From Bacteroidales bacterium (GTDB lineage: Bacteria > Bacteroidota > Bacteroidia > Bacteroidales > VadinHA17): a stretch of 64,000 nt of DNA. Both the position numbers and the translations under genes were made by a program. The notes beneath the pieces were generated by a model. It had not been told where the DNA came from and did not search any database. It saw only the letters and a program-made list of their open reading frames with translations. The stretch lies in contig PLLO01000011.1 in the NCBI GenBank assembly GCA_003142255.1, positions 186,001 through 250,000 of the forward strand, given 5' to 3'. Positions 1 to 64,000 of this stretch are shown one piece after another (the stretch's first letter is position 1; each line of letters starts with the position of its first letter).

Positions 1-504
1 AACGGGCTTGAGGTAGGCCAAAAAATCCAGTCAGGAAAAGAGACAACCCCGGAAATCGGAAATACCATGTTCCTTAGTGATATCCCTCTCGGTACTATTG
101 TCCATAATATTGAGCTGAAGCCTGGGAAAGGCGGAGCACTGGCACGCAGCGCCGGAACATATGCACAGCTATCGGCACGCGAAGGCAAGTATGCCACTAT
201 TAAGCTGCCTTCAGGTGAAACAAGACTTGTTCTGACCACCTGCCGCGCAACCATAGGCACTGTTTCAAACGGCGATCATAACCTTGAGAGATCCGGAAAA
301 GCCGGCCGTTCACGCTGGCAGGGTCGCAGGCCCAGAGTCAGAGGCGTTGTTATGAACCCGGTTGATCACCCGATGGGTGGTGGCGAAGGAAGAGCATCAG
401 GCGGACATCCGCGCTCGCGTAAAGGTATCCCGGCTAAAGGTTTTAAAACCAGGGATAAGAAGAAGTACTCCGCAAAACATATTATTGAAAGAAGGAAAAA
501 ATAA
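1..504 (+). CDS. rplB: 50S ribosomal protein L2, 3' part (5' end outside window)
   Basis: Large-subunit protein that binds 23S rRNA near the peptidyl transferase centre. The reading frame is open from base 1, and the codons before the first ATG at 67 still read as L2 ([14 protein letters not shown]...), so this is the C-terminal 167 residues and not a gene starting at 67. The signature [13 protein letters not shown] is present with the universal His after Asp; the second His of many L2 proteins is Met here. The tail is strongly basic. rpsS follows 10 nt after the stop. Identity is certain; the N-terminal part is missing only because the window begins here. Confidence 0.97.
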
Positions 505-514
505 CTGATATATT

Positions 515-778
515 ATGAGCAGATCCATTAAAAAAGGCCCATTCATTGATTTTAAGCTCGAGAAGAGAGTTCTCGAAATGAATGAGGGCGGGAAGAAAAC
601 AGTGATCAAGACTTGGTCAAGAAGATCGGTAATATCTCCTGATTTTGTCGGACATACTATAGCAGTTCATAACGGCAATAAATTCATACCTGTTTACATT
701 ACAGAAAACATGGTTGGGCACAAGCTTGGAGAATTTGCTCCTACGCGTACTTTCAGGGGTCACTCCGGCAATAAATAG
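515..778 (+). CDS. rpsS: 30S ribosomal protein S19
   Basis: Small-subunit head protein that works with S13 near the decoding region. The 87 residues match the family length, starting [10 protein letters not shown] and containing the conserved stretch around [16 protein letters not shown] close to the C-terminus. It sits between rplB and rplV as in nearly all bacterial S10 operons. No Shine-Dalgarno sequence precedes the ATG; the leader reads TGATATATT. Nothing unusual in the protein. Confidence 0.98.
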
Positions 779-810
779 TCAGTAATGTTTACATTGAAAA
801 AATAACAGAA

Positions 811-1230
811 ATGGGTTCAAGAAAAAGAAATACATCGGAACAGAGAAAAGAGGCAGCCAAGACAAGGTACCAGGCTGTGCTCCGGAACTGTCCCACCTCA
901 CCCCGTAAAATGAGGCTCGTTACTGATCTTATAAGCGGGAAAGAAGTGAATAAGGCGCTTGATATCCTCAAGTTCAGCTCACAGGAGGCATCACGCAGAT
1001 TGGAGAAGCTTCTCCTGTCAGCAATTGCCAATTGGCAGGCAAAGAATGAAGGAGTCAGGGTTGAAGAAAGCAACCTTTATATTAAAACGGTTCATGTTGA
1101 TAGCGGACGCGTTCTCAAGAGACTTCAGACAGCACCTCAGGGAAGAGCATACAGGCTGAAAAAAAGATCCAACCATGTAACCCTTGTGCTTGACAGTATG
1201 AATAAAGAAGTTGAAAACACATCAAAATAA
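811..1230 (+). CDS. rplV: 50S ribosomal protein L22
   Basis: Large-subunit protein lining the peptide exit tunnel. The 139 residues are longer than the roughly 110 of E. coli, with about 20 extra residues at the N-terminus ([20 protein letters not shown]) before the conserved core that begins near [14 protein letters not shown]. The C-terminal [17 protein letters not shown] is the expected end of the beta-hairpin domain. It starts 32 nt after rpsS and ends 5 nt before rpsC. The upstream region lacks a Shine-Dalgarno motif. Confidence 0.97.
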
Positions 1231-1235
1231 TTCAG

Positions 1236-1943
1236 ATGGGACAGAAAGTAAATCCGATAGGTAACAGATTAGGTATAATAAAGGGCTGGGATTCAAACTG
1301 GTACGGTGGAAAAGACTTCTCCGGTAAACTGGTGGAGGATACCAGGATCAGGGAATACCTGAATGCCAGGCTCGCAAAGGCAAGTATTTCAAAAATAATT
1401 ATTGAGAGAACACTGAAGCTTATAACCGTGACAGTAAATACCGCTCGCCCTGGAATTATAATCGGGAAAGGTGGACAGGAAGTCGACAAGCTTAAGGAAG
1501 AACTCAAGAAAATTACCAAAAAAGAGGTTCAGATCAATATTTTTGAAGTAAAACGCCCTGAACTTGATGCAAACATCGTCGGAAACAATATTGCAAGACA
1601 GGTCGAAGGTAAAATTTCTTACCGCCGAGCTATAAAAATGGCTATTGCCTCCACAATGCGCATGGGTGCAGAGGGAATTAAAGTTCTTGTTTCAGGACGT
1701 CTTGGTGGAGCAGAAATGGCAAGGACCGAAACATATAAGGAGGGTCGTATTCCTCTTCATACTTTCCGCGCCGATATTGATTATGCATTGGCTGAAGCTC
1801 ATACGAAGGTAGGTCTTATCGGTGTTAAGGTCTGGATTTGCAATGGCGAAGTTTTTGGTAAGAGAGATCTTAGTCCCAATATCGGAGCCAGAAATGCAAA
1901 AACCAAGAGCCTCAAGAGGAAGGGAAAGGAAAGAAACAAATAA
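1236..1943 (+). CDS. rpsC: 30S ribosomal protein S3
   Basis: Small-subunit head protein at the mRNA entry channel. It is 235 residues: an N-terminal part beginning [13 protein letters not shown], a type II KH domain carrying the GKGG loop ([13 protein letters not shown], about residues 75-87), and the C-terminal S3 domain with [22 protein letters not shown]. The tail is basic. It follows rplV by 5 nt, which suggests translational coupling. Complete and ordinary. Confidence 0.98.
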
Positions 1944-1974
1944 TTGAGTTTATAATTTTTTAAGATATTAAACA

Positions 1975-2394
1975 ATGTTACAACCAAAAAGGACCAAATT
2001 CAGGAGAGCGCAGAAGGGGAAAATGAAAGGCAATGCCCAGAGAGGTAACCAGCTGGCATTCGGGTCATTTGGTATCAAGGCGCTCGAGCAGTGCTGGATC
2101 ACAGGAAGGCAGATCGAAGCTGCTCGTCAGGCTGTTACCCGTCATATGAAACGTGAGGGACAGCTTTGGATCAGGGTTTTCCCTGATAAACCGATAACCA
2201 AGAAACCTGCAGAGGTTCGTATGGGTAAAGGAAAGGGTGCACCGGAAGGATTTGTTGTTCCTGTTACCCCCGGAAGGATTCTTCTCGAAGCTGAGGGAGT
2301 TCCTTATGAAGTAGCAAAGGAAGCCCTTCGTCTGGGAGCTCAAAAACTGCCCATAACGACAAAATTCATTGTGAGACGCGATTACGTTGAGTAA
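1975..2394 (+). CDS. rplP: 50S ribosomal protein L16
   Basis: Large-subunit protein near the A site, needed late in 50S assembly. The 139 residues contain the N-terminal [16 protein letters not shown], the central [11 protein letters not shown] and the [15 protein letters not shown] segment typical of L16. The gap to rpsC is 31 nt and to rpmC 16 nt. The start codon follows an AT-rich leader with no Shine-Dalgarno sequence. Confidence 0.98.
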
Positions 2395-2410
2395 TAAAAA
2401 GAATATATAA

Positions 2411-2614
2411 ATGAAAACATCAGAAATAAAGGAATTAAGCACATCTGACCTTCTCGAACGTATCGACACCGAGAAAACAAATCTTGTCAGGATGAAGCTC
2501 AACCATGCAATCACACCCCTTGAAAACACTATGAAGTTGAAAGAGGCTAAATTGACGGTTGCCCGTCTTCTCACGGAATTACGCGCAAGGGAATTGAAAC
2601 AAAAATCTAATTAG
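2411..2614 (+). CDS. rpmC: 50S ribosomal protein L29
   Basis: Small helical protein beside the peptide exit, part of the docking site for SRP and trigger factor. The 67 residues form the usual two-helix hairpin, starting MKTSEIKELSTSDL and ending in a basic helix with ARLLTELRARELKQK. Position between rplP and rpsQ is canonical. Confidence 0.96.
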   Translation: MKTSEIKELSTSDLLERIDTEKTNLVRMKLNHAITPLENTMKLKEAKLTVARLLTELRARELKQKSN

Positions 2615-2626
2615 CCGGAATCATCA

Positions 2627-2881
2627 ATGGAAAGGAATCTTAGAAAAGAACGTATAGGTGTGGTTGTCAGCAATAAAATGGACAAATCCATCGTCGTTGC
2701 CGTTAAAAGGAAATTTAAACATCCGATTTATGGCAAGTATATAAACAAGACAAAGAAGCTTATGGCGCATGACGAAGAGAATACATGCAACATCGGCGAT
2801 ACGGTTCGCATATCGGAGACCAGGCCTCTGAGCAAAAATAAAACCTGGAGATTAGTTGAAATTATCGAAAGAGCTAAGTAA
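2627..2881 (+). CDS. rpsQ: 30S ribosomal protein S17
   Basis: Primary 16S rRNA-binding protein with an OB fold. The 84 residues include [21 protein letters not shown] and the C-terminal [19 protein letters not shown], the most conserved part of the family. It ends 2 nt before the rplN start codon, a spacing that implies coupled translation. Confidence 0.98.
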
Positions 2882-2883
2882 TC

Positions 2884-3249
2884 ATGATACAGCAGGAAAC
2901 CAGGCTATCAGTAGCCGATAATTCAGGCGCCAAGGAGGTGCTGTGCATAAGGGTTCTCGGCGGAAGCAAGAAGAGATATGCCACAGTGGGCGATAAAATA
3001 GTTGTGAGCGTGAAATCAGCCCTTCCTTCAGGCGAGGCAAAAAAAGGAACAGTGAGCAGGGCTGTCGTTGTAAGAACAACCAAGGAGATCCGTCGTGCTG
3101 ATGGTTCTTATATTAGGTTTGATGACAATGCAGTAGTTCTTCTCACAAACACAGATGAGGTTCGCGGAACACGTATTTTCGGCCCGGTAGCCAGGGAGCT
3201 CCGCGAAAAATACATGAAGATTGTTTCACTGGCACCTGAAGTGTTATAA
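2884..3249 (+). CDS. rplN: 50S ribosomal protein L14
   Basis: Large-subunit interface protein that also contacts the silencing factor RsfS. The 121 residues start [19 protein letters not shown] and end with [15 protein letters not shown], matching the family end to end. First gene of the spc-type section. It starts 2 nt after the rpsQ stop. Confidence 0.98.
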
Positions 3250-3267
3250 TATTTTAATTACACAACG

Positions 3268-3591
3268 ATGCAAAAGAAATTACATATTAAAAAAGGAGAT
3301 ACGGTTACAGTAATAACCGGTGAATCAAAAGGCCAGAAAGGGAGGGTCCTTGAAGTTGACAGGACTAAGAACAGGGCTCTCGTTGAAGGTATTAACATGG
3401 TATCAAAGCATACCAAACCCAATGCCAAGGCTCCCCAGGGCGGTATAGTAAAGAAAGAAGCACCTATTCATCTTTCAAACCTTATGCTTGTTGATCCTGC
3501 ATCTGGTAAACCTACCCGCACTGGCAGGAAACTTAGTGATAATAATAAATTAGTTCGTTATTCTAAAAAATCAGGAGAGGAGATCAAGTAA
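3268..3591 (+). CDS. rplX: 50S ribosomal protein L24
   Basis: Assembly initiator protein of the large subunit. The 107 residues carry an N-terminal KOW motif ([20 protein letters not shown], about residues 8-27) followed by the conserved [12 protein letters not shown] segment. The stop codon overlaps the rplE start codon by one base (TAATG), so the two are translationally coupled. Confidence 0.98.
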
Positions 3592-4142
3592 TGTACGCAC
3601 CTGCGCTTAAAACCAAATATGATCACGAAATAATTCCTGCATTGACAAAGGAATTCGGTTATAAAACCGTTATGCAGGTCCCCAGGCTTGAGAAAATAGT
3701 TATCAATCAAGGTGTAGGACAGGCAATTGCTGATAAGAAACTGCTTGAATTCGGAGTCAAGGAAATGTCAGATATAGCAGGTCAGAAAGCTGTTCTCACA
3801 TATTCTTCTAAGGATATCTCCAATTTCAAGCTGAGACAGCATATGCCTATCGGAATCATGGTCACCCTGAGGAAAGGCAGGATGTACGAATTCCTTGAAA
3901 GACTTATTTCAGTGGCACTTCCCCGTATCCGCGACTTCAAAGGCATTAATGCCAAGCTTGACGGACGCGGGAATTACACGCTGGGGATTACCGAACAGAT
4001 CATCTTCCCGGAGATCGATCTCGACAAGATTGCAAAGATCATGGGTCTCCAGATTACATTTGTTACTACTGCGAAGACCGATGAGGAAGCGCTTTCACTT
4101 TTAAAGAACTTTGGATTACCGTTTAAAACATCTAAAAATTGA
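3591..4142 (+). CDS. rplE: 50S ribosomal protein L5
   Basis: 5S rRNA-binding protein of the central protuberance. It is 183 residues, with [16 protein letters not shown] near the N-terminus and [16 protein letters not shown] in the C-terminal half, both family hallmarks. The start overlaps the rplX stop by one base. A GGAG-rich stretch inside the end of rplX (around 3571-3583) lies upstream of the start and could act as a Shine-Dalgarno element, which is uncommon among the genes here. Confidence 0.98.
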
Positions 4143-4146
4143 TAAT

Positions 4147-4416
4147 ATGGCTAAGGAATCAATGATTGCCCGCGAAGTAAAACGCGTAAAACTGGCCCAG
4201 AAATATGCTGAAAAAAGAGCCCAGCTGAAAGCCGCTGGCGATTATGTAGGATTAAGCCGCCTTCCGCGAAATTCAAATCCTAACAGACAGCATAATCGCT
4301 GCAAGCTGACAGGACGCTCCAGAGGGTACATGAGACAGTTTGGCGTAAGCAGGATAACTTTCAGGGAGATGGCTTCATTTGGTCTCATCCCGGGTATTAA
4401 AAAAGCCAGTTGGTAA
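4147..4416 (+). CDS. rpsN: 30S ribosomal protein S14 (zinc-free form)
   Basis: Late-assembling small-subunit head protein. The start is taken at 4147 ([10 protein letters not shown]), the usual S14 N-terminus; an in-frame extension back to 4111 would overlap rplE and has no family support. The 89 residues belong to the long form lacking the CxxC...CxxC zinc site: only one Cys is present ([12 protein letters not shown]). It follows rplE by 4 nt. Confidence 0.97.
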
Positions 4417-4453
4417 TTAATAATATAATATAAACTACATTAAATAATAAAAG

Positions 4454-4852
4454 ATGACTGATCCAATTGCAGATTTACTGACCAGAATAAGGAACGCCAT
4501 TTTGGCCGGTCATAAGGTTGTGGAGGCACCAGCATCCAATCTTAAGAAAGAGATTGCAAGAATACTTTATGAAAAAGGCTATATACTAAGCTATAAGGTT
4601 GTTACCGGTGACGGTCCCCAGGGAACCTTGAAAATCGCACTCAAGTACAACCAGAAGAGCAAACATCCTGCCATTAAGGAATTACAGCGTGTTAGCCGCC
4701 CGGGGCTCAGGCATTATGCCGCAGCCGATGAACTTCCAAGGGTACTGAACGGACTGGGAATTGCAATCATTTCAACCTCCAGGGGACTTATGACCGATAA
4801 GGAGGCGAAAAAAGAGAAAATTGGCGGTGAAGTATTGTGTTACGTATACTAA
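4454..4852 (+). CDS. rpsH: 30S ribosomal protein S8
   Basis: Central-domain 16S rRNA-binding protein; in E. coli it is also the translational repressor of the spc operon. The 132 residues start [15 protein letters not shown] and end with GGEVLCYVY, both characteristic. Whether autoregulation occurs here cannot be read from the sequence. The gap to rpsN is 37 nt. Confidence 0.98.
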
Positions 4853-4853
4853 T

Positions 4854-4860
4854 AGGAGGA
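4854..4860 (+). promoter_or_regulatory. perfect Shine-Dalgarno sequence before rplF
   Basis: AGGAGGA lies 7 nt before the rplF ATG at 4868. It is the only near-perfect, well-spaced ribosome binding site seen in a non-coding gap of the ribosomal operon; neighbouring genes have AT-rich leaders without one. Confidence 0.7.
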
Positions 4861-4867
4861 AAGCTTA

Positions 4868-5422
4868 ATGTCACGAATAGGAAAATTACCTGTAAACCTG
4901 CCCGCTGGAGTCACTGTAACAATCAGCGACACCAATGTGGTTAGTGTGAAAGGACCTTTAGGGGAATTGCGGCAGGCAGTCGACAAGGACATGAAGGTTG
5001 AGATTGCGGACAACCAGATTACCTTATCAAGACCTACGGAATCGAAGAATCATAAATCACTTCACGGTCTTTACAGGTCTCTTCTTGCCAATATGGTAAC
5101 AGGTGTCTCGCAGGGATACAAGAAGGAGCTTGAGCTTGTCGGAGTTGGTTATCGCGCCGAAGCAAAAGGCCAGCTGCTTGAAATGAGTCTTGGTTATTCC
5201 CACGATATTATTATGCAGCTCCCTGATGAAGTCAAAATTGAAACTAAAACAGAGAGAAGAAGTAACCCGGTAATTACACTTACCAGTATCGACAAACAGC
5301 TTATCGGTCATGTCGCTGCAAAGATCAGATCTCTTCGTCCACCTGAGCCTTACAAAGGCAAAGGAATCAAGTTCGTTGGTGAGCAGCTCAGGAGAAAAGC
5401 CGGGAAATCTGCAAGTGTTTAG
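4868..5422 (+). CDS. rplF: 50S ribosomal protein L6
   Basis: Large-subunit protein at the base of the L7/L12 stalk near the sarcin-ricin loop. The 184 residues form two homologous alpha/beta domains; the C-terminal signature PPEPYKGKGIKF is intact. It is preceded by a strong Shine-Dalgarno sequence, unlike its neighbours. Confidence 0.98.
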   Translation: MSRIGKLPVNLPAGVTVTISDTNVVSVKGPLGELRQAVDKDMKVEIADNQITLSRPTESKNHKSLHGLYRSLLANMVTGVSQGYKKELELVGVGYRAEAKGQLLEMSLGYSHDIIMQLPDEVKIETKTERRSNPVITLTSIDKQLIGHVAAKIRSLRPPEPYKGKGIKFVGEQLRRKAGKSASV

Positions 5423-5454
5423 GTTTGAGTATTAAAAAGGTAAAAGTTTAAAAG

Positions 5455-5814
5455 ATGGCCTTAACTAAGTTGGAAAGAAGAACAAGGATCAAAATGAGGA
5501 TCCGGAAAAAAATAAACGGTACTGCAGATATACCAAGACTTGCAGTTTATCGCAGCAATAAACAGATTTATGTCCAGGTCGTTGACGATCTGAATAAAGT
5601 TACACTTGTGTCAGCTTCATCAAAAGAGAAGGAAGTAGCTGTCAAAACAGGTATCAAAAAGATTGAACAGGCCAAACTTGTTGGGAAGCTGCTTGCTTCA
5701 AAATGCAAGGAAAAAGGTATCGAAAAGGCAGTTTTTGACAGGAGCGGTTATAAATATCATGGCAGGGTTAAATCATTGGCTGATGCAGCACGCGAAGGCG
5801 GATTAAAATTCTAA
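5455..5814 (+). CDS. rplR: 50S ribosomal protein L18
   Basis: 5S rRNA-binding protein. The 119 residues include an N-terminal basic part ([14 protein letters not shown]), the central [18 protein letters not shown] and the C-terminal [23 protein letters not shown], which is the L18 signature. It ends 6 nt before rpsE. Confidence 0.98.
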
Positions 5815-5820
5815 TGAATT

Positions 5821-6336
5821 ATGGGAAACGGTATAAGAAAAGTAAAAACCAGCGACCTTGAATTAAAGGATAGGTTAGTTAGTATTCAGAGAGTTACCAA
5901 GGTTACAAAAGGTGGTCGTACCTTCAGCTTCTCCGCAATTGTTGTTGTCGGAAATGAAGACGGAATCGTCGGCCACGGACTGGGTAAAGCCAGTGAAGTG
6001 ACTACCGCTATAGCAAAAGGTATTGAAGATGCTAAAAAGAACCTGATAAAAGTGCCTGTGATAAATGGTACAATTCCTCACGAACAGGTAGCCAAGTTCG
6101 GCGGTGCAAAAGTATTTATCAAGCCTGCTTCGGAAGGTACCGGAGTTAAGGCCGGAGGTGCTATGCGCGCGGTTCTTGAAAGTGTGGGAGTTAAAAACGT
6201 GCTTGCAAAATCCAAGGGTTCTTCAAATCCTCATAACCTCGTAAAGGCAACATTTGCAGCATTGCTCGAAATGCGCGATCCATACTCGATTGCCGAGTGC
6301 AGAGGCATATCAATGGAAAAAGTATTTAACGGTTAG
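5821..6336 (+). CDS. rpsE: 30S ribosomal protein S5
   Basis: Small-subunit protein involved in accuracy and mRNA unwinding. The 171 residues contain the N-terminal double-stranded RNA-binding domain ([21 protein letters not shown]), the [10 protein letters not shown] loop, and the C-terminal domain with [21 protein letters not shown]. It starts 6 nt after rplR and is complete. Confidence 0.98.
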
Positions 6337-6350
6337 TAAAGTATATTGCG

Positions 6351-6530
6351 ATGGCAAAAGTTCGTATTACACAGGTAAAAAGCAAGAACGGCAGACCCGA
6401 AAGACAGAAGAGAACTCTTCTGGCACTGGGAATCCGTAAATTAAATCATAGTGTTGAACATGAAGCTACTCCCCAGATATTGGGTATGGTGGAAAAGGTC
6501 AGACACCTGGTTAAAGTTGAAAATATTTAA
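6351..6530 (+). CDS. rpmD: 50S ribosomal protein L30
   Basis: Small large-subunit protein. The gene encodes 59 residues starting MAKVRITQVKSKNGRPERQK and ending VEKVRHLVKVENI. The pattern IRKLNHSVEHEATPQILGMV is the family core, and the length matches the usual 58-60. It lies between rpsE (14 nt gap) and rplO (25 nt gap), the standard place. Confidence 0.97.
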   Translation: MAKVRITQVKSKNGRPERQKRTLLALGIRKLNHSVEHEATPQILGMVEKVRHLVKVENI

Positions 6531-6555
6531 GGTATAATATATAAGATACAGAGTT

Positions 6556-7002
6556 ATGGATTTAAGTAACTTAAAACCTGCTAAAGGATCAGTAAAAAAA
6601 GGCAAGCGTCTTGGTCGCGGACAAGGTTCTGGAAGAGGAGGTACGTCGACAAGAGGACATAAGGGCGCAAAGTCCCGGTCAGGTAATAGTAAAAAAATAG
6701 GATTTGAAGGAGGACAGATGCCTCTTCAGAGACGTGTTCCGAAATACGGGTTTAAAAATATCAATCGCCGTGAATATAAAGGCATAAACCTTAGCGTATT
6801 GCAGGATCTTGCTGAAAAGAACAATCTTGATAAGATTGACATGCAGGTTCTTGTTTCAGCCGGGATGGTTTCAAAAAATGCTCTCGTAAAAATACTCGGG
6901 AAAGGTACTCTTGAAAGAAAACTTGAAGTTCATGCCCACGCATTCAGCAAATCAGCAATAGAAGCAATCGAAGCTAAAAAGGGAACCGCTGTAATACTAT
7001 AA
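6556..7002 (+). CDS. rplO: 50S ribosomal protein L15
   Basis: Large-subunit protein binding many 23S helices late in assembly. The 148 residues have the basic, glycine-rich N-terminal extension (GKRLGRGQGSGRGGTSTRGH) that threads into the rRNA and the globular C-terminal domain with FEGGQMPLQRRVPKYGF. It ends 4 nt before secY. Confidence 0.98.
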   Translation: MDLSNLKPAKGSVKKGKRLGRGQGSGRGGTSTRGHKGAKSRSGNSKKIGFEGGQMPLQRRVPKYGFKNINRREYKGINLSVLQDLAEKNNLDKIDMQVLVSAGMVSKNALVKILGKGTLERKLEVHAHAFSKSAIEAIEAKKGTAVIL

Positions 7003-7006
7003 TTTC

Positions 7007-8335
7007 ATGAGACTGATTCAGACTATAAAAAATATCTTTAAGATAGAAGATCTACGGGCGAGATTACTCTATACTTTTGGAATCATTTTATTGTACAGAC
7101 TGGGTAAATATGTTACCCTTCCCGGTATAGATCCAGCTCAGCTGGCGAATTTACATCGTCAGACGCAATCTGGTCTTATGGGACTTCTTGATATGTTTTC
7201 CGGTGGAGCATTTTCTCAGGCTTCTATATTCGCTCTCGGAATAATGCCCTATATCTCAGCATCAATTGTAGTTCAGTTGCTTGGTATAGTTTTCCCATAT
7301 TTCCAGAAGCTTCAGAAAGAGGGTGAAAGCGGAAGGCGTAAAATGAATCAGTATACACGTTACCTTACAATTGCTGTGCTTGTGCTTCAGGCTCCGACTT
7401 ACCTCCTGAATCTGACACATACTCTGCCAGCTTCCGCATTTATACTGGGAGGATCCTTCTTCCAGGTGTCCTCTGTAATTATTCTTACTGCGGGTACGAT
7501 GTTTGTTATGTGGTTGGGAGAAAAGATAACTGATAAGGGTATCGGTAACGGGATTTCTCTAATAATCATGATTGGAATTGTTGCCAGGATGCCTCAGAAT
7601 TTTATTTTTGAAGTAGGTGTAAGAATGAATGGCGCTGGTGGTGCAATAGGTCTTATTGTAGAGATATTGTTTTTGTTTGTTGTTGTATTGGGAGTAATTC
7701 TTCTCGTTCAGGGTACACGCCGTGTTCCTGTACAGTATGCACGCAGGATTGTCGGTAATAAACAATATGGTGGTGTTCGTCAGTACATACCTCTTAAAGT
7801 AAATGCTGCCGGAGTAATGCCTATTATTTTCGCACAGGCGATCATGATGCTGCCAATGATAATCGCAGGGTACACAAATTCAGGATCTGGCTTTGTTGTG
7901 GCATTCTCAAATATGTACGGATTCTGGTATAATCTTGTTACCGGACTTCTTATAGTTCTCTTTACCTATTTTTATACGGCCATTACCATTAACCCGGTTC
8001 AGATGGCTGAGGATATGAAGAAAAACGGTGGGTTTATTCCCGGGATCAAGCCCGGAAGGAAAACCGTGGAGTTTTTTGACAATATAATGTCAAGGATTAC
8101 TCTGCCAGGTTCAATCTTCCTCGCAATTATAGCGATCCTGCCCTCAATTGCAGTTAAAGCGGGGATTACTGCACAGTTTGCACAGTTTTTCGGTGGAACG
8201 ACCATCCTGATCCTTGTGGGAGTTGTCCTTGACACACTCCAGCAGATCGAGAGTCACCTGTTAATGCGTCATTATGATGGCCTCATGAAATCAGGCCGGG
8301 TTAAGGGCAGAGCAGGTTCCGTTACATCGATTTAA
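7007..8335 (+). CDS. secY: preprotein translocase subunit SecY
   Basis: Channel-forming subunit of the SecYEG translocon in the inner membrane. It is 442 residues with about ten hydrophobic segments. Visible hallmarks are LGIMPYISASIVVQLL in helix 2, the plug-region glycines before it, GIGNGISLIIMIGI, and the cytoplasmic loops with RRVPVQYARRIVG and GIKPGRKTVEFFD. The gene starts 4 nt after rplO and so depends on the ribosomal operon. Complete. Confidence 0.98.
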   Translation: MRLIQTIKNIFKIEDLRARLLYTFGIILLYRLGKYVTLPGIDPAQLANLHRQTQSGLMGLLDMFSGGAFSQASIFALGIMPYISASIVVQLLGIVFPYFQKLQKEGESGRRKMNQYTRYLTIAVLVLQAPTYLLNLTHTLPASAFILGGSFFQVSSVIILTAGTMFVMWLGEKITDKGIGNGISLIIMIGIVARMPQNFIFEVGVRMNGAGGAIGLIVEILFLFVVVLGVILLVQGTRRVPVQYARRIVGNKQYGGVRQYIPLKVNAAGVMPIIFAQAIMMLPMIIAGYTNSGSGFVVAFSNMYGFWYNLVTGLLIVLFTYFYTAITINPVQMAEDMKKNGGFIPGIKPGRKTVEFFDNIMSRITLPGSIFLAIIAILPSIAVKAGITAQFAQFFGGTTILILVGVVLDTLQQIESHLLMRHYDGLMKSGRVKGRAGSVTSI

Positions 8336-8353
8336 ATAAGTTAACGTTCTTTG

Positions 8354-9130
8354 ATGTTGTATTTAAAGACTGATGAAGAGGTCGGGTTGTTAAAAGAGAG
8401 CAATATGCTGGTGTCGAGAACACTTGCAGAGGTTGCTAAATATATAAAACCCGGGGTTACCACGCTTTATCTCGATAGCATTGCCGAAACATTTATCCGC
8501 GACCATAATGCGGAGCCGGCATTCAAGGGATATGGTGGCTTCCCGAATACCCTCTGTACATCTGTAAATGATGAAGTGGTTCACGGTATACCGTCTGACT
8601 ATCGTCTGAAAGAAGGAGACATTATTTCTGTTGATTGCGGTGTGATACTCAACGGATGGGTAGGCGACAGCGCTTTCACTTTTGCAGTCGGAGAGGTAAA
8701 GGAAGAAGTAAAACGGCTGATGGACTTTACCAGGGCATCTCTCGAAGAGGGTGTCAAAGCAGCAGTTGCAGGAAACAGGGTTGGAGACATTTCATCAGCA
8801 GTGCAGGAAAAAGCAGAAAGCGGCGGTTATTCAGTAGTCAGGGAACTGGTTGGTCATGGACTCGGGAAAAAAATGCATGAATCCCCTGAAGTTCCTAATT
8901 ACGGAAAAAGGGGAACGGGGCCCAAAATGGAAAAAGGGTTGGTGATATGCATTGAACCGATGATAAATTTTGGAAAGAAGGAGACCTACCAGATGGATGA
9001 TGGATGGACCATCAAAACCGCTGATGGAAAACCTTCGGCGCATTTTGAATACGCTGTTGCGGTTAATAAAGGAAAAGCAAACGTATTGACGACATTTGAA
9101 TTTATTGAAGAAGTTTTAAATATAATGTAA
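8354..9130 (+). CDS. map: type I methionine aminopeptidase
   Basis: Removes the N-terminal Met from nascent proteins; a di-metal enzyme. Metal ligands are visible in order: Asp in [18 protein letters not shown] (two Asp), His in [11 protein letters not shown], Glu in CIEPMINFG and Glu in HFEYAVAV. The substrate-binding His is in VVHGIPSD. The ATG at 8354 is chosen; a TTG directly before it would add one Met. It lies between secY and infA, as in other Bacteroidota. Confidence 0.97.
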
Positions 9131-9134
9131 TCGT

Positions 9135-9353
9135 ATGGCTAAACAACCATCAATTGAGCAGGACGGTACGATCATTGAAGCCCTCTCCAATGCGATGTTC
9201 AGGGTAGAGCTCGAAAACGGGCACGTTATCACTGCACATATCTCGGGCAAGATGAGAATGCACTATATCAAGATCCTGCCAGGTGACAAGGTAAAGGTTG
9301 AAATGTCGCCCTACGATCTTACAAAAGGAAGAATAACATTCAGGTATAAATAG
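9135..9353 (+). CDS. infA: translation initiation factor IF-1
   Basis: Binds the ribosomal A site during initiation. The 72 residues form a single OB fold, beginning [20 protein letters not shown] and containing [27 protein letters not shown] in two adjoining pieces. It starts 4 nt after map. Family length and motifs are exact. Confidence 0.98.
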
Positions 9354-9366
9354 AAATATTAAGATA

Positions 9367-9483
9367 ATGAAAGTAAGAGCATCTGTAAAGAAACGCAGCG
9401 CCGACTGTAAAATAGTCAAAAGAAAAGGACGCATTTACGTTATAAACAAGAAAAATCCCAAGTTCAAACAGAGACAGGGATAA
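9367..9483 (+). CDS. rpmJ: 50S ribosomal protein L36 (zinc-free form)
   Basis: Smallest large-subunit protein. The 38 residues start [20 protein letters not shown] and end NPKFKQRQG. The usual zinc ligands C-x2-C...C...H are reduced to one Cys: the first Cys is Ser, the third is Asn and the His is Phe. It therefore belongs to the zinc-independent form. It lies between infA and rpsM. Confidence 0.96.
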
Positions 9484-9523
9484 TTTTAATTAATTTTGCA
9501 ACTCAATTTAAGAAAAGTTATAT

Positions 9524-9901
9524 ATGGCACGTATTGTTGGGGTAGATTTACCAAGACATAAGAAAGGCGAAATAGGCCTTACCTATATTTACGGGGTGGG
9601 AAAAAGCACTGCTCAGAAAGTTCTCGATGAAGCCGGCGTTGACAGGAATACAAAGGTTGAAGAGTGGACAGATGATCAGATCAATACCATCCGCCGGATT
9701 CTGAATGATAATTATAAGCTTGAAGGCGAACTGCGTTCAGAGACCCAGATGAATATCAAGAGGCTTATGGATATAGGCTGCTACCGTGGTGTCCGTCACA
9801 GAATTGGTTTGCCGGTCAGGGGACAGAGTACGAAGAATAATGCCAGGACACGTAAGGGCAGGAAGAAAACCGTTGCAAACAAGAAAAAAGCTACTAAATA
9901 A
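9524..9901 (+). CDS. rpsM: 30S ribosomal protein S13
   Basis: Head protein forming intersubunit bridges to L5. The 125 residues start [20 protein letters not shown] and include the helix-two-turn-helix region and the C-terminal signature [22 protein letters not shown], with a basic tail. The gene starts 40 nt after rpmJ and ends 7 nt before rpsK. Confidence 0.98.
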
Positions 9902-9908
9902 ATAGATT

Positions 9909-10298
9909 ATGGCAAAGAAGACTGGAGCATTAAAAAAGAGGGTTGTAAAAGTTGAACCATCAGGCCAGGCACATGTTCATTCATCATTCAATAATATTAT
10001 TGTTACGCTGACGAACAATTCAGGTCAGGTTATTTCATGGGCATCAGCAGGCAAGATGGGTTTTAAAGGTTCCAAGAAAAATACTCCTTATGCTGCACAG
10101 ATGGCATCAGAAGAGTGCGGGAAAGTGGCTTATGAACTTGGACTGAGGAAAGTCAAGGTATTCGTCAAGGGACCAGGTTCAGGACGTGAATCAGCTATCA
10201 GGGCAATTTCCAATTCAGGAATTGAGGTTACAGAGATTATTGATGTAACCCCTATGCCTCACAATGGTTGCCGTGCTCCCGGAAGAAGAAGAGTTTAA
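9909..10298 (+). CDS. rpsK: 30S ribosomal protein S11
   Basis: Platform protein near the mRNA exit. The 129 residues include [20 protein letters not shown] and the C-terminal signature [18 protein letters not shown]. The Asn-Gly in PMPHNGCR is the site that becomes isoaspartate in E. coli S11. Complete. Confidence 0.98.
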
Positions 10299-10337
10299 TG
10301 ATTTAATAAATAAATTCTAAAATAAAATTATAGTACA

Positions 10338-10946
10338 ATGGCAAGATATACCGGCCCAAAAACAAGAGTCGCAAGAAAATTCGGAGAACCGATATTCGGT
10401 CCTGATAAAAATCTGGAGAGAAAGAATTTTCCTCCCGGACAGCATGGGATGAACAAGAAGAGAAAGAAAACATCAGAATATGGTGTTCAGCTCAGGGAAA
10501 AGCAGAAGGCTAAATATACTTACGGGATCCTGGAGCGCCAGTTCCACAATACATTTGAGAAAGCATCACGCTCAAAGGGAGTTACCGGCGAAGTACTTCT
10601 TCAGCTTCTTGAGTCACGCCTCGATAACACTGTTTTTCGCTTTGGAATTTCTCCGTCAAGAGCAGGTGCACGTCAGCTTGTCTCTCACCGTCATATCACT
10701 GTCAATGGCGAGGTGGTCAACATCCCGTCATACCAGGTGAAACCCGGTGACATTATTGGCATAAGGGAAAAATCAAAATCACTCGAAACAATCGTCGATT
10801 CATTAACCACAAGGAAGACCTCAAAGCTTCCCTGGCTGGAATGGGACGATGCCCAGATGGCTGGCAAGTTTATGAACCTTCCTGAACGAACCGACATCCC
10901 TGAAAATATTAAGGAACAACTTATTGTAGAATTGTATTCAAAATAA
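10338..10946 (+). CDS. rpsD: 30S ribosomal protein S4
   Basis: Primary 16S rRNA-binding protein. The 202 residues start [20 protein letters not shown]; an S4 domain is visible from about residue 92 ([22 protein letters not shown]). The N-terminal part lacks a Cys-rich zinc cluster. It precedes rpoA by 18 nt, the usual alpha-operon order. Confidence 0.98.
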
Positions 10947-10964
10947 TAATCTAAGATAAACTCT

Positions 10965-11957
10965 ATGGCCATTTTATCATTCCAGAAGCCCGACAAAGTA
11001 ATAATGCTGGAAGCGGATAACAAACTCGGAAAATTCGAGTTTCGTCCTCTTGAACCTGGCTATGGCATTACTGTTGGCAATGCGCTGAGAAGAATCCTTC
11101 TCTCCTCGCTTGAAGGTTTTGCTATAACAACTGTAAAGATCGATGGAGTGGACCATGAGTTCTCCACCATCACCGGCGTTATCGAAGATGTAACCGAAAT
11201 TATCCTTAACCTGAAACAGATCCGTTTCAAGAGAACAATTGACGAAGTGGATCATGAAAAAGTTACTGTTAAGATACATAATAAGGAAGTCTTTAAGGCC
11301 GGCGATCTGAACAATGCTCTCAGCAGCTTTGAAGTTCTTAACCCGGAACTGGTTATCTTCAGGATGGAATCCGATGTGAAGATCCAGATTGAATTCACAA
11401 TCAGCAAAGGCCGCGGTTATGTTCCTGCTGAAGAAAATGAACCCGCCGACAGCGAATTCGGAATTATTGCAATCGATTCTATCTTCACTCCGATCAGGAA
11501 TGTGAAGTATACGGTTGAGAATTACCGTGTTGAGCAAAAAACGGACTACGAAAAGCTTCTCTTTGAGATAGAGACAGACGGATCAATACACCCGAAGGAT
11601 GCTCTTAAGGAAGCAGCCAAGATATTAATTTATCACTTCATGCTCTTCTCCGATGAAAAGATCACCCTTGACTCGGACGACAAAATGGCTAATGAGGAGT
11701 TTGATGAAGAGGTTCTGCACATGAGGCAACTGCTTAAGACCAAACTTGTTGACCTCGACCTTTCAGTAAGGGCACTTAACTGCCTGAAGGCTGCAGAAGT
11801 TGAAACGCTTGGCGACCTTGTCAAATTCAATAAGAACGACCTCCTGAAATTCAGAAATTTTGGTAAAAAATCACTTACTGAGCTTGATGAGCTGCTTGAA
11901 TCAATGAGTCTCTCATTTGGCATGGATGTGAGCAAGTATAAGTTAGAGAAAGATTAA
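10965..11957 (+). CDS. rpoA: DNA-directed RNA polymerase subunit alpha
   Basis: Scaffold subunit of RNA polymerase. It is 330 residues with the N-terminal dimerisation domain ([20 protein letters not shown], then [11 protein letters not shown]) and the C-terminal DNA/activator-binding domain ([22 protein letters not shown] and [16 protein letters not shown]). Embedded between rpsD and rplQ as expected. Confidence 0.98.
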
Positions 11958-11983
11958 TTAGAAAACTGTTTGAGGATATTGAA

Positions 11984-12526
11984 ATGCGACATTCAAAAAC
12001 TATAAATCATTTAGGCAGAACGAGTTCACACAGGAAGTCGATGCTTGCAAATATGGCTTCATCCCTTATCCTTCATAAAAGGATTGCTACCACTACAGCC
12101 AAAGCTAAAGCGCTGAAGACTTTTGTTGAACCGCTTATTACAAAATCGAAGGAAGATTCGACCCACTCGAGGAGAGTGGTATTCAGCTACCTTAAGGATA
12201 AAGAGGCTGTATCTGAATTATTCAGAGAGGTATCTGTTAAAATAGCTGATAGGCCGGGAGGCTACACAAGGATACTGAAAACAGGTAACAGAATTGGCGA
12301 TAACGCTGATATGTGCATCCTTGAGCTGGTTGACTTCAACCAGGCTATGCTTGGCGGAGGCGAAGCAGCTAAAACCAAGAATACCAGGAGAAGAAGAACA
12401 ACCAAAAAGAAAGGTGAAGGAGACGTTGCTGAAAAGACTGTAAAAGCAGTTGCAGCAAAAGCTGAAAAGCCAGTTAAGGAAGTTGAAGGCGAAGCAGAAG
12501 CACCTGCCGCTGAAAAAGAAAAGTAG
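11984..12526 (+). CDS. rplQ: 50S ribosomal protein L17 with acidic/Ala-rich tail
   Basis: Large-subunit protein near the exit tunnel. Residues 1 to about 120 are the L17 core ([20 protein letters not shown] at the start, [21 protein letters not shown] near its end). The last 55 or so residues are a low-complexity Lys/Ala/Glu tail absent from E. coli L17 but common in Bacteroidota. Last gene of the operon; a strong terminator follows 23 nt later. Confidence 0.97.
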
Positions 12527-12548
12527 GAAATAAAAATATTCTGAACTT

Positions 12549-12586
12549 AAAGGGATAGTTCGTTATGAACATTATCCCTTTTTTTG
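12549..12586 (+). terminator. intrinsic terminator of the ribosomal operon
   Basis: Stem AAAGGGATA (12549-12557) pairs with TATCCCTTT (12573-12581), with an inner GTTC/GAAC pairing and a run of T. It separates rplQ from eno. Confidence 0.9.
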
Positions 12587-12617
12587 TATATTGCACTATT
12601 GTTTAATAAAAATTTAA

Positions 12618-13901
<1,284 letters not shown>

Positions 13902-13951
13902 TACATATGATAGGATTGATGGAGATTATAGTCTGTTCTCACTTTCCGCCG

Positions 13952-13971
13952 TTATTAACAATTGTTGATAA
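13952..13971. repeat. 20-bp near-perfect palindrome downstream of eno
   Basis: TTATTAACAATTGTTGATAA is symmetric apart from one G/T pair. No T run follows, so it is not an obvious terminator. It could be a protein-binding site or part of an mRNA 3' hairpin; function unknown. Confidence 0.4.
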
Positions 13972-14012
13972 CTTCTGTTTATATCAGGTTTACAAGAAGG
14001 AACTCCTTTTTA

Positions 14013-14043
14013 TTGTTTTTTGATATTCTTATATATACATTTG
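14013..14043 (+). promoter_or_regulatory. Bacteroidota-type promoter for the structured RNA
   Basis: A -33 element ATTG (14012-14015) and a perfect -7 element TACATTTG (14036-14043, matching TAnnTTTG) are separated by 20 nt, the spacing known for this phylum. Predicted start of transcription is near 14047-14050. Confidence 0.6.
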
Positions 14044-14047
14044 ATAT

Positions 14048-14557
14048 ATCGGGTGAGCGATAAAAGATTGCTCGAAAGATATGGAATCGGAAAAGGTTAC
14101 TTAAATGAAACAAGATCCGGTTCGGTCAGACCTTCTGGACTGCATATCAAGAGAGCCGAAGCCTGAACGAAGGGGACAGGTCCTAGACCAGAAACCGGGT
14201 GTTCAGTAAGATCGACGAAAACCGGAAACGTTCTTTCAGCGATTGAGTCACATGGCCCCGGGAAAAGAAGGACTTCGGTCTGGATTGAACCGGAACTGGT
14301 GTCAGATCCTTCGGGAAATGCACACTGGAGCCAGAAGGACACTTCGTCCCGGAAAGACCCGCCGCAAGGTGGGTAAAAAAGGACAGCAGGAAGGTTATAC
14401 CGTAACAAGTACGACCGGAAAGCCATGGGTTGCGGAGGCAGGTCTAGTATTTGTCGAAACAGCCGGTCAGAATAACAGTAATCCGACGCCGGATGAAGCT
14501 TCGGCTGCAAACGGTGGATGGGAACTAATCCTAGTGAATAGTTCCCATTATTGTTTT
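14048..14557 (+). ncRNA. unassigned structured non-coding RNA, about 510 nt
   Basis: No convincing protein is encoded, yet the stretch is visibly richer in G+C than its flanks and packed with complementary segments. Examples: AUAUC/GAUAU closing GAGCGA/UUGCUC at the 5' end; CUGAAC (14163-14168) with GUUCAG (14200-14205); ACCCGCC-GCAA-GGUGGGU (about 14347-14364); GACCGG (14413-14418) with CCGGUC (14463-14468); AUCCG-ACGC-CGGAU; and UUCG tetraloops closed by GGAC/GUCU, UCC/GGA and AGC/GCU. It begins behind a good promoter and ends in a terminator hairpin. The hallmark sequences of RNase P RNA (GAGGAAAGUC), tmRNA (3' TTCGA arm, tag frame) and 6S RNA are not seen. Class unknown; being an RNA is an inference from promoter, structure and terminator together. 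Confidence 0.65.
14519..14557 (+). terminator. intrinsic terminator of the structured RNA
   Basis: Perfect 9-bp stem TGGGAACTA (14519-14527) with TAGTTCCCA (14539-14547), 11-nt loop, followed by TTATTGTTTTT. Confidence 0.8.
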
Positions 14558-14573
14558 TATATACCTCAGGTTT

Positions 14574-14652
14574 AATCACAAAGAGCACTAAGGATTTAAA
14601 TAATTTAACCCTTTGTGTCGTTCGCGTGAACTTTGAATCCTTTGTGGTTAGA
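14574..14652. repeat. REP-like imperfect dyad (CACAAAG / CTTTGTG type)
   Basis: Left arm TAATCACAAAGAGCACTAAG plus GATT is mirrored by AATCCTTTGTGGTTA on the right, with another CTTTGTG in between. Such CACAAAG-containing dyads recur between genes in environmental Bacteroidota. No ORF or promoter is evident in it. Confidence 0.5.
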
Positions 14653-14685
14653 AAAAATTATCTTTGATCCTCTCATTTCTCAGCT

Positions 14686-16587
14686 ATGTCATATTCAGGA
14701 TTACCCGGATTTATCACTGACCTGGACAAACACTCAGAATTATTGAGGATTAAATCGTTTGTCGACCCGGTGCTCGAAATAACCGAAATAACCGACCGCG
14801 TATCCAAGTCAGGCGGGAAAGCCCTCCTTTTTGAGAACAACGGGACAAAATTTCCCCTGCTGATTAATGCCTTTGGCTCACAGAAGAGAATGTCAATGGC
14901 AATCAGCAGAAAAGACCTTGATGATCCAGGATCTGATATTGTCTCTTTGTTTGATCATCTTATTCCAGGAGGCCATAATATTTTCAATAAGCTATCTTCA
15001 CTTCCCGAACTGATAAGAATTTCCGGGTTCCTTCCGTCCCGCACCAGGAGAAAAGGGATCTGTCAGCAGATTGTTATCAAAGATCCTGACCTTTCCATTC
15101 TTCCGGTTCTCAAATGCTGGCCTCACGATGGCGGCCGGTTTATAACACTTCCAATGGTTCATACTGTTAATCCTGTTACCGGCAGGAAAAATGTCGGTAT
15201 GTACAGGATGCAGGTTCTCGACAGTAAAACGACAGCCATGCACTGGCAGCGTCATAAGACAGGTGCAAATCACTTTGAAGAATGGAAAAAAAACGGAAGT
15301 CGGATGCCTGTCACTGTCACCCTCGGCGGCGACCCGGTATATACATATGCAGCAACTGCTCCGCTGCCTGAAAATATTGATGAATATATCCTTGCAGGAT
15401 TCCTGAGAAAGAAAAAAGTTAAGCTTGTTAAATGTATTACCAACGACCTTTACGTCCCCTGTGATGCTGATATTGTGATTGAAGGATTTGTAGACCCGTC
15501 TGAGGAAATGATCTGGGAAGGACCATTTGGGGATCATACGGGGTTTTATTCACTGGCTGACTGGTATCCTAAATTTCATGTCACATGCATTACTCACTCC
15601 CGCAATGCCGTATATCCGGCAACTATCGTCGGGATTCCACCGATGGAAGATGCATGGCTGGCAAAGGCTACCGAAAAAATATTTCTTGCTCCCCTTAAGC
15701 TTGTTTTGCAGCCGGAAATTCTTGACTTTCATATGCCTGATGCAGGTACTGCCCATAACCTCGTAGTAGTGAAAATACAAAAGAGTTATCCCGGACAGGG
15801 AAGGAAGGTTATAAATTCATTATTTGGTGCCGGGCAGATGATGTTCACAAAATATCTCACTGTGGTAAGCGGAGAAGTTGATATCCGGAATTACGGCGAG
15901 CTTATCCTTCATATTCTTAAAAATACAGATTTTCAGTCCGATCTGCTCTTCTCCTCAGGTCCGCTTGATGTGCTTGACCATTCTTCTGACAATTTCTCTT
16001 TTGGTGGTAAGCTTGGTATTGACGGAACAGTAAAGATGAGGGAGGAGTCTTCTGTGAAGAACCAGGAACCAGGTAATAAGGACTTATCACCGGCAGAGGC
16101 TATGGATTTTACAATTAAGGTTTTGTCTGATGACGGGATAATGTTTAAAAAGGTAAGAGGTTTGCCTGTTATAATGGCAGGAGTTGATCAGAAAAGAAAT
16201 CCGGATTCAATCGCTAACCTTAAAAGATGCCTTGCTGAGAATGCGACGGTGAGAAAACAGGAATTGATCCTGGTAGTCGATCATAATGTGCCTTTGGATA
16301 ATATTGCCATGGCAGCATGGCAGATACTTGGAAACACCGACCCGGTACGTGATATATCCCTGTTGCCCGGAGGGAAGCTTCTTATAGATGGAACACTTAA
16401 AGCTTTCAGCAAGTCTCCGTTTCCAAGGAAATGGCCTAATGTTGTCTGCTCATCCGCTGAAACGATAAAAAAGATCGACTCAGAATGGGATTCTCTTGGC
16501 CTAGGGCCTTTCATTGCTTCTCCTTCTCTTAAAAATTCCAGACTGAGCTATAGTGACAGCGATGAGGTGTCCACAAATCGCATCTGA
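14686..16587 (+). CDS. UbiD-family prenylated-FMN decarboxylase
   Basis: Predicted decarboxylase using prenylated FMN, made by a UbiX partner that is not in this window. In this phylum the likely role is in menaquinone synthesis; 4-hydroxy-3-polyprenylbenzoate decarboxylase is the name usually given to the family. The 633 residues carry the signature EGPFGDHTGFYS (near residue 280), the preceding VTLGGDPVYTYAATAPLPE and the following YPATIVGIPPMEDAW. The C-terminal third continues to SIANLKRCLAEN and DHNVPLDNIAMAAWQ, as in the longer Bacteroidota forms. Monocistronic. Substrate is an inference. Confidence 0.88.
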   Translation: MSYSGLPGFITDLDKHSELLRIKSFVDPVLEITEITDRVSKSGGKALLFENNGTKFPLLINAFGSQKRMSMAISRKDLDDPGSDIVSLFDHLIPGGHNIFNKLSSLPELIRISGFLPSRTRRKGICQQIVIKDPDLSILPVLKCWPHDGGRFITLPMVHTVNPVTGRKNVGMYRMQVLDSKTTAMHWQRHKTGANHFEEWKKNGSRMPVTVTLGGDPVYTYAATAPLPENIDEYILAGFLRKKKVKLVKCITNDLYVPCDADIVIEGFVDPSEEMIWEGPFGDHTGFYSLADWYPKFHVTCITHSRNAVYPATIVGIPPMEDAWLAKATEKIFLAPLKLVLQPEILDFHMPDAGTAHNLVVVKIQKSYPGQGRKVINSLFGAGQMMFTKYLTVVSGEVDIRNYGELILHILKNTDFQSDLLFSSGPLDVLDHSSDNFSFGGKLGIDGTVKMREESSVKNQEPGNKDLSPAEAMDFTIKVLSDDGIMFKKVRGLPVIMAGVDQKRNPDSIANLKRCLAENATVRKQELILVVDHNVPLDNIAMAAWQILGNTDPVRDISLLPGGKLLIDGTLKAFSKSPFPRKWPNVVCSSAETIKKIDSEWDSLGLGPFIASPSLKNSRLSYSDSDEVSTNRI

Positions 16588-16629
16588 TCCATTTTCGGAT
16601 TACAGTAAATACCATACCGATTTTTAGGC

Positions 16630-16637
16630 TATTTTTG
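16630..16637 (+). promoter_or_regulatory. possible -7 element (TATTTTTG)
   Basis: Matches TAnnTTTG. A start of transcription near 16642 would disfavour the TTG at 16635 as start codon of the following phosphatase gene. No clear -33 element. Confidence 0.35.
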
Positions 16638-16715
16638 TACTATCGGATGATTTTACTGTATTTATCATATAATGTTCGGGTGATACTGATTTCTGCCGGC
16701 AGATTAGTGGCGAGG

Positions 16716-17684
16716 ATGCAGGAAGAACATGGTCTTGTTGCAGCGGCTTCACCGTACCGGTATTTGATTTACAGCTTAATCCTGATAGCCCTGGTATACC
16801 TTATCGTCATGTATCAAACCAGAACCCTGGTAAAAACAAGAAGAAAGCTGAAAGAGAAGGAGCACGCTCTTGAGCAGGTTGAAAAACAAAAATCGGAACT
16901 GGAAATAAGAGAGCGGAACATTACCGACAGCCTTAATTATGCACAGCGGATACAGGAAGCCCTGCTTCCTTCAGAGGATTATTTTCGAAAATATTTCGCG
17001 GAATCCTTCATTTTTTTTAAACCCAAGGACATCGTCAGCGGTGACTTTTACTGGATAGGAGAGAAGAATGGAAGGATTTTCATTGTTGCTGCTGATTGCA
17101 CTGGGCATGGAGTTCCCGGGGCTCTTATGTCGATGATTGGCCTTGAGATAATTGAGAAAACGATCAACGAGGATAACATTGATGTCCCGGCTTATATACT
17201 TGCAGTGCTTAACAAGGGTCTGGAGAAAACATTCAGCAGGGGAAAGAACTTTGGTACGATAATAAAGGACGGGATGGATATAGGGCTTTGCATGATCGAC
17301 CGGAATAAAAAGAAGATTGAATATGCGGGTGCATTTTTCCCGCTTTATCTTATTCGTAATAATTCTCTTATTGAAATAAAGGGAGACAAGCTTATAATAG
17401 GTATGAATCCATCAGGTCTGGCATACGAGAACCATGAGATCGAACTCATGGAGGATGATATCCTCTATCTTTTTTCCGATGGTTACGTCGACCAGTTTGG
17501 AGGTTCTGAGAATAAGAAGTTCATGTACAGACGGTTCAGGTATCTTCTTACAACTATTCACAGTTTCCCTGTCAATGACCAGAAGTCAGTTCTGGATGAG
17601 AGCATAAGAACATGGATGGGGGGTACACCCCAGCTTGATGATATTATGGTTATTGGATTTAAGCCGTTTTCAGGAAGCGACTAA
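16716..17684 (+). CDS. membrane-anchored SpoIIE/PP2C-type serine phosphatase
   Basis: Predicted metal-dependent protein phosphatase, the type that reverses phosphorylation of anti-sigma-factor antagonists. From the chosen ATG the order is: short N-terminus, one membrane helix (YLIYSLILIALVYLIVMY), a Lys/Glu-rich coiled coil, a linker with SLNYAQRIQEALLPS, and the SpoIIE domain. Metal-binding Asp residues are present in VSGDFYWIG, AADCTGHGVPGA, FSDGYVDQFGG and LDDIMVIGF. In-frame upstream starts at 16635 (TTG) and 16647 (ATG) would add 27 or 23 residues. The 3' end overlaps the convergent kinase gene by 4 bp, hinting at a shared pathway. No anti-sigma partner is nearby. Confidence 0.88.
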   Translation: MQEEHGLVAAASPYRYLIYSLILIALVYLIVMYQTRTLVKTRRKLKEKEHALEQVEKQKSELEIRERNITDSLNYAQRIQEALLPSEDYFRKYFAESFIFFKPKDIVSGDFYWIGEKNGRIFIVAADCTGHGVPGALMSMIGLEIIEKTINEDNIDVPAYILAVLNKGLEKTFSRGKNFGTIIKDGMDIGLCMIDRNKKKIEYAGAFFPLYLIRNNSLIEIKGDKLIIGMNPSGLAYENHEIELMEDDILYLFSDGYVDQFGGSENKKFMYRRFRYLLTTIHSFPVNDQKSVLDESIRTWMGGTPQLDDIMVIGFKPFSGSD

Positions 17685-19027
17685 ATGAATCTCTTGATCT
17701 TCTCTATAAGAGCTGATGGCTGGAATGGCTTGCTGATATAATCATCGATACCTGCGGAAATACATTTCTCTTTGTCACCGAGCATTGCATTAGCAGTAAT
17801 TGCGATTATCGGGATATGAGAGTTGGTACTGGCTTCAAGAGCGCGGATTTTCTCGGCTGCAATAAGTCCGCTCATTACAGGCATCTGAATGTCCATCAGA
17901 ATCAGGTCATAGTTGGCTGTTCCGAATTTATCGAGGGCCTCCTTGCCATTCGAGGCTGTTTCAATGCTGGCAACAAGCGGTTTTAGTGTAAGATGAGTGA
18001 TCTTCTGGTTAATAAGGTTATCTTCTACAAGAAGTATTTTAATGTCTTTCAGTTCTTTATGGATTTTATCCTTCTGGATCAGCTCTTCGATTTTGGGAGA
18101 AGCAAACTGTTGTTTCGGTTCATAAACAATGTTGGTAAAAGGAAGGCTAATGTTCAGAACGGTTGAATTGCTGCCGGATTCCTGGCTGAATGTTCCCTTA
18201 CCGGATGAAATCAGACGGCCTGCAAGACTTTTGCCGGGATTCTTTTCATCGATAAGCATTATATTCCTGTCTGTCTGTATTCTCAATCCCACATAACTTC
18301 CGGATTTGGTGACCTTCTCCTTTTTGAGGTTTATGGTGACCTTTGTGGCCCTTTCAGAGAACTGGTTTTCAATAGTGCTGAAGATATCGAGGAAGATCTG
18401 CTTCAGAACGATCGGATCGCCGAAGCAATCAAAATCAGCAAATTCTTTTTTGTTAAGTATGAAATCAATATTGGCTTTATCCTTAAGGCTATATAGCTCA
18501 ATTGTATTCTGGATTGTAGAAAGAAGGTTGAACCGGATCTGTTTGCGTGACTCATGGCTCAGGTTGCCGGCCGACTGCATTGTTAATTCATTAACAGTAG
18601 TGACCATATTATTTGTTGAAGCGACAAAAGTCTCAAGAAGCTCTTTTTGTTTCTTTTGAAGCCCCGACTCCATCAGCATATCTGTAATAATCACAAGGTT
18701 ATTAAGAGGCTCCCTTATTTTGTGAGAGAACTCGGTTATCACATCATCTTTCTTCTCGCTCGAAGAGGCTGCGTCGTCAAGGGAAGCACTTACATTATTG
18801 AACAGCGAGATCGTTTTTCTCAGGACTAGTATTTCTGCACAAGCCGATACAATAATTAAGATCCCTGCGAATAGTTTCAGATCGGCCATTAAAAGAATAA
18901 CTCCTATTATAAGGGCAGAAATGGCAACATAGGAATACCGAACAAGCTTTTTGAGTTCATATTCAGAACCTGTCCCTGACTGCTGATTCAGCCCGCCGTC
19001 ATTATTGTTCCCAGACTCTTTAACCAT
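17681..19027 (-). CDS. hybrid histidine kinase with degenerate ATPase domain and receiver
   Basis: Predicted signalling protein of the inner membrane, 448 residues. Two hydrophobic segments (about 33-48 and 52-69) with no periplasmic sensor domain; a dimerisation H-box with His102 (EFSHKIREPLNNL); a region of about 155-300 where the ATP-binding domain should be; and a receiver domain (about 322-446) with VEDN, phosphoacceptor Asp379 (LMDIQMPVMSG) and a conserved Lys in YISKPF. In the ATPase region an N-box-like QIFLDIFSTIENQF is barely recognisable and no DxGxG box is seen, so autokinase activity is doubtful. It may act as a phosphotransfer or scaffold protein. Convergent with the phosphatase gene. 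Confidence 0.85.
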   Translation of the reverse strand: MVKESGNNNDGGLNQQSGTGSEYELKKLVRYSYVAISALIIGVILLMADLKLFAGILIIVSACAEILVLRKTISLFNNVSASLDDAASSSEKKDDVITEFSHKIREPLNNLVIITDMLMESGLQKKQKELLETFVASTNNMVTTVNELTMQSAGNLSHESRKQIRFNLLSTIQNTIELYSLKDKANIDFILNKKEFADFDCFGDPIVLKQIFLDIFSTIENQFSERATKVTINLKKEKVTKSGSYVGLRIQTDRNIMLIDEKNPGKSLAGRLISSGKGTFSQESGSNSTVLNISLPFTNIVYEPKQQFASPKIEELIQKDKIHKELKDIKILLVEDNLINQKITHLTLKPLVASIETASNGKEALDKFGTANYDLILMDIQMPVMSGLIAAEKIRALEASTNSHIPIIAITANAMLGDKEKCISAGIDDYISKPFQPSALIEKIKRFI

Positions 19028-19113
19028 AATTCTGTTATTGCGTTATGTAAAAGTAAGCAAAATATGATGTAAATATACGTCAACTGATTTTAACACACTT
19101 TCATCTAAATCCT

Positions 19114-19121
19114 TAAATTTG
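19114..19121 (+). promoter_or_regulatory. possible -7 element (TAAATTTG)
   Basis: Perfect TAnnTTTG match, 46 nt before the start of the next gene on the plus strand, in the region between two divergent genes. No clear -33 element. Confidence 0.4.
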
Positions 19122-19167
19122 CCTTTACGGTATGATATTTGAACGGGCAAGGTAAAGCGTAATTAAT

Positions 19168-19914
19168 ATGAAGAAGTTTTTCAGGATATCTGTCCTAAAT
19201 GCGATAATCATTCTCATTTGTCCTTTTGTAAAGGTAATGGGGCAGACGCATGAAGGAATGGTAATGTATACCCCGGACTTTCGGTTTAAAGATGGGATCT
19301 ATGTCAATTTCGACCAGGTAAAGGCAAATAGCCCGATACCAAAGGCCAAACTGCTTACCTCGACAGACTATAACGACAAGGAGTTTTTTAAAAATATCCT
19401 TAAGTCAGGAAAGATCTACTATTATGACGCTATGGGGATAAGGCAGGAAATTTTAACCAGCACGATATGGGGGTATGCCAGGAACGGTGTTCTCTATGTT
19501 CAGATCCAGGAGAATTATAACAGGATAACCTTTATTGGCTCTATCTGCCATTTTGTGGCAGACGTGACAACTGTCGATTCACGCTATTCCTCACCTTATG
19601 GATATGGGGGATATTATGATCCTTATTCTTATCCATATAGTTACGGTAACTATTATAATCCCTACGGATCATATTACTCACCCTATGGCAGAAACAATTC
19701 TACCCGCAATGAGTTGAAGCAGTATCTGATTGACTTTGAAAGTGGAAAGATTCTTGAATTCAATCTGGAAAGCACCGAACTTCTCCTGATGAAGGACAAT
19801 AAGCTTTATGAGGAGTATATCCAGCTTCCAAGGAAAAAGAAAAGGGATTTAATGTTTGTATATATACGTAAATTCAACGAAGATAATCCATTGTATATTC
19901 CTGTAAATCAATAA
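19168..19914 (+). CDS. secreted protein of unknown function with Tyr/Gly/Pro-rich segment
   Basis: No family recognised. The 248 residues start with a signal peptide (cleavage probably near VMGQ-THEG). Residues about 20-135 look like a compact mixed alpha/beta domain. Residues about 141-176 form a low-complexity run in which Tyr, Pro, Gly and Ser alternate (PYGYGGYYDPYSYPYSYG and similar). The C-terminal part is charged (LPRKKKRDLMFVYIRKF). It is 5 nt upstream of another secreted unknown, so the two are probably co-transcribed and work together in the envelope. The Tyr-rich stretch resembles flexible surface or adhesive segments, but that is only a resemblance. Confidence 0.75.
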   Translation: MKKFFRISVLNAIIILICPFVKVMGQTHEGMVMYTPDFRFKDGIYVNFDQVKANSPIPKAKLLTSTDYNDKEFFKNILKSGKIYYYDAMGIRQEILTSTIWGYARNGVLYVQIQENYNRITFIGSICHFVADVTTVDSRYSSPYGYGGYYDPYSYPYSYGNYYNPYGSYYSPYGRNNSTRNELKQYLIDFESGKILEFNLESTELLLMKDNKLYEEYIQLPRKKKRDLMFVYIRKFNEDNPLYIPVNQ

Positions 19915-19919
19915 TAAAT

Positions 19920-20774
19920 ATGAAGAAAACAATTTTTCTTGTCTCTGCACTCCTGTTCATGCATGTTCTTTCGGGGCAGGCGCCCTTCCCGAGTAAGGAT
20001 GAGATAAAGCAGTTTGCAGCATCAAGGACCTGTGTGGTTATGGAGGATGATCCTTTCTCATCTTTCAATTCCTATATGAAGGATGCAATGAAGGAATACT
20101 GGAAAGTCACTCCATACGAATTCATTACTGTAAAGGAGTTTAATGTAAGGAGGCTCAAGCCATCCTGGTCATTCATAGTCCTGACCGAAACGAATTTTGA
20201 CAAGGATAAATCCAACTCACTTTTCAATTTTATAAATCTTCTCCAGGGCAAGAATGTCGATAAGCTGGGAGAGATGCCGGAAATATGTGCAGTTCCTTTA
20301 TCATATGCTGGTGAAGACGATCTTGAATACGGATATAAGCTGGGGGTTATCCTTGAATTCATGCAGAAGCATGCCCAGCTGATTATGGAAGATCCTTCCA
20401 AAACAGGAAGGAAATACCTTAAGTACTATAATGACAATATACCAGAGGTAATGAAAAAAACCATTCTTGTGAAGCAGGAAGATCTTTCACCCGAAATAGC
20501 GAATATGGAAAGGATAAAAGCGATCTATTCGAATAAGATTGAGATTGTTCCTGAGGAGGAAATTGTTAAGGCCATACAGAATAAAACCCCCGGTATTGTA
20601 GTACTGCATAAGGTAGGTCCGGTAGGCGAAAAGCAGGATGCAGGTTATTGCTTTAAAATGCTGATTGGCACAGATGATGCGAATATGTACTATTATAATG
20701 TCCATTCCATTGACAAAAATAGTCCAAATGGATTTCTGCCATCGGACCTGAAGCGTCTTGCAAGATTTGAATGA
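19920..20774 (+). CDS. secreted protein of unknown function
   Basis: No family recognised. The 284 residues have a signal peptide ending near HVLSGQ-APFP. The rest is soluble and mixed in composition, with no cysteine pair, repeat or catalytic motif that stands out; motifs such as YELGYKLGVILEFMQKHA-like helical stretches and a C-terminal HSIDKNSPNGFLPSDLKRL are visible. It follows the Tyr-rich protein by 5 nt and precedes the DUF4870-like gene by 46 nt, so it is likely the second gene of an operon. Function unknown. Confidence 0.75.
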   Translation: MKKTIFLVSALLFMHVLSGQAPFPSKDEIKQFAASRTCVVMEDDPFSSFNSYMKDAMKEYWKVTPYEFITVKEFNVRRLKPSWSFIVLTETNFDKDKSNSLFNFINLLQGKNVDKLGEMPEICAVPLSYAGEDDLEYGYKLGVILEFMQKHAQLIMEDPSKTGRKYLKYYNDNIPEVMKKTILVKQEDLSPEIANMERIKAIYSNKIEIVPEEEIVKAIQNKTPGIVVLHKVGPVGEKQDAGYCFKMLIGTDDANMYYYNVHSIDKNSPNGFLPSDLKRLARFE

Positions 20775-20820
20775 TGCATCATTTTGCGGAAATCGAAGTC
20801 TTTTAAATAAATTTACTGCC

Positions 20821-21177
20821 ATGGAAGAGGTCAGACAATTATCAGAATCAGAAAGAAACTGGGCAATGCTATGCCATTTATCGGCATTTGCAAGCTACTT
20901 TTTCCCGTTTGGCGGCATTATAGGTCCGCTAATCTGCTGGCTTTCAAGAAAAGATGAATCAGAATGGGTCGATGAGAACGGAAAAGCTGCAATGAACTTC
21001 AACCTTTCAATCCTGCTTTATAGTGTCCTGACTATTCCATTATGCTTAATAGTAGTTGGATTTGTAATAATAGGCTTCCTTATAATATTGAAGATAGTTT
21101 GTATCATTATTGCCAGCGTCAAGGGTTCAAAAGGCGAAAGATTCAAATATCCGTTCGCTATCCCGTTTATACAATAG
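20821..21177 (+). CDS. DUF4870-like (Tic20-type) small membrane protein
   Basis: A 118-residue inner-membrane protein. The start is placed at ATG 20821 (MEEVRQLSESERNWAMLCHL), which gives the typical N-terminus; an extension to 20758 would overlap the upstream gene. Features: ERNWAMLCHLSAF, a first hydrophobic stretch with PFGGIIGPLICWL, the loop KDESEWVDENGKAAMNFNLS, and two further membrane segments ending near SVKGSKGERFKYPFAIPFI. These are characteristic of the DUF4870 family, whose role is unknown. A terminator follows. Confidence 0.85.
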   Translation: MEEVRQLSESERNWAMLCHLSAFASYFFPFGGIIGPLICWLSRKDESEWVDENGKAAMNFNLSILLYSVLTIPLCLIVVGFVIIGFLIILKIVCIIIASVKGSKGERFKYPFAIPFIQ

Positions 21178-21252
21178 GAATGTCCCCTCCTTTAGGAGGA
21201 ATCCCGTGGAACGGGAAGAGGTTATATAGCATTAGCTCACTCCAAACATTTT

Positions 21253-21287
21253 ATCCTGAAAATTCCGATTTTCAGGATTTTTTTTTA
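21253..21287 (+). terminator. intrinsic terminator
   Basis: Perfect 11-bp stem ATCCTGAAAAT (21253-21263) with ATTTTCAGGAT (21268-21278), TCCG loop, then nine T. It ends the operon of secreted unknowns and the DUF4870-like gene. Confidence 0.9.
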
Positions 21288-21316
21288 TCTTTCTATTTCA
21301 TTTAAAACCATTTGCC

Positions 21317-22180
21317 ATGGCAACACATGATAAAAAGAAGAAAATAAAGGTCGATACATTCAAGAAAAAAGATCTTTATCACGATGTAAACCCGGAATTG
21401 AAGGAAAAAATTGTACGAAAAAAGTTCGAGAAACTTCTTCTCAAGCAGGAAATTGAACTTGTCAAGCTTCAGGAATGGGTTAAGACAAATAAGCTTAAAG
21501 TCGTCGTTGTCTTTGAAGGCAGAGATGCTGCCGGCAAAGGGGGAGTGATCAAAACAATTGCAGGGTGTCTCAATCCGAGGATCTGCAGAATCGTGGCACT
21601 TGGAATTCCTACTGAAAAGGAAAAATCACAATGGTATTTCCAGAGGTACGTCAATCACCTTCCTGCAGGTGGTGAAATAGTCCTCTTCGACAGAAGCTGG
21701 TATAACCGCGCCGGTGTTGAGAAGGTTATGGGATATTGTACCAACGACGAGTATGAAGAGTTTCTCAGATCATGTCCCGAGTTTGAAAAAATGCTCATCA
21801 GATCAGGGATCATCCTTGTTAAATACTGGTTTTCTGTCAGCGACCACGAGCAGGAAAAACGGTTCCAGGACAGGATACAGGATCCTACAAAACGGTGGAA
21901 AATCAGTCCGATGGATGTTGAGTCGCGCGATAAATGGGTCGAATATTCCATGGCAAAGGACAAGATGTTTTCTTTTACCGATACAAAACAGTCTCCATGG
22001 TACGTGATTCATGCCGATGATAAGAAAAGAGCAAGGCTTAACGTCATAGATCACCTTCTTTCACTTATTCCATATGAGGATCTTACACCCAAGCCGTTCA
22101 AGCTTCCGCCGCTGAAGCACGACGTCGCTTATGTACGGCCACCGGTCACTGAACAGACGTTTGTTCCGGAGAAGTATTAA
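21317..22180 (+). CDS. ppk2: polyphosphate kinase 2 (PPK2)
   Basis: Transfers phosphate between polyphosphate and nucleotides in the cytoplasm. The 287 residues hold one PPK2 domain: Walker A FEGRDAAGKGG (near residue 68), the lid-region RVVALGIPTEKEKSQWYFQR-like segment, Walker B VLFDRSWYNRAGVE, and KYWFSVSDHEQEKRFQ followed by PTKRWKISPMD. The single domain and length suit the class I type that phosphorylates nucleoside diphosphates; class is inferred. Monocistronic, between a terminator and a repeat patch. Confidence 0.93.
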   Translation: MATHDKKKKIKVDTFKKKDLYHDVNPELKEKIVRKKFEKLLLKQEIELVKLQEWVKTNKLKVVVVFEGRDAAGKGGVIKTIAGCLNPRICRIVALGIPTEKEKSQWYFQRYVNHLPAGGEIVLFDRSWYNRAGVEKVMGYCTNDEYEEFLRSCPEFEKMLIRSGIILVKYWFSVSDHEQEKRFQDRIQDPTKRWKISPMDVESRDKWVEYSMAKDKMFSFTDTKQSPWYVIHADDKKRARLNVIDHLLSLIPYEDLTPKPFKLPPLKHDVAYVRPPVTEQTFVPEKY

Positions 22181-22185
22181 TTGTC

Positions 22186-22345
22186 TTGCGCTTCGCGCTG
22201 TCTTTCGCTGCGCTCAGTCTTAAGGTCTATCGCTGCGCTCAGTCTTTGGTCGAAGAAGAAAGACTATATTCTTTTAAGACCCCAAGACTGCGACCGGAGG
22301 GAGCAAAGACCTAAAGACAGCCCGGAGGGCATTAAGACAAAAAGA
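22186..22345. repeat. intergenic repeat patch (direct and inverted copies of a 17-mer)
   Basis: TCGCTGCGCTCAGTCTT occurs at 22205-22221 and again at 22230-22246 (25-bp period). Partly complementary segments follow: AAGACTGCGACCGGAGGGAG and AAAGACAGCCCGGAGGGC (22285-22331). The patch resembles palindromic intergenic repeats of environmental Bacteroidota. A small open frame running through it is not a credible gene. Confidence 0.6.
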
Positions 22346-22385
22346 TTTTTATACTTTTGCCTTTTATCTTTTATCTTTTGTCTTT

Positions 22386-23768
22386 ATGTCTTCTAAACCA
22401 TCAATACCAAAAGGGACTCGTGACTTTTCGACAGACGAGATGCTCAGGAGGGAGTATATCTTTGAAACCATAAAAGGTGTCTTTAGGCTTTATGGTTATC
22501 AGCCGATTGAGACCCCTGCAATGGAGAACCTGTCGACTCTTCTCGGTAAATATGGCGAGGAGGGTGATAAATTGCTGTTCAGAATCCTTAACTCGGGAGA
22601 TTTTCTCTCGGGTATCACCGGAGATGATCTGGTTAAGCAGGATGCTTCCAGGCTATCATCAAGGATTTGTGAAAAGGGATTGAGATATGATCTGACAGTC
22701 CCTTTTGCCCGTTACGTAGTCCAGCATCGTGATGAAATAATATTTCCCTTCAAAAGATATCAGATACAGCCCGTATGGAGGGCCGACCGTCCGCAGAAGG
22801 GGCGTTACCGCGAATTCTTCCAGTGCGATGTTGACGTGATCGGAAGCGATTCTTTATTGAATGAATATGAGCTGGTCAGGATCATTGATGAGATTTTTTC
22901 GAAACTGGGAATTAAGATTATTATAAAGCTTAATAACAGGAAAATTCTCTCAGGTATTGCTGAATATATAGGTGAGGGAGGGAAGATAACCGATATAACT
23001 GTTGCTATTGATAAGCTCGACAAGATCGGGATTGATGCTGTGAAGGCAGAACTAAGGGAGAAGGGTATTTCACAACCGGGGATTGAAAAGCTTCAGCCTG
23101 TTCTTGCTCTTAAGGGAAGCTCTGAGGAGAAACTCACTGACCTGGAAAAATTGCTTTCCGGATCTGAGACAGGGACGCTGGGAATAGCAGAGATCAGGAA
23201 ACTCTTTTCGTTTATAAAACAGGATATATTAAATGGAATGGTTGAGCTTGACCTTACCCTGGCCCGCGGGCTTAACTATTACACCGGTGCTATTATTGAA
23301 GTTAAATCAGCCGATGTTATGATAGGAAGCGTATGCGGAGGAGGTCGTTATGATAACCTGACAGGGGTATTCGGCATGGATGGTGTTTCAGGAGTTGGTA
23401 TTTCATTTGGTGCCGACAGGATCTATGATGTTATGAGTCAGCTTGGACTTTTCGGAAATTTGAAATCCTCTTCAACAGATATACTGATCCTTAATTTCGG
23501 AGAAGAAGAGGTCAAATATGGGCTGAAGATACTTAATGAGCTAAGAGATCTTGGAGTGATGTCCGAATTATATCCTGATCAGGTAAAGCTTAAGAAACAA
23601 ATGTCGTATGCCGATTCAAGGAAGATCCCATATATAATTATTGCCGGTGAAGAGGAGATTAAGAACGGGGAGATCACTATCAAGATTATGTCTTCCGGGG
23701 AGCAGAGAAAAATATTATTAAAGGATATTAAGTCGTTTGTCAGATCAGAATTAAAACCGGGAGTCTGA
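22386..23768 (+). CDS. hisS: histidyl-tRNA synthetase
   Basis: Charges tRNA-His. It is 460 residues, class II synthetase. Visible: [19 protein letters not shown] at the N-terminus, motif 2 region with [11 protein letters not shown] and [23 protein letters not shown], the histidine A motif [15 protein letters not shown], motif 3 [11 protein letters not shown] and [15 protein letters not shown], and the C-terminal anticodon-binding domain starting near [16 protein letters not shown]. Convergent with the downstream operon, with a 25-nt gap. Confidence 0.97.
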
Positions 23769-23793
23769 ATTTTCCCTGGTTATTTGTCTGAAA

Positions 23794-24258
23794 CTACCTC
23801 TGCATGAGGTTACCACGTCCCTGTTGCTTTCTGTCCTGCAGTTCATTAAGAAGTTGAAGCTTGTACTGGTTTTCAGCCTGGTACAGTCTTATGATCTTGG
23901 CAGGAGGAAGTACATCTTTGAATCTGTTATGATACTCCTGGCTAAGTGAAGTTCCCTTTACTTCAAGCGCAATGTAATTATCGCCGGCCTCAGTAAGTTC
24001 CTTATCTGTCATTGTCGCTCCGTTCTGGTTGAAATTTCGGTTAAGGAGGACCTTTTCCTGCTGAATACGGAATTTCTTATCCTGGAATTCGTTGTACAGA
24101 GGCCAGAATTTCTCGGCTTCCTGGGATGAAAGGTTCATTTTCTTCGTAAAAAATGCAATTTTGTATGCATTCAGCTTTTCCATGTTCGGGTTTTGTCCCC
24201 GGACCAGGGAAAATGAGATTGTAGTCAGAATTATTAAAAATGCAGCTCCTCTTTTCAT
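23794..24258 (-). CDS. Spy/CpxP-like small periplasmic protein
   Basis: A 154-residue exported protein with an N-terminal signal peptide (cleavage near LVRGQ-NPNM). The mature part is helical and charged. The stretch KLNAYKIAFFTKKMNLSSQEAEKFWPLYNEFQDKK (in two pieces) is the pattern seen in Bacteroidota relatives of the Spy/LTXXQ family, which sense or chaperone unfolded periplasmic proteins. It is the third gene after an ECF sigma factor and a membrane protein, so it may be a sensor or a target of that system. The tail is Gln/Arg-rich. Function inferred from fold and context. Confidence 0.75.
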   Translation of the reverse strand: MKRGAAFLIILTTISFSLVRGQNPNMEKLNAYKIAFFTKKMNLSSQEAEKFWPLYNEFQDKKFRIQQEKVLLNRNFNQNGATMTDKELTEAGDNYIALEVKGTSLSQEYHNRFKDVLPPAKIIRLYQAENQYKLQLLNELQDRKQQGRGNLMQR

Positions 24259-24267
24259 AGCAATAAA

Positions 24268-24693
24268 TTATAAAAGTTCATATATATCGTTAAGGTCAAT
24301 GTTCTCAAGTAAAAGGTAATCAATTATTTCTGGTTTACTGATCGCTGGTATTTCATCTGAAAGAGCCGCCGGATCAGTGCTATTCTCAAGTGTCCTGATA
24401 TCAATATCATCAATGTAAGATGATGAGAACTCTTCAACGCTTAATTCAGGTATACCTGGTTTTCTGGTACCGGGGATAAAGATTTTGGCAGCGGTGTAGC
24501 TCAGAACAGCCAAAAGGGCGACGGAGGCTGCTGCTAAGAGATATGGCCTTAGTCTGCGGTACAATCCGGTCTTAACGATTTTATTTGCTGTACCGGCAGT
24601 TGAGGCGATGATCCTGCGGTTTGCCTCTTCAAAGTAATTTTCAGGTACTTTGAATGGATTCCCGCGCGGTATTTCATTAAGTGTTTTCATCAA
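24268..24693 (-). CDS. putative anti-sigma-type membrane protein
   Basis: A 141-residue single-pass membrane protein: a cytoplasmic N-terminus of about 50 residues (NPFKVPENYFEEANRRII), one helix (YLLAAASVALLAVLSYTAA), and an acidic periplasmic part of about 65 residues. VPENYFE near the N-terminus is common in proteins encoded next to Bacteroidota ECF sigma factors. It follows the sigma gene by 29 nt and precedes the Spy-like gene by 9 nt. The role as anti-sigma is inferred from topology and position; no zinc-binding anti-sigma motif is present. Confidence 0.7.
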   Translation of the reverse strand: MMKTLNEIPRGNPFKVPENYFEEANRRIIASTAGTANKIVKTGLYRRLRPYLLAAASVALLAVLSYTAAKIFIPGTRKPGIPELSVEEFSSSYIDDIDIRTLENSTDPAALSDEIPAISKPEIIDYLLLENIDLNDIYELL

Positions 24694-24722
24694 TCAATTA
24701 GATGGTTAATAGTGCCAATAGT

Positions 24723-25268
24723 TTAATTTCCACCAAGAAAATTTTCAATTTTTTTTACAGCATGGTGATAAGATGCTTTTAAAGCACCCTCCGAAGTCTT
24801 GAGTACCTTGCTCATATCTTCGTACGTCATTTCGTCAAAATACTTAAGATTGAATACAATACGTTGCTTATCAGGCAGCTTAAGAATTGCATTCCGGAGC
24901 TTCACCTGGGCCTCATCGCCATCAAACCAGGTACTCCCTTCAATCGAATTTGCCAGGTAGCTGCCGATGTCGTCAAGTGAAACAGAGGCATTTCTCTTCC
25001 TTTTATTGATGAGGGCCAGCGCTTCGTTCGTGGCAATTACATACAGCCAGGTATAAAGAGCGCTTTCATTCCTGAATTCTCCTATATTCTTCCATGCATT
25101 GATGAACGTATTCTGAAGGGCATCGTCTGCATCCTCATGAAGAATAACAAGACGCCGGATATGCCAGTAAAGTTTTTTGCTGTACTTTTCGACCACCAGC
25201 CTGAATCCTTTGTTGACATCCGTCTTAAGGAGCTGAATAATATCAAAATCAGGATTATTGATGCTCAA
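24723..25268 (-). CDS. ECF-type RNA polymerase sigma factor
   Basis: A 181-residue extracytoplasmic-function sigma factor. Region 2 includes LHEDADDALQNTFINAWKNI and ALYTWLYVIATNEAL; region 4 includes LPDKQRIVFNLKYFDEMTYEDMSKVLKTSEGALKASYHHA in adjoining parts, a clear helix-turn-helix. The only available start is TTG at 25268; no ATG is found before region 2. First gene of a three-gene operon, divergent from ychF. It probably directs its own operon in response to envelope signals. Confidence 0.9.
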   Translation of the reverse strand: MSINNPDFDIIQLLKTDVNKGFRLVVEKYSKKLYWHIRRLVILHEDADDALQNTFINAWKNIGEFRNESALYTWLYVIATNEALALINKRKRNASVSLDDIGSYLANSIEGSTWFDGDEAQVKLRNAILKLPDKQRIVFNLKYFDEMTYEDMSKVLKTSEGALKASYHHAVKKIENFLGGN

Positions 25269-25381
25269 ATGTAACTAAGATTATAATTCATTTGATTGGG
25301 AAAAGGGCTGAAGGTTTAAAAAGGTGATATAATTAAATCTTACTTTGTCAGCTAATGGCTTCGTGGCAAGAAAGTAAATCT

Positions 25382-25389
25382 TAAATTTG
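25382..25389 (+). promoter_or_regulatory. possible -7 element for ychF (TAAATTTG)
   Basis: Perfect TAnnTTTG match 24 nt before the ATG, giving a short leader of about 20 nt. No clear -33 element. Confidence 0.45.
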
Positions 25390-25413
25390 TATTCATATCA
25401 AAATTAGGTACTG

Positions 25414-26511
25414 ATGGCTCTTCAATGCGGAATTATAGGAATAACGAATGTCGGAAAAACGACGATATTCAATTGTATATCAAACACAAAAGGCGAAACT
25501 AATGCATTTGCATTCAGCGCTACCAAATCAAATATCGGAGTTGTCCAGGTACCCGATCCAAGGCTTTATGAGCTTGAGAAACACCAGGCCACAGAGAAAA
25601 TAATTCATACTACAGTCGAGATTGTCGATATCCCCGGTCTTGCTAAAAGTTCGAATAAAGGAGAAGGTGTGGGAAATAAATTTCTCGGAGACATAAGGAA
25701 TACCGATGCCCTTATACATGTCCTTCGTTGCTTCGACAACGAAGCACTGCCTCATATTGACGGGTCAGTTGATCCGGTAAGGGATCTGGAGACAATAGAC
25801 CTGGAGCTGCAGGTAAAAGACCTTGAATCTGTCGATAAAAAAATTGAGCGTCTTCAGAGGGCTGCCAAGGCGGGTGACAAGGATGCAGCTCACGGGCTTG
25901 AGGTTCTTGGAAAGTACAAGGAACACATTGAAGGTTTCAATAATGCCCGCACACTGCCTGTAAAGATTGAAGAGAAAAAATATATTGACGATCTTTTCCT
26001 CCTGACGATGAAACCGGTAATGTATGTCTGCAATATTGATGGAAAATCGGCGCTGACAGGTAACCGTCATGTTGAAAGGGTAAAAGAATCTCTTAAGGGC
26101 AAGGATGCTGAGATCCTCGTAATAGCAGGGGCAGTTGAAGCTGAAATTGCAGAATTGGAGAGTGCCGAGGACAGGATGGCATTCCTGAAAGATGCAGGAC
26201 TCAATGAACCGGGTGTTGATAAACTTGTAAGAGCTGCCTATAAACTGCTTAATCTCCAGACATTCTTTACGGTTGGACCGAAAGAGATCAGAGCCTGGAC
26301 AATGAAGAAAGGGATGTCGGCACCACAGGCGGCAGGTGTGATTCACAGCGACCTCGAACGAGGGTTCATCAGAGCAGAAGTGATGAAATACAAAGACTTC
26401 ATATCACTTGGTTCTGAGCATGCCTGCAAGGAAGCAGGCAAACTGTACATTGAGGGGAAGGCATATATAGTAGAGGACGGAGATATAATTAATATACGAT
26501 TTAACGTTTAA
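25414..26511 (+). CDS. ychF: redox-regulated ATPase YchF
   Basis: Conserved Obg-family P-loop protein that binds the ribosome and prefers ATP over GTP. The 365 residues match the family length. G1 is GITNVGKTTIFN, G3 is DIPGLAKSSNKGEGVGNKFL with the expected glycine-rich loop, a coiled-coil insertion lies near residues 120-175, and the C-terminal TGS-like domain contains FFTVGPKEIRAWTMKKG, SDLERGFIRAEV and IVEDGDIINIRFNV. G4 reads CNIDGKS, consistent with loss of strict guanine specificity. Confidence 0.95.
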   Translation: MALQCGIIGITNVGKTTIFNCISNTKGETNAFAFSATKSNIGVVQVPDPRLYELEKHQATEKIIHTTVEIVDIPGLAKSSNKGEGVGNKFLGDIRNTDALIHVLRCFDNEALPHIDGSVDPVRDLETIDLELQVKDLESVDKKIERLQRAAKAGDKDAAHGLEVLGKYKEHIEGFNNARTLPVKIEEKKYIDDLFLLTMKPVMYVCNIDGKSALTGNRHVERVKESLKGKDAEILVIAGAVEAEIAELESAEDRMAFLKDAGLNEPGVDKLVRAAYKLLNLQTFFTVGPKEIRAWTMKKGMSAPQAAGVIHSDLERGFIRAEVMKYKDFISLGSEHACKEAGKLYIEGKAYIVEDGDIINIRFNV

Positions 26512-26517
26512 TAACAG

Positions 26518-28224
26518 ATGTCCAAGCGTCTGATCATTATATTACTACTGGTTCCTCTTCTGTGTTTTCAGACTTATTCACAGGAACGGAAGAATGATCA
26601 GATGCTCAGGGAAGAGGTTAGCCACTTCGGGCAGGCTTTTGTGAAGATTCCATACCCCGGCAAACAGGCCTTGAACGATTTGTCTGGGAAAGTTTCCATA
26701 AGTTCTGTAAGAGATAAACATGCTGAAATTTTTATTTCCCCACTTACAGTAGACTGGTTCATAACTCAGAATTTTAATTATGAGATCCTTGAGAACACTG
26801 AAACCAAGGGCTTACTTACAGCTTCCAGTGTTAAAGAGGCGATGGATTGGGTGAGTTACCCGACTTACAGCCAGTACGATTCTATAATGCACTCATTCGT
26901 ATCGCTATATCCTTCTTTGTGCAGGATTGACACAATAGGGAAAACCAATTATGGAAAATATGTGCTGGCATTGAAGATATCGGATAACCCGGACACAGAT
27001 GAAGGTGAACCTGAAACATTCTATTCATCGACCATCCACGGCAATGAAACCGGAGGGTTCATATTAATGATGAGGCTTGCAGATTACCTGCTTAAGAATT
27101 ACAATACTGACAGCCGGGTTAAAAACCTGGTCGATAACCTGGCGATATGGATAAATCCTCTGGCAAATCCTGATGGCACTTATAAAAACGGCAATACGAT
27201 CTCATCTCCTGTAAGATATAATGCGAACGGATATGACCTTAACAGGAATTTCCCTGACCCTGATGTTACAAATGTTCCGCAAAAGGAAACCGCGGATATG
27301 ACAAAATTCATGAGAGCGCACCATTTTGTAATCTCGGCAAATTTTCATTCCGGCGATGAGGTGGTAAACTACCCCTGGGACAGGTGGCTGAGGCTTCATG
27401 CCGATAATGAATGGTTTTATGCGATAAGCAGAGAATATGCCGACACTGCTCAGGCTTATTCGCCTCCCCTGGAGCATTATATGACCGAGCTGGATAATGG
27501 AGTTACAAATGGATATGACTGGTATTCAATAAATGGAGGCCGGCAGGATTTTGTGACTTCGGATCTTCAGGGCAGGGAGGTGACGATCGAGCTTGATTTT
27601 AATTTTGTTACACCTACAACAAGGCTTGATGCATTGTGGCAGTATAACTGGCGCTCCATTCTCAGGTACATTGAGAACGCATTGTACGGGATACATGGCC
27701 GGGTTACAGACGATTCAGATGGCAAACCAGTCAGGGCAATGATATATATAAGCGGACATGACAGGGACAGTTCGCAGGTATTTTCTGATTCCCTGAACGG
27801 TAATTTTACCAGGCTCATTGCTCCCGGAATCTGGACTTTGCAAGTTTCTGCCAAAGGATACTACAGCACAACAGTCAGCAACGTCTCAGTTGTAAATGGT
27901 ATGCCGGTGAACCTTGATATCAAGCTGGTACCAATATTAAATGCAGTCGATACAGTGACAACACCTGTAATAAAAATATACCCTGATCCGGCCAATGAAT
28001 TTATAAGGATCATTTTTCCGGAAAGGCAGGTTGGGAAGGTCAATGTAAAAGTATTTAATTCCATGGGTAAGGAGATGGCTGACTTTCAGGATTTTGCCTA
28101 TGAAGATACACCGCTTGTCTATAATGTGCAGGGACTTGCAAGCGGCTGGTATTCAGTAATGATCACAAATGATAAATCAGGGATTGTCGACAGGGGAAGG
28201 TTTGTGGTTGTCAGCAACCATTAG
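26518..28224 (+). CDS. secreted M14 zinc carboxypeptidase with T9SS sorting domain
   Basis: Predicted extracellular metallocarboxypeptidase of 568 residues. Order: signal peptide (to about QTYSQ), propeptide-like part, M14 catalytic domain (about 115-385), a carboxypeptidase-regulatory-like beta domain (about 390-470, GIHGRVTDDSDGKPVRAMIY), and a C-terminal type A sorting domain (about 485-568, KIYPDPANEFIRI...GWYSVMI) for the type IX secretion system. Zinc ligands: HGNETGG (HxxE) and the later His in SANFHSGDEVVNYPWDR; catalytic Glu in GREVTIELDF; substrate-binding NRNFPDP. The start follows ychF by 6 nt, so they may be co-transcribed, though functions are unrelated. Confidence 0.9.
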   Translation: MSKRLIIILLLVPLLCFQTYSQERKNDQMLREEVSHFGQAFVKIPYPGKQALNDLSGKVSISSVRDKHAEIFISPLTVDWFITQNFNYEILENTETKGLLTASSVKEAMDWVSYPTYSQYDSIMHSFVSLYPSLCRIDTIGKTNYGKYVLALKISDNPDTDEGEPETFYSSTIHGNETGGFILMMRLADYLLKNYNTDSRVKNLVDNLAIWINPLANPDGTYKNGNTISSPVRYNANGYDLNRNFPDPDVTNVPQKETADMTKFMRAHHFVISANFHSGDEVVNYPWDRWLRLHADNEWFYAISREYADTAQAYSPPLEHYMTELDNGVTNGYDWYSINGGRQDFVTSDLQGREVTIELDFNFVTPTTRLDALWQYNWRSILRYIENALYGIHGRVTDDSDGKPVRAMIYISGHDRDSSQVFSDSLNGNFTRLIAPGIWTLQVSAKGYYSTTVSNVSVVNGMPVNLDIKLVPILNAVDTVTTPVIKIYPDPANEFIRIIFPERQVGKVNVKVFNSMGKEMADFQDFAYEDTPLVYNVQGLASGWYSVMITNDKSGIVDRGRFVVVSNH

Positions 28225-28341
28225 ACTATTTTTATGATTATTCTTCCACCCTGTTGCATCAAACCTTAAAACAGCTACTTTTGAACCTGAATTTTTATAT
28301 TTCATTGAAATATTTCATGTCAGGAAACCGTATAGATATAT

Positions 28342-30009
28342 ATGAAGAGCAATTTCAATATAAAACGTGGCGCAGCAACCTTTCTTTGTGCAATTGCATT
28401 TAATACAGCCTTTGGACAGGGCGCTTATATTCCACCTGAGAAGCCAAAGCTTGTTATAGGCATTGTAGTTGAGCAGCTGAGATATGACCAGATAGAAAAG
28501 ATAAGGTCGCGGCTTGGCGAAAATGGAATCCGCAGGCTATTAAACGAGGGAACCTATTTCCAGAACGCATCATATGAGTACATGCTTACTCAAACTGCTC
28601 CGGGGTACGCCACAATTTCAACCGGTGCAGAACCTTCTCTTCATGGTATTACTTCTGATGAATGGTATCTTCCGCTCAAGGATGAACTGATTTATTGCAC
28701 TAAAGATAATACGGTAAACCCTGTCGGTGGGAGTTACGAGTCAGGCCTTCACTCTCCGGTCAACCTGCTCGTTTCGACTTTTACGGATGAGCTTAAGATG
28801 GCTTCCGGTAAACAGGCAAAAGTTTATGCTGTAGGGTTGAAGGAAAGCCCGGTTATCTTTTCGGCAGGGCATGCGGCAGACGGCGCCTTCTGGTTTGATA
28901 ATACCACCGGGACTTTTATGTCGAGTACATATTACACAGATTCGCTGCCGGGATGGGTGACCGACTTTAATGCAATGAGATATGCTGATTCGTTTCTTGA
29001 CAATTCATGGAATTTGTCGAGGCCTGCAAAAGACTATTCAGATTGCCTTCCTGATTCAAACAAATTTGAAGAAGGTTTCAACGGATTGAATTATTTCCCA
29101 TATGATCTTAAAAAGCTCAGTTCAAAGGGAAAAGGGAATGCAGGCAAGGATTATTCAATATTAAGGGAGACTCCATTCGGGAATACACTTACTACCAACT
29201 TTGCAATTAAGCTAATAGAAAAGGAGAAACTAGGGAAGGATGATGTAACTGATTTTCTTTCAATTTGTTACACAGCAACTGATTATATCGGTCATAAGTT
29301 CGGGCCCTCTTCGGTTGAGATGGCAGATGCAGTTTTCAGGCTTGACAGGGATATCGAGAATCTTCTTAAGTATGTAACTGACAGCCTGGGTAAAAGAAAT
29401 GTCCTCATTTATTTTACCTCTGCGCATGGCATATCTGAGATCCCGGGTGTTCTGGAAAGCAACCGTATACCATCCGGGTACTTCAGGCCGAACCAGGCTT
29501 TACAGCTTTTAAGAAGCTATCTCAATGCAGTTTATGGCGAGGGAGACTGGGTGAAGGGTTATCAGGAGAAACAGATTTTTTTGAACAGAACGCTTATTGA
29601 AGATGCAAAGATACCTCTCGACGAAGTGCAGAAAAAAGTCGCCCGCTTTATTGTCCAGTTTTCGGGTGTTGCCTCAGCATATCCATATTCTGTCTTTGAA
29701 AACAGCGATTTCGGGAACGGCAATATGAAGAGGATTATAAATGATTTCAGTCCCCAGAGATCGGGTGACGTGATTGTGACACTTAATTCCGGCTGGGTAG
29801 AAAAAGAGGATAGCTATGTGGCTTCCAGCAATTCACCATACGAGTACGACACGCATGTTCCGCTGATATGGTACGGATGGAGCATGAACAGGGCAACTGT
29901 CACCAGGAAGGTAAACTTAACGGATATTGCTGCCACGCTCTCATGGTTATGCAAGGTACCCTTGCCAAATGCATGTACAGGAGAGCCGATGTACGAGCTA
30001 TTCAGGTGA
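28342..30009 (+). CDS. alkaline phosphatase superfamily protein (PafA-like) with altered metal site
   Basis: Exported protein of 555 residues (signal peptide to about AFGQ) of the type I phosphodiesterase/PafA family. Core signatures: KLVIGIVVEQLRYDQ, the nucleophile region TQTAPGYATISTG with Thr85, STGAEPSLHGITSDEWY, TDYIGHKFGP with Asp314/His318, FTSAHGIS with His362, and DTHVPLIWYG with His505. Compared with PafA, the first Asp ligand is Glu44 and the Asp of the DHG motif is Ala361, so two ligands of one zinc site differ. It may be a weakened or repurposed enzyme. The gene is 117 nt after the M14 peptidase. Confidence 0.85.
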   Translation: MKSNFNIKRGAATFLCAIAFNTAFGQGAYIPPEKPKLVIGIVVEQLRYDQIEKIRSRLGENGIRRLLNEGTYFQNASYEYMLTQTAPGYATISTGAEPSLHGITSDEWYLPLKDELIYCTKDNTVNPVGGSYESGLHSPVNLLVSTFTDELKMASGKQAKVYAVGLKESPVIFSAGHAADGAFWFDNTTGTFMSSTYYTDSLPGWVTDFNAMRYADSFLDNSWNLSRPAKDYSDCLPDSNKFEEGFNGLNYFPYDLKKLSSKGKGNAGKDYSILRETPFGNTLTTNFAIKLIEKEKLGKDDVTDFLSICYTATDYIGHKFGPSSVEMADAVFRLDRDIENLLKYVTDSLGKRNVLIYFTSAHGISEIPGVLESNRIPSGYFRPNQALQLLRSYLNAVYGEGDWVKGYQEKQIFLNRTLIEDAKIPLDEVQKKVARFIVQFSGVASAYPYSVFENSDFGNGNMKRIINDFSPQRSGDVIVTLNSGWVEKEDSYVASSNSPYEYDTHVPLIWYGWSMNRATVTRKVNLTDIAATLSWLCKVPLPNACTGEPMYELFR

Positions 30010-30016
30010 TTCCAGG

Positions 30017-30742
30017 TTATTCCCTTCTTAATCTGTCTCTTATGCTGCATGCTTCCTCAAGAAGAGAAGGGTTTTTTTCGCAGCCGTTGCCTAAGACAAT
30101 AAGATCTGCACCAGCCTTGAAAATCTCCTCGATTTCCTCTTTCTTTCTGATCCCGCCTCCGACAGCGAGTGGTATGGAAATATTTTTTCTGACAGCATTT
30201 ATTATATCTGTCGGAATATGCTTTGTGGCACCGCTACCGGCTTCAAGATAAATCATGCCAAGCCCAAGCATTTCGCCAGCCATTGCGGTAGCAACAACAA
30301 TCTCCGGTTTATCTGCAGGAATTGCTTCGGTCTGACTGATGTACTCAACTGAAGTTTTGGTACCGCAGCCAATAAGGATATAACCTGTCGAGATCAGTTT
30401 TTCCCTGACATCCTTCAGGTAGGGAGCGGCAATGACATGGTTGCCAATAAGCAATTCAGGGTTTCTGCCTGAGATAAGTGATAGCAGCAATATCAGGTCA
30501 GCTTTACGGCTAAGCTGCAGAAGGTTGCCAGGAAAGAGGACAACGGGTATTGTGCAATATTCCTTCACGGAATCAATAAGCTTGTCAATACTGCTGAATG
30601 TCAGGCTTCCTCCTGTCATTATAAAGTCGGCTTTGCATTTTACTGCGCTCTTCACAATATTCTTCAGCGAATCACCACTGGCCTTATCCGGATCGAGCAG
30701 GAGGGCAACGCTCCTGTTACCGGGGAAACTATTTGCTTTCAT
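30017..30742 (-). CDS. geranylgeranylglyceryl/heptaprenylglyceryl phosphate synthase
   Basis: TIM-barrel prenyltransferase joining a polyprenyl diphosphate to sn-glycerol-1-phosphate, the first ether-lipid step of archaea, also found in Bacteroidota and Firmicutes (PcrB). The 241 residues include LLLDPDKA at the N-terminus, DFIMTGGSLTF, PVVLFPGN, MIYLEAGSGA, PLAVGGGIRKKEEIEEI and GADLIVLGNG, covering the phosphate-binding loops. It overlaps the upstream phosphopantetheinyl transferase gene by 14 bp, so the two are translated from one message. The prenyl chain length used here cannot be read off. Confidence 0.92.
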   Translation of the reverse strand: MKANSFPGNRSVALLLDPDKASGDSLKNIVKSAVKCKADFIMTGGSLTFSSIDKLIDSVKEYCTIPVVLFPGNLLQLSRKADLILLLSLISGRNPELLIGNHVIAAPYLKDVREKLISTGYILIGCGTKTSVEYISQTEAIPADKPEIVVATAMAGEMLGLGMIYLEAGSGATKHIPTDIINAVRKNISIPLAVGGGIRKKEEIEEIFKAGADLIVLGNGCEKNPSLLEEACSIRDRLRRE

Positions 30743-31376
30743 ACTTCTTTTTTGTCCAGACTATTGCATAATTGTCATATTTAAAATAAAAGAGATCGAA
30801 GGATTCATTAATCTTTTCAGTTTGAACTTTCCCTTTTATCTCTCCGGATTCCTTTACCTCAAAAGGTTCGACTGTTATATTCTTCCTGATGCTTATTCCC
30901 TCCTTGTCGCAGATCTTATAGAGAGACTCCTTAGCGCACCAGTGTATGTAAAGATGATATTTTTTTTCATCGGGGTTCTTTGTTATCTTCTCCTTCCTGT
31001 TAAGGAATTTAAAGGCAAATGCTCCGATATTTGAGCTCATGTACTCAAGATCTATTCCAACCCTTTCATCCACACTGCATATTATTGCTGTGAGTTTATA
31101 AGAGTGGGTGATGCTTATGAATCTTGAGCCATCTTTTAAGAATGGCTTATTGTTCTTGTTATATACGATGCGGGCGTCTTTGCCAAGCATTTCAGAGAGC
31201 AGGGCCCTGACACTCAGAAATTCAAGTCTGCGTGAAATGCTGGTAAAAGCTTTATATTTTTTCTTATCATCGGCATCCAGGTTTACCATCTCAAGCAGGG
31301 TATTAATTTCCTCCTCAATTTTCCATACTCCGAGGATGGTCGATTCGTTGAGAAAATGTTTTGTTATACAGCCCAT
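30729..31376 (-). CDS. 4'-phosphopantetheinyl transferase (Sfp type)
   Basis: Attaches phosphopantetheine to carrier proteins. The 215 residues contain the three family motifs: FISITHSYKLTAI, RVGIDLEYMS (Asp and Glu as Mg ligands) and the WCAKESLYK signature in the C-terminal half. It lies downstream of gldD, 15 nt after it, and overlaps the next gene by 14 bp. The linkage ssb-gldE-gldD-phosphopantetheinyl transferase is widespread in this phylum. Confidence 0.92.
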   Translation of the reverse strand: MGCITKHFLNESTILGVWKIEEEINTLLEMVNLDADDKKKYKAFTSISRRLEFLSVRALLSEMLGKDARIVYNKNNKPFLKDGSRFISITHSYKLTAIICSVDERVGIDLEYMSSNIGAFAFKFLNRKEKITKNPDEKKYHLYIHWCAKESLYKICDKEGISIRKNITVEPFEVKESGEIKGKVQTEKINESFDLFYFKYDNYAIVWTKKKYESK

Positions 31377-31391
31377 TTAGAGACAGGTTCA

Positions 31392-32006
31392 TTATTTTTC
31401 TTTCCACCTCAGAGTCTCAATCAAGTGAATGATATCTTCTCTGAAGAATTCAATAGATGGTGCAAGAGAGTCAGGATTTGGTTCAGCAGCAAAGTAAAGA
31501 GAACCCCTGAAAAAATGCTTAACGCTATCGGTGGCAAAAAACTGAACAGCGGTGGCCGTGCTTCCCTTCAGGTCGTAAAGGATCCCGTATACCTTATGAT
31601 CGGGATCGGAAATTACATTTTCATTGATTGCATCAGCCTTGGTTATGTGATTCTTTACATCCATCCTGTAACTCTGATCCATAATATTTTCCAGGTCTTT
31701 CTTCACTTCCCTGTAAGTCAGATATATCCTGGCCCTATAACCCGGAAAATCAATGTTAAACCATCCTGGTTCAGAAGCATATTCAGTTTGGAATGATAAT
31801 TTCCCATATGCAGGGTATTCGAACGACAACGGCAGATTCTGCCCAATAGAATCGTTACCAGTGAATTGAATATATTGCCTGGCAGGAAAATCGATCCGGA
31901 AGTAGCCTTTCGGTTTTGGTACTGCGACTTTCCTGCAGCCCAATCCGGCTATCAATAACAAGAATATGGGTAAAAAACTAAGCTTCCTTAGACTTGTCAT
32001 TTTCAT
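31392..32006 (-). CDS. gldD: gliding motility lipoprotein GldD
   Basis: Outer-membrane or periplasmic lipoprotein known from Flavobacterium as needed for gliding and type IX secretion. The 204 residues start with a lipoprotein signal (FLLLIAGLGC lipobox). Family features: PKPKGYFRIDFPARQY, FEYPAYGKLSF, GWFNIDFPGYRARIYLTY and the C-terminal FFREDIIHLIETLRWK. The 5' end overlaps gldE by 29 bp, which implies co-translation. Confidence 0.94.
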   Translation of the reverse strand: MKMTSLRKLSFLPIFLLLIAGLGCRKVAVPKPKGYFRIDFPARQYIQFTGNDSIGQNLPLSFEYPAYGKLSFQTEYASEPGWFNIDFPGYRARIYLTYREVKKDLENIMDQSYRMDVKNHITKADAINENVISDPDHKVYGILYDLKGSTATAVQFFATDSVKHFFRGSLYFAAEPNPDSLAPSIEFFREDIIHLIETLRWKEK

Positions 32007-33321
32007 TATTTATTTCGACGCGTATTTGCTTGATTCTCCTCCTGTCGGCTGATTCGATCATGAATGAGAAATTTTTAAATCTTACCACCTGGTTTTTCTC
32101 TGGAATCTCGCCGGTAAGTTCAAGAATAAGTCCTGCCAATGTTTCTGATTCTCCCTTTACTTCTTCAAATGGTTCATTTTCAATGTCCAGGATTTTATAA
32201 AAATCGTTTAATAGTATCTTGCCTTCAAATATATATGTCTTTTCATCGATCTTTCTGTACAGAACTTCATCTGCATCGCTTTCATCTGTAATTTCTCCAA
32301 CAATCTCCTCAAGGACATCTTCAAGGGTGACTATCCCCGAAGTGCCTCCATATTCGTCAATTACGATAGCCATATGGTTTTTCTTTACCTGGAATTCCTT
32401 CAGCAGATCATTTATCTTTTTAGTTTCGGGAACAAAGTAAGGAGGTCTCAGAAGCGTTTGCCACTTAAAGGTATCAACATTCTTCATATATGGAAGGACG
32501 TCTTTTGCATATAGTATTCCCTTGACATTATCGAACGATTCAGAATAAACAGGGATCCTTGAGAATCCCGAGCTTATTATTACAGGGATTATCTCGCTGA
32601 AGATTGAATGGATATCGACTGCAGTGACATCGATCCTGGAGCACATAATTGCGTTCACATTGATATTCCCGAAATTAACTATCCCCTTGAGGATCTTTTC
32701 ATCTTCATTAAACTCATCGGAGGTGAGCTCAAGAGCGTCCGACAGGTCGTCCATGCTTATCTTTGAGCGTCTGGCCCTAGACCTTTTTTTTACGAATGAC
32801 GATGAAAACATGAGTAATACGGTGATCGGCCTGAAGATCTTTTCCATAATCAGCAGAGGTACTGCCATAAATGTGGCTGTGGCTAAATTGTTTCTTGATG
32901 CATACACCTTAGGCATTATCTCCCCGAAAAAAAGGAGCAGGAATGTAATTACAACCGCTTCAATAATAAAGCCGATAACCGGATCTGCGCTGAAATCAAA
33001 AAGCTTTGAACTGATAAATGCTGATAGAAGTACGATTGTAATGTTTATGGTATTGTTTGCGACAAGTATTGTGCTTAGAAGCTTTTCAGGCATATCGTAA
33101 AGCTTCAGGACGCTTTTTGATTTCCGGCTCTTGTTCTTCCTGAACTTTTCTATGTCTTCAGGTCCGAACGAGAAATATGCCACTTCAGATGCCGACATAA
33201 AGGCCGAACCAAGAAGGAGCAGAACAAGGACAATTAACCCTATAATTATTTTTAAATCAGGAGGATTAAAGATTATTCCTGACCCGGAAGCAAGATATGT
33301 AAGTGCAAATGCAGGTTCCAA
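31978..33321 (-). CDS. gldE: gliding motility-associated protein GldE (CorC/CNNM type)
   Basis: Inner-membrane protein of 447 residues. Residues about 25-190 form the CNNM/DUF21 membrane domain (GSAFMSASEVAYFSFGPEDI and FFGEIMPKVYASRN are hallmarks); residues about 205-335 hold two CBS domains (MCSRIDVTAVDI, KKNHMAIVIDEYGGTSGIVTLEDVLEEIVGEI); the last 90 residues are the CorC_HlyC domain. GldE is thought to support GldD. The start is TTG at 33321, as no ATG precedes the first membrane segment. It lies 23 nt after ssb. Confidence 0.93.
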   Translation of the reverse strand: MEPAFALTYLASGSGIIFNPPDLKIIIGLIVLVLLLLGSAFMSASEVAYFSFGPEDIEKFRKNKSRKSKSVLKLYDMPEKLLSTILVANNTINITIVLLSAFISSKLFDFSADPVIGFIIEAVVITFLLLFFGEIMPKVYASRNNLATATFMAVPLLIMEKIFRPITVLLMFSSSFVKKRSRARRSKISMDDLSDALELTSDEFNEDEKILKGIVNFGNINVNAIMCSRIDVTAVDIHSIFSEIIPVIISSGFSRIPVYSESFDNVKGILYAKDVLPYMKNVDTFKWQTLLRPPYFVPETKKINDLLKEFQVKKNHMAIVIDEYGGTSGIVTLEDVLEEIVGEITDESDADEVLYRKIDEKTYIFEGKILLNDFYKILDIENEPFEEVKGESETLAGLILELTGEIPEKNQVVRFKNFSFMIESADRRRIKQIRVEINNENDKSKEA

Positions 33322-33344
33322 TTGAATTCTTGTTAGTAATACAA

Positions 33345-33893
33345 CTAGAAGGGAAGATCATCTTCATTACTTCCGGCAGCGGGCCCGTCAGGGAATGATC
33401 CGCCCGATCCTTGTTCATCAGGACCCGGAACATTTTTTTCAGGTCTGTTCACGCTTTCACCTGAAGCATTGTATGAACCGCCTGCTTCATTCACCTCAGG
33501 GGCGGCTGCACCCTTCTCATGGTAGTCAGTTTTGGATGAATCGTGCTGCCCGTTATATGGACCTTGCTTTTTCTCGAGCACAAGCATAGTGTCGGCAAGG
33601 ATCTCTGTAATATACTTGTTGTTCCCGTCTTTGTCGACATAAGAGCGGGTTTTTATTTTCCCAACAATATATACCTGGGTACCTTTTTTAATGGTTTTCT
33701 CAGCAACTTCGGCCAATGCACGCCAAAGAACAATATTATGCCATTCGGTAGAGGTAATTGTCTCTCCTTGCTGATTGGTATAGGTTTCACTGGTTGCCAG
33801 CGGAAAGGTAGCTTTTGCAACTCCCTTGTCGAAGTATCTGACAACGGGGTCTTTGCCCACATTGCCTACGAGAATGACTTTGTTGATTGACAT
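33345..33893 (-). CDS. ssb: single-stranded DNA-binding protein
   Basis: Binds single-stranded DNA in replication and repair. The 182 residues have an N-terminal OB fold (MSINKVILVGNVGKDPVVRY, TEWHNIVLWRALAEVAEKTIKKG in parts, VYIVGKIKTRSY) up to about residue 112, a Gly/Ser/Pro/Glu-rich linker and the acidic C-terminal tip DDLPF that recruits partner proteins. It heads the gldE-gldD cluster. mutY, often found between HU and ssb in relatives, is absent here. Confidence 0.97.
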   Translation of the reverse strand: MSINKVILVGNVGKDPVVRYFDKGVAKATFPLATSETYTNQQGETITSTEWHNIVLWRALAEVAEKTIKKGTQVYIVGKIKTRSYVDKDGNNKYITEILADTMLVLEKKQGPYNGQHDSSKTDYHEKGAAAPEVNEAGGSYNASGESVNRPEKNVPGPDEQGSGGSFPDGPAAGSNEDDLPF

Positions 33894-34218
33894 GTAGTTA
33901 TGTAATATTTAATTATCCGAAACAGGAGAGTAAAGTTAAGAAAAAAAACAGCTCTAAACAATCATTGACAGACTAAAAGGCAAAAATCCATGCTGTCAGG
34001 TATTTACAGTTTTTCGGCAATAATTATTTACTTTCCCGATTTTAGTATGGCGGGATATAAAGGGGGAGGGAACATAATTATCTATTTCATTGTATTTAAG
34101 GCAATAATAAAAAATTATTACTTAAGTGTTCCAATTTAAATAAATAATATTTCTATATTTGCAGGGTTGAAAAAAAGAATACTCAAAATAATTTGTTGAA
34201 TTTTAAACTTCAAGTAAA
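33894..34218. other. intergenic region between divergent ssb and HU genes
   Basis: 325 bp, very AT-rich, no ORF or RNA seen. It holds a -7 element for the HU gene (TATATTTG at 34154-34161) and presumably the ssb promoter, for which no perfect motif was found. Confidence 0.6.
34154..34161 (+). promoter_or_regulatory. -7 element of the HU gene (TATATTTG)
   Basis: Perfect TAnnTTTG match; transcription would start near 34168, leaving a leader of about 50 nt. The -33 element is not clear. Confidence 0.5.
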
Positions 34219-34506
34219 ATGACTAAAGCAGACATTGTTAATGAAATTGCTAAGAACACTGGTATTGAAAAGGTAACTGTACAAAAATCAGTTGAGGCTT
34301 TAATGGAAACCATAAAACATTCGATGGTAACTGGGAATAACGTTTATCTAAGGGGTTTTGGAAGCTTTATCGTTAAAAAGAGAGCAAAGAAAACTGCAAG
34401 GAATATTTCAAAAAATACTACTATTATAATTCCTGCACACAATATACCTGCTTTCAAACCGGCAAAATCATTTATAACAAAAGTTAAATCACACGTTAAG
34501 AAATAA
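34219..34506 (+). CDS. HU-family DNA-binding protein
   Basis: Histone-like protein that bends and packages DNA as a dimer. The 95 residues start MTKADIVNEIAKNTGIEKV and contain VYLRGFGSFIVKKRAKKTARNI and the C-terminal IIIPAHNIPAFKPAKSF, with the DNA-intercalating Pro in the beta arm region. A short ribosomal-type ORF follows 6 nt downstream and rng further on. Confidence 0.95.
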   Translation: MTKADIVNEIAKNTGIEKVTVQKSVEALMETIKHSMVTGNNVYLRGFGSFIVKKRAKKTARNISKNTTIIIPAHNIPAFKPAKSFITKVKSHVKK

Positions 34507-34512
34507 TCATCC

Positions 34513-34602
34513 ATGCCAAGCGGTAAAAAAAGAAAAAGGCATAAGATGGCTACTCACAAACGCAAAAAGCGTTTGAGGAAGAATAGGCATAAAAAGAAAT
34601 AG
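34513..34602 (+). CDS. 29-residue very basic protein, AURKAIP1/COX24 (mS38-like) type
   Basis: Tiny protein MPSGKKRKRHKMATHKRKKR followed by LRKNRHKKK; about two thirds of residues are Lys, Arg or His. The KRHKMATHKRKKRLRK pattern is that of the AURKAIP1/COX24 C-terminal domain, the mitochondrial small-subunit protein mS38, which is conserved in many Bacteroidota. It starts 6 nt after HU and so is probably on the same message. A ribosomal role is inferred from that family and from the composition. Confidence 0.8.
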   Translation: MPSGKKRKRHKMATHKRKKRLRKNRHKKK

Positions 34603-34634
34603 CAGATTGCGAGTGGTCTTTAACTGAGTATTTT

Positions 34635-34664
34635 AAACCTAAAGGTCCGGTGATCTTTAGGTTT
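34635..34664 (+). terminator. hairpin between the small basic gene and rng
   Basis: Perfect 10-bp stem AAACCTAAAG (34635-34644) with CTTTAGGTTT (34655-34664), 10-nt loop. The following ATTATATATA has few consecutive T, so it may be a weak terminator or a processing/attenuation hairpin before rng. Confidence 0.5.
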
Positions 34665-34721
34665 ATTATATATAGGTGTCGGAAATGGTTGACAATATAT
34701 TGACTCTGATTAATATAGGAA

Positions 34722-36281
34722 GTGGCAAATAAGGATCTTATCATTGATGTAAATGATTCCGAGGTTTCTTTGGCATTGTTGGAAGACAAGCAGTTAATTG
34801 AACTCAATAAGGAAAAACGCAATATAAAATTCTCAGTAGGCGACATTTATCTTGGTAAGGTTAAAAAGATAATGCCCGGGCTGAATGCGGCTTTCGTCAA
34901 TGTAGGTTATGAAAGGGATGCATTTCTGCATTACCTCGATCTGGGAGCACAGTTCCGTACCCAGCAGAAATACTATACCACTACACTTCAGAGGCAGGGA
35001 CGTATTACTCCTGTTCATAAATTTAAACCTGAGCCCGATATTGACAAGGATGGTAAGATATCTGACGTTCTTGCCCAGGGCCAGACTGTTATCGTCCAGA
35101 TCACAAAAGAACCTATTTCAACTAAGGGACCCAGACTCTCTTCCGAGATCTCACTTGCCGGAAGAAACCTCGTGCTTATCCCAAATTCAGATAAGGTCTC
35201 CATCTCCTCGAAGATTGAAAGCCCGGAAGAAAAAAACCGTCTGAAAACCCTCCTGCAGAGTATAAAGCCAAGAAATTATGGGATCATAATCAGAACGGCT
35301 GCAGAAGGCAAGAAGGTTGCCGTGCTGGATGCGGAACTAAGGGAGCTTGTAAGGAAATGGGAATCAGCCTTTTCAACTGTAAAAAAAGATATTAAGAGCC
35401 CGCGGCTTTTCATCGGCGAACTTAACAGGACATCAGCAATACTGCGCGATTTGCTGAATGTATCCTTTAACAGCATTCATGTCAATGATCAGGCTTTTGT
35501 CGAAGATATCCGTACATATATCAAGGAAATTGCTCCGGAATCAGTCAAAATTGTCAAGCTCTACAAAGGGACTATTCCTATCTTCGACCATTTTGGCGTT
35601 AACAAGCAGATCAAAGCCCTCTTCGGAAAATCAATATCCTTTAAACATGGCGCCTACCTTATAATTGAACATACCGAAGCCCTTCACGTAATTGATGTAA
35701 ACAGTGGAAACCGTTCACGTTCCGGCAATGACCAGGAATTGAACGCTCTGGAAGTCAATATGGAAGCAGCCACCGAGATTGTGCGTCAGCTGAGGCTAAG
35801 GGATATGGGCGGTATTATAGTGATCGATTTTATCGATATGCAATCGTCTGAAAACAAACAGCAGCTTTTCGATAAAGTCAGGGAACTGATGGCTAATGAC
35901 AGGACAAAGCATAACATTCTTCCGCTGACAAAATTCGGTCTTATGCAGATAACAAGACAAAGGGTAAGGCCGGAAATGAGCATAACCACCGATGAAAAAT
36001 GTCCTTCCTGTCAGGGAACCGGCCAGATAAAACCGACCATCCTTTTTACCGATGAGCTCGAAAGCAGCCTGGCCTTCATCGTAGATAAAATAAAGACCAG
36101 GAAACTGATACTCAATGTTCATCCATTTGTAGCAGGCTATCTGAAAAAGGGTTTATTCCCGGTTTACAGGAAATGGGATTTTAAGTATAAGATAATTCTT
36201 AAAATACAGGCAGCTACGTCGTACCACATGCTTGAATATCATTTCTATGACAGGTATGACAACGAAATCGACCTTGCTTAA
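34722..36281 (+). CDS. rng: ribonuclease E/G family endoribonuclease
   Basis: Endonuclease for rRNA maturation and mRNA turnover. The 519 residues start at GTG 34722. An S1 domain lies at about 35-125 (FSVGDIYLGKVKKIMPGLNAAFVNVG). The catalytic DNase I-like part has VIDVNSG and GGIIVIDFIDM (metal-binding Asp residues). The zinc-link motif CPSCQGTGQ is at about residue 427. No long C-terminal scaffold follows, so it is RNase G-like. The S1 interval is larger than in E. coli RNase G, with an insertion around residues 85-115. Confidence 0.95.
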   Translation: MANKDLIIDVNDSEVSLALLEDKQLIELNKEKRNIKFSVGDIYLGKVKKIMPGLNAAFVNVGYERDAFLHYLDLGAQFRTQQKYYTTTLQRQGRITPVHKFKPEPDIDKDGKISDVLAQGQTVIVQITKEPISTKGPRLSSEISLAGRNLVLIPNSDKVSISSKIESPEEKNRLKTLLQSIKPRNYGIIIRTAAEGKKVAVLDAELRELVRKWESAFSTVKKDIKSPRLFIGELNRTSAILRDLLNVSFNSIHVNDQAFVEDIRTYIKEIAPESVKIVKLYKGTIPIFDHFGVNKQIKALFGKSISFKHGAYLIIEHTEALHVIDVNSGNRSRSGNDQELNALEVNMEAATEIVRQLRLRDMGGIIVIDFIDMQSSENKQQLFDKVRELMANDRTKHNILPLTKFGLMQITRQRVRPEMSITTDEKCPSCQGTGQIKPTILFTDELESSLAFIVDKIKTRKLILNVHPFVAGYLKKGLFPVYRKWDFKYKIILKIQAATSYHMLEYHFYDRYDNEIDLA

Positions 36282-36336
36282 CGGTTACCCATTTCAATCA
36301 GCCCTCATTCTATCTTCCTTATTCTAAATGTTTTAT

Positions 36337-36344
36337 TAATTTTG
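36337..36344 (+). promoter_or_regulatory. possible -7 element before dsbD (TAATTTTG)
   Basis: Perfect TAnnTTTG match that ends 2 nt before the first in-frame ATG at 36347. Transcription would then begin inside that codon's neighbourhood, which favours the second ATG at 36365 as the real start. Confidence 0.45.
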
Positions 36345-36364
36345 GCATGAAAACACATGTTGCC

Positions 36365-38353
36365 ATGCAGAAACGAACCCTATCAATACTTCTTTTCAGC
36401 TTCCTTGCGATTACTCTCCAGGCTCAGATCTATGATCCTGTAACCTGGGATTTCAGATACGAAAAGAAAGGTGAGAACATTTATGACCTTATCTTTATAG
36501 CAACCATCCAAAGCGGATCACATATATATTCAATGGATATCCCAAAAGGGGGTCCGATCCCGACAACAATCCAGATAGATATATTACCCGGCTATTCCAT
36601 CGACGGCAAACCTTATGAAGTCACCCGCCCTGAAGAGGTCTTCGATGGAGCTTTCGGCTTCAAGATTAAAATTTTCAATGAGAAAGCTGAATTCCGGCAG
36701 AAAATTATCGGAAATTCTCCCTCATTCACGGTAAAAGGAGAGGTTGATTTCATGTCATGCAATAAATCAACCTGCTCACCGCCAAAGGAAGTGGTGTTTG
36801 AAATTCCTGTAGGCCATAGTAAAAAAGGCGCAGCAATCGAAGCCGGCAGCCGGACCGCAGGCTCACAGCCTCTTCCAGCGAAAAAAGGGATCCTGAGGTT
36901 TTTTCTTGCCTCATTCCTCCTCGGGTTACTTGGGGTCATTACTCCATGTGTTTACCCGATGATCCCCATGACTGTTGCTTTCTTTACCAGAGGATCAGAA
37001 AACAGATCAAAGGCAATTCTGAATGCATTTATATTCGGAATTTCAATAGTGCTTATTTATACTTCTCCAGGTATTATAATTTCACTTACAGGTGCCGGCG
37101 CCGGGTTTGCCAACGCCCTTAGCACACACTGGATACCCAATACGATATTTTTTATGCTTTTTGTTTTGTTTGCAGTTTCATTCTTTGGAGCATTTGAAAT
37201 GATGCTTCCCAATAAATGGGCAAACAATGCAGATTCGAAAGTTGACAAGGGTGGCTTGCTTACGGCATTTTTCATGGCACTGACAACAGTGATCGTATCG
37301 TTCTCCTGTACCGGTCCAATAGTTGGCGGATTACTGGTCGAAGCTGCAAGGGGAGATATTCTGAGGCCTACGGTCGGGATGTTTGCATTCGGGCTTGCAT
37401 TTGCCCTGCCGTTTACGCTGTTCGCCCTTTTTCCAGCTTTATTAACCAAATTACCCAGATCAGGAGGGTGGCTTAATTCAATTAAAGTGGTCCTTGGATT
37501 TCTGATGCTTGCATTTAGCATGAAATTCCTTATGACAATAGACAGTGTTTATTCCCTGGGACTTCTTTCACGGGACCTTTTCCTGGCTGTCTGGATTGTC
37601 CTCTTTTCGCTTCTCGGACTTTACCTTATGGGTAAGATCAAGTTTGCCCATGACAGTGACCTGGAACATATCGGACCATTCAGGCTCTTCCTTATAATTG
37701 CAGTCTTCTCTTTTGTTTTTTACCTGATACCCGGGCTTTTTGGTGCTCCGTTGAAAGGAGTTGCGTCTCTTCTTCCGCCTCAGGAGACATCGTGGTTCTC
37801 CCGCCGTTCAGAAGCTTCGGAAAACAAAACTCCTTCGTTGGAAGGAATACTGCCCCAAAATGTCAGTGCTTTATGCTCTGAACCAAAATACAAGGATTTA
37901 TTTGAAATGCCCCTTGGCCTTCATGGATATTTTGACCTGAAGCAGGGCCTTGCCTGTGCGAGGGAACAGGGTAAACCGGCACTTCTTGATTTCAAGGGCC
38001 ATGCATGTGCAAACTGCAAGCTTATGGAGGCAAAAGTCTGGTCCGACCCGGAAATCCTGAAAAGACTCAGGGAAGATTTCGTGATAATCTCACTTTATGC
38101 CGATGACAGGACCGTTCTCACGGAGAATGAGTGGTATGTATCATCCGTAGATGGAAAGATGAAAAAGACAATAGGGAAACAGAATGAAGACCTTGAGATT
38201 ACCAGGTTCAGCACGAATGCCCTTCCTTTGTATGTGATCTCCGATTACGACGGTAAAGCCCTTATCAGCCCAATGCCAACAAACCTGAAAACAGAAGACT
38301 ATAAAAACTGGCTCGATAATGGATTAAAGGCGTTTAACTCGGGGAAGAAATAA
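36365..38353 (+). CDS. dsbD: protein-disulfide reductase DsbD family
   Basis: Carries reducing electrons across the inner membrane to periplasmic thiols. From ATG 36365 the product has 662 residues: signal peptide (MQKRTLSILLFSFLAITLQA), an N-terminal periplasmic domain with the Cys pair in CNKSTC, a CcdA-like membrane domain of about eight helices with Cys in GVITPCVYPMIPM and SFSCTGPIVGG, and a C-terminal thioredoxin domain with GHACANCKLME (CxxC about 110 residues from the end). The start at 36347 would add six residues; the promoter position and signal peptide favour 36365. Monocistronic. Confidence 0.94.
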   Translation: MQKRTLSILLFSFLAITLQAQIYDPVTWDFRYEKKGENIYDLIFIATIQSGSHIYSMDIPKGGPIPTTIQIDILPGYSIDGKPYEVTRPEEVFDGAFGFKIKIFNEKAEFRQKIIGNSPSFTVKGEVDFMSCNKSTCSPPKEVVFEIPVGHSKKGAAIEAGSRTAGSQPLPAKKGILRFFLASFLLGLLGVITPCVYPMIPMTVAFFTRGSENRSKAILNAFIFGISIVLIYTSPGIIISLTGAGAGFANALSTHWIPNTIFFMLFVLFAVSFFGAFEMMLPNKWANNADSKVDKGGLLTAFFMALTTVIVSFSCTGPIVGGLLVEAARGDILRPTVGMFAFGLAFALPFTLFALFPALLTKLPRSGGWLNSIKVVLGFLMLAFSMKFLMTIDSVYSLGLLSRDLFLAVWIVLFSLLGLYLMGKIKFAHDSDLEHIGPFRLFLIIAVFSFVFYLIPGLFGAPLKGVASLLPPQETSWFSRRSEASENKTPSLEGILPQNVSALCSEPKYKDLFEMPLGLHGYFDLKQGLACAREQGKPALLDFKGHACANCKLMEAKVWSDPEILKRLREDFVIISLYADDRTVLTENEWYVSSVDGKMKKTIGKQNEDLEITRFSTNALPLYVISDYDGKALISPMPTNLKTEDYKNWLDNGLKAFNSGKK

Positions 38354-38384
38354 TTACTTTACTGACCTCCTGCAACCAGGAATA

Positions 38385-39467
38385 TCATTTTATGTAAATA
38401 TTCCCCCGGGTTGCATCTATTGATACTTTTACGCTTCCCGGATTCTTTCCCACCGTACCGAATGTCATATACTCCTTTTTATCCTCATTGACACTTTTTT
38501 TCTCAATATCTGAATTCTTTTCAGGCAGTACGAGGAATGCATTTACATGCCTGATATCAAGGTTATAGGATACTGCCGGATCGAAGGTCAGACTTATATC
38601 TGAATAAGAGGAATTAATATTGATAAAATCCAGCCCCTTTTGTATGTCATCAGCATTCAGGCTGCCATATTTGGCAACAAGGTCAATCTTCTTTTCCAGT
38701 TTTCCTATCCTGTAATCGGTGAAGTAAGAGTTTCCCTTGACTTCAGAAGCAGTGCCGATATAAAACTTATCCCTTCGTGATTCCGCATCAAGCTTCCCTA
38801 TTTTCTTCAAGTCAAACTTCGATGATATGGAGCTGATTTTAATCTCCTGGGATTCACCGATCTCGACATCAGAAAATGAGGCGTTTATATAACCTTTTCT
38901 GATTTTATTTATTGTAGCATCGCAGAATGTCAGTTCAATCTGGTTAGACTCATCGAGCGAGTTGGCCTTGAATGATCCGTTTGAAAGGGATAGTGAGAAT
39001 TTCCCTGTATTGTTCTCCATGTAAACATCACCATATTTGTTGGTTATATGCATATCAAGATATTCAGGGGCGCTAATAAAATAGTTGATCTGGAGCCTCG
39101 ATTCATACGGTATCAGCTTGCTGGTCATTCCTTTGAAAGTTTCGAAAAGGATGTCTATATTCTGGTTGAATTCCGATTCGGCCCTGACCTGGAAGCTTGA
39201 TCCGGTAATATTAATATTTATTCCATTGAACATTTTATGCAACCGGTCAAGGCTTGATGAATTAGCCTCCACCTCCACCCTGACCGACACAGAATCCTTG
39301 TTCCAAGGCGTGATATGGATAGTTCCGTACTTATTATTCACTTCGAGAGACATCTCTTTATTTACATGAAGTGACTTATTGAAGCTCCTTTTTTCGTTGA
39401 ACTGACTATGTCCGGGATAGGATAAAGTCAGAGCAGATATTAATATTATAAATGGCTTACAGTTCAT
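38385..39467 (-). CDS. exported beta-rich protein (DUF4097-like), third gene of an ECF triad
   Basis: A 360-residue protein with a signal peptide (to about PGHSQ). The rest is rich in alternating polar/hydrophobic strands: MSLEVNNKYGTIHITPWNKD, YLDMHITNKYGDVYMENNTG, KIDLVAKYGSLNADDI and DIRHVNAFLVLPEKN. The repeated N-K/Y-G pattern and strand length suggest a right-handed beta-solenoid similar to the DUF4097/adhesin group. It overlaps the upstream anti-sigma-type gene by 11 bp and is co-transcribed with a sigma factor. Function unknown, probably at the cell surface or periplasm. Confidence 0.75.
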   Translation of the reverse strand: MNCKPFIILISALTLSYPGHSQFNEKRSFNKSLHVNKEMSLEVNNKYGTIHITPWNKDSVSVRVEVEANSSSLDRLHKMFNGININITGSSFQVRAESEFNQNIDILFETFKGMTSKLIPYESRLQINYFISAPEYLDMHITNKYGDVYMENNTGKFSLSLSNGSFKANSLDESNQIELTFCDATINKIRKGYINASFSDVEIGESQEIKISSISSKFDLKKIGKLDAESRRDKFYIGTASEVKGNSYFTDYRIGKLEKKIDLVAKYGSLNADDIQKGLDFININSSYSDISLTFDPAVSYNLDIRHVNAFLVLPEKNSDIEKKSVNEDKKEYMTFGTVGKNPGSVKVSIDATRGNIYIK

Positions 39468-39996
39468 GGCTCTCTTTATTTAGGGGTATATTCTCATTTT
39501 GCCTTAGCTGGTCGAGCATCTCTTCAAGTATCTGGATTTTAATCCTGTAGTTATTAATTAATGCTTCAATTACCTCCTGGTTCGAAACATTATCCTTAAG
39601 GTCTTTTTTAATGTCGGTGCAGATACTGTCTATCTGCAACATATCATGAAGGAACTCATTCCTGATTTCAGGGTATCCTTTCAGCTGGGGAACAACTTCA
39701 TTATAAAGGCTGTTTACCAGATTATTATAATAGAACTCAGTCTCCCTTAGCTGAGGGTTGTTCTTCATCAGTAATGCCTCCCCGGGATTCAAGTATCCAT
39801 CCTTGTTCCCTTTAGTGTAATGGAATACAGCTGCAGTCACAATTACCAATATCACCGCTGCTGCTGCGAGCCATTTTATTAAGCCAGGCCTGCGTCTCTG
39901 CATATTTCTTCTTATTCCTTTCCATACCCGGGGAGAAGGATCTCGCTGATCAAGACCTTCCCTGTTTTGTCTGATGAAATCTTCCAGTTTTTCCAT
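39457..39996 (-). CDS. putative anti-sigma-type membrane protein
   Basis: A 179-residue single-pass membrane protein. Cytoplasmic N-terminus (EDFIRQNREGLDQRDPSPRV, about 37 residues), one helix (LIKWLAAAAVILVIVTAAVF), and a helical periplasmic part with coiled-coil-like LRETEFYYNNLVNSLYNEV and a C-terminal segment ending near EMLDQLRQNENIPLN. It starts 3 nt after the sigma gene stop and overlaps the next gene by 11 bp. Anti-sigma role is inferred from topology and linkage. Confidence 0.72.
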   Translation of the reverse strand: MEKLEDFIRQNREGLDQRDPSPRVWKGIRRNMQRRRPGLIKWLAAAAVILVIVTAAVFHYTKGNKDGYLNPGEALLMKNNPQLRETEFYYNNLVNSLYNEVVPQLKGYPEIRNEFLHDMLQIDSICTDIKKDLKDNVSNQEVIEALINNYRIKIQILEEMLDQLRQNENIPLNKESHEL

Positions 39997-39999
39997 AAA

Positions 40000-40533
40000 C
40001 TAATTATTTGAAAGGATTGCTCTTAATTTATCTTTTGCCCTGGAATATTGAGATTTGGATGTCGATTCACTGATGCCAAGGATCTGTGCTATTTCGGTAT
40101 GATCGTAACCTTCAAGCAGATACAATGTAAGGATGATCCTGTAGCCATCCGGGAGTTGATCTATCCCCCTTGTTATTCTTCCTGTATCGTATGGAGCATC
40201 AGGTTCTTCCTCAACCAGGTTCTCAGGAAGATTCTCATAGAGAACCAGGTCTACTCTTTTCTTTCTGAGCTCATTAATACACCTGTTTATCAGGATTCTT
40301 TTAAGCCATGCGCCGAAAGTTGACTCAAACCTGAAAGTTCCGATGCTGCGAAAGCACTCAAGAAATGCTTCCTGGAGCCTGTCCTCTGCATCTTCCCTAT
40401 TATTCATCATCCTGTATGCAAGGTTGTACATGGCTTTTGAATATTGGTTATAAAGCCTGAACTGGGCTTTAATGCTACCATTCCTGCACTCCTCAATTAA
40501 TGGAGCAACTATCTTGATATCCTGATAATCCAC
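40000..40533 (-). CDS. ECF-type RNA polymerase sigma factor
   Basis: A 177-residue sigma factor starting at GTG 40533. Region 2: MYNLAYRMMNNREDAEDRLQEAFLECFRSI in adjoining parts, then FGAWLKRILINRCINELRKK. Region 4: LPDGYRIILTLYLLEGYDHTEIAQILGISESTSKSQYSRAK, a helix-turn-helix. It heads a tightly packed triad with a membrane protein and an exported protein, the same plan as the operon at 23794-25268. Confidence 0.92.
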   Translation of the reverse strand: MDYQDIKIVAPLIEECRNGSIKAQFRLYNQYSKAMYNLAYRMMNNREDAEDRLQEAFLECFRSIGTFRFESTFGAWLKRILINRCINELRKKRVDLVLYENLPENLVEEEPDAPYDTGRITRGIDQLPDGYRIILTLYLLEGYDHTEIAQILGISESTSKSQYSRAKDKLRAILSNN

Positions 40534-40658
40534 CTTGTGTTCTTACTTAAATCAAAGACAGTTTATCGACCCGGGGGTTGCACATATTCCCTTCAAATTG
40601 GAAATATTTAATTTGTGTCCGGTAATTTGTCTGCAAATGCCAGGCTGACAAGATTATA

Positions 40659-41555
40659 TTAAATTGCTTTATTGATTTTTAAATATTTCTTAATAATCCC
40701 GGGTCTGTTAATGAGGTAAACGCCTGCAAGGATCAGCAATACAGAAATGAACATTGCGGGTGCAGGATGCTCATTGTCGGAAATACCCCATAATGTTGCC
40801 ACAATCGGAATGAAATATGCTACAACTGAAGCAACCACAGGTGAGGTATCCCTGACTAGAGAATAATAAATTGCATTGGCAAAGGCGCTTCCTAAAACTG
40901 AAAGGATCGCAATATAGCTGAAGTTCTGAAGCCAGTGAGGAGTAAGGGTTACGGCATGCAAGTCTGTGCTCAGAAGCAGAGCCAGTGCGAAGGGACTTAA
41001 AACAAAAAATGATAGCGAAGTAATCTGCAGTCCATTCAATCCTTCCACTTTGCTGACCTCATTATTGCTGACTCCGTTCATAAGAGTTGCAAGTACTACA
41101 AAAAGGCCATAATAATTCAATGTTAAAGAGCCACTATAGAGCAGTCCTGCTGCTCCCAGGAACCCCAGAAATACTCCGGCCATCTGCGACCTGATAGCTT
41201 TTCTTTTATAGAATAAAATACCGATTGCCAAAGTAAATGCAGAACTTAGTGTGTTCAGCATACCGGTAAGGGAACTGTCTATCCTTGTCTGGGCAAGAGG
41301 ATAAAGGAATGCAGGTATGCCGCTTCCGAAAAAGCCTATTATGAGAATAGAACGCAAATTATTCTTATTTAGCTTTGGAAGATTGCGCAGTGCGATCGGC
41401 AGCAGGCAAACAAATGAAATAAGGATTCTCAGTGAAGCCAACTGATAAGTTGAAAAAGAGCGCAGCCCTTTTTTCATGAGGATATAGCTGGTTCCCCAAA
41501 TCAGCGATAGAAGTGCAACAACCAGCCAATGCCATATTTTACCTTGTTTTTTCAT
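40659..41555 (-). CDS. DMT-family transporter (two EamA domains)
   Basis: Inner-membrane exporter of 298 residues with about ten hydrophobic segments arranged as two EamA repeats (first with SLIWGTSYILMKKGLRSFSTYQLASLR, in parts; second starting near NYYGLFVVLATLMNGVSNNEV). The conserved Pro/Glu-containing ends of each repeat and the GVYLINRPG C-terminus fit the drug/metabolite transporter superfamily. Substrate cannot be deduced. It is transcribed alone, toward the ECF sigma operon. Confidence 0.9.
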   Translation of the reverse strand: MKKQGKIWHWLVVALLSLIWGTSYILMKKGLRSFSTYQLASLRILISFVCLLPIALRNLPKLNKNNLRSILIIGFFGSGIPAFLYPLAQTRIDSSLTGMLNTLSSAFTLAIGILFYKRKAIRSQMAGVFLGFLGAAGLLYSGSLTLNYYGLFVVLATLMNGVSNNEVSKVEGLNGLQITSLSFFVLSPFALALLLSTDLHAVTLTPHWLQNFSYIAILSVLGSAFANAIYYSLVRDTSPVVASVVAYFIPIVATLWGISDNEHPAPAMFISVLLILAGVYLINRPGIIKKYLKINKAI

Positions 41556-41766
41556 AACGAAGAAGGTGCAAAATTAACATAAGAAGTGAAAGGATACGGG
41601 AGTCAGGGACTCTTTTTGCATATTAAGGGCGTTCACCTCATTAAAACATCAGTTCATCCATTTTTTTCTGACACTGGTGAAAATGGATAAAATATTATTG
41701 CTTTATGTTTCTTTTTAATATATTTTTACATACGACATTCCCTATGATGAATAAATATATCCTTCC

Positions 41767-42246
41767 ATGAAGCGTTACATTTTCATCCTGGCAACATCAC
41801 TTTTTGTATTAAATGCCTCTTTGCAGGCTCAACAAGTGATAGCAAGCGCCGGCGGATATAATACTGCCACTGGTATAACATTAAGCTGGACGCTTGGTGA
41901 GACAATAATTCCATCCTATGGACCAACCGCCGGTCTGATCCTGACTCATGGTTTTCAGTCAGTGCTCAGAACGGTAATTGTTGAGGAAAACATTGAGACT
42001 CCTGTTAAAGTCACTGTGTTTCCAAACCCGGCAAGCGAATATCTGAATATAAGCTTTGCCGAACCGCTTGATGCAGAAGTTAACCTGGTGCTTTTTGATA
42101 GTGAAGGAAAACTCTTTAAAAACCAGGTAATAGAAGCAGCTACTTCTGAAATCCAGCTTAACTTCCAGGAGCTGCCATCAGGAATTTATTTTCTTAAGCT
42201 GACAAAAGGCAAACTTTCAAACGTTTATAAGGTTGTAAAACTCTAA
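41767..42246 (+). CDS. small secreted protein with T9SS type A sorting domain
   Basis: A 159-residue protein: signal peptide (to about ASLQAQ), an N-terminal domain of about 50 residues with SAGGYNTATGITLSWTLGETII and ILTHGFQ, a pattern very common in Bacteroidota T9SS cargo, and a C-terminal sorting domain from about residue 82 (VTVFPNPASEYLNISF ... LPSGIYFLKLTKGKLSNVYKVVKL). There is little room for another functional domain. Followed by a strong terminator. Confidence 0.88.
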   Translation: MKRYIFILATSLFVLNASLQAQQVIASAGGYNTATGITLSWTLGETIIPSYGPTAGLILTHGFQSVLRTVIVEENIETPVKVTVFPNPASEYLNISFAEPLDAEVNLVLFDSEGKLFKNQVIEAATSEIQLNFQELPSGIYFLKLTKGKLSNVYKVVKL

Positions 42247-42293
42247 AGAAGCTTTTTAATTGTAAAAGCAAATTTTCCATTCTTTTCATGGCT

Positions 42294-42323
42294 GCCCCGA
42301 CCTCAAACGTCGGGGCTTTTTTT
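42294..42323 (+). terminator. intrinsic terminator
   Basis: Perfect 8-bp stem GCCCCGAC (42294-42301) with GTCGGGGC (42309-42316), 7-nt loop, then seven T. It insulates the T9SS gene from the BlaI-type operon. Confidence 0.92.
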
Positions 42324-42429
42324 GTCTCAGGGTGGATTATACCCCGTTGGGAAAGAAGTTTTATATTAACTTATTTCCTATAACTTTTTCGATAGAACAA
42401 TAATTAATAATAAAAAAAGTCTCAAAATA

Positions 42430-42462
42430 TTTGGAAAATATAAAAAAGATAGTCTACATTTG
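42430..42462 (+). promoter_or_regulatory. promoter of the BlaI/M56 operon
   Basis: -33 element TTTG (42430-42433) and -7 element TACATTTG (42455-42462) separated by 21 nt, a close match to the Bacteroidota housekeeping promoter. The -7 element lies inside the first operator dyad. Confidence 0.75.
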
Positions 42463-42485
42463 TAGAGTACAATCATTTAATTGTA
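42454..42485. promoter_or_regulatory. two dyads, likely BlaI-family operator
   Basis: CTACATTTGTAG (42454-42465) is a palindrome covering the -7 element; TACAAT-CATTTA-ATTGTA (42468-42485) is a second one covering the predicted transcription start. Both have the TACA/TGTA half-sites of BlaI/MecI operators. Repressor binding here would block its own operon. Confidence 0.75.
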
Positions 42486-42492
42486 GAGAATC

Positions 42493-42870
42493 ATGCACCT
42501 TACAAATGCAGAAGAGCAGATAATGAAGCTGCTCTGGAAACTGGATAAAGCTTTTATCCGAGACCTGTTGAATGAATTTCCGGATCCTAAACCGGCTCCA
42601 ACAACAGTCATTACTTTATTGAAGCGCATGATTGACAAAGGTTTTGTCAGTTACAGACAATGCGGCAACTCAAGGGAATATTACCCGGTGGTTAAAAAAT
42701 CAGACTATTTCTCTGATCATATTGACGGATTAATCAAAAATTTCTTTAATAATTCAACTGCCCAGTTTGCATCATTCTTTACAAATGAGACAGACATGAG
42801 CCCGCAAGAGTTAGAGGAGCTGAGAGATATCGTGGATAAAAAAATTGCATCAAAAAAGACAAAAAAATGA
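42493..42870 (+). CDS. BlaI/MecI/CopY-family transcriptional repressor
   Basis: A 125-residue winged-helix repressor. The N-terminal DNA-binding domain reads LTNAEEQIMKLLWKLDKAFI and PAPTTVITLLKRMIDKGFVSYRQCGNSREYYPVV in parts; the C-terminal helices (about 80-120) form the dimerisation region where BlaI is normally cleaved. By analogy with BlaI it represses its own operon until the partner M56 protease is activated. Two TACA/TGTA dyads lie on the promoter. Its stop overlaps the start of the protease gene by 4 bp (ATGA), so the pair is translationally coupled. Confidence 0.94.
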   Translation: MHLTNAEEQIMKLLWKLDKAFIRDLLNEFPDPKPAPTTVITLLKRMIDKGFVSYRQCGNSREYYPVVKKSDYFSDHIDGLIKNFFNNSTAQFASFFTNETDMSPQELEELRDIVDKKIASKKTKK

Positions 42871-45278
42871 TAGCATATATCTTCAAATCAAGTCTAAGCC
42901 TGATAATATTATTCGGACTTTACTGGTTTCTGTTAAGAAAGGAAAAACTCTTTGTTTTCAACAGGTTTTTCCTGATAGCGTCAGTAGTTTTCTCATTGGT
43001 GGTACCATTTATTTCTATCCCAGTGAATTTCAAGGTCGCACCCCAGCTAAATGAGATTATTCCTACTAATAATTATGCCATACCGGAGATCGGTACCCCT
43101 GACAATATTGTTGCCAGCGATACGAATATCAGTCAGTCGTCCCCGGGAATGCATCCTTCAGCAATTAATATTTCAGCAATTCTGCTTGTTCTTTATTTTT
43201 CAGGGGTAATATTGTTTCTCATCCGTTTTCTGAAGAACCTATTCATGATAATCCGAAGGAGTAAATTATCTGAAAAGATCAACTTCAAAGGGTATCGGAT
43301 TGTTTTAACCAATGATAAGACAAGTCCCTGCTGCTTCTTCAACAGTATATATTTGAACAGGGATGATTACCTGAACGGGGAGATTGACAAAGAACTGCTT
43401 GGCCATGAGCTGGAACACGTCAGGCAATCCCATACAATTGATATTATACTGATCGAACTTGTAAAGATTTTTTATTGGTTCAACCCGATTCATGTTTTAT
43501 ATGATAGGGCGATCAGGATAAATCATGAATACCTGGCTGACAATGGAGTCATTAATGATAATCACGATATAAAAAGCTATGCTGATAAATTATTGAATTT
43601 TATTACCGGGAGAAGCGATATATCGTTAGCAAGTGGTTCAAATCATTCGTTTACAAAGAAACGGTTGTTAATGCTGACAAAAACTAAATCCAAAAGCTTC
43701 ATTTATGGTTTAAGAATCACAATAGCTCTAAGTTTGATTTTGATCTTCTCTCTCTTGATAAGTTTTAAACAGTCGAATAGACAACCATTAAATAAAGATG
43801 CAGATTCAAGTGGATTAACTGACTTACAAACACGAACGGTGAAAGATATTAATGGTAATGTTTATAATACAGTAACCATAGGAAAACAAGTATGGATGAA
43901 AGAAAACCTGAAAACTACAAAATACAATGACGGTACTGCAATACCAAAAATAAAAGTTAATTCGACTTGGGCTTCGCTTACCACAGGTGCATACTGCGAT
44001 TACGAAAATACCCCAACCAATTCTACCACTTATGGCAGACTTTATAACTGGTACGTCATAGATAATAATACTGCTACAAAAGTGTCAGGTAACGGTGGTA
44101 AAAACGTTTGTCCTGCAGGCTGGCATGTTCCCACCGAAGTAGAATGGGCAACCCTGAAAACCTACTTAGGTGGCGACAGTGTAGCCGGTGGCCTACTGAA
44201 AGAAACAGGCTCATCTCACTGGGTTGATCCTAACTGGGGGGCATCCAACGGAAGCGGTTTTACAGCTCTCCCTGGTGGCGGGCGTTACCCCGATGGACGA
44301 TTCAGTCGCCTTTGGGACGAAGGTCACTGGTGGTCGGCTACGGAGTTCTTTTACCCGCCTACTGATAAAAATGCAACACTCGCATGGTTCAGTACCATTA
44401 ACTACCGCGATGGCAAAGTGAGCTGGGACAACGGGACTAAAAACTGTGGGTTTTCTGTTCGTTGTCTCATGGACGATACTAAAGAGATATCTAATGCTTC
44501 AATTAAAAGTGGAAATCAAAGTAGTGATTTAGAGATTTCAAATATTAAGGATACTCTTCAACCTCACATTTACCATGCAAACACAAATACTACTGATAAT
44601 AAAATAACAACCTTAAAAGGCAATGTCATAATAACGTTCTTTGATAAGAACAATAGAGAGAACACTATCAAGGCTGATTCCGCTATCTTCGAAAAGGATA
44701 AGAATATTATCATAGCCTATAATGGTACAATAGCAGCATACAATTCAGGGAAAAATAATCCAATGCAGTCTATTTCATTTAAAGAAATGAATTATGATGT
44801 GACCTCTCGAAGAGTAATTTTAAAGAACATTAGTGGTACCATTATAAATGACAACATTTTGCATGTTTACGAGAAACCAGAACTATTTCCTATAAAGAAA
44901 GACGAATATACCGGATTGCCATCTAAATATGGAGAAAAGAGGATTAATCCGATTAACAAAAAGGATACAGTTATCCATTATGGCTTTGACATAGAAGCTA
45001 AATCGGGTACTGTAGTTATGGCAACAGCTGGTGGTAAAGTGATAAAAGCATCATGGGATGCTAAAGGATTTGGAAATCTTATTGTGATTGATCATGGGGA
45101 GGGCTATCAATCATGGTATGCCCATTTGCAAGATTTTAGTGTTAATAATGGAGACTCGGTAGTTAAAGGTCAGACAATAGGACATGTTGGTACTTCCGGC
45201 ATATCGACCGGACCACACCTGCATTTTGAAATTCGACTAAATGGTACCAGTGTAGATCCTGTGATTTATTTAAAATAA
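42867..45278 (+). CDS. M56 (BlaR1-type) sensor protease fused to FISUMP and M23 peptidase domains
   Basis: An 803-residue membrane protein with unusual architecture. Residues 1-300 are a BlaR1/MecR1-type M56 protease: membrane segments near 4-23, 33-52, 103-122 and 281-300, with the zinc site HELEH (180-184) and Glu221 in the cytoplasmic loop. After the fourth helix the rest should be periplasmic, where BlaR1 has its penicillin sensor. Here there is instead a FISUMP domain (about 322-535: VTIGKQVWMKENL, AGWHVPTEVEW, WWSATE, SVRCL), a beta-rich linker (about 575-672, KGNVIITFFDKNNRENTIKAD), and an M23/LytM endopeptidase (about 685-803) with His704/Asp708 (IHYGFDI), His753 (YAHLQ) and His784-x-His786 (GPHLHFE) all intact. 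So a sensor protease carries its own peptidoglycan hydrolase. M23/M56 fusions are known by annotation; the FISUMP insertion is the uncommon part. Confidence 0.9.
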   Translation: MIAYIFKSSLSLIILFGLYWFLLRKEKLFVFNRFFLIASVVFSLVVPFISIPVNFKVAPQLNEIIPTNNYAIPEIGTPDNIVASDTNISQSSPGMHPSAINISAILLVLYFSGVILFLIRFLKNLFMIIRRSKLSEKINFKGYRIVLTNDKTSPCCFFNSIYLNRDDYLNGEIDKELLGHELEHVRQSHTIDIILIELVKIFYWFNPIHVLYDRAIRINHEYLADNGVINDNHDIKSYADKLLNFITGRSDISLASGSNHSFTKKRLLMLTKTKSKSFIYGLRITIALSLILIFSLLISFKQSNRQPLNKDADSSGLTDLQTRTVKDINGNVYNTVTIGKQVWMKENLKTTKYNDGTAIPKIKVNSTWASLTTGAYCDYENTPTNSTTYGRLYNWYVIDNNTATKVSGNGGKNVCPAGWHVPTEVEWATLKTYLGGDSVAGGLLKETGSSHWVDPNWGASNGSGFTALPGGGRYPDGRFSRLWDEGHWWSATEFFYPPTDKNATLAWFSTINYRDGKVSWDNGTKNCGFSVRCLMDDTKEISNASIKSGNQSSDLEISNIKDTLQPHIYHANTNTTDNKITTLKGNVIITFFDKNNRENTIKADSAIFEKDKNIIIAYNGTIAAYNSGKNNPMQSISFKEMNYDVTSRRVILKNISGTIINDNILHVYEKPELFPIKKDEYTGLPSKYGEKRINPINKKDTVIHYGFDIEAKSGTVVMATAGGKVIKASWDAKGFGNLIVIDHGEGYQSWYAHLQDFSVNNGDSVVKGQTIGHVGTSGISTGPHLHFEIRLNGTSVDPVIYLK

Positions 45279-45342
45279 ACCGTTGCCTTGCACGAACAAT
45301 AAGGGTTATTAACCTGTCTCGATATTTAATATTTATTGCAAG

Positions 45343-45371
45343 CCCCCGAAATCAGTTCAGGGTTTTTTTTG
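45343..45371 (+). terminator. intrinsic terminator of the BlaI/M56 operon
   Basis: CCC-GAA paired with TTC-A-GGG around an ATCAG loop, followed by eight T. Confidence 0.7.
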
Positions 45372-45456
45372 TTTGTTAATTAGTGTTAAATCAGCTTTAT
45401 CCCTGATTCTTGGTACTTCTATTTGCTAACTTGCATTACTAAAAAGTCACGGGAAG

Positions 45457-46662
45457 ATGAGAACATTTTCAGTTGCTTTACTCACATTATTACTGGTTTC
45501 TGGATGCACCGGCAGCGAGGAGCACATAAAAAAAGAGGCAGATAAAATCCATAGCAATTACCTGACTGTTGATACACATTGCGATACTCCAATGAAAATT
45601 GTTGAATCCGACTTTGACCTCGGAGTCATGCACGATAAGGGTTGTGTCGATTTTCCGAGGATGAAGGTGGGTGGACTGGATGCGGAATTCCTTGCAGTTT
45701 TTACTAGCCAGGGGCCGAGGAATGACTCTGCCAACATGAAAGTTTATGCAGAAGCTCTTAAAATCTTTGATGCAATACATAAAAATGTTAAAAAGAATTC
45801 TGCCTTTGCTGAACTGGCCTATTCGCCTGATGATGCCTACAGGATCAAAAAGGAGGGCAAGATAGCTGCATTCATAGGTGTCGAAAACGGATATCCGGTA
45901 GGAACCGATATTTCAAGAGTAAAAGAGTTTTACGATCTTGGTGCTAGATACATAACACTGTGTCATACAAGCAATAACGATATTTGTGATTCTTCCACTG
46001 ATCCTGAGGGCCCCGAAAACAACGGTTTATCCAGTTTCGGGATTGAGGTAGTGAAGGAAATGAACCGTCTTGGAATGATGGTCGATGTCTCTCATATATC
46101 TGATAAGTCGTTCTATGATGTTATTAAAGCCTCAAAAGCACCGGTTATAGCCTCCCACTCATCATGCAGATCATTATGCTCAAGCCCCAGGAATCTTACT
46201 GATGATATGCTGCTTGCGCTCAAAGCGAATGGAGGAGTTATCCAGATTTGCATTCTCAGCAGTTATATCAAGACTCCGGAACCGAACCCGGAGCTCGATT
46301 CAAGGATAAAGGCACTAAAGGAAAAATATGGTGATATCAAAACTCTTTCTGAGGATCAGAAATCAAAATACCGTGAGGAAAGATGGGATATTCAGGATAA
46401 ATATATGAAGCTTGCAACAGTTTCAGATGTGGTTGACCATATTGATCATGTAGTTCAGGTAATTGGGATTGACCATGTTGGCATAGGAACAGATTTCGAT
46501 GGTGGAGGAGGAGTGAATGGTTGCAGATCAGTGGCAGATATGAAAAACATCACCATGGAATTGCTGAGACGGGGATACTCAAAAAGCGAAATCGGCAAAA
46601 TATGGGGCGGTAATATTATGAGAGTATTCCGCAAGGTAGAGGAAATAGCCGGCAAAGGCTAG
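45457..46662 (+). CDS. membrane dipeptidase (peptidase M19) lipoprotein
   Basis: Zinc dipeptidase of the renal dipeptidase family, 401 residues, exported as a lipoprotein (LLLVSGC lipobox, Cys at about 17). Metal ligands: His-x-Asp in VDTHCDTP, Glu in FIGVENGYPV, and His residues in VDVSHISDKSF and PVIASHSSCRSL; the C-terminal GIDHVGIGTDFDGGGG is the family signature. Likely substrates are dipeptides, possibly from peptidoglycan turnover, which would fit the adjacent M23-bearing sensor, but the genes are separated by a terminator and the link is only positional. Confidence 0.93.
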   Translation: MRTFSVALLTLLLVSGCTGSEEHIKKEADKIHSNYLTVDTHCDTPMKIVESDFDLGVMHDKGCVDFPRMKVGGLDAEFLAVFTSQGPRNDSANMKVYAEALKIFDAIHKNVKKNSAFAELAYSPDDAYRIKKEGKIAAFIGVENGYPVGTDISRVKEFYDLGARYITLCHTSNNDICDSSTDPEGPENNGLSSFGIEVVKEMNRLGMMVDVSHISDKSFYDVIKASKAPVIASHSSCRSLCSSPRNLTDDMLLALKANGGVIQICILSSYIKTPEPNPELDSRIKALKEKYGDIKTLSEDQKSKYREERWDIQDKYMKLATVSDVVDHIDHVVQVIGIDHVGIGTDFDGGGGVNGCRSVADMKNITMELLRRGYSKSEIGKIWGGNIMRVFRKVEEIAGKG

Positions 46663-46732
46663 ATCATAACCAACAGCTCCGGGCGGGCAATGGAAAGCTT
46701 CAGTCGCCAGCAACCAGTCATAAGTCCTTGCA

Positions 46733-47809
46733 CTAAATTTTAACCTTCGAGAATATAAGTGCCTTTAATATCCAGTCAGGAAGAGATTTCCTGGGATCCC
46801 TTTTCCTGAGGTCAAGATACCAGCCAAGTTTTTTCAGAATAGGAACCTTTTGTGTTTCAACAAATTCTATGAGTGCGCCATCAGGATCCGCAATATAGGA
46901 AAAATGACCTGCTGCTTCGCCCATATCAAAAATGCTCCCCTCATGACTTTTTTTGCTGTCTACTGTGAAAGGAAATCCCTTCTCTGAGCAATATTCTCTC
47001 ATTTCGTCCATTCCCTGGATATCAAAACAAAGGTGTATGAACCCGGGATCACCCCAGAAGCGTCCTTCGTATATTTTCTTGCCCGGCTTACCGTCTGGTG
47101 AAATCAGTTCCATAACGCTCTGACCGAATACTTTGCTGAAAGGACCACTTACGGGTTCTGATTTTTTCAGCAGGACTCTCCTGAATCTCCCGTTGCCTCC
47201 CGGCAGGCTTGCAAGGTCAGGAAATTCTCCTGTTTTATCGTATACAACGGTGTCGTAGCCGAGAATATCCGAATAGACTTTTCTTGATTTATCAATATCC
47301 GAGACTCCTATTAAAGCCCCGTATGCGCCTCCAGTCTCCTTATGCTCATTCAGGAACCATGAATCTCCGGCAACCATCTGGAAAATATTTCCAAATGGAT
47401 CTTTAAGAAAGAAGGTTTTTTCGCCTTCAGGTCCGGCGGCAGGTTCATTTATCATCGGGATGCCGTTAGCCTTGAAAAAAGAATATGCATCATTTATGTT
47501 CTTTACCTTCATTTTGCAAGCAATTATACCCAGATCGCCGAGCCTGATCTCTTCCTTAATCATCACAGGCTCTCTTCCCTTGTACTGCCATATCTCAAAA
47601 CCGCCTCCGCTCTGAAGGTTAATTGCAAGGACAGCATGCCTGCTTCTTGGTTCGCCGCCTGTATAAGGGAGCATCAGTTTTGCTTCAGCTTCATCCTCAA
47701 AGATCCTGCAATCCATTCCAAATTGGCTGATGTACCATTTCCAGGCTTCCTCAACATTTTTTACACCGATTCCTACCTGTTGAATCCCGCAAATATTGTA
47801 TTTTTTCAT
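46733..47809 (-). CDS. VOC-superfamily (glyoxalase/dioxygenase-like) protein
   Basis: A 358-residue protein with two vicinal-oxygen-chelate modules: about 5-130 (GIQQVGIGVKNVEEAWKWYI ... FFLKDPFGNIFQMV) and about 165-310 (GALIGVSDIDKSRKVYSDILGYD ... HFSYIADPDGALIEFVET). His and Glu at the usual metal positions occur in the second module (GFIHLCFDI, LIEF). The last 45 residues are basic with RKRDPRKSLPDWILKALIFSKVKI, unusual for VOC enzymes and possibly membrane-associating. It is 14 nt downstream of an SDR gene and likely shares its message. Substrate unknown. Confidence 0.82.
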   Translation of the reverse strand: MKKYNICGIQQVGIGVKNVEEAWKWYISQFGMDCRIFEDEAEAKLMLPYTGGEPRSRHAVLAINLQSGGGFEIWQYKGREPVMIKEEIRLGDLGIIACKMKVKNINDAYSFFKANGIPMINEPAAGPEGEKTFFLKDPFGNIFQMVAGDSWFLNEHKETGGAYGALIGVSDIDKSRKVYSDILGYDTVVYDKTGEFPDLASLPGGNGRFRRVLLKKSEPVSGPFSKVFGQSVMELISPDGKPGKKIYEGRFWGDPGFIHLCFDIQGMDEMREYCSEKGFPFTVDSKKSHEGSIFDMGEAAGHFSYIADPDGALIEFVETQKVPILKKLGWYLDLRKRDPRKSLPDWILKALIFSKVKI

Positions 47810-47823
47810 TTCCTGATAATTTT

Positions 47824-48627
47824 TTAAGTTGATTTTATCCTATCTCCGATTCTGAAGAAAAGCCAGGGCCATATCCTTCTAATATACAGCATAATAAGTT
47901 CTGAACTTCCAACAAGTATCTCTCGTTTATTTCTTACGATTCCCCTGATTATGATCCTAGCAGCTTTTTCCGGGGAGATTCCCTTGTTTTGTCCATCATC
48001 CATTTTGCCATGCTCTTTCCCTTCCTGGTCAAGAGCATGAAGGGAGATGCTTGTTCTTACCCTTCCGGGGATGATGACGGATGTCCTTATGTTATTTGGC
48101 TTATTTTCGAGATAAAGAGTTTCAAAGAAGCCATGCAGGGCCTGCTTTGAAGCTGAATAAGCCGATCGGAGAGGGAATCCGAATCTTCCGGAGATGCTGC
48201 TGGTGGCGGCAATATGCCCGGATTTCTGCCTGATCATATAGGGCAGAACTGCTTTGGTAAGAGCAATTGTTCCAAAATAGTTTATCTCGAAAATTTTCCT
48301 GTCGAGCCATAAGGGAGTCTCATCAATTCTTGCCCTCTGACTTATGCCGCCGATATTAATGAGATAATCTATTTTTCCGGGCCCCTTTAGCTGCTGATCA
48401 ACAATAGAGACGATTCCTGAAGTATCCGACAGATCAAAAGGCACGCAGGTAATTTTTGAATTGCCGGGGCAGGCAGCTTTGACTCTTTCAAGCCCGGGAA
48501 GATCATTCGACGAAATAATCAGAGTGGCTCCTCTTCTGGCGAACTCATGAACCAGAGCCTCACCGATGCCTGAAGATGCTCCGGTTATCCAGGCTCTTTT
48601 CCCATCAAACATTTTGTCTTTTCTCAT
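47824..48627 (-). CDS. short-chain dehydrogenase/reductase
   Basis: Predicted NAD(P)-dependent oxidoreductase of 267 residues with a Rossmann fold: cofactor loop GASSGIGEALVHEFARRGA near the N-terminus, NIGGISQR (NAG-type motif variant), catalytic Ser in ATSSISGRFGFP and YSASKQAL (Tyr-x3-Lys). The C-terminus (ELIMLYIRRIWPWLFFRIGDR) is hydrophobic/basic, as in SDR enzymes that act on membrane lipids. It starts 2 nt after the acyltransferase gene, so a lipid-related role is plausible but unproven. Confidence 0.9.
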   Translation of the reverse strand: MRKDKMFDGKRAWITGASSGIGEALVHEFARRGATLIISSNDLPGLERVKAACPGNSKITCVPFDLSDTSGIVSIVDQQLKGPGKIDYLINIGGISQRARIDETPLWLDRKIFEINYFGTIALTKAVLPYMIRQKSGHIAATSSISGRFGFPLRSAYSASKQALHGFFETLYLENKPNNIRTSVIIPGRVRTSISLHALDQEGKEHGKMDDGQNKGISPEKAARIIIRGIVRNKREILVGSSELIMLYIRRIWPWLFFRIGDRIKST

Positions 48628-48629
48628 TT

Positions 48630-49958
48630 CTACAAGCTTGCCACAAGATTTATAAGTTCATCATGATTTTTCTTAAGAGTAAGGTACTCCTGGTTATTGC
48701 TTTTTAAATAATTCCTGATCCTGAACCCTCCGGTGATCCTGTTAAATTCCAGATAGTACAACCAGGCAATTAAGCCTGAAACAGGCAGTGACAGGAATAC
48801 GAGAACAGATAGCCACCAGGGAGAAAAAATCAGAAATGACAGAATAAGAGCGATTGGTGTAATAATAAGGGCAAGGGCCAGGGAATAACCATATTTCAGT
48901 GATGACCGGAACTGGATATCCTTAATCTTCCTTACCTGGAAGTTGGGTATCTCGAGCAGGATGAGGTTGAATATATTACCATAGATAAACAGAGGCAGGG
49001 CTGCTATCAGGCCTGCAAAACCGGCAATCAGCCAGCCAAGAGGATGTTTCTTTTTAGCAAGAAGCCTGTAATCAATATTCAGCGCTTTAGCTTTTTCTTT
49101 AACCTGAAGACTCAGGGTGCAAATCCTTTTATATAATTCCGGATCCAGAATCTTTAACCGGTTAAGTTTTTCAATCAGTATCCTGTCCCTGAATAGTTTA
49201 GGGAAACGCACCTTATCGCTGAAACGGCCATTGACAATACTCCTGAGCTCGTCAATAGCCTCATAATCTTCTTCAGAATCGATATGTACCATTATCATCT
49301 TCATTTCAGAAGAAAGCTTGCTCCTGAGTTCATTGAGCGCAATTTCAGGGCTTTTCCTGTATAATTCGTTGAATTCTGAAACCTCGATGGGTCTCCCGTA
49401 GACTACAGTCACTACCTGCCTGTACCTGCTGTAGTGTGAGTATTCAAGCCCGACAGGAATTATTTTAATATTCAGTTTGAAATCCGAAGCTTCTTCAGCC
49501 TGGAATGCTATCCTGCAGATTCCCTTCTTAAGTTGCCTGAGCTTCCTGAATCCCTCATGAGTGCCCTCGGGAAGTACAACAAGGCCATTTTTGTTCCTGA
49601 GTACATCGATTGTCTTGTCAAAAATCTCATCATTGCCAGTCACGCTTCTAAAGCCGTCCCTGATCCTGTAAACGGGAAGGATTTTAATAAAATAGAGAAG
49701 CGAAGCCATAAATTTCTTTTTGAAAATATCGGCACGTGCAAGAAAAACAGGCTGTCCTTTAAGGGTAAACAGAACTGCAAGTGCATCCATCAGGGCATTC
49801 TGATGGTTTGGAGCAAAAATAAGATGATCATCGGGATTAAGGTGATCACGTCCGATGACAATGATCCGCCTGTAAAATACATTATTGTGCCAGAACTTTA
49901 AGCACCCTTTTAATACTGCATACCCGAAAGAGTATTTCTCAATGTTTTCCTTCCCCAT
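48630..49958 (-). CDS. PlsC-type lysophospholipid/glycerolipid acyltransferase
   Basis: A 442-residue membrane-associated acyltransferase. Motif I reads APNHQNALMDAL, motif III VVLPEGTHEGFRKLRQLKKG and a further block IIPVGLEYSHYSRYR. Two pairs of hydrophobic segments lie in the C-terminal half (GWLIAGFAGLIAALPLFIYG and YGYSLALALIITPIALILSF). The larger size and C-terminal membrane domain match the Bacteroidota version of 1-acylglycerol-3-phosphate acyltransferases. First gene of the set with the SDR and VOC genes. Acceptor lipid unknown. Confidence 0.88.
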   Translation of the reverse strand: MGKENIEKYSFGYAVLKGCLKFWHNNVFYRRIIVIGRDHLNPDDHLIFAPNHQNALMDALAVLFTLKGQPVFLARADIFKKKFMASLLYFIKILPVYRIRDGFRSVTGNDEIFDKTIDVLRNKNGLVVLPEGTHEGFRKLRQLKKGICRIAFQAEEASDFKLNIKIIPVGLEYSHYSRYRQVVTVVYGRPIEVSEFNELYRKSPEIALNELRSKLSSEMKMIMVHIDSEEDYEAIDELRSIVNGRFSDKVRFPKLFRDRILIEKLNRLKILDPELYKRICTLSLQVKEKAKALNIDYRLLAKKKHPLGWLIAGFAGLIAALPLFIYGNIFNLILLEIPNFQVRKIKDIQFRSSLKYGYSLALALIITPIALILSFLIFSPWWLSVLVFLSLPVSGLIAWLYYLEFNRITGGFRIRNYLKSNNQEYLTLKKNHDELINLVASL

Positions 49959-50020
49959 TGCAAAATAATAAAATGCTTTCAGAGTTGTGGAATCTGAAGC
50001 CTTAAGATGTGATGCAAGTT

Positions 50021-50055
50021 AAAAAAAATGAATATGAAGTGTAAGGAATACACTT
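50021..50055 (-). terminator. possible terminator of the S4/pth operon
   Basis: Perfect 7-bp stem AAGTGTA (50037-50043) with TACACTT (50049-50055). Read on the minus strand it is followed, after about 8 nt, by eight T. The gap before the T run makes it uncertain. Confidence 0.4.
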
Positions 50056-50100
50056 ACTTTTCAGGATCTTTAAGAAATATTAAGTCTTTATACCACCATC

Positions 50101-50508
50101 TTAACTATCGCCAAGATCGGTCTGCCATTTATCGATAATTCTCCGGTCTTTTTTTGAAGGGCGGCCGGTTCCTTTCTTTCGGTATCCGACGGGAGCAGTC
50201 TGACGTATTACAAGCTTTGCCTTTTCAGCATCAGAGGTGAGGTCTTCAATATAATTCGATACAAGTTTTGCCGGCTGACGGTTTTCGACTGGCATTATAA
50301 CCTTGTATACAAAGGATACCGGCGGCTTTCTGACAGTAATGATATTATTGCCTGTAATATCCCTTGAAGGCTTGACCGGGGAGCCATCAACAAGTATCCT
50401 GTTCATCCTGCATGCATCCGAAGCCAATCCCCTGGTCTTATAAAGCCTCACTGCCCAGAGAAATTTATCTATCCTGACACCCTTGCTGTCATTCATATCC
50501 CTGGTCAC
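50101..50508 (-). CDS. S4-domain RNA-binding protein (Hsp15-like)
   Basis: A 135-residue protein with an S4 RNA-binding domain at the N-terminus (VRIDKFLWAVRLYKTRGLASDACRMNRILVDG in parts) and a basic C-terminal tail (GYRKKGTGRPSKKDRRIIDKW). This is the layout of Hsp15, which rescues 50S subunits carrying stalled peptidyl-tRNA. It overlaps the end of pth by 4 bp, and peptidyl-tRNA hydrolase acts in the same kind of process. Confidence 0.9.
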   Translation of the reverse strand: MTRDMNDSKGVRIDKFLWAVRLYKTRGLASDACRMNRILVDGSPVKPSRDITGNNIITVRKPPVSFVYKVIMPVENRQPAKLVSNYIEDLTSDAEKAKLVIRQTAPVGYRKKGTGRPSKKDRRIIDKWQTDLGDS

Positions 50509-51122
50509 TTTGATTTTCCCGTATCTCCGGGTTCAGCTTTTTCGTTGTCGGAAATTTTACCGGCTTTGTTAAATGCTGTCATTGTAAGTTCGACACCTGA
50601 AATGCTGAACGATTTAATCATTTCGATCACAATAGCTATCCGGGGGGTAAGAAGATCCTTTTCTTCGTCAGTCCATTTTCCAAGGACATAATCGACCTGG
50701 TCACCTTTTCTGAAGCTGTTTCCGATTCCGACCCTTATCCTGGCATAATCATTCGAAGCGAGAACTTCACTTATGTGAGTCAGTCCATTGTGGCTGCCAG
50801 GGCCTCCCTTTGCTCTCATCCTAATGCTGCCGGCAGGAATGGCAAGGTCATCAACAATAACAAGAAGGTTCTCAAGAGGGATATTCTCCTTGTTAAGCCA
50901 GTACCTTACAGCATTGCCGCTCAGGTTCATAAAAGTGGAAGGTTTAAGCAGGATCAGAGTACGTCCCTTGATTTTTACCTGGCATATTGCACCATAACGC
51001 TTATCTATAAAATAAGCATTGGATGCCTTTGCCATGGCATCCAATATTGTAAACCCTATATTATGGCGGGTATCAGCATACCCGTCACCTATATTTCCCA
51101 GGCCAACTATCAGATATTTCAT
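50505..51122 (-). CDS. pth: peptidyl-tRNA hydrolase
   Basis: Releases tRNA from peptidyl-tRNAs that drop off the ribosome. The 205 residues include YLIVGLGNIGDGYADTRHNIGF with the catalytic His in TRHN, KPSTFMNLSGNAV with the substrate-binding Asn, LVIVDDLAIPAGSIRMRAKGGPGSHNGL in parts with the conserved Asp, and IGNSFRKGDQVDYVLGKW. Length is normal plus a short C-terminal tail. Co-directional with rplY, 22 nt after it. Confidence 0.96.
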   Translation of the reverse strand: MKYLIVGLGNIGDGYADTRHNIGFTILDAMAKASNAYFIDKRYGAICQVKIKGRTLILLKPSTFMNLSGNAVRYWLNKENIPLENLLVIVDDLAIPAGSIRMRAKGGPGSHNGLTHISEVLASNDYARIRVGIGNSFRKGDQVDYVLGKWTDEEKDLLTPRIAIVIEMIKSFSISGVELTMTAFNKAGKISDNEKAEPGDTGKSK

Positions 51123-51144
51123 TGTGCCTGAATTTTATTAAATA

Positions 51145-51831
51145 TTAACCTTTCTTCTCTTTTTCTTTTCCTTTCTCTTCAGCAGGAGCTGCAGCAGCAG
51201 CTTCACCACCTTCACCACCTTCACCACCTTCAACAGCAGCAAGTGCAGCAGCAGCTTCAGCGGCTTCTTCTTCCTCAGTTTTCAGTGCAACACGCGATGT
51301 AGCCACTGAAACTACTGTAGTAATTTTCGGATCGAGAAGTTCTATTTTATCGTATGAAAGTTCTCCAACTTTAATTGAATGATGAATCTTGAGGTTGGTA
51401 ACATCAATTACCAGATCTTCCGGCAGGTCATTCGCAAAACCTTTTACCTTCAGGTGCCTTCTCTTTACGATCAGTTTACCACCGGCTTTAACACCTTCAG
51501 CATCACCTGTGACAGTTACAGGAACATCAATAATAACAAGCTTATTATCAAATATCTGAATGAAATCAGCATGTATAATCTTGTCGGTTACCGGATGGAA
51601 CTGTATATCCTGAAGTACTGCATTAAATACCTCTCCTTCAAGATCGAGTTTTACCAGGTGAGCTTCATGGGTATAAACAAGATTCTTAAAACTGTTTTCA
51701 TGAGCTTCGAAATGGACATTTGCATCTTTTCCATAAATAACACATGGCACATTCCCGACTTTCCTTGCTTTCCTGGAGCTTTTCTTGCCAAGTTCTTTTC
51801 TTTTTGATCCTTTGATCTCAATTGTCTTCAT
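51145..51831 (-). CDS. rplY: 50S ribosomal protein L25/general stress protein Ctc
   Basis: 5S rRNA-binding protein. The start is set at ATG 51831 (MKTIEIKGSKRKELG), the normal family N-terminus; the longer frame to 51897 adds 22 residues without support. The 228 residues have the N-terminal L25 domain (KARKVGNVPCVIYGKD), the C-terminal TL5/Ctc domain (VPVTVTGDAEGVKAGGKLIV, IHADFIQI), and a low-complexity tail of Glu, Ala and Gly (GGEGGEGGEAAAAAPAEE). Such tails are frequent in this phylum. The rplY-pth order is common in bacteria. Confidence 0.95.
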   Translation of the reverse strand: MKTIEIKGSKRKELGKKSSRKARKVGNVPCVIYGKDANVHFEAHENSFKNLVYTHEAHLVKLDLEGEVFNAVLQDIQFHPVTDKIIHADFIQIFDNKLVIIDVPVTVTGDAEGVKAGGKLIVKRRHLKVKGFANDLPEDLVIDVTNLKIHHSIKVGELSYDKIELLDPKITTVVSVATSRVALKTEEEEAAEAAAALAAVEGGEGGEGGEAAAAAPAEEKGKEKEKKG

Positions 51832-51932
51832 CAGTTTATTTGTTACTATGCTACTCAAAGCTGCTCGTCCGGCAACTCCCCATCGCACGTTAGACATCTA
51901 AAAAATTGGAGTGCAAATATATCACAAAGGAA

Positions 51933-52871
51933 TCAGAATACAAAATTTGTGCTTATTGACTGATTCAGGTTAACTGCCTGGATCGTCTTGGCAAATATTT
52001 CGGCTATGGACAGCACTTTAATTTTACTGGAACTGTTTTTGAAAGGGACAGAATCGGTCACAACGAGCTCCTCCAATGCTGAGTTATTGATCCTCTCGAT
52101 AGCATTTCCGGAAAGGATAGGATGAGTGGCAAACGCCCTGATGCTATTTGCTCCCCTTTCTTTCATCATATCGGCTGCAAGGACCAATGTGCCTGCAGTA
52201 TCTACCATGTCATCGATAATCACAACATTTTTCCCCTCCACTTCACCTATAATTGACATTTCTTCAATTACATTAGGCTTTTTGCGAAGCTTATAGCATA
52301 GCACCATTTCAGCCTGCAGATATCGTGAGTAGGCGTTTGCCCGCTTTGATCCGCCCATATCGGGAGCAGATATCACAAGGTTCTTGAGCTTCAGGTTTTC
52401 GATATAAGGAGCAAAAATTGATGACCCGAAAAGATGGTCGACAGGTACATTGAAAAATCCCTGTATCTGGTCGGCATGGAGATCCATTGTAATGACCCTG
52501 TCGACACCGGCAGTGCTCAGAAGGTCTGCAGAGAGTTTTGATCCGATTGATACTCTTGGCCTGTCTTTCCTGTCCTGGCGTGCAAAACCATAATATGGGA
52601 TAACGGCTATTACCTTATATGCCGAGGCCCTTTTAGCTGCATCGATCATAAGGAGCAGCTCAAACATATTATCTGCCGGAGGGCTGGTGGACTGAACAAT
52701 AAATACCATGTCACCTCGAACCGATTCATCAAAGCAAGGCTGAAATTCGCCATCACTGAAATCCGTTACAGAACTTTTACCCAGTTCGATGCCAAGTTCT
52801 GCTGCAATCTTTTCTGCAAGCTGCTTTGATGATCTGCAGGAAAATAGTTTCATAGGTGCTTTCCCAAACAT
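51933..52871 (-). CDS. prs: ribose-phosphate pyrophosphokinase
   Basis: Makes PRPP from ribose 5-phosphate and ATP. The 312 residues contain the flexible-loop/ATP region YYGFARQDRKDRPRVSIG, the metal-binding ITMDLHADQIQGFF, and the PRPP loop KNVVIIDDMVDTAGTL. The Met at residue 7 (MKLFSCRSS) is an alternative start closer to the family N-terminus. It lies upstream of rplY in the same direction. Confidence 0.96.
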   Translation of the reverse strand: MFGKAPMKLFSCRSSKQLAEKIAAELGIELGKSSVTDFSDGEFQPCFDESVRGDMVFIVQSTSPPADNMFELLLMIDAAKRASAYKVIAVIPYYGFARQDRKDRPRVSIGSKLSADLLSTAGVDRVITMDLHADQIQGFFNVPVDHLFGSSIFAPYIENLKLKNLVISAPDMGGSKRANAYSRYLQAEMVLCYKLRKKPNVIEEMSIIGEVEGKNVVIIDDMVDTAGTLVLAADMMKERGANSIRAFATHPILSGNAIERINNSALEELVVTDSVPFKNSSSKIKVLSIAEIFAKTIQAVNLNQSISTNFVF

Positions 52872-52932
52872 TTTCTTGATTTTTTGCTGTTACAATCCTT
52901 TTCTCCTGCAAAATTAACTATTCCTGCTGATA

Positions 52933-53541
52933 TCAGACCCTGTTTGATAACTTGTTTAAATTTTCCTGAATGAAGCTAAGAATCTTATCTCTCCCTTCCT
53001 TGTTTTTTGACGATGTGATGAATGTAACCGGAAGTGACTCCCATTTTTTCAACATTTCAGCATTATATCGATTGACTGAATCTTTCAGCGCATCAGGTCC
53101 TACCTTATCACTTTTTGTAAAAACACGTACAAACGGGACTTGGTTAATACCGAGGTATTCCATGAAGCTGATATCAGATCTCTGAGGCTTAAGCCTTGAG
53201 TCAAGAAGCACAAAGAGGCATACCAGATTATCCCGCTTCATAATATATTCCCTGGTATTATGTTCCCATTTTTCCCTGAGCCTGATAGGTACCTTTGCAT
53301 AACCATAACCCGGCAAATCGACAAGATGCCATTTTTCATTTATAAGGAAATGATTAATTGTCCTGGTCTTTCCCGGATTCACCGAGATCTTTGCCAGCCT
53401 TGACCAGCCGGTAAGCATATTTATCAGTGATGATTTGCCCACATTTGACCTGCCGATGAATCCAAATTCAGCCAGAACTGATGCAGGGCACTGTTTCAGA
53501 GTTTCACTGCTCTTTACGAAGGTGGCTGAATGGATTATCAT
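52933..53541 (-). CDS. engB: ribosome biogenesis GTPase EngB/YsxC
   Basis: Small GTPase for large-subunit assembly. The 202 residues contain G1 FIGRSNVGKSSLINML, G2-region PGKTRTINHFLI, G3 LVDLPGYGYAKVP, G4 VFTKSDKVG and G5 TSSKNKEG. The family length and motifs are complete. It lies in a run of minus-strand genes between the MORN lipoprotein gene and prs. Confidence 0.96.
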   Translation of the reverse strand: MIIHSATFVKSSETLKQCPASVLAEFGFIGRSNVGKSSLINMLTGWSRLAKISVNPGKTRTINHFLINEKWHLVDLPGYGYAKVPIRLREKWEHNTREYIMKRDNLVCLFVLLDSRLKPQRSDISFMEYLGINQVPFVRVFTKSDKVGPDALKDSVNRYNAEMLKKWESLPVTFITSSKNKEGRDKILSFIQENLNKLSNRV

Positions 53542-53549
53542 CTCAGCAG

Positions 53550-54320
53550 CTAATTAAGGTCTTTGTATGGGAGATCTATCTTCTTGTATTCAAGATATTT
53601 ATTCCCGAATAGCGTGGTCATTGAAGCAATGATGTCAATATGATCCGGTCCGGGTTTTGCAGTTTTTTTCATATAAATATATGACTTGCCGTTTGACGGT
53701 TTGATATATTTACACATGGTGGTATCGAACCGTTCATTGATGAAATTCCCCCGGAAAAACTTCACTCCTATATCTTTATCTGACAGGCCGAGATTGATTG
53801 TGTAGGCACCATTTTTCCTGTAATTATCCTGAATCGTTACAGTTATCTCCGGGTACGGTCCAAAAAGCTTGCCATCAGCTGTAAATTCCTGGAAGAACCT
53901 GGTGCGCATCCCTTTGCTATATCCTATTTTTGCCTTCAGCTTCCCATTCCTGTAAAATTGTTTCTGTATGCCGTCAATTGTATCATGCTTATAAGGTGTA
54001 GTCCTGAATAGCTGACCTTCAAGATAGTACCACCTTACTGAATCCTCTCTGAGGCCATTTTCGTACCAGAATGTCTGATAAACCTGCCCCCCCATATAAA
54101 ACGATTTCATAAGTCCTTCCCTGACGCCGTTGGCGAATGTGACCTCCTTGACAAGCTTATTTCCGCTTCTGTACTGCTTTATGCCTGTAAAACCAGTATC
54201 AGGAACAGCAGTTGTATCATTAACGGTTCGCGAATCTTTTCTCGAGCCTCCTTTCCCGTTGCATCCGGAGATAAACAGCAGAGATAGAATTATAACTAGT
54301 GAGCCTGAAAATATTTTCAT
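53550..54320 (-). CDS. lipoprotein with MORN-like repeats
   Basis: A 256-residue exported lipoprotein (lipobox LLFISGC, Cys at about 20). Residues about 45-150 hold several MORN-2-type repeats of the pattern Gx2KxYx(G)x2 (GIKQYRSGNKLVKEVTFANG, GLMKSFYMGGQVYQTFWYENG, GIQKQFYRNGKLKAKIGYSKG), about 23 residues apart. This is the repeat type annotated as YwqK-like antitoxin, but no toxin gene is adjacent, so that label should not be read literally. The last 80 residues are a separate, unrecognised domain. Its 3' end is 8 nt before engB. Confidence 0.82.
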   Translation of the reverse strand: MKIFSGSLVIILSLLFISGCNGKGGSRKDSRTVNDTTAVPDTGFTGIKQYRSGNKLVKEVTFANGVREGLMKSFYMGGQVYQTFWYENGLREDSVRWYYLEGQLFRTTPYKHDTIDGIQKQFYRNGKLKAKIGYSKGMRTRFFQEFTADGKLFGPYPEITVTIQDNYRKNGAYTINLGLSDKDIGVKFFRGNFINERFDTTMCKYIKPSNGKSYIYMKKTAKPGPDHIDIIASMTTLFGNKYLEYKKIDLPYKDLN

Positions 54321-54645
54321 AGTTTAAGTATTTATTTGTTAATAATAATTTTTCGAATTAATGAATGAGCTCAGTCCAGATGATAACAAACAAAATTAAA
54401 AGTTTATTTTCACATTCCAAGCCGTAATTAATTCATGTTTATAACATATGGAATAACAATTACTTGAAATATTTAAAATATCATTGTAATTTAATGATTA
54501 TAAGGCGTTAATTTAATTAACATTGAACGCATGCATTTGGTAATTTAAGATTGTTATTTAACATATTTTTCAAAAAACAAAGAAAAAATAAATAAAATCT
54601 TTACAACCAGTTAATTATTTTTCTTAACTTGGGTCAACCCGACTA
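54321..54645. other. AT-rich intergenic region upstream of the SusCD locus
   Basis: About 325 bp between divergent genes. It is extremely AT-rich with poly-A and poly-T runs. No ORF, tRNA or strong hairpin was seen. It should contain upstream control elements for the SusCD locus and the promoter of the MORN lipoprotein operon. Confidence 0.5.
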
Positions 54646-54653
54646 TAAGTTTG
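54646..54653 (+). promoter_or_regulatory. -7 element of the FAS1-SusCD operon (TAAGTTTG)
   Basis: Perfect TAnnTTTG match; transcription would start near 54657. No good -33 element is present at the expected distance, as is common where an ECF sigma or activator is needed. Confidence 0.45.
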
Positions 54654-54658
54654 ATTTG

Positions 54659-54681
54659 TAACTTGAATTTAACTCAAGTTA
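54659..54681 (+). promoter_or_regulatory. 5' leader hairpin of the FAS1-SusCD operon
   Basis: Perfect 8-bp stem TAACTTGA (54659-54666) with TCAAGTTA (54674-54681), 7-nt loop, at the predicted 5' end of the message and 30 nt before the first start codon. It could stabilise the 5' end or be a control site. Confidence 0.5.
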
Positions 54682-54710
54682 TCATTAACAATCTGAGAAA
54701 TACAACAATT

Positions 54711-56924
54711 ATGAATAGAATTTTACGAATTTCTTCTGGATTTGTATTTTTGCTGCCTTTTCTAACAGGGTGTGTCAAAAAAGATTTCAAAGAGTTTTAC
54801 GCACGTCCGGATAATTTGGCTCAGCCAATTTATCAACAGTTAGTAGCCAGGAAAAACTTTACAAGTTTATTGGCTTGTATTGACAAAGCTAAATACAAGG
54901 AAATTTTAAGCAATGCCGGTTACTGGACCTTTTTTGCACCTAATGACGCTGCTTTCCAGAATTACTTAACGGCATATGGGATTAATAGTATAGCTGCTAT
55001 TGACTCTGTCACAGCAAGGAAGATTGTCACCTATTCACTGGTGTATAATGCTTTCAGAAAAGATCAGCTTCCTAATTACCAATCATCCAGTGGGGTAATC
55101 CCAAATCAGGCATTCAAGAGAAAAACTGTCTACTACGACTTTGTCCAAACCGAAAGCGGAAGTGCAAGAAAAATTGTTGCGTCAAACAGAAACGGATCCT
55201 TCGTTGCGGGCGATAACAATAACAAGAGCATTCCTTATTTTATAGATAGTTATTTAAATGCAAAGGGATTGAGTGCAACCGATTATAATTTTTTATATCC
55301 CGGTATAACTTATACTGGGTTTAATGTTGCAGATGCTACTGTCGTAAATTCAGATATTGTTGCTGAAAATGGAATAATCCATGAGATCGACAAAGTAGTG
55401 CTTCCCCTCCTGAGCATTGAACAGTATATTGCTTCTAATCCTGATTACTCTGAGTTTAATATCTTATTAAATAAAAGAGCATCATATGTTTCAAATGCGG
55501 ACCTTACCCACAGATATAAGGTTTTAACAGGTTACACAGATTCCGTTTGGGTAAAACTGTATAGTAGTACCTTAGGGTTCTCTCCAAATAATGAAAACTA
55601 TATAAATGGAGGAACGGATTCACAAATTGGCGGTTACACATTTGTAGTACCAAAAAATCAGGAAGTGAAAGATTACACCAAATATTTATTAGCAAATTTT
55701 GGTACATTTGAAGCCGCACCTCCTGAAGTATTAACTGACTTTATTAATGCCCACATGTGGACATCACAAGTGTGGCCCAGCAGGTTTAACAATTCACCAA
55801 ATTTTCAGGGTGAAGTTCCAACAATTACAACAGATAACATTGTTGATTCAAAGCAATTAAGTAATGGTATCTTTTATGGTACGAATAAGGTACAGGAAGC
55901 AAATGTTTTCAGGACCATCTATTCAAAACCATATCTTGATCCCCGCTTCATGCTTATGACAAGGGGGCTGAATGCAGAATTAAAGTATTCCATCATAAAT
56001 GCGCATGTTAAATACACGATGTTTATGATGTCTGATGTTTCAATAAATGCTGCCCATTATGGCTGGAGCTCTGAACGAAATTCCTGGTCATATTCTGTAG
56101 CACCCTTTACTACGGTAGATTATTCTACAAATGCAAGAGACCGGTTTTACAGAATCTTACAGACATCAGTTACTCAACCTACCATAGACCTTACTGATCT
56201 TTCGGGTCAGGGAATTGTGGAAATGTATAATGGCGAATACATTAAATATGACAACAATAAGATTTATGCAAGTGGGAATTTCGATGCCGGTAACTATCTT
56301 GTAAAAGACAGTTCCAAAACACTTATTAATGGAACTGTTTATTACACTCATGAAGTTGTACCTGCAGGGAAATTATCTACAGGTGGGCTTTTGACATTTT
56401 CTGAAAATCAGATTGGTTATCATATTAATGCTTTAGCAGCAGCTGATCCTGCTAATTTTGGATCTTTCAATAGTTACCTGATCAATTCTTCGATCTGGAC
56501 TGCTGCAACTCTTTCAATTATAGGAACTACTGCTGGTAGTTTCTATACCATTTTAATTCCTACCAATGCAGCCATCGTAAATGCAGTAAAACAAGGATGG
56601 CTTCCCGGAGATATAGCAACAGGTGTACCTAATTTTAAACCAACTCTTGCTTTAGACAAGGATAAGGTGGTTAGATTTTTAACTTACCACATTTTAAATA
56701 AATACACGGTTGTCCCGGATGGTGTAAAATCCGGAGCCTTTGCAACCTTGCTTGCGAATTCCAACGGTGACCCTACCTATATTACAGTTATTAATCAGCT
56801 TAATAGTATGGAGCTGAGAGATGCTTTTAATAATAGTGCAATGGTTGTCCTCTCAAAAAGCAACAACCTTTCGAACCGTACGGTAATTCATTCAATTAAT
56901 AAAGTTTTAAAATATCAATACTAA
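54711..56924 (+). CDS. FAS1 (fasciclin) domain lipoprotein, first gene of SusCD locus
   Basis: A 737-residue exported lipoprotein. The start is set at ATG 54711, giving a signal peptide with lipobox LTGC; the frame extends back to a TTG at 54651 that overlaps the promoter. A first FAS1 domain covers about 40-235 (LLACIDKAKYKEILSNAGYWTFFAPNDAAF ... NGIIHEIDKVVLPLLS, in parts); a second starts at about 240 (YSEFNILLNKRAS); a further FAS1-like part at the C-terminus has FYTILIPTNAAI and VVRFLTYHILNKYTVVPDG. FAS1 domains usually mediate adhesion or ligand binding. It precedes susC by 5 nt, in the position of a surface partner protein. Confidence 0.87.
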   Translation: MNRILRISSGFVFLLPFLTGCVKKDFKEFYARPDNLAQPIYQQLVARKNFTSLLACIDKAKYKEILSNAGYWTFFAPNDAAFQNYLTAYGINSIAAIDSVTARKIVTYSLVYNAFRKDQLPNYQSSSGVIPNQAFKRKTVYYDFVQTESGSARKIVASNRNGSFVAGDNNNKSIPYFIDSYLNAKGLSATDYNFLYPGITYTGFNVADATVVNSDIVAENGIIHEIDKVVLPLLSIEQYIASNPDYSEFNILLNKRASYVSNADLTHRYKVLTGYTDSVWVKLYSSTLGFSPNNENYINGGTDSQIGGYTFVVPKNQEVKDYTKYLLANFGTFEAAPPEVLTDFINAHMWTSQVWPSRFNNSPNFQGEVPTITTDNIVDSKQLSNGIFYGTNKVQEANVFRTIYSKPYLDPRFMLMTRGLNAELKYSIINAHVKYTMFMMSDVSINAAHYGWSSERNSWSYSVAPFTTVDYSTNARDRFYRILQTSVTQPTIDLTDLSGQGIVEMYNGEYIKYDNNKIYASGNFDAGNYLVKDSSKTLINGTVYYTHEVVPAGKLSTGGLLTFSENQIGYHINALAAADPANFGSFNSYLINSSIWTAATLSIIGTTAGSFYTILIPTNAAIVNAVKQGWLPGDIATGVPNFKPTLALDKDKVVRFLTYHILNKYTVVPDGVKSGAFATLLANSNGDPTYITVINQLNSMELRDAFNNSAMVVLSKSNNLSNRTVIHSINKVLKYQY

Positions 56925-56929
56925 AGCGT

Positions 56930-59900
56930 ATGAAATCGATTTCCACAAAACTATTCTATTGCTTCATTGCTTTGGTCATGCTTTTCAGTAGTGAACTGAA
57001 AGCACAGGAAGTAACCGGAAAGATTACCATCAGAGGGAAGGTAGTTGATAAAACTGACAATATGGCTATTCATGGCTGTTATATTATTGAACGCGATAAG
57101 GATATGCGTTATATTAACGGAGTTGCTACCGACATTAATGGTAACTATGCTATTACTATAACGAATCCTGAAAATCTCATATCTTTTTCTTGTATTGGAT
57201 ATCAAACAATAATTCAACCCATTAATGGCAGAAGTACCATTAACATTGAGCTTGGAGCTGCTTCTGTCGACTTGGAAGAGGTTGTCATTACTGGTAAAGC
57301 TACCGTAAATACTAGTAATGGAACAGGTTTAAATATTGTTACCCGTGACGTAACAACTGCTGTTTCGTCCATCCAGGTGTCAGCGGTACAGGATCTTGGT
57401 GTCAGTTCCATTGATCAGGCACTAGCAGGCCGTTTGTCCGGAGTAGATGTCGGGACTACCACCGGCGATCCCGGAGCTGGGATGTCTATCCGAATCCGGG
57501 GTACGGCTTCAATTAATGGTTCTGCCAACCCACTTATTGTTGTTGATGGGATGCCTTATGAAACTCAAATTCCTTCCGACTTCAATTTTGGAACCGCAGA
57601 TGAACTGGGTTATGCACAGTTGCTGAATATTGCACCTACAGATATCAAAGATATCACCGTTTTAAAGGATGCGGCTTCTACAGCTGTCTGGGGATCAAGA
57701 GCTGCCAATGGCGTACTGATCATTAACACTAAACGTGGTTCAATCGGGAAACCAACTATTACTTATAATGTAATAGCATCTTTATCAAAACAACCCCCTG
57801 CTATTCCGTTACTAAATGGTGATCAATATTCTACGCTAATTGCGGAAATGGTGATGAATCGGGATGGATTACCTTTGGATATTACGGCTAATAAAGAGTT
57901 TGCTTATGATCCCAACGATCCGTTTTATTATTACAATTATTCCAGAAATTCTGACTGGATAAAGGCAATTACAAAAATCGGGTATTCCCAGGACCATAAT
58001 ATTTCCGTGCAGGGTGGGGGAGAAAAAGCAGGATATTACGCTTCGGTTGGTTATCTTAATCAGACCGGAACAACTGTTGGCACAGGCATGGATCGGATAA
58101 CGGCTAAAATAAATCTGGATTATAATGTTTCAGACAGGATTCGTTTCAGAACAGACATCACTTATACACATGTTAACACTGATTTCAACTATACCGGTTC
58201 TATCAGGAGTGTAGCTTATAACAAGATGCCAAATATGAGCATTTATCAGTACGATGAATATGGTAATCTTACACCTAATTATTTTTCTCCTGCATCAAAC
58301 ATTCAGGGACAATATTCAAGTACCTTTAATCCGCTTGCAATGGCTCTGGTTGGGATTAATCATCAGTTAGGTGAAAGAATTACCCCGAAGTTCCAGCTTC
58401 AGTATGCACTGATCCCTAAATCGGTATTGACAGCTACATTTGATGTTCAGTTTGACGTTAACAATTCCAAGACGCAAACTTTCCTGCCACAATTGGCAAC
58501 TGGGAGGCCAACAAATGAAACGTCAGTTAACCGGGCAACTGACAGTGATGGGGATGGGTTTAATATTCAGACAAAAACCAATTTTATTTATCAGCCTAAA
58601 CTCAAAGAAGGTCATACTTTTCAGGCTTTGCTATCATTACAATCAAACGATACACGATCAATATCGCATAATGTGGCGACTACTAATACAGCCTCAGATA
58701 TTCTTCAGGATCCGTCAAATCCTTCGAGAACCCAAAATTCTGATTTGACTTTGTCATCAAATTCGAGCCAGTACAGGTCTGTAGGAGCTCTGCTTTCAGC
58801 TCAATATGGTCTGTTTGACCGTTACCTGATTAATGTCGGACTAAGAGCTGATGGAAATTCCAGATTTGGTCCAAATAACCGCTATGGTTTATTCCCGTCT
58901 ATATCTACACGATGGCGTGTTTCGGGCGAACCATTTATGAAAAACTTTACATTCATTGATGAACTTAGTCTTCGTGCCAGTTACGGACACAGTGGTAATG
59001 TCCCTCGCAATAACTACTCTTTCTTTAATTTTTACCAGCCCTATAATTTTTCATATGCTGGAATGTCGGGTGTCTACCCTTCCAATATGGAACTGGTGAA
59101 CCTTAAATGGGAAACCTTAATTGGCAAGAACTTAGGTTTTAACCTGGCCATTTTTAAAAGTCGTGTCCGGGTAGATGCAGAAGTTTACAAGAATACTACA
59201 AAAGATATGTTTTATCAAGGTCTGCAAATATCCTCTTTTACAGGCTTTGATAATGTTGATATGAATATAGGAACTATGGACAATATTGGCTGGGAAGTTG
59301 GGATAAACACTATACCCTATAAAGATGTGAAGTGGTCAATCGGTTTTGACTTTAACATTGCCAAAAACATTAATACCTTACGGTCGGTATCAGAATTTTA
59401 TCCTAAAACCAATGGTGTCAAAATTAACACTAATGGAGTGTATCAGACATATCTCCAGGTTGGAAACCCATTTGGATCATACTACGGATTTAGATTTCTC
59501 GGGGTTTATAAAGATGCTGATGCAACAATAGCAAGAGATGCTGAGGGTAATAAGATAATCGGGCCCAACGAACAGATTATTCAGATGCGTTTTAATTATC
59601 CGGCAACAGATTATCAGTTCAAACCCGGAGATGCAATGTACGAAGACATCAACCATGACGGTAATATTGACTATAAGGATATTGTATATCTGGGAAATGG
59701 AATACCAAAAGTTACCGGAGGATTTGGTCCGAGCATTACCTATAAAAATAATCTCAAGCTTTCAGCATTCTTCAATTATCGTTGGGGATATCAGCTGATA
59801 AACGGAACAAAAATGAATACCACCAATATGTACAATTTTAATAATCAGAGTACGGCTGTATTAAGCAGGTGGCGTAATCCGGGTGATATAACTGATATGC

Positions 59901-60208
59901 CAAGAGCTGTATATAACAGCGGATATAACTGGCTTGGATCAGATCGGTACGTAGAAGATGCTTCATTTGTAAGACTAAGGTCTGTTACACTCAGATATAA
60001 TTTCACTCCTGAGTTTTTAAAGAAGGCCAAATTTAAAACAGCAAGTTTTTATATAACTGCCGAGAACCTCTGCACATGGACAAAATATACGGGTCAGGAT
60101 CCCGATGTATCATCCAGTAGAGACAACAATCCGCTTTCGTACAATGTGGATAACTCTATGACCCCTCCGGGAAAAACAATTTTAATGGGTCTAACGGTTG
60201 GATTTTAA
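56930..60208 (+). CDS. SusC/RagA-family TonB-linked outer membrane protein
   Basis: TonB-dependent outer-membrane importer of 1092 residues. Order: signal peptide (to about SELKAQ), carboxypeptidase-regulatory-like domain (about 28-110, IRGKVVDKTDNMAIHGCYII), TonB-box-like region LEEVVITGKATVN, plug (about 140-270, DQALAGRLSGVDVGTTTGDPG, SIRIRGTASINGSANPLIVVDGMPYE in parts, DITVLKDAASTAVWGSRAANG), then a 22-strand-type barrel ending in the terminal Phe of LMGLTVGF. It pairs with the SusD gene 19 nt downstream. The substrate cannot be predicted; no glycoside hydrolase or peptidase is within the visible part of the locus. Confidence 0.96.
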   Translation: MKSISTKLFYCFIALVMLFSSELKAQEVTGKITIRGKVVDKTDNMAIHGCYIIERDKDMRYINGVATDINGNYAITITNPENLISFSCIGYQTIIQPINGRSTINIELGAASVDLEEVVITGKATVNTSNGTGLNIVTRDVTTAVSSIQVSAVQDLGVSSIDQALAGRLSGVDVGTTTGDPGAGMSIRIRGTASINGSANPLIVVDGMPYETQIPSDFNFGTADELGYAQLLNIAPTDIKDITVLKDAASTAVWGSRAANGVLIINTKRGSIGKPTITYNVIASLSKQPPAIPLLNGDQYSTLIAEMVMNRDGLPLDITANKEFAYDPNDPFYYYNYSRNSDWIKAITKIGYSQDHNISVQGGGEKAGYYASVGYLNQTGTTVGTGMDRITAKINLDYNVSDRIRFRTDITYTHVNTDFNYTGSIRSVAYNKMPNMSIYQYDEYGNLTPNYFSPASNIQGQYSSTFNPLAMALVGINHQLGERITPKFQLQYALIPKSVLTATFDVQFDVNNSKTQTFLPQLATGRPTNETSVNRATDSDGDGFNIQTKTNFIYQPKLKEGHTFQALLSLQSNDTRSISHNVATTNTASDILQDPSNPSRTQNSDLTLSSNSSQYRSVGALLSAQYGLFDRYLINVGLRADGNSRFGPNNRYGLFPSISTRWRVSGEPFMKNFTFIDELSLRASYGHSGNVPRNNYSFFNFYQPYNFSYAGMSGVYPSNMELVNLKWETLIGKNLGFNLAIFKSRVRVDAEVYKNTTKDMFYQGLQISSFTGFDNVDMNIGTMDNIGWEVGINTIPYKDVKWSIGFDFNIAKNINTLRSVSEFYPKTNGVKINTNGVYQTYLQVGNPFGSYYGFRFLGVYKDADATIARDAEGNKIIGPNEQIIQMRFNYPATDYQFKPGDAMYEDINHDGNIDYKDIVYLGNGIPKVTGGFGPSITYKNNLKLSAFFNYRWGYQLINGTKMNTTNMYNFNNQSTAVLSRWRNPGDITDMPRAVYNSGYNWLGSDRYVEDASFVRLRSVTLRYNFTPEFLKKAKFKTASFYITAENLCTWTKYTGQDPDVSSSRDNNPLSYNVDNSMTPPGKTILMGLTVGF

Positions 60209-60227
60209 TTGCAAGAAATAAAATTTT

Positions 60228-61751
60228 ATGAAGATGATTCAAAAAATAAAATATTTAACATTACTCCTAATCGCTGTAATGCTAACTACGTCCTGTGAGA
60301 AATGGCTTGATTTAAAGCCGGAGGATGGAATTATCAGACAAAACTTCTGGAAAACAAAGGAAGATGTAAAGTCTGCAGTAGTCGGATGTTATTCATCATT
60401 GTTTGCCACTACTCAAACGCTGTTTATCTGGGGTGAAATTCGTGGAGACATGTTATCACCTACGATCAAAACCACAACTGAACAGATGGATATCATAAAT
60501 GGAAATATTTTATCTTCAAACAGTATCACAAGCTGGCGTGTAATTTATAAGACTATTAACTATTGTAATACAGTCATTGATTTTGCGCCACAGGTTCTCG
60601 TTTCAGATAAAACATTTAAAGAATCAGATTTAAATAGTTATCTGGCTGAAGTTCATGCTTTGAGAGGCCTTATGTATTTTAACCTGCTCAGATCATTTGG
60701 TGAAGTACCATTACAACTAAAATCTACCTCAAGTGATGCCAACCTGGAACAACTTGAGAAAAGTTCGCAACAGGAGGTATGGGATCAGATCGTTTTAGAT
60801 TTAACCTTTGCCGAAAAGTATGCACCAACAACTTATGGGATCAGGGAACAGGATAAAGGAAGGATTACCAGGTATACAGTTAATGCCATTCAGGCCGATG
60901 TGTACCTCTGGATGGAAAAATATACCGAATGCATTGATGCCTGTAACAAAGTTATTGCTTCCGGCCAGTTTGGACTAATTGCCGGTAAAGTTCCTGGTGA
61001 TAATATTACAGATAGCATTATTAATTCTCAATGGTTTAATACTGTCTTTTATGAAGGGAATTCAAATGAAAGTATATTTGAATTCCAGTATGATAATCAG
61101 GTAATGAATCCTTTTTATTCTTTCTTTATTTCAACAAGCAGACAATTCATGGGATCGCCTCTGGTGATGGATGAGATCTACACAGTTGACCCCCTTGATG
61201 ATACTAACAAAGATATTCGTGGTGACTTTTCCTCCATAAGATCCAGTGACGGAATGATCTGGAAATTTGCAGGGACTAATAACACAAGCCCGGGAACTCC
61301 CAGAACATCAACTTCTTCGTATGCACATTGGTTTGTTTACCGCTACTCTGATATATTATTAATGAAAGCTGAGGCGCTTGCATGGTCGGGCGGCGGAGCA
61401 GAAGCGCTTGCTCTGGTAAAAGTGATTAGATCCCGCGCCAATGCACTTATTGGTACTGCAAAATCTCCCGATCCGAATTCATCAATTGAAGTTTCAGATT
61501 ATATTATGGAAGAAAGAGCACGTGAATTTGCTTTTGAGGGAAAGAGATGGTACGATATATTACGGAATGCAAAACGGAATAATTACGAACATATCCAATA
61601 TTTGCTGGATATAGTTACTAAAGCTGCTCCTGCTGACAGACAACAATCTATTCTGAATAAATACAAGGATGTCCGAAGTCATTATCTGCCTATTAATTTA
61701 TATGAATTACAGACAGATAAGAATTTAGTTCAAAACCCTTTTTACCAATAA
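60228..61751 (+). CDS. SusD/RagB-family outer membrane lipoprotein
   Basis: Surface lipoprotein that caps the SusC channel and binds its substrate. The 507 residues have a lipoprotein signal (AVMLTTSC, Cys about 22), the N-terminal SusD domain (EKWLDLKPEDGIIRQNFWKT, AEVHALRGLMYFNLLRSFGEVPL in parts), TPR-like helices, and the C-terminal RagB/SusD domain with YRYSDILLMKAEALAW and EERAREFAFEGKRWYDILR. Complete; partner of the upstream SusC. Confidence 0.96.
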   Translation: MKMIQKIKYLTLLLIAVMLTTSCEKWLDLKPEDGIIRQNFWKTKEDVKSAVVGCYSSLFATTQTLFIWGEIRGDMLSPTIKTTTEQMDIINGNILSSNSITSWRVIYKTINYCNTVIDFAPQVLVSDKTFKESDLNSYLAEVHALRGLMYFNLLRSFGEVPLQLKSTSSDANLEQLEKSSQQEVWDQIVLDLTFAEKYAPTTYGIREQDKGRITRYTVNAIQADVYLWMEKYTECIDACNKVIASGQFGLIAGKVPGDNITDSIINSQWFNTVFYEGNSNESIFEFQYDNQVMNPFYSFFISTSRQFMGSPLVMDEIYTVDPLDDTNKDIRGDFSSIRSSDGMIWKFAGTNNTSPGTPRTSTSSYAHWFVYRYSDILLMKAEALAWSGGGAEALALVKVIRSRANALIGTAKSPDPNSSIEVSDYIMEERAREFAFEGKRWYDILRNAKRNNYEHIQYLLDIVTKAAPADRQQSILNKYKDVRSHYLPINLYELQTDKNLVQNPFYQ

Positions 61752-61774
61752 ACTAACATTTTAATACCTAAAGA

Positions 61775-63478
61775 ATGAAAAGGATTTCAATAATAAAACA
61801 ACTGACCGGCATCATGATTAGTCTCATGTTGCTGATTGGATTATGGAGATGTGTAAAAGAAAAGCTTGTTTATATTACCACCACCGATGTAAACATGACT
61901 GCATATTTAGAGAAATATCCTGAACAGTTCTCTGAATTCAGAAAAATATTGGATATGACAGGATATGCAAGTTTCCTGAGTGCTTATGGCGCTTATACTT
62001 TATTTGCCCCTACCAATGATGCTATAGATGTATATTTACAGGACAAAGGTTATACGTCTGTAGATCAAGTAGATGTTGATGAACTTAAAAATCTGGTAAG
62101 ATTTCATCTGTTATCGGACACCCTCCGGTCAAACACTTTTACTGATGGAAAGTTACCTTCTCTTACAATGTTCGGGCAATACCTTATAACAGGTACCCGA
62201 AACATTGACGGAATAACTAAAGTTGTTGTTAACAGACAGGCAAATATTATTCAAAGTGATATTATGGTGGGCAATGGAATTATTCACGTAATTGACCATG
62301 TATTGCAACCTGCAAAGTTCAGCGTGGCACAGCTTGTTGAAAACAATCCAAAATATTCTATTTTTACTCAGGCATTAAAAGAAACCGGATTTTACGATAC
62401 ATTAAATGTACTACCGGCTAATAATCCGGATGCAAGGAGGAAATTTCTTACAGTTTTAGCTGAATCTGACTCTGTATTAAATGTAGCAGGATTCAATAAC
62501 TATGCAGATTTAAAGGCAAAATACTGTAATACAGGCGATCCCAAAAACGGATTAGATAGTTTACACTTATTCGTGGCTTATCATGTTCTTTATGATGCGA
62601 AGTATCTTGCCGATATTGCCACTTCGCAGTCGCAAACCACTCTTGCTCCGCTTGAAATCGTTTCATCTACTCTGACGGGAACAACCATATTAATTAATGA
62701 TGTTATTTTTCTTGGAGTTCATGAACCGGGAGCCCAAATTGACAGAGCTGCAAGTGATAATTCTGCCACAAACGGAGTCGTAAATAGTGTACTGCAACAT
62801 TACACTCTGAAAATCCGGAAACCGGTGCGTGTGGATTGGGATGTTGCCGATCAACCTGAAATTCGAAAGTTGACTTCCATATTCCGTAAATCAACAACTA
62901 CTGTGTCCTGGACAAAAACGGGGGGTGATCCATTTCAGGATATTGACTGGCAGGATGGCGCAATGGCTTTCGGCCCGACATATTCATGGAGCCTGGCAAG
63001 TACAATTACCAGATATATGCTATACGGTGATATGTTAATGCTTCCTATTGGTGGGCCTAACCGCGTCCTTTGGTATGAATTCAGAACTCCATTGATTGTC
63101 AGGGGAAAATACAAGGTCTGGGCTGGTTACAGACAGCAAAAGAACTCGGGTAGTACAACAAGTGTAAATCAGTTTTCAGTTGATGGTGTTACCTTGCCAA
63201 GGTTGCTTGAATTTACTGTTGCCCGACCAGTGGGAACAGATGCTGAACTTGAGGCTCAGGGATGGAAACAATATTCTGAAAATTCCGACCCTATCATTGG
63301 AGCGCGATTACTGGGGGTTATAGATATTAAAACTACTGACCGCCATATCCTGAGAATCCAAAACATTAGCGGAACTCAGAATCAAAACAATTTAGATATT
63401 ATTCAATTTATTCCGATTAATGATGATCAGGTGTATCCACGGTTTAAGCCAGATGGTACCCTGATACCAAAACCTTAA
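61775..63478 (+). CDS. FAS1 domain lipoprotein with C-terminal beta domain
   Basis: A 567-residue exported protein, probably a lipoprotein (LLIGLWRC, Cys about 26). Two FAS1 domains: about 35-185 (FRKILDMTGYASFLSAYGAYTLFAPTNDAI in parts ... NGIIHVIDHVLQPA) and about 186-350 (PKYSIFTQALKETGFYDTL ... NGVVNSVLQHYTLKI). The last 215 residues are a different, beta-rich domain (DWDVADQPEIRKL, YEFRTPLIVRGKYKVWAGYR, DRHILRIQNISG) resembling a ligand-binding sandwich; I cannot name it with confidence. It follows the SusD gene by 23 nt. Confidence 0.87.
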   Translation: MKRISIIKQLTGIMISLMLLIGLWRCVKEKLVYITTTDVNMTAYLEKYPEQFSEFRKILDMTGYASFLSAYGAYTLFAPTNDAIDVYLQDKGYTSVDQVDVDELKNLVRFHLLSDTLRSNTFTDGKLPSLTMFGQYLITGTRNIDGITKVVVNRQANIIQSDIMVGNGIIHVIDHVLQPAKFSVAQLVENNPKYSIFTQALKETGFYDTLNVLPANNPDARRKFLTVLAESDSVLNVAGFNNYADLKAKYCNTGDPKNGLDSLHLFVAYHVLYDAKYLADIATSQSQTTLAPLEIVSSTLTGTTILINDVIFLGVHEPGAQIDRAASDNSATNGVVNSVLQHYTLKIRKPVRVDWDVADQPEIRKLTSIFRKSTTTVSWTKTGGDPFQDIDWQDGAMAFGPTYSWSLASTITRYMLYGDMLMLPIGGPNRVLWYEFRTPLIVRGKYKVWAGYRQQKNSGSTTSVNQFSVDGVTLPRLLEFTVARPVGTDAELEAQGWKQYSENSDPIIGARLLGVIDIKTTDRHILRIQNISGTQNQNNLDIIQFIPINDDQVYPRFKPDGTLIPKP

Positions 63479-63560
63479 TAATTTAAGAAATTGCTCTCCT
63501 GCATTGTATATGTATTGCAGGAGAGAATTAACAAAGTATTAATAATTAAGAAGTAGAAAA

Positions 63561-64000
63561 ATGATCACATTTAAAAAACAGTATTTCGTCTTCCTGTCTT
63601 TATTCATAGTTTTATTTTTCTCAGGTTGTAAAGATAAATGGGAAGATCATAATAAAATCCAGGATCCCGTTCTGGCGGATAATTTGCTTTTGGCAATACA
63701 GAATAACCCGGATCTTAGCACATTTGCAGAATATCTGAAGGAAACAGGATATGATGAGGTGATAGCCTCTTCAAAAACATTTACAATATGGGCTCCAACA
63801 AACCTTGCATTGGAAAATCTGGACCAGGCCATCGTAAATGATGCTGATTTATTGAAGCAATTTGTTGCCAATCATATTTCTAACCAGACTTACCTTACCA
63901 GAAGTGCTAATTCTGTGCTTACGATAAGGACCTTAAATGGCAAAAACATATTGTTTACCAAAACTAATTTTGAAGAAGCAAATATTACAGTAGCTGACCA
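63561..64000 (+). CDS. FAS1 domain lipoprotein, 5' part (runs off the window end)
   Basis: The frame starts at ATG 63561 and is open to the last base: 146 complete codons. Lipoprotein signal with lipobox LFFSGC (Cys about 23). A FAS1 domain begins at about residue 42: LLLAIQNNPDLSTFAEYLKETGYDEV, TFTIWAPTNLALENL and LKQFVANHISNQTYLT. This is the third FAS1 protein of the locus, 82 nt after the second. The 3' end is unknown. Confidence 0.88.
   Translation, partial: MITFKKQYFVFLSLFIVLFFSGCKDKWEDHNKIQDPVLADNLLLAIQNNPDLSTFAEYLKETGYDEVIASSKTFTIWAPTNLALENLDQAIVNDADLLKQFVANHISNQTYLTRSANSVLTIRTLNGKNILFTKTNFEEANITVAD

Follow-up and report, generated by a model that had tools for sequence, protein, structure and literature searches.

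The window—the whole stretch of DNA that was analysed, 64,000 nucleotides in length—carries eno (Enolase domains), whose stop lies at 13901, and a UbiD-domain gene, which starts at 14686. No credible gene is found between them. Here, a structured stretch of about 510 nt lies between a promoter and a terminator and adjoins eno, which precedes this RNA gene on the same strand. The features of the region are the following:

13952..13960, plus strand: DnaA-box-like site 1, TTATTAACA, inverted relative to sites 2–4
13963..13971, minus strand: DnaA-box-like site 2, TGTTGATAA (TTATCAACA on the other strand)
13976..13984, minus strand: DnaA-box-like site 3, TGTTTATAT, 13 bp after site 2, degenerate in the window
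13987..13995, minus strand: DnaA-box-like site 4, GGTTTACAA, 11 bp after site 3, degenerate in the window
14013..14043, plus strand: promoter, presumably of Bacteroidota type (TTG, 20 nt, TACATTTG)
14047..14558, plus strand: predicted structured ncRNA gene, its start set by the promoter and its end by the terminator
14046..14169, plus strand: 5′ domain (model R1)
14049..14054, plus strand: closing helix P1, 5′ strand UCGGGU
14055..14063, plus strand: conserved junction strand GAGCGAUAA
14170..14377, plus strand: central domain, whose length varies between families
14378..14521, plus strand: 3′ domain (models R2 and R3)
14471..14480, plus strand: conserved junction strand AAUAACAGUA
14481..14486, plus strand: closing helix P1, 3′ strand AUCCGA
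14518..14558, plus strand: predicted intrinsic terminator, 10-bp stem and T run

The promoter comprises TTG at 14013–14015, a 20-nt spacer and TACATTTG at 14036–14043, and is presumably of Bacteroidota type by the consensus of such promoters. Among 28 aligned members of the genus, TA and TTT of the TAnnTTTG element are invariant (28/28) and its G is found in 27, while the upstream TTG keeps its first T in all 28 and its G in 22. Conservation in the genus alignment covers the promoter and the RNA; the DNA upstream of columns 21–40 and that beyond the terminator are not conserved. The terminator stem is formed by 14518–14527 and 14539–14548, with TTTTT at 14554–14558. A protein-coding gene was considered for the two open reading frames over the region and rejected—neither is conserved, and the lengths of both regions spread across all three frames in the 28 genus members. 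The original prediction, made from this DNA alone, had named the TTG-N20-TACATTTG promoter, the terminator with its T run and the lack of a credible protein, and it agrees with these results on all three. All in all, the evidence points to a self-contained gene for a structured ncRNA at about 14047–14558, equipped with a promoter and a terminator.

Folding exceeds chance on both strands: the minimum free energy of the plus strand is −172.8 kcal/mol (z −3.64), with none of 100 shuffles as good, and the minus strand also beats chance (z −2.12, 3 of 100 shuffles as good). For 28 genus sequences, RNAalifold predicts 122 pairs, 51 of them with compensatory changes; the central domain likewise bears compensatory pairs within the genus. 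Two of the pairings first proposed for this RNA—CUGAAC/GUUCAG and a GCAA-capped hairpin—are part of the consensus fold and show compensatory changes; a third, GACCGG/CCGGUC, corresponds to no helix of it. The proposed UUCG hairpins find their counterpart in the motif CTTCGG, which is enriched over shuffles in 44 genus copies (2.50 per copy vs 0.18) as well as in 64 copies from outside the genus (1.25 vs 0.13).

Two more diverse alignments, A8 and A7, extend this picture. Fitted to covariance models, which favours their pairing figures, they show pairing in 88.6% (A8) and 88.1% (A7) of cells and changes on both sides at 22 of 31 and 27 of 28 pairs, respectively. Shuffled controls match none of the five measures in 500, while still yielding on average 17.3 (A8) and 21.7 (A7) pairs with both-side changes, and sliding the partner by 1–3 columns lets the pairing fall to 22–39%. 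Compensatory changes exceed both the shuffled and the slid controls, as is expected for an independent structured ncRNA gene, and the conservation of stems on which the original prediction depended is borne out by strong covariation within the genus and between families.

The closing helix P1 was additionally checked free of any alignment by comparing the 6-mer before the GAGNGATAA-type tag with the 6-mer after AACNGTA in 108 copies (105 distinct sequences, as three places were fetched twice; in L083, L085 and L086 the 5′ match is weak, E 0.047 to 0.23). Counted over 107 of the 108 copies, 98.3% of the P1 cells pair, against a shuffled mean of 91.2% and a shuffled maximum of 93.0%, and AATAACNGTA is present in 105 of 108 copies. 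Through P1, two strands that hardly vary among these copies, GAGNGAUAA and AAUAACNGUA, meet at the predicted base of the molecule. This helix (14049–14054/14481–14486), the upstream sites at 13952–13995 and the relatives described below go beyond what had been noted before.

Three strands of the 5′ domain, GAGC at 14055–14058, GCTC at 14070–14073 and GAGC at 14153–14156, can pair in two mutually exclusive ways. In a single case, locus L022, the three have changed in concert (AAGC, GCTT, AAGC), which is what a conformational switch would require. CCGGAA repeats are enriched as well (2.82 vs 0.30 per copy in the 44 genus copies, 1.47 vs 0.23 in the 64 others); since they are absent from 21 of the 64 non-genus copies, the reading of the RNA as a protein sponge on these repeats was not adopted.

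Known RNA families were compared through Rfam 15 (4227 models), with the gathering threshold of each family as cut-off. In the window, cmscan finds no family at this cut-off, and thus no strong hit to a known class. The same holds for the RNA in 20 loci of relatives, where two TPP riboswitches and two tRNAs are found away from it. Under relaxed settings, the window region and three divergent members return only scattered sub-threshold matches to different, unrelated families. The best of these, to BjrC68 (23.2 bits at a cut-off of 39, E 0.0013), is confined to the 3′ end of one member and is judged to be chance, as is a match to BTnc060 that another member shows at its terminator, on the opposite strand. 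tmRNA and bacterial class A RNase P RNA are rejected as identities, the genome bearing both elsewhere (G000:C7:568596-568989 with 123 bits and G000:C11:22926-23308 with 239.4 bits, respectively), and the models of 6S RNA and SRP RNA give no match in the window or the relaxed region scan. The literature covered—with few subscription papers, and with preprints outside its scope—holds no description recognisable as this RNA.

These sequence grounds support a large structured ncRNA that has its own gene and whose class is absent from Rfam. The original prediction of a large ncRNA of a possibly undescribed class has gained in substance, as no Rfam family matches and the stems covary within the genus and between families. 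The class is rated as new because no catalogued family matches it and no described RNA with such an upstream module was found; this assignment we hold to be nearly certain.

The search of related genomes suggested at the outset was carried out by BLAST and finds the region in 32 of the 36 genomes of the genus, the own one included; it misses G002, G018, G019 and G030 (completeness 75, 89, 98 and 77%). Across 24 other genomes of the order, BLAST returns one 25-base match only, upstream of the RNA. Among 30 genus loci that were fetched, several of which end with their contig, eno is found in 27 (two partly), the UbiD-type gene in 26 and both in 23.

Models reach further. R2, a 3′-domain model made from the genus, matches 30 of 393 genomes of the order, and in 20 loci around such matches the 5′-domain model R1 is correctly placed at E ≤0.01 in 16 and more weakly in 3, with no match of R1 at L088. 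R3, a model made from 64 matches, is found in 71 of 393 order genomes, covering 40 of 206 genera and 29 families by our own count, whereby some matches are weak, the weakest lie near the cut-off, and the model E-values are rough. At the cut-off used, with filters that lose weak matches, 322 of the 393 order genomes show no R3 match. A sample of the phylum yields R3 in 3 of 395 genomes: the own genome and a pair of genomes from a single family within the same class. The R3 matches L271 and L272 (family f128, same class, other order) bear a GnRAGnGATAA tag at 416–417 nt; the conserved box pair is absent from both.

Scanning named genomes for a sequence pattern yielded 102 stretches. Both models were run on 100 stretches: 87 carry complete matches to the two models, 3 (L162, L187, L199) are truncated by the end of a contig, and 10 match neither, the latter including records named Arthrobacter, Treponema, Paraglaciecola, Pirellulales and Alphaproteobacteria. 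Since the scan pattern sits in the 5′ domain, independence from the scan holds for the 3′ match only. Five stretches were searched with R1 only; L209, L216 and L217 matched, L218 and L219 did not. Isolates matched by both models belong to Draconibacterium (in the NCBI taxonomy Marinilabiliales, Prolixibacteraceae), Maribellus, Sunxiuqinia, Gaoshiqia and Prolixibacter, and many uncultured Bacteroidales add to these. Core lengths range from 279 to 696 nt. Most genomes with R3 bear a single match (61 of 71), ten bear two, and both Prolixibacter species carry two copies at a distance of about 2.3 kb, separated by a gene. Tandem pairs of the RNA gene are seen at L182, L211, L079, L084 and L087, with the upstream sites on each copy that has enough upstream sequence; the two copies at L084 share an identical 3′ domain, which might stem from the assembly at the end of a contig.

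The genes around the RNA differ by group: its neighbour is eno, a DAHP-synthetase-family gene, citrate synthase or enoyl-ACP reductase. When the genes from 20 loci were clustered together with those in the first 30 kb of the window, no cluster turned out to be common to more than five loci; the largest one comprises TonB-dependent receptors at varied distances. A yicC-like gene and a guanylate kinase gene lie near the RNA at L075, L085 and L088 (two families), and a nitroreductase gene is common to L077, L085 and L088. As a conserved protein partner these were rejected, the sharing being too sparse. The RNA is not part of an operon.

Upstream of the promoter, the relatives keep more than the promoter itself. 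The palindrome made up of sites 1 and 2 is almost perfect, and their exact pair is unique in the genome. The inverted pair TTATTAACA-nn-TGTTRATAA begins 93–96 nt before the start of the RNA model in 99 of 108 copies; a pair score of at least 15 of 18 is reached in 99 of 108 copies vs 5 of 540 dinucleotide shuffles. Two direct sites with the core GTKNATA come next, the first 13 bp on and the second a further 11 bp on (104 copies). At 36 further, mostly weaker loci, which are part of the R2/R3 matches and of which L057 is a place already among the 108 copies, the pair lies 83–85 bp before TAnnTTTG in 29; L285, L298 and L300 keep only the distance from the pair to the RNA tag, and L286, L303, L271 and L272 do not fit the module. 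The comparison establishes four TTATNMACA-like sites at a fixed distance upstream of the predicted promoter.

The module can also be searched for as DNA only, that is, as boxes, promoter and RNA tag. Such a search finds it in 31 of 393 order genomes at 32 places, and a reversed control yields none. R3 matches 28 of these 31 genomes as well, in G391 on another contig. The module stands without an R3 match at L326, L328 and L329 (G121, G057 and G408, respectively); more divergent members of the RNA are therefore likely. In one group of families (L130, L128, L140, L152, L120, L164, L196 and L200), a further TGTTAATAACC-like site is seen about 65–80 nt upstream of the pair.

The R-box of Escherichia coli is TTWTNCACA (PMC4585315). 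The sites here fit TTATNMACA, whereby sites 1 and 2 carry A where the E. coli R-box has C. A cluster of DnaA-box-like sites at a conserved upstream place is what a DnaA-regulated promoter is expected to show, and control of the RNA by DnaA appears fairly probable on this basis. The own dnaA domain region (4 kb) holds a single TTATNMACA box.

Draconibacterium orientale, with its complete chromosome, allows for a comparison with the origin of replication. In 40 noisy samples of this chromosome, the arm running from 4.6 Mb round to 1.9 Mb has a mostly negative GC skew, six of its samples being slightly positive; from 1.93 to 4.35 Mb the skew is positive or zero. At the switch, positions 1,929,000–1,929,310 (L251, G426:C1:1929000-1929310) bear five TTATNMACA boxes, two of which are TTATTAACA; other 10-kb samples of D. 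orientale hold 0 to 6 such boxes. This stretch, in which TTATTAACA, TTATCCACA and TTATTCACA co-occur, is the likely oriC and lies 1.9 Mb from dnaA, itself at 0.5 kb. Such a large distance between oriC and dnaA is common in Bacteroidetes (PMC4755523). The single confident RNA copy of D. orientale is found at 0.42 Mb, 1.5 Mb away from the likely oriC (a second R2 match has E 0.21). In the own contig, the GC skew (20 samples) shows no switch at the locus. Its boxes had suggested the RNA locus as oriC; on the skew in the own contig and in D. orientale this reading was rejected. Given the switch and the boxes at about 1.93 Mb in D. orientale, the RNA locus is not the likely origin, yet it bears the same type of box.

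As a whole, the best explanation seems to be a new RNA class that would be transcribed under the control of DnaA and act in trans, and we lean towards it. The structured, probably trans-acting ncRNA occurs across many families of the window's order, and its upstream sites would be DnaA boxes. With the sites read in this way, DnaA would sit some 45 to 90 bp ahead of the start and raise or lower transcription with the replication cycle. Action in trans is suggested because the neighbours differ between families; the RNA would most likely be a component of a ribonucleoprotein, which might report the growth or replication state. A role of the RNA in replication or the cell cycle is a more tentative proposal, and equally tentative is the full circuit, in which DnaA on the rigid four-site module would gate the RNA and the RNA, as a ribonucleoprotein, would feed back on replication or the cell cycle in many Bacteroidota families. 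Several observations weigh against the favoured explanation: the deviation of sites 1 and 2 from the R-box (A for C) and the degeneracy of sites 3 and 4 in the window, the single box in the own dnaA region and the boxes elsewhere in D. orientale, the out-of-order matches L271 and L272 without the conserved pair, and the 322 order genomes without a match at the cut-off.

The palindrome of 22 bp would equally suit an ordinary dimeric regulator. Hence, the ncRNA class might be new while its sites bind another regulator, such as a dimeric factor, and the RNA might serve a housekeeping or stress role unrelated to replication. The near-perfect symmetry of sites 1 and 2 and the degenerate sites 3 and 4 of the window fit this reading. 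However, the latter two are direct sites whose GTKNATA core is common to 104 copies, and the same type of box clusters at the likely oriC; another regulator is the less likely reading of the two. Alternatively, the DNA sites could be what matters, as an element that titrates or recycles DnaA, with the RNA as a side product. datA and DARS are such non-coding sites with 3–6 DnaA boxes (PMC4585315), and they too are clusters away from oriC. The RNA itself covaries strongly, though, and a pure titration site would not need a fixed distance between sites and promoter, so this reading has very little probability.

Less probable still are a divergent member of a known large class and a mobile element. 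RNase P RNA, tmRNA, SRP RNA, 6S RNA, OLE, ROOL and GOLLD are of comparable size and complexity, but neither the window nor the relatives show an Rfam family at the cut-off, and the tmRNA and RNase P RNA of this genome lie elsewhere. A mobile or selfish element carrying the RNA would account for the neighbours that vary by family, for the second match in 10 of 71 genomes and for the tandem copies; against it stand the single match in the other 61 and the place beside eno that is kept across the genus. Viral contigs do not contain the DNA module, plasmid and phage records give no blastn match, and three viral pattern matches are unconfirmed by the models run on them—the mobile element is unsupported in these collections. 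Least probable of all is a long 3′ untranslated region read through from eno, which the RNA does follow on the same strand in the window, or a chance-folding artefact, given the conserved own promoter, the terminator, the covariation and an upstream gene that is not eno in other families.

In our judgement, it is rare for a new class of RNA to reach about 500 nt and to extend over dozens of bacterial families, and such finds have pointed to unrecognised biology. Here, the RNA brings along a clue to its own control in the form of a rigid DnaA-box-like module, and it occurs in cultured isolates like D. orientale. Whether there is an RNA arm in the replication control of Bacteroidota thereby becomes a directly testable question.

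In a loose sense, the RNA joins the large structured ncRNAs without an assigned function. OLE, ROOL and GOLLD are several hundred nucleotides long, bear complex conserved folds and have largely unknown functions, and they occur in other host groups. The RNA here is like them in size and in its complex conserved fold; unlike them, it matches no Rfam model at the cut-off, and to our knowledge none of the three bears DnaA boxes. A large RNA reported only from Thioalkalivibrio is, compared by description, likewise longer than 350 nt, complex, covarying and without assigned function; the main text of that paper does not contain the word stem bacteroid.

For a connection to the cell cycle, CcnA of Caulobacter crescentus—an ncRNA tied to cell cycle and replication control—is a precedent rather than a presumed relative. 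CcnA maps to the origin, its presumed activator is CtrA, and it base-pairs with mRNAs (PMC8959179). The RNA here differs from this account in lying away from oriC in D. orientale and in its four DnaA-like sites upstream. Clusters of DnaA boxes outside the minimal origin are found in E. coli at datA, DARS1, DARS2 and the mioC promoter (PMC4585315), and the DnaA-box-like cluster described here resembles them in its place outside a minimal origin. The sections of PMC4585315 drawn on report no control of a structured RNA by these elements; unlike the elements as described there, the sites here stand at a fixed distance to the promoter of an RNA.
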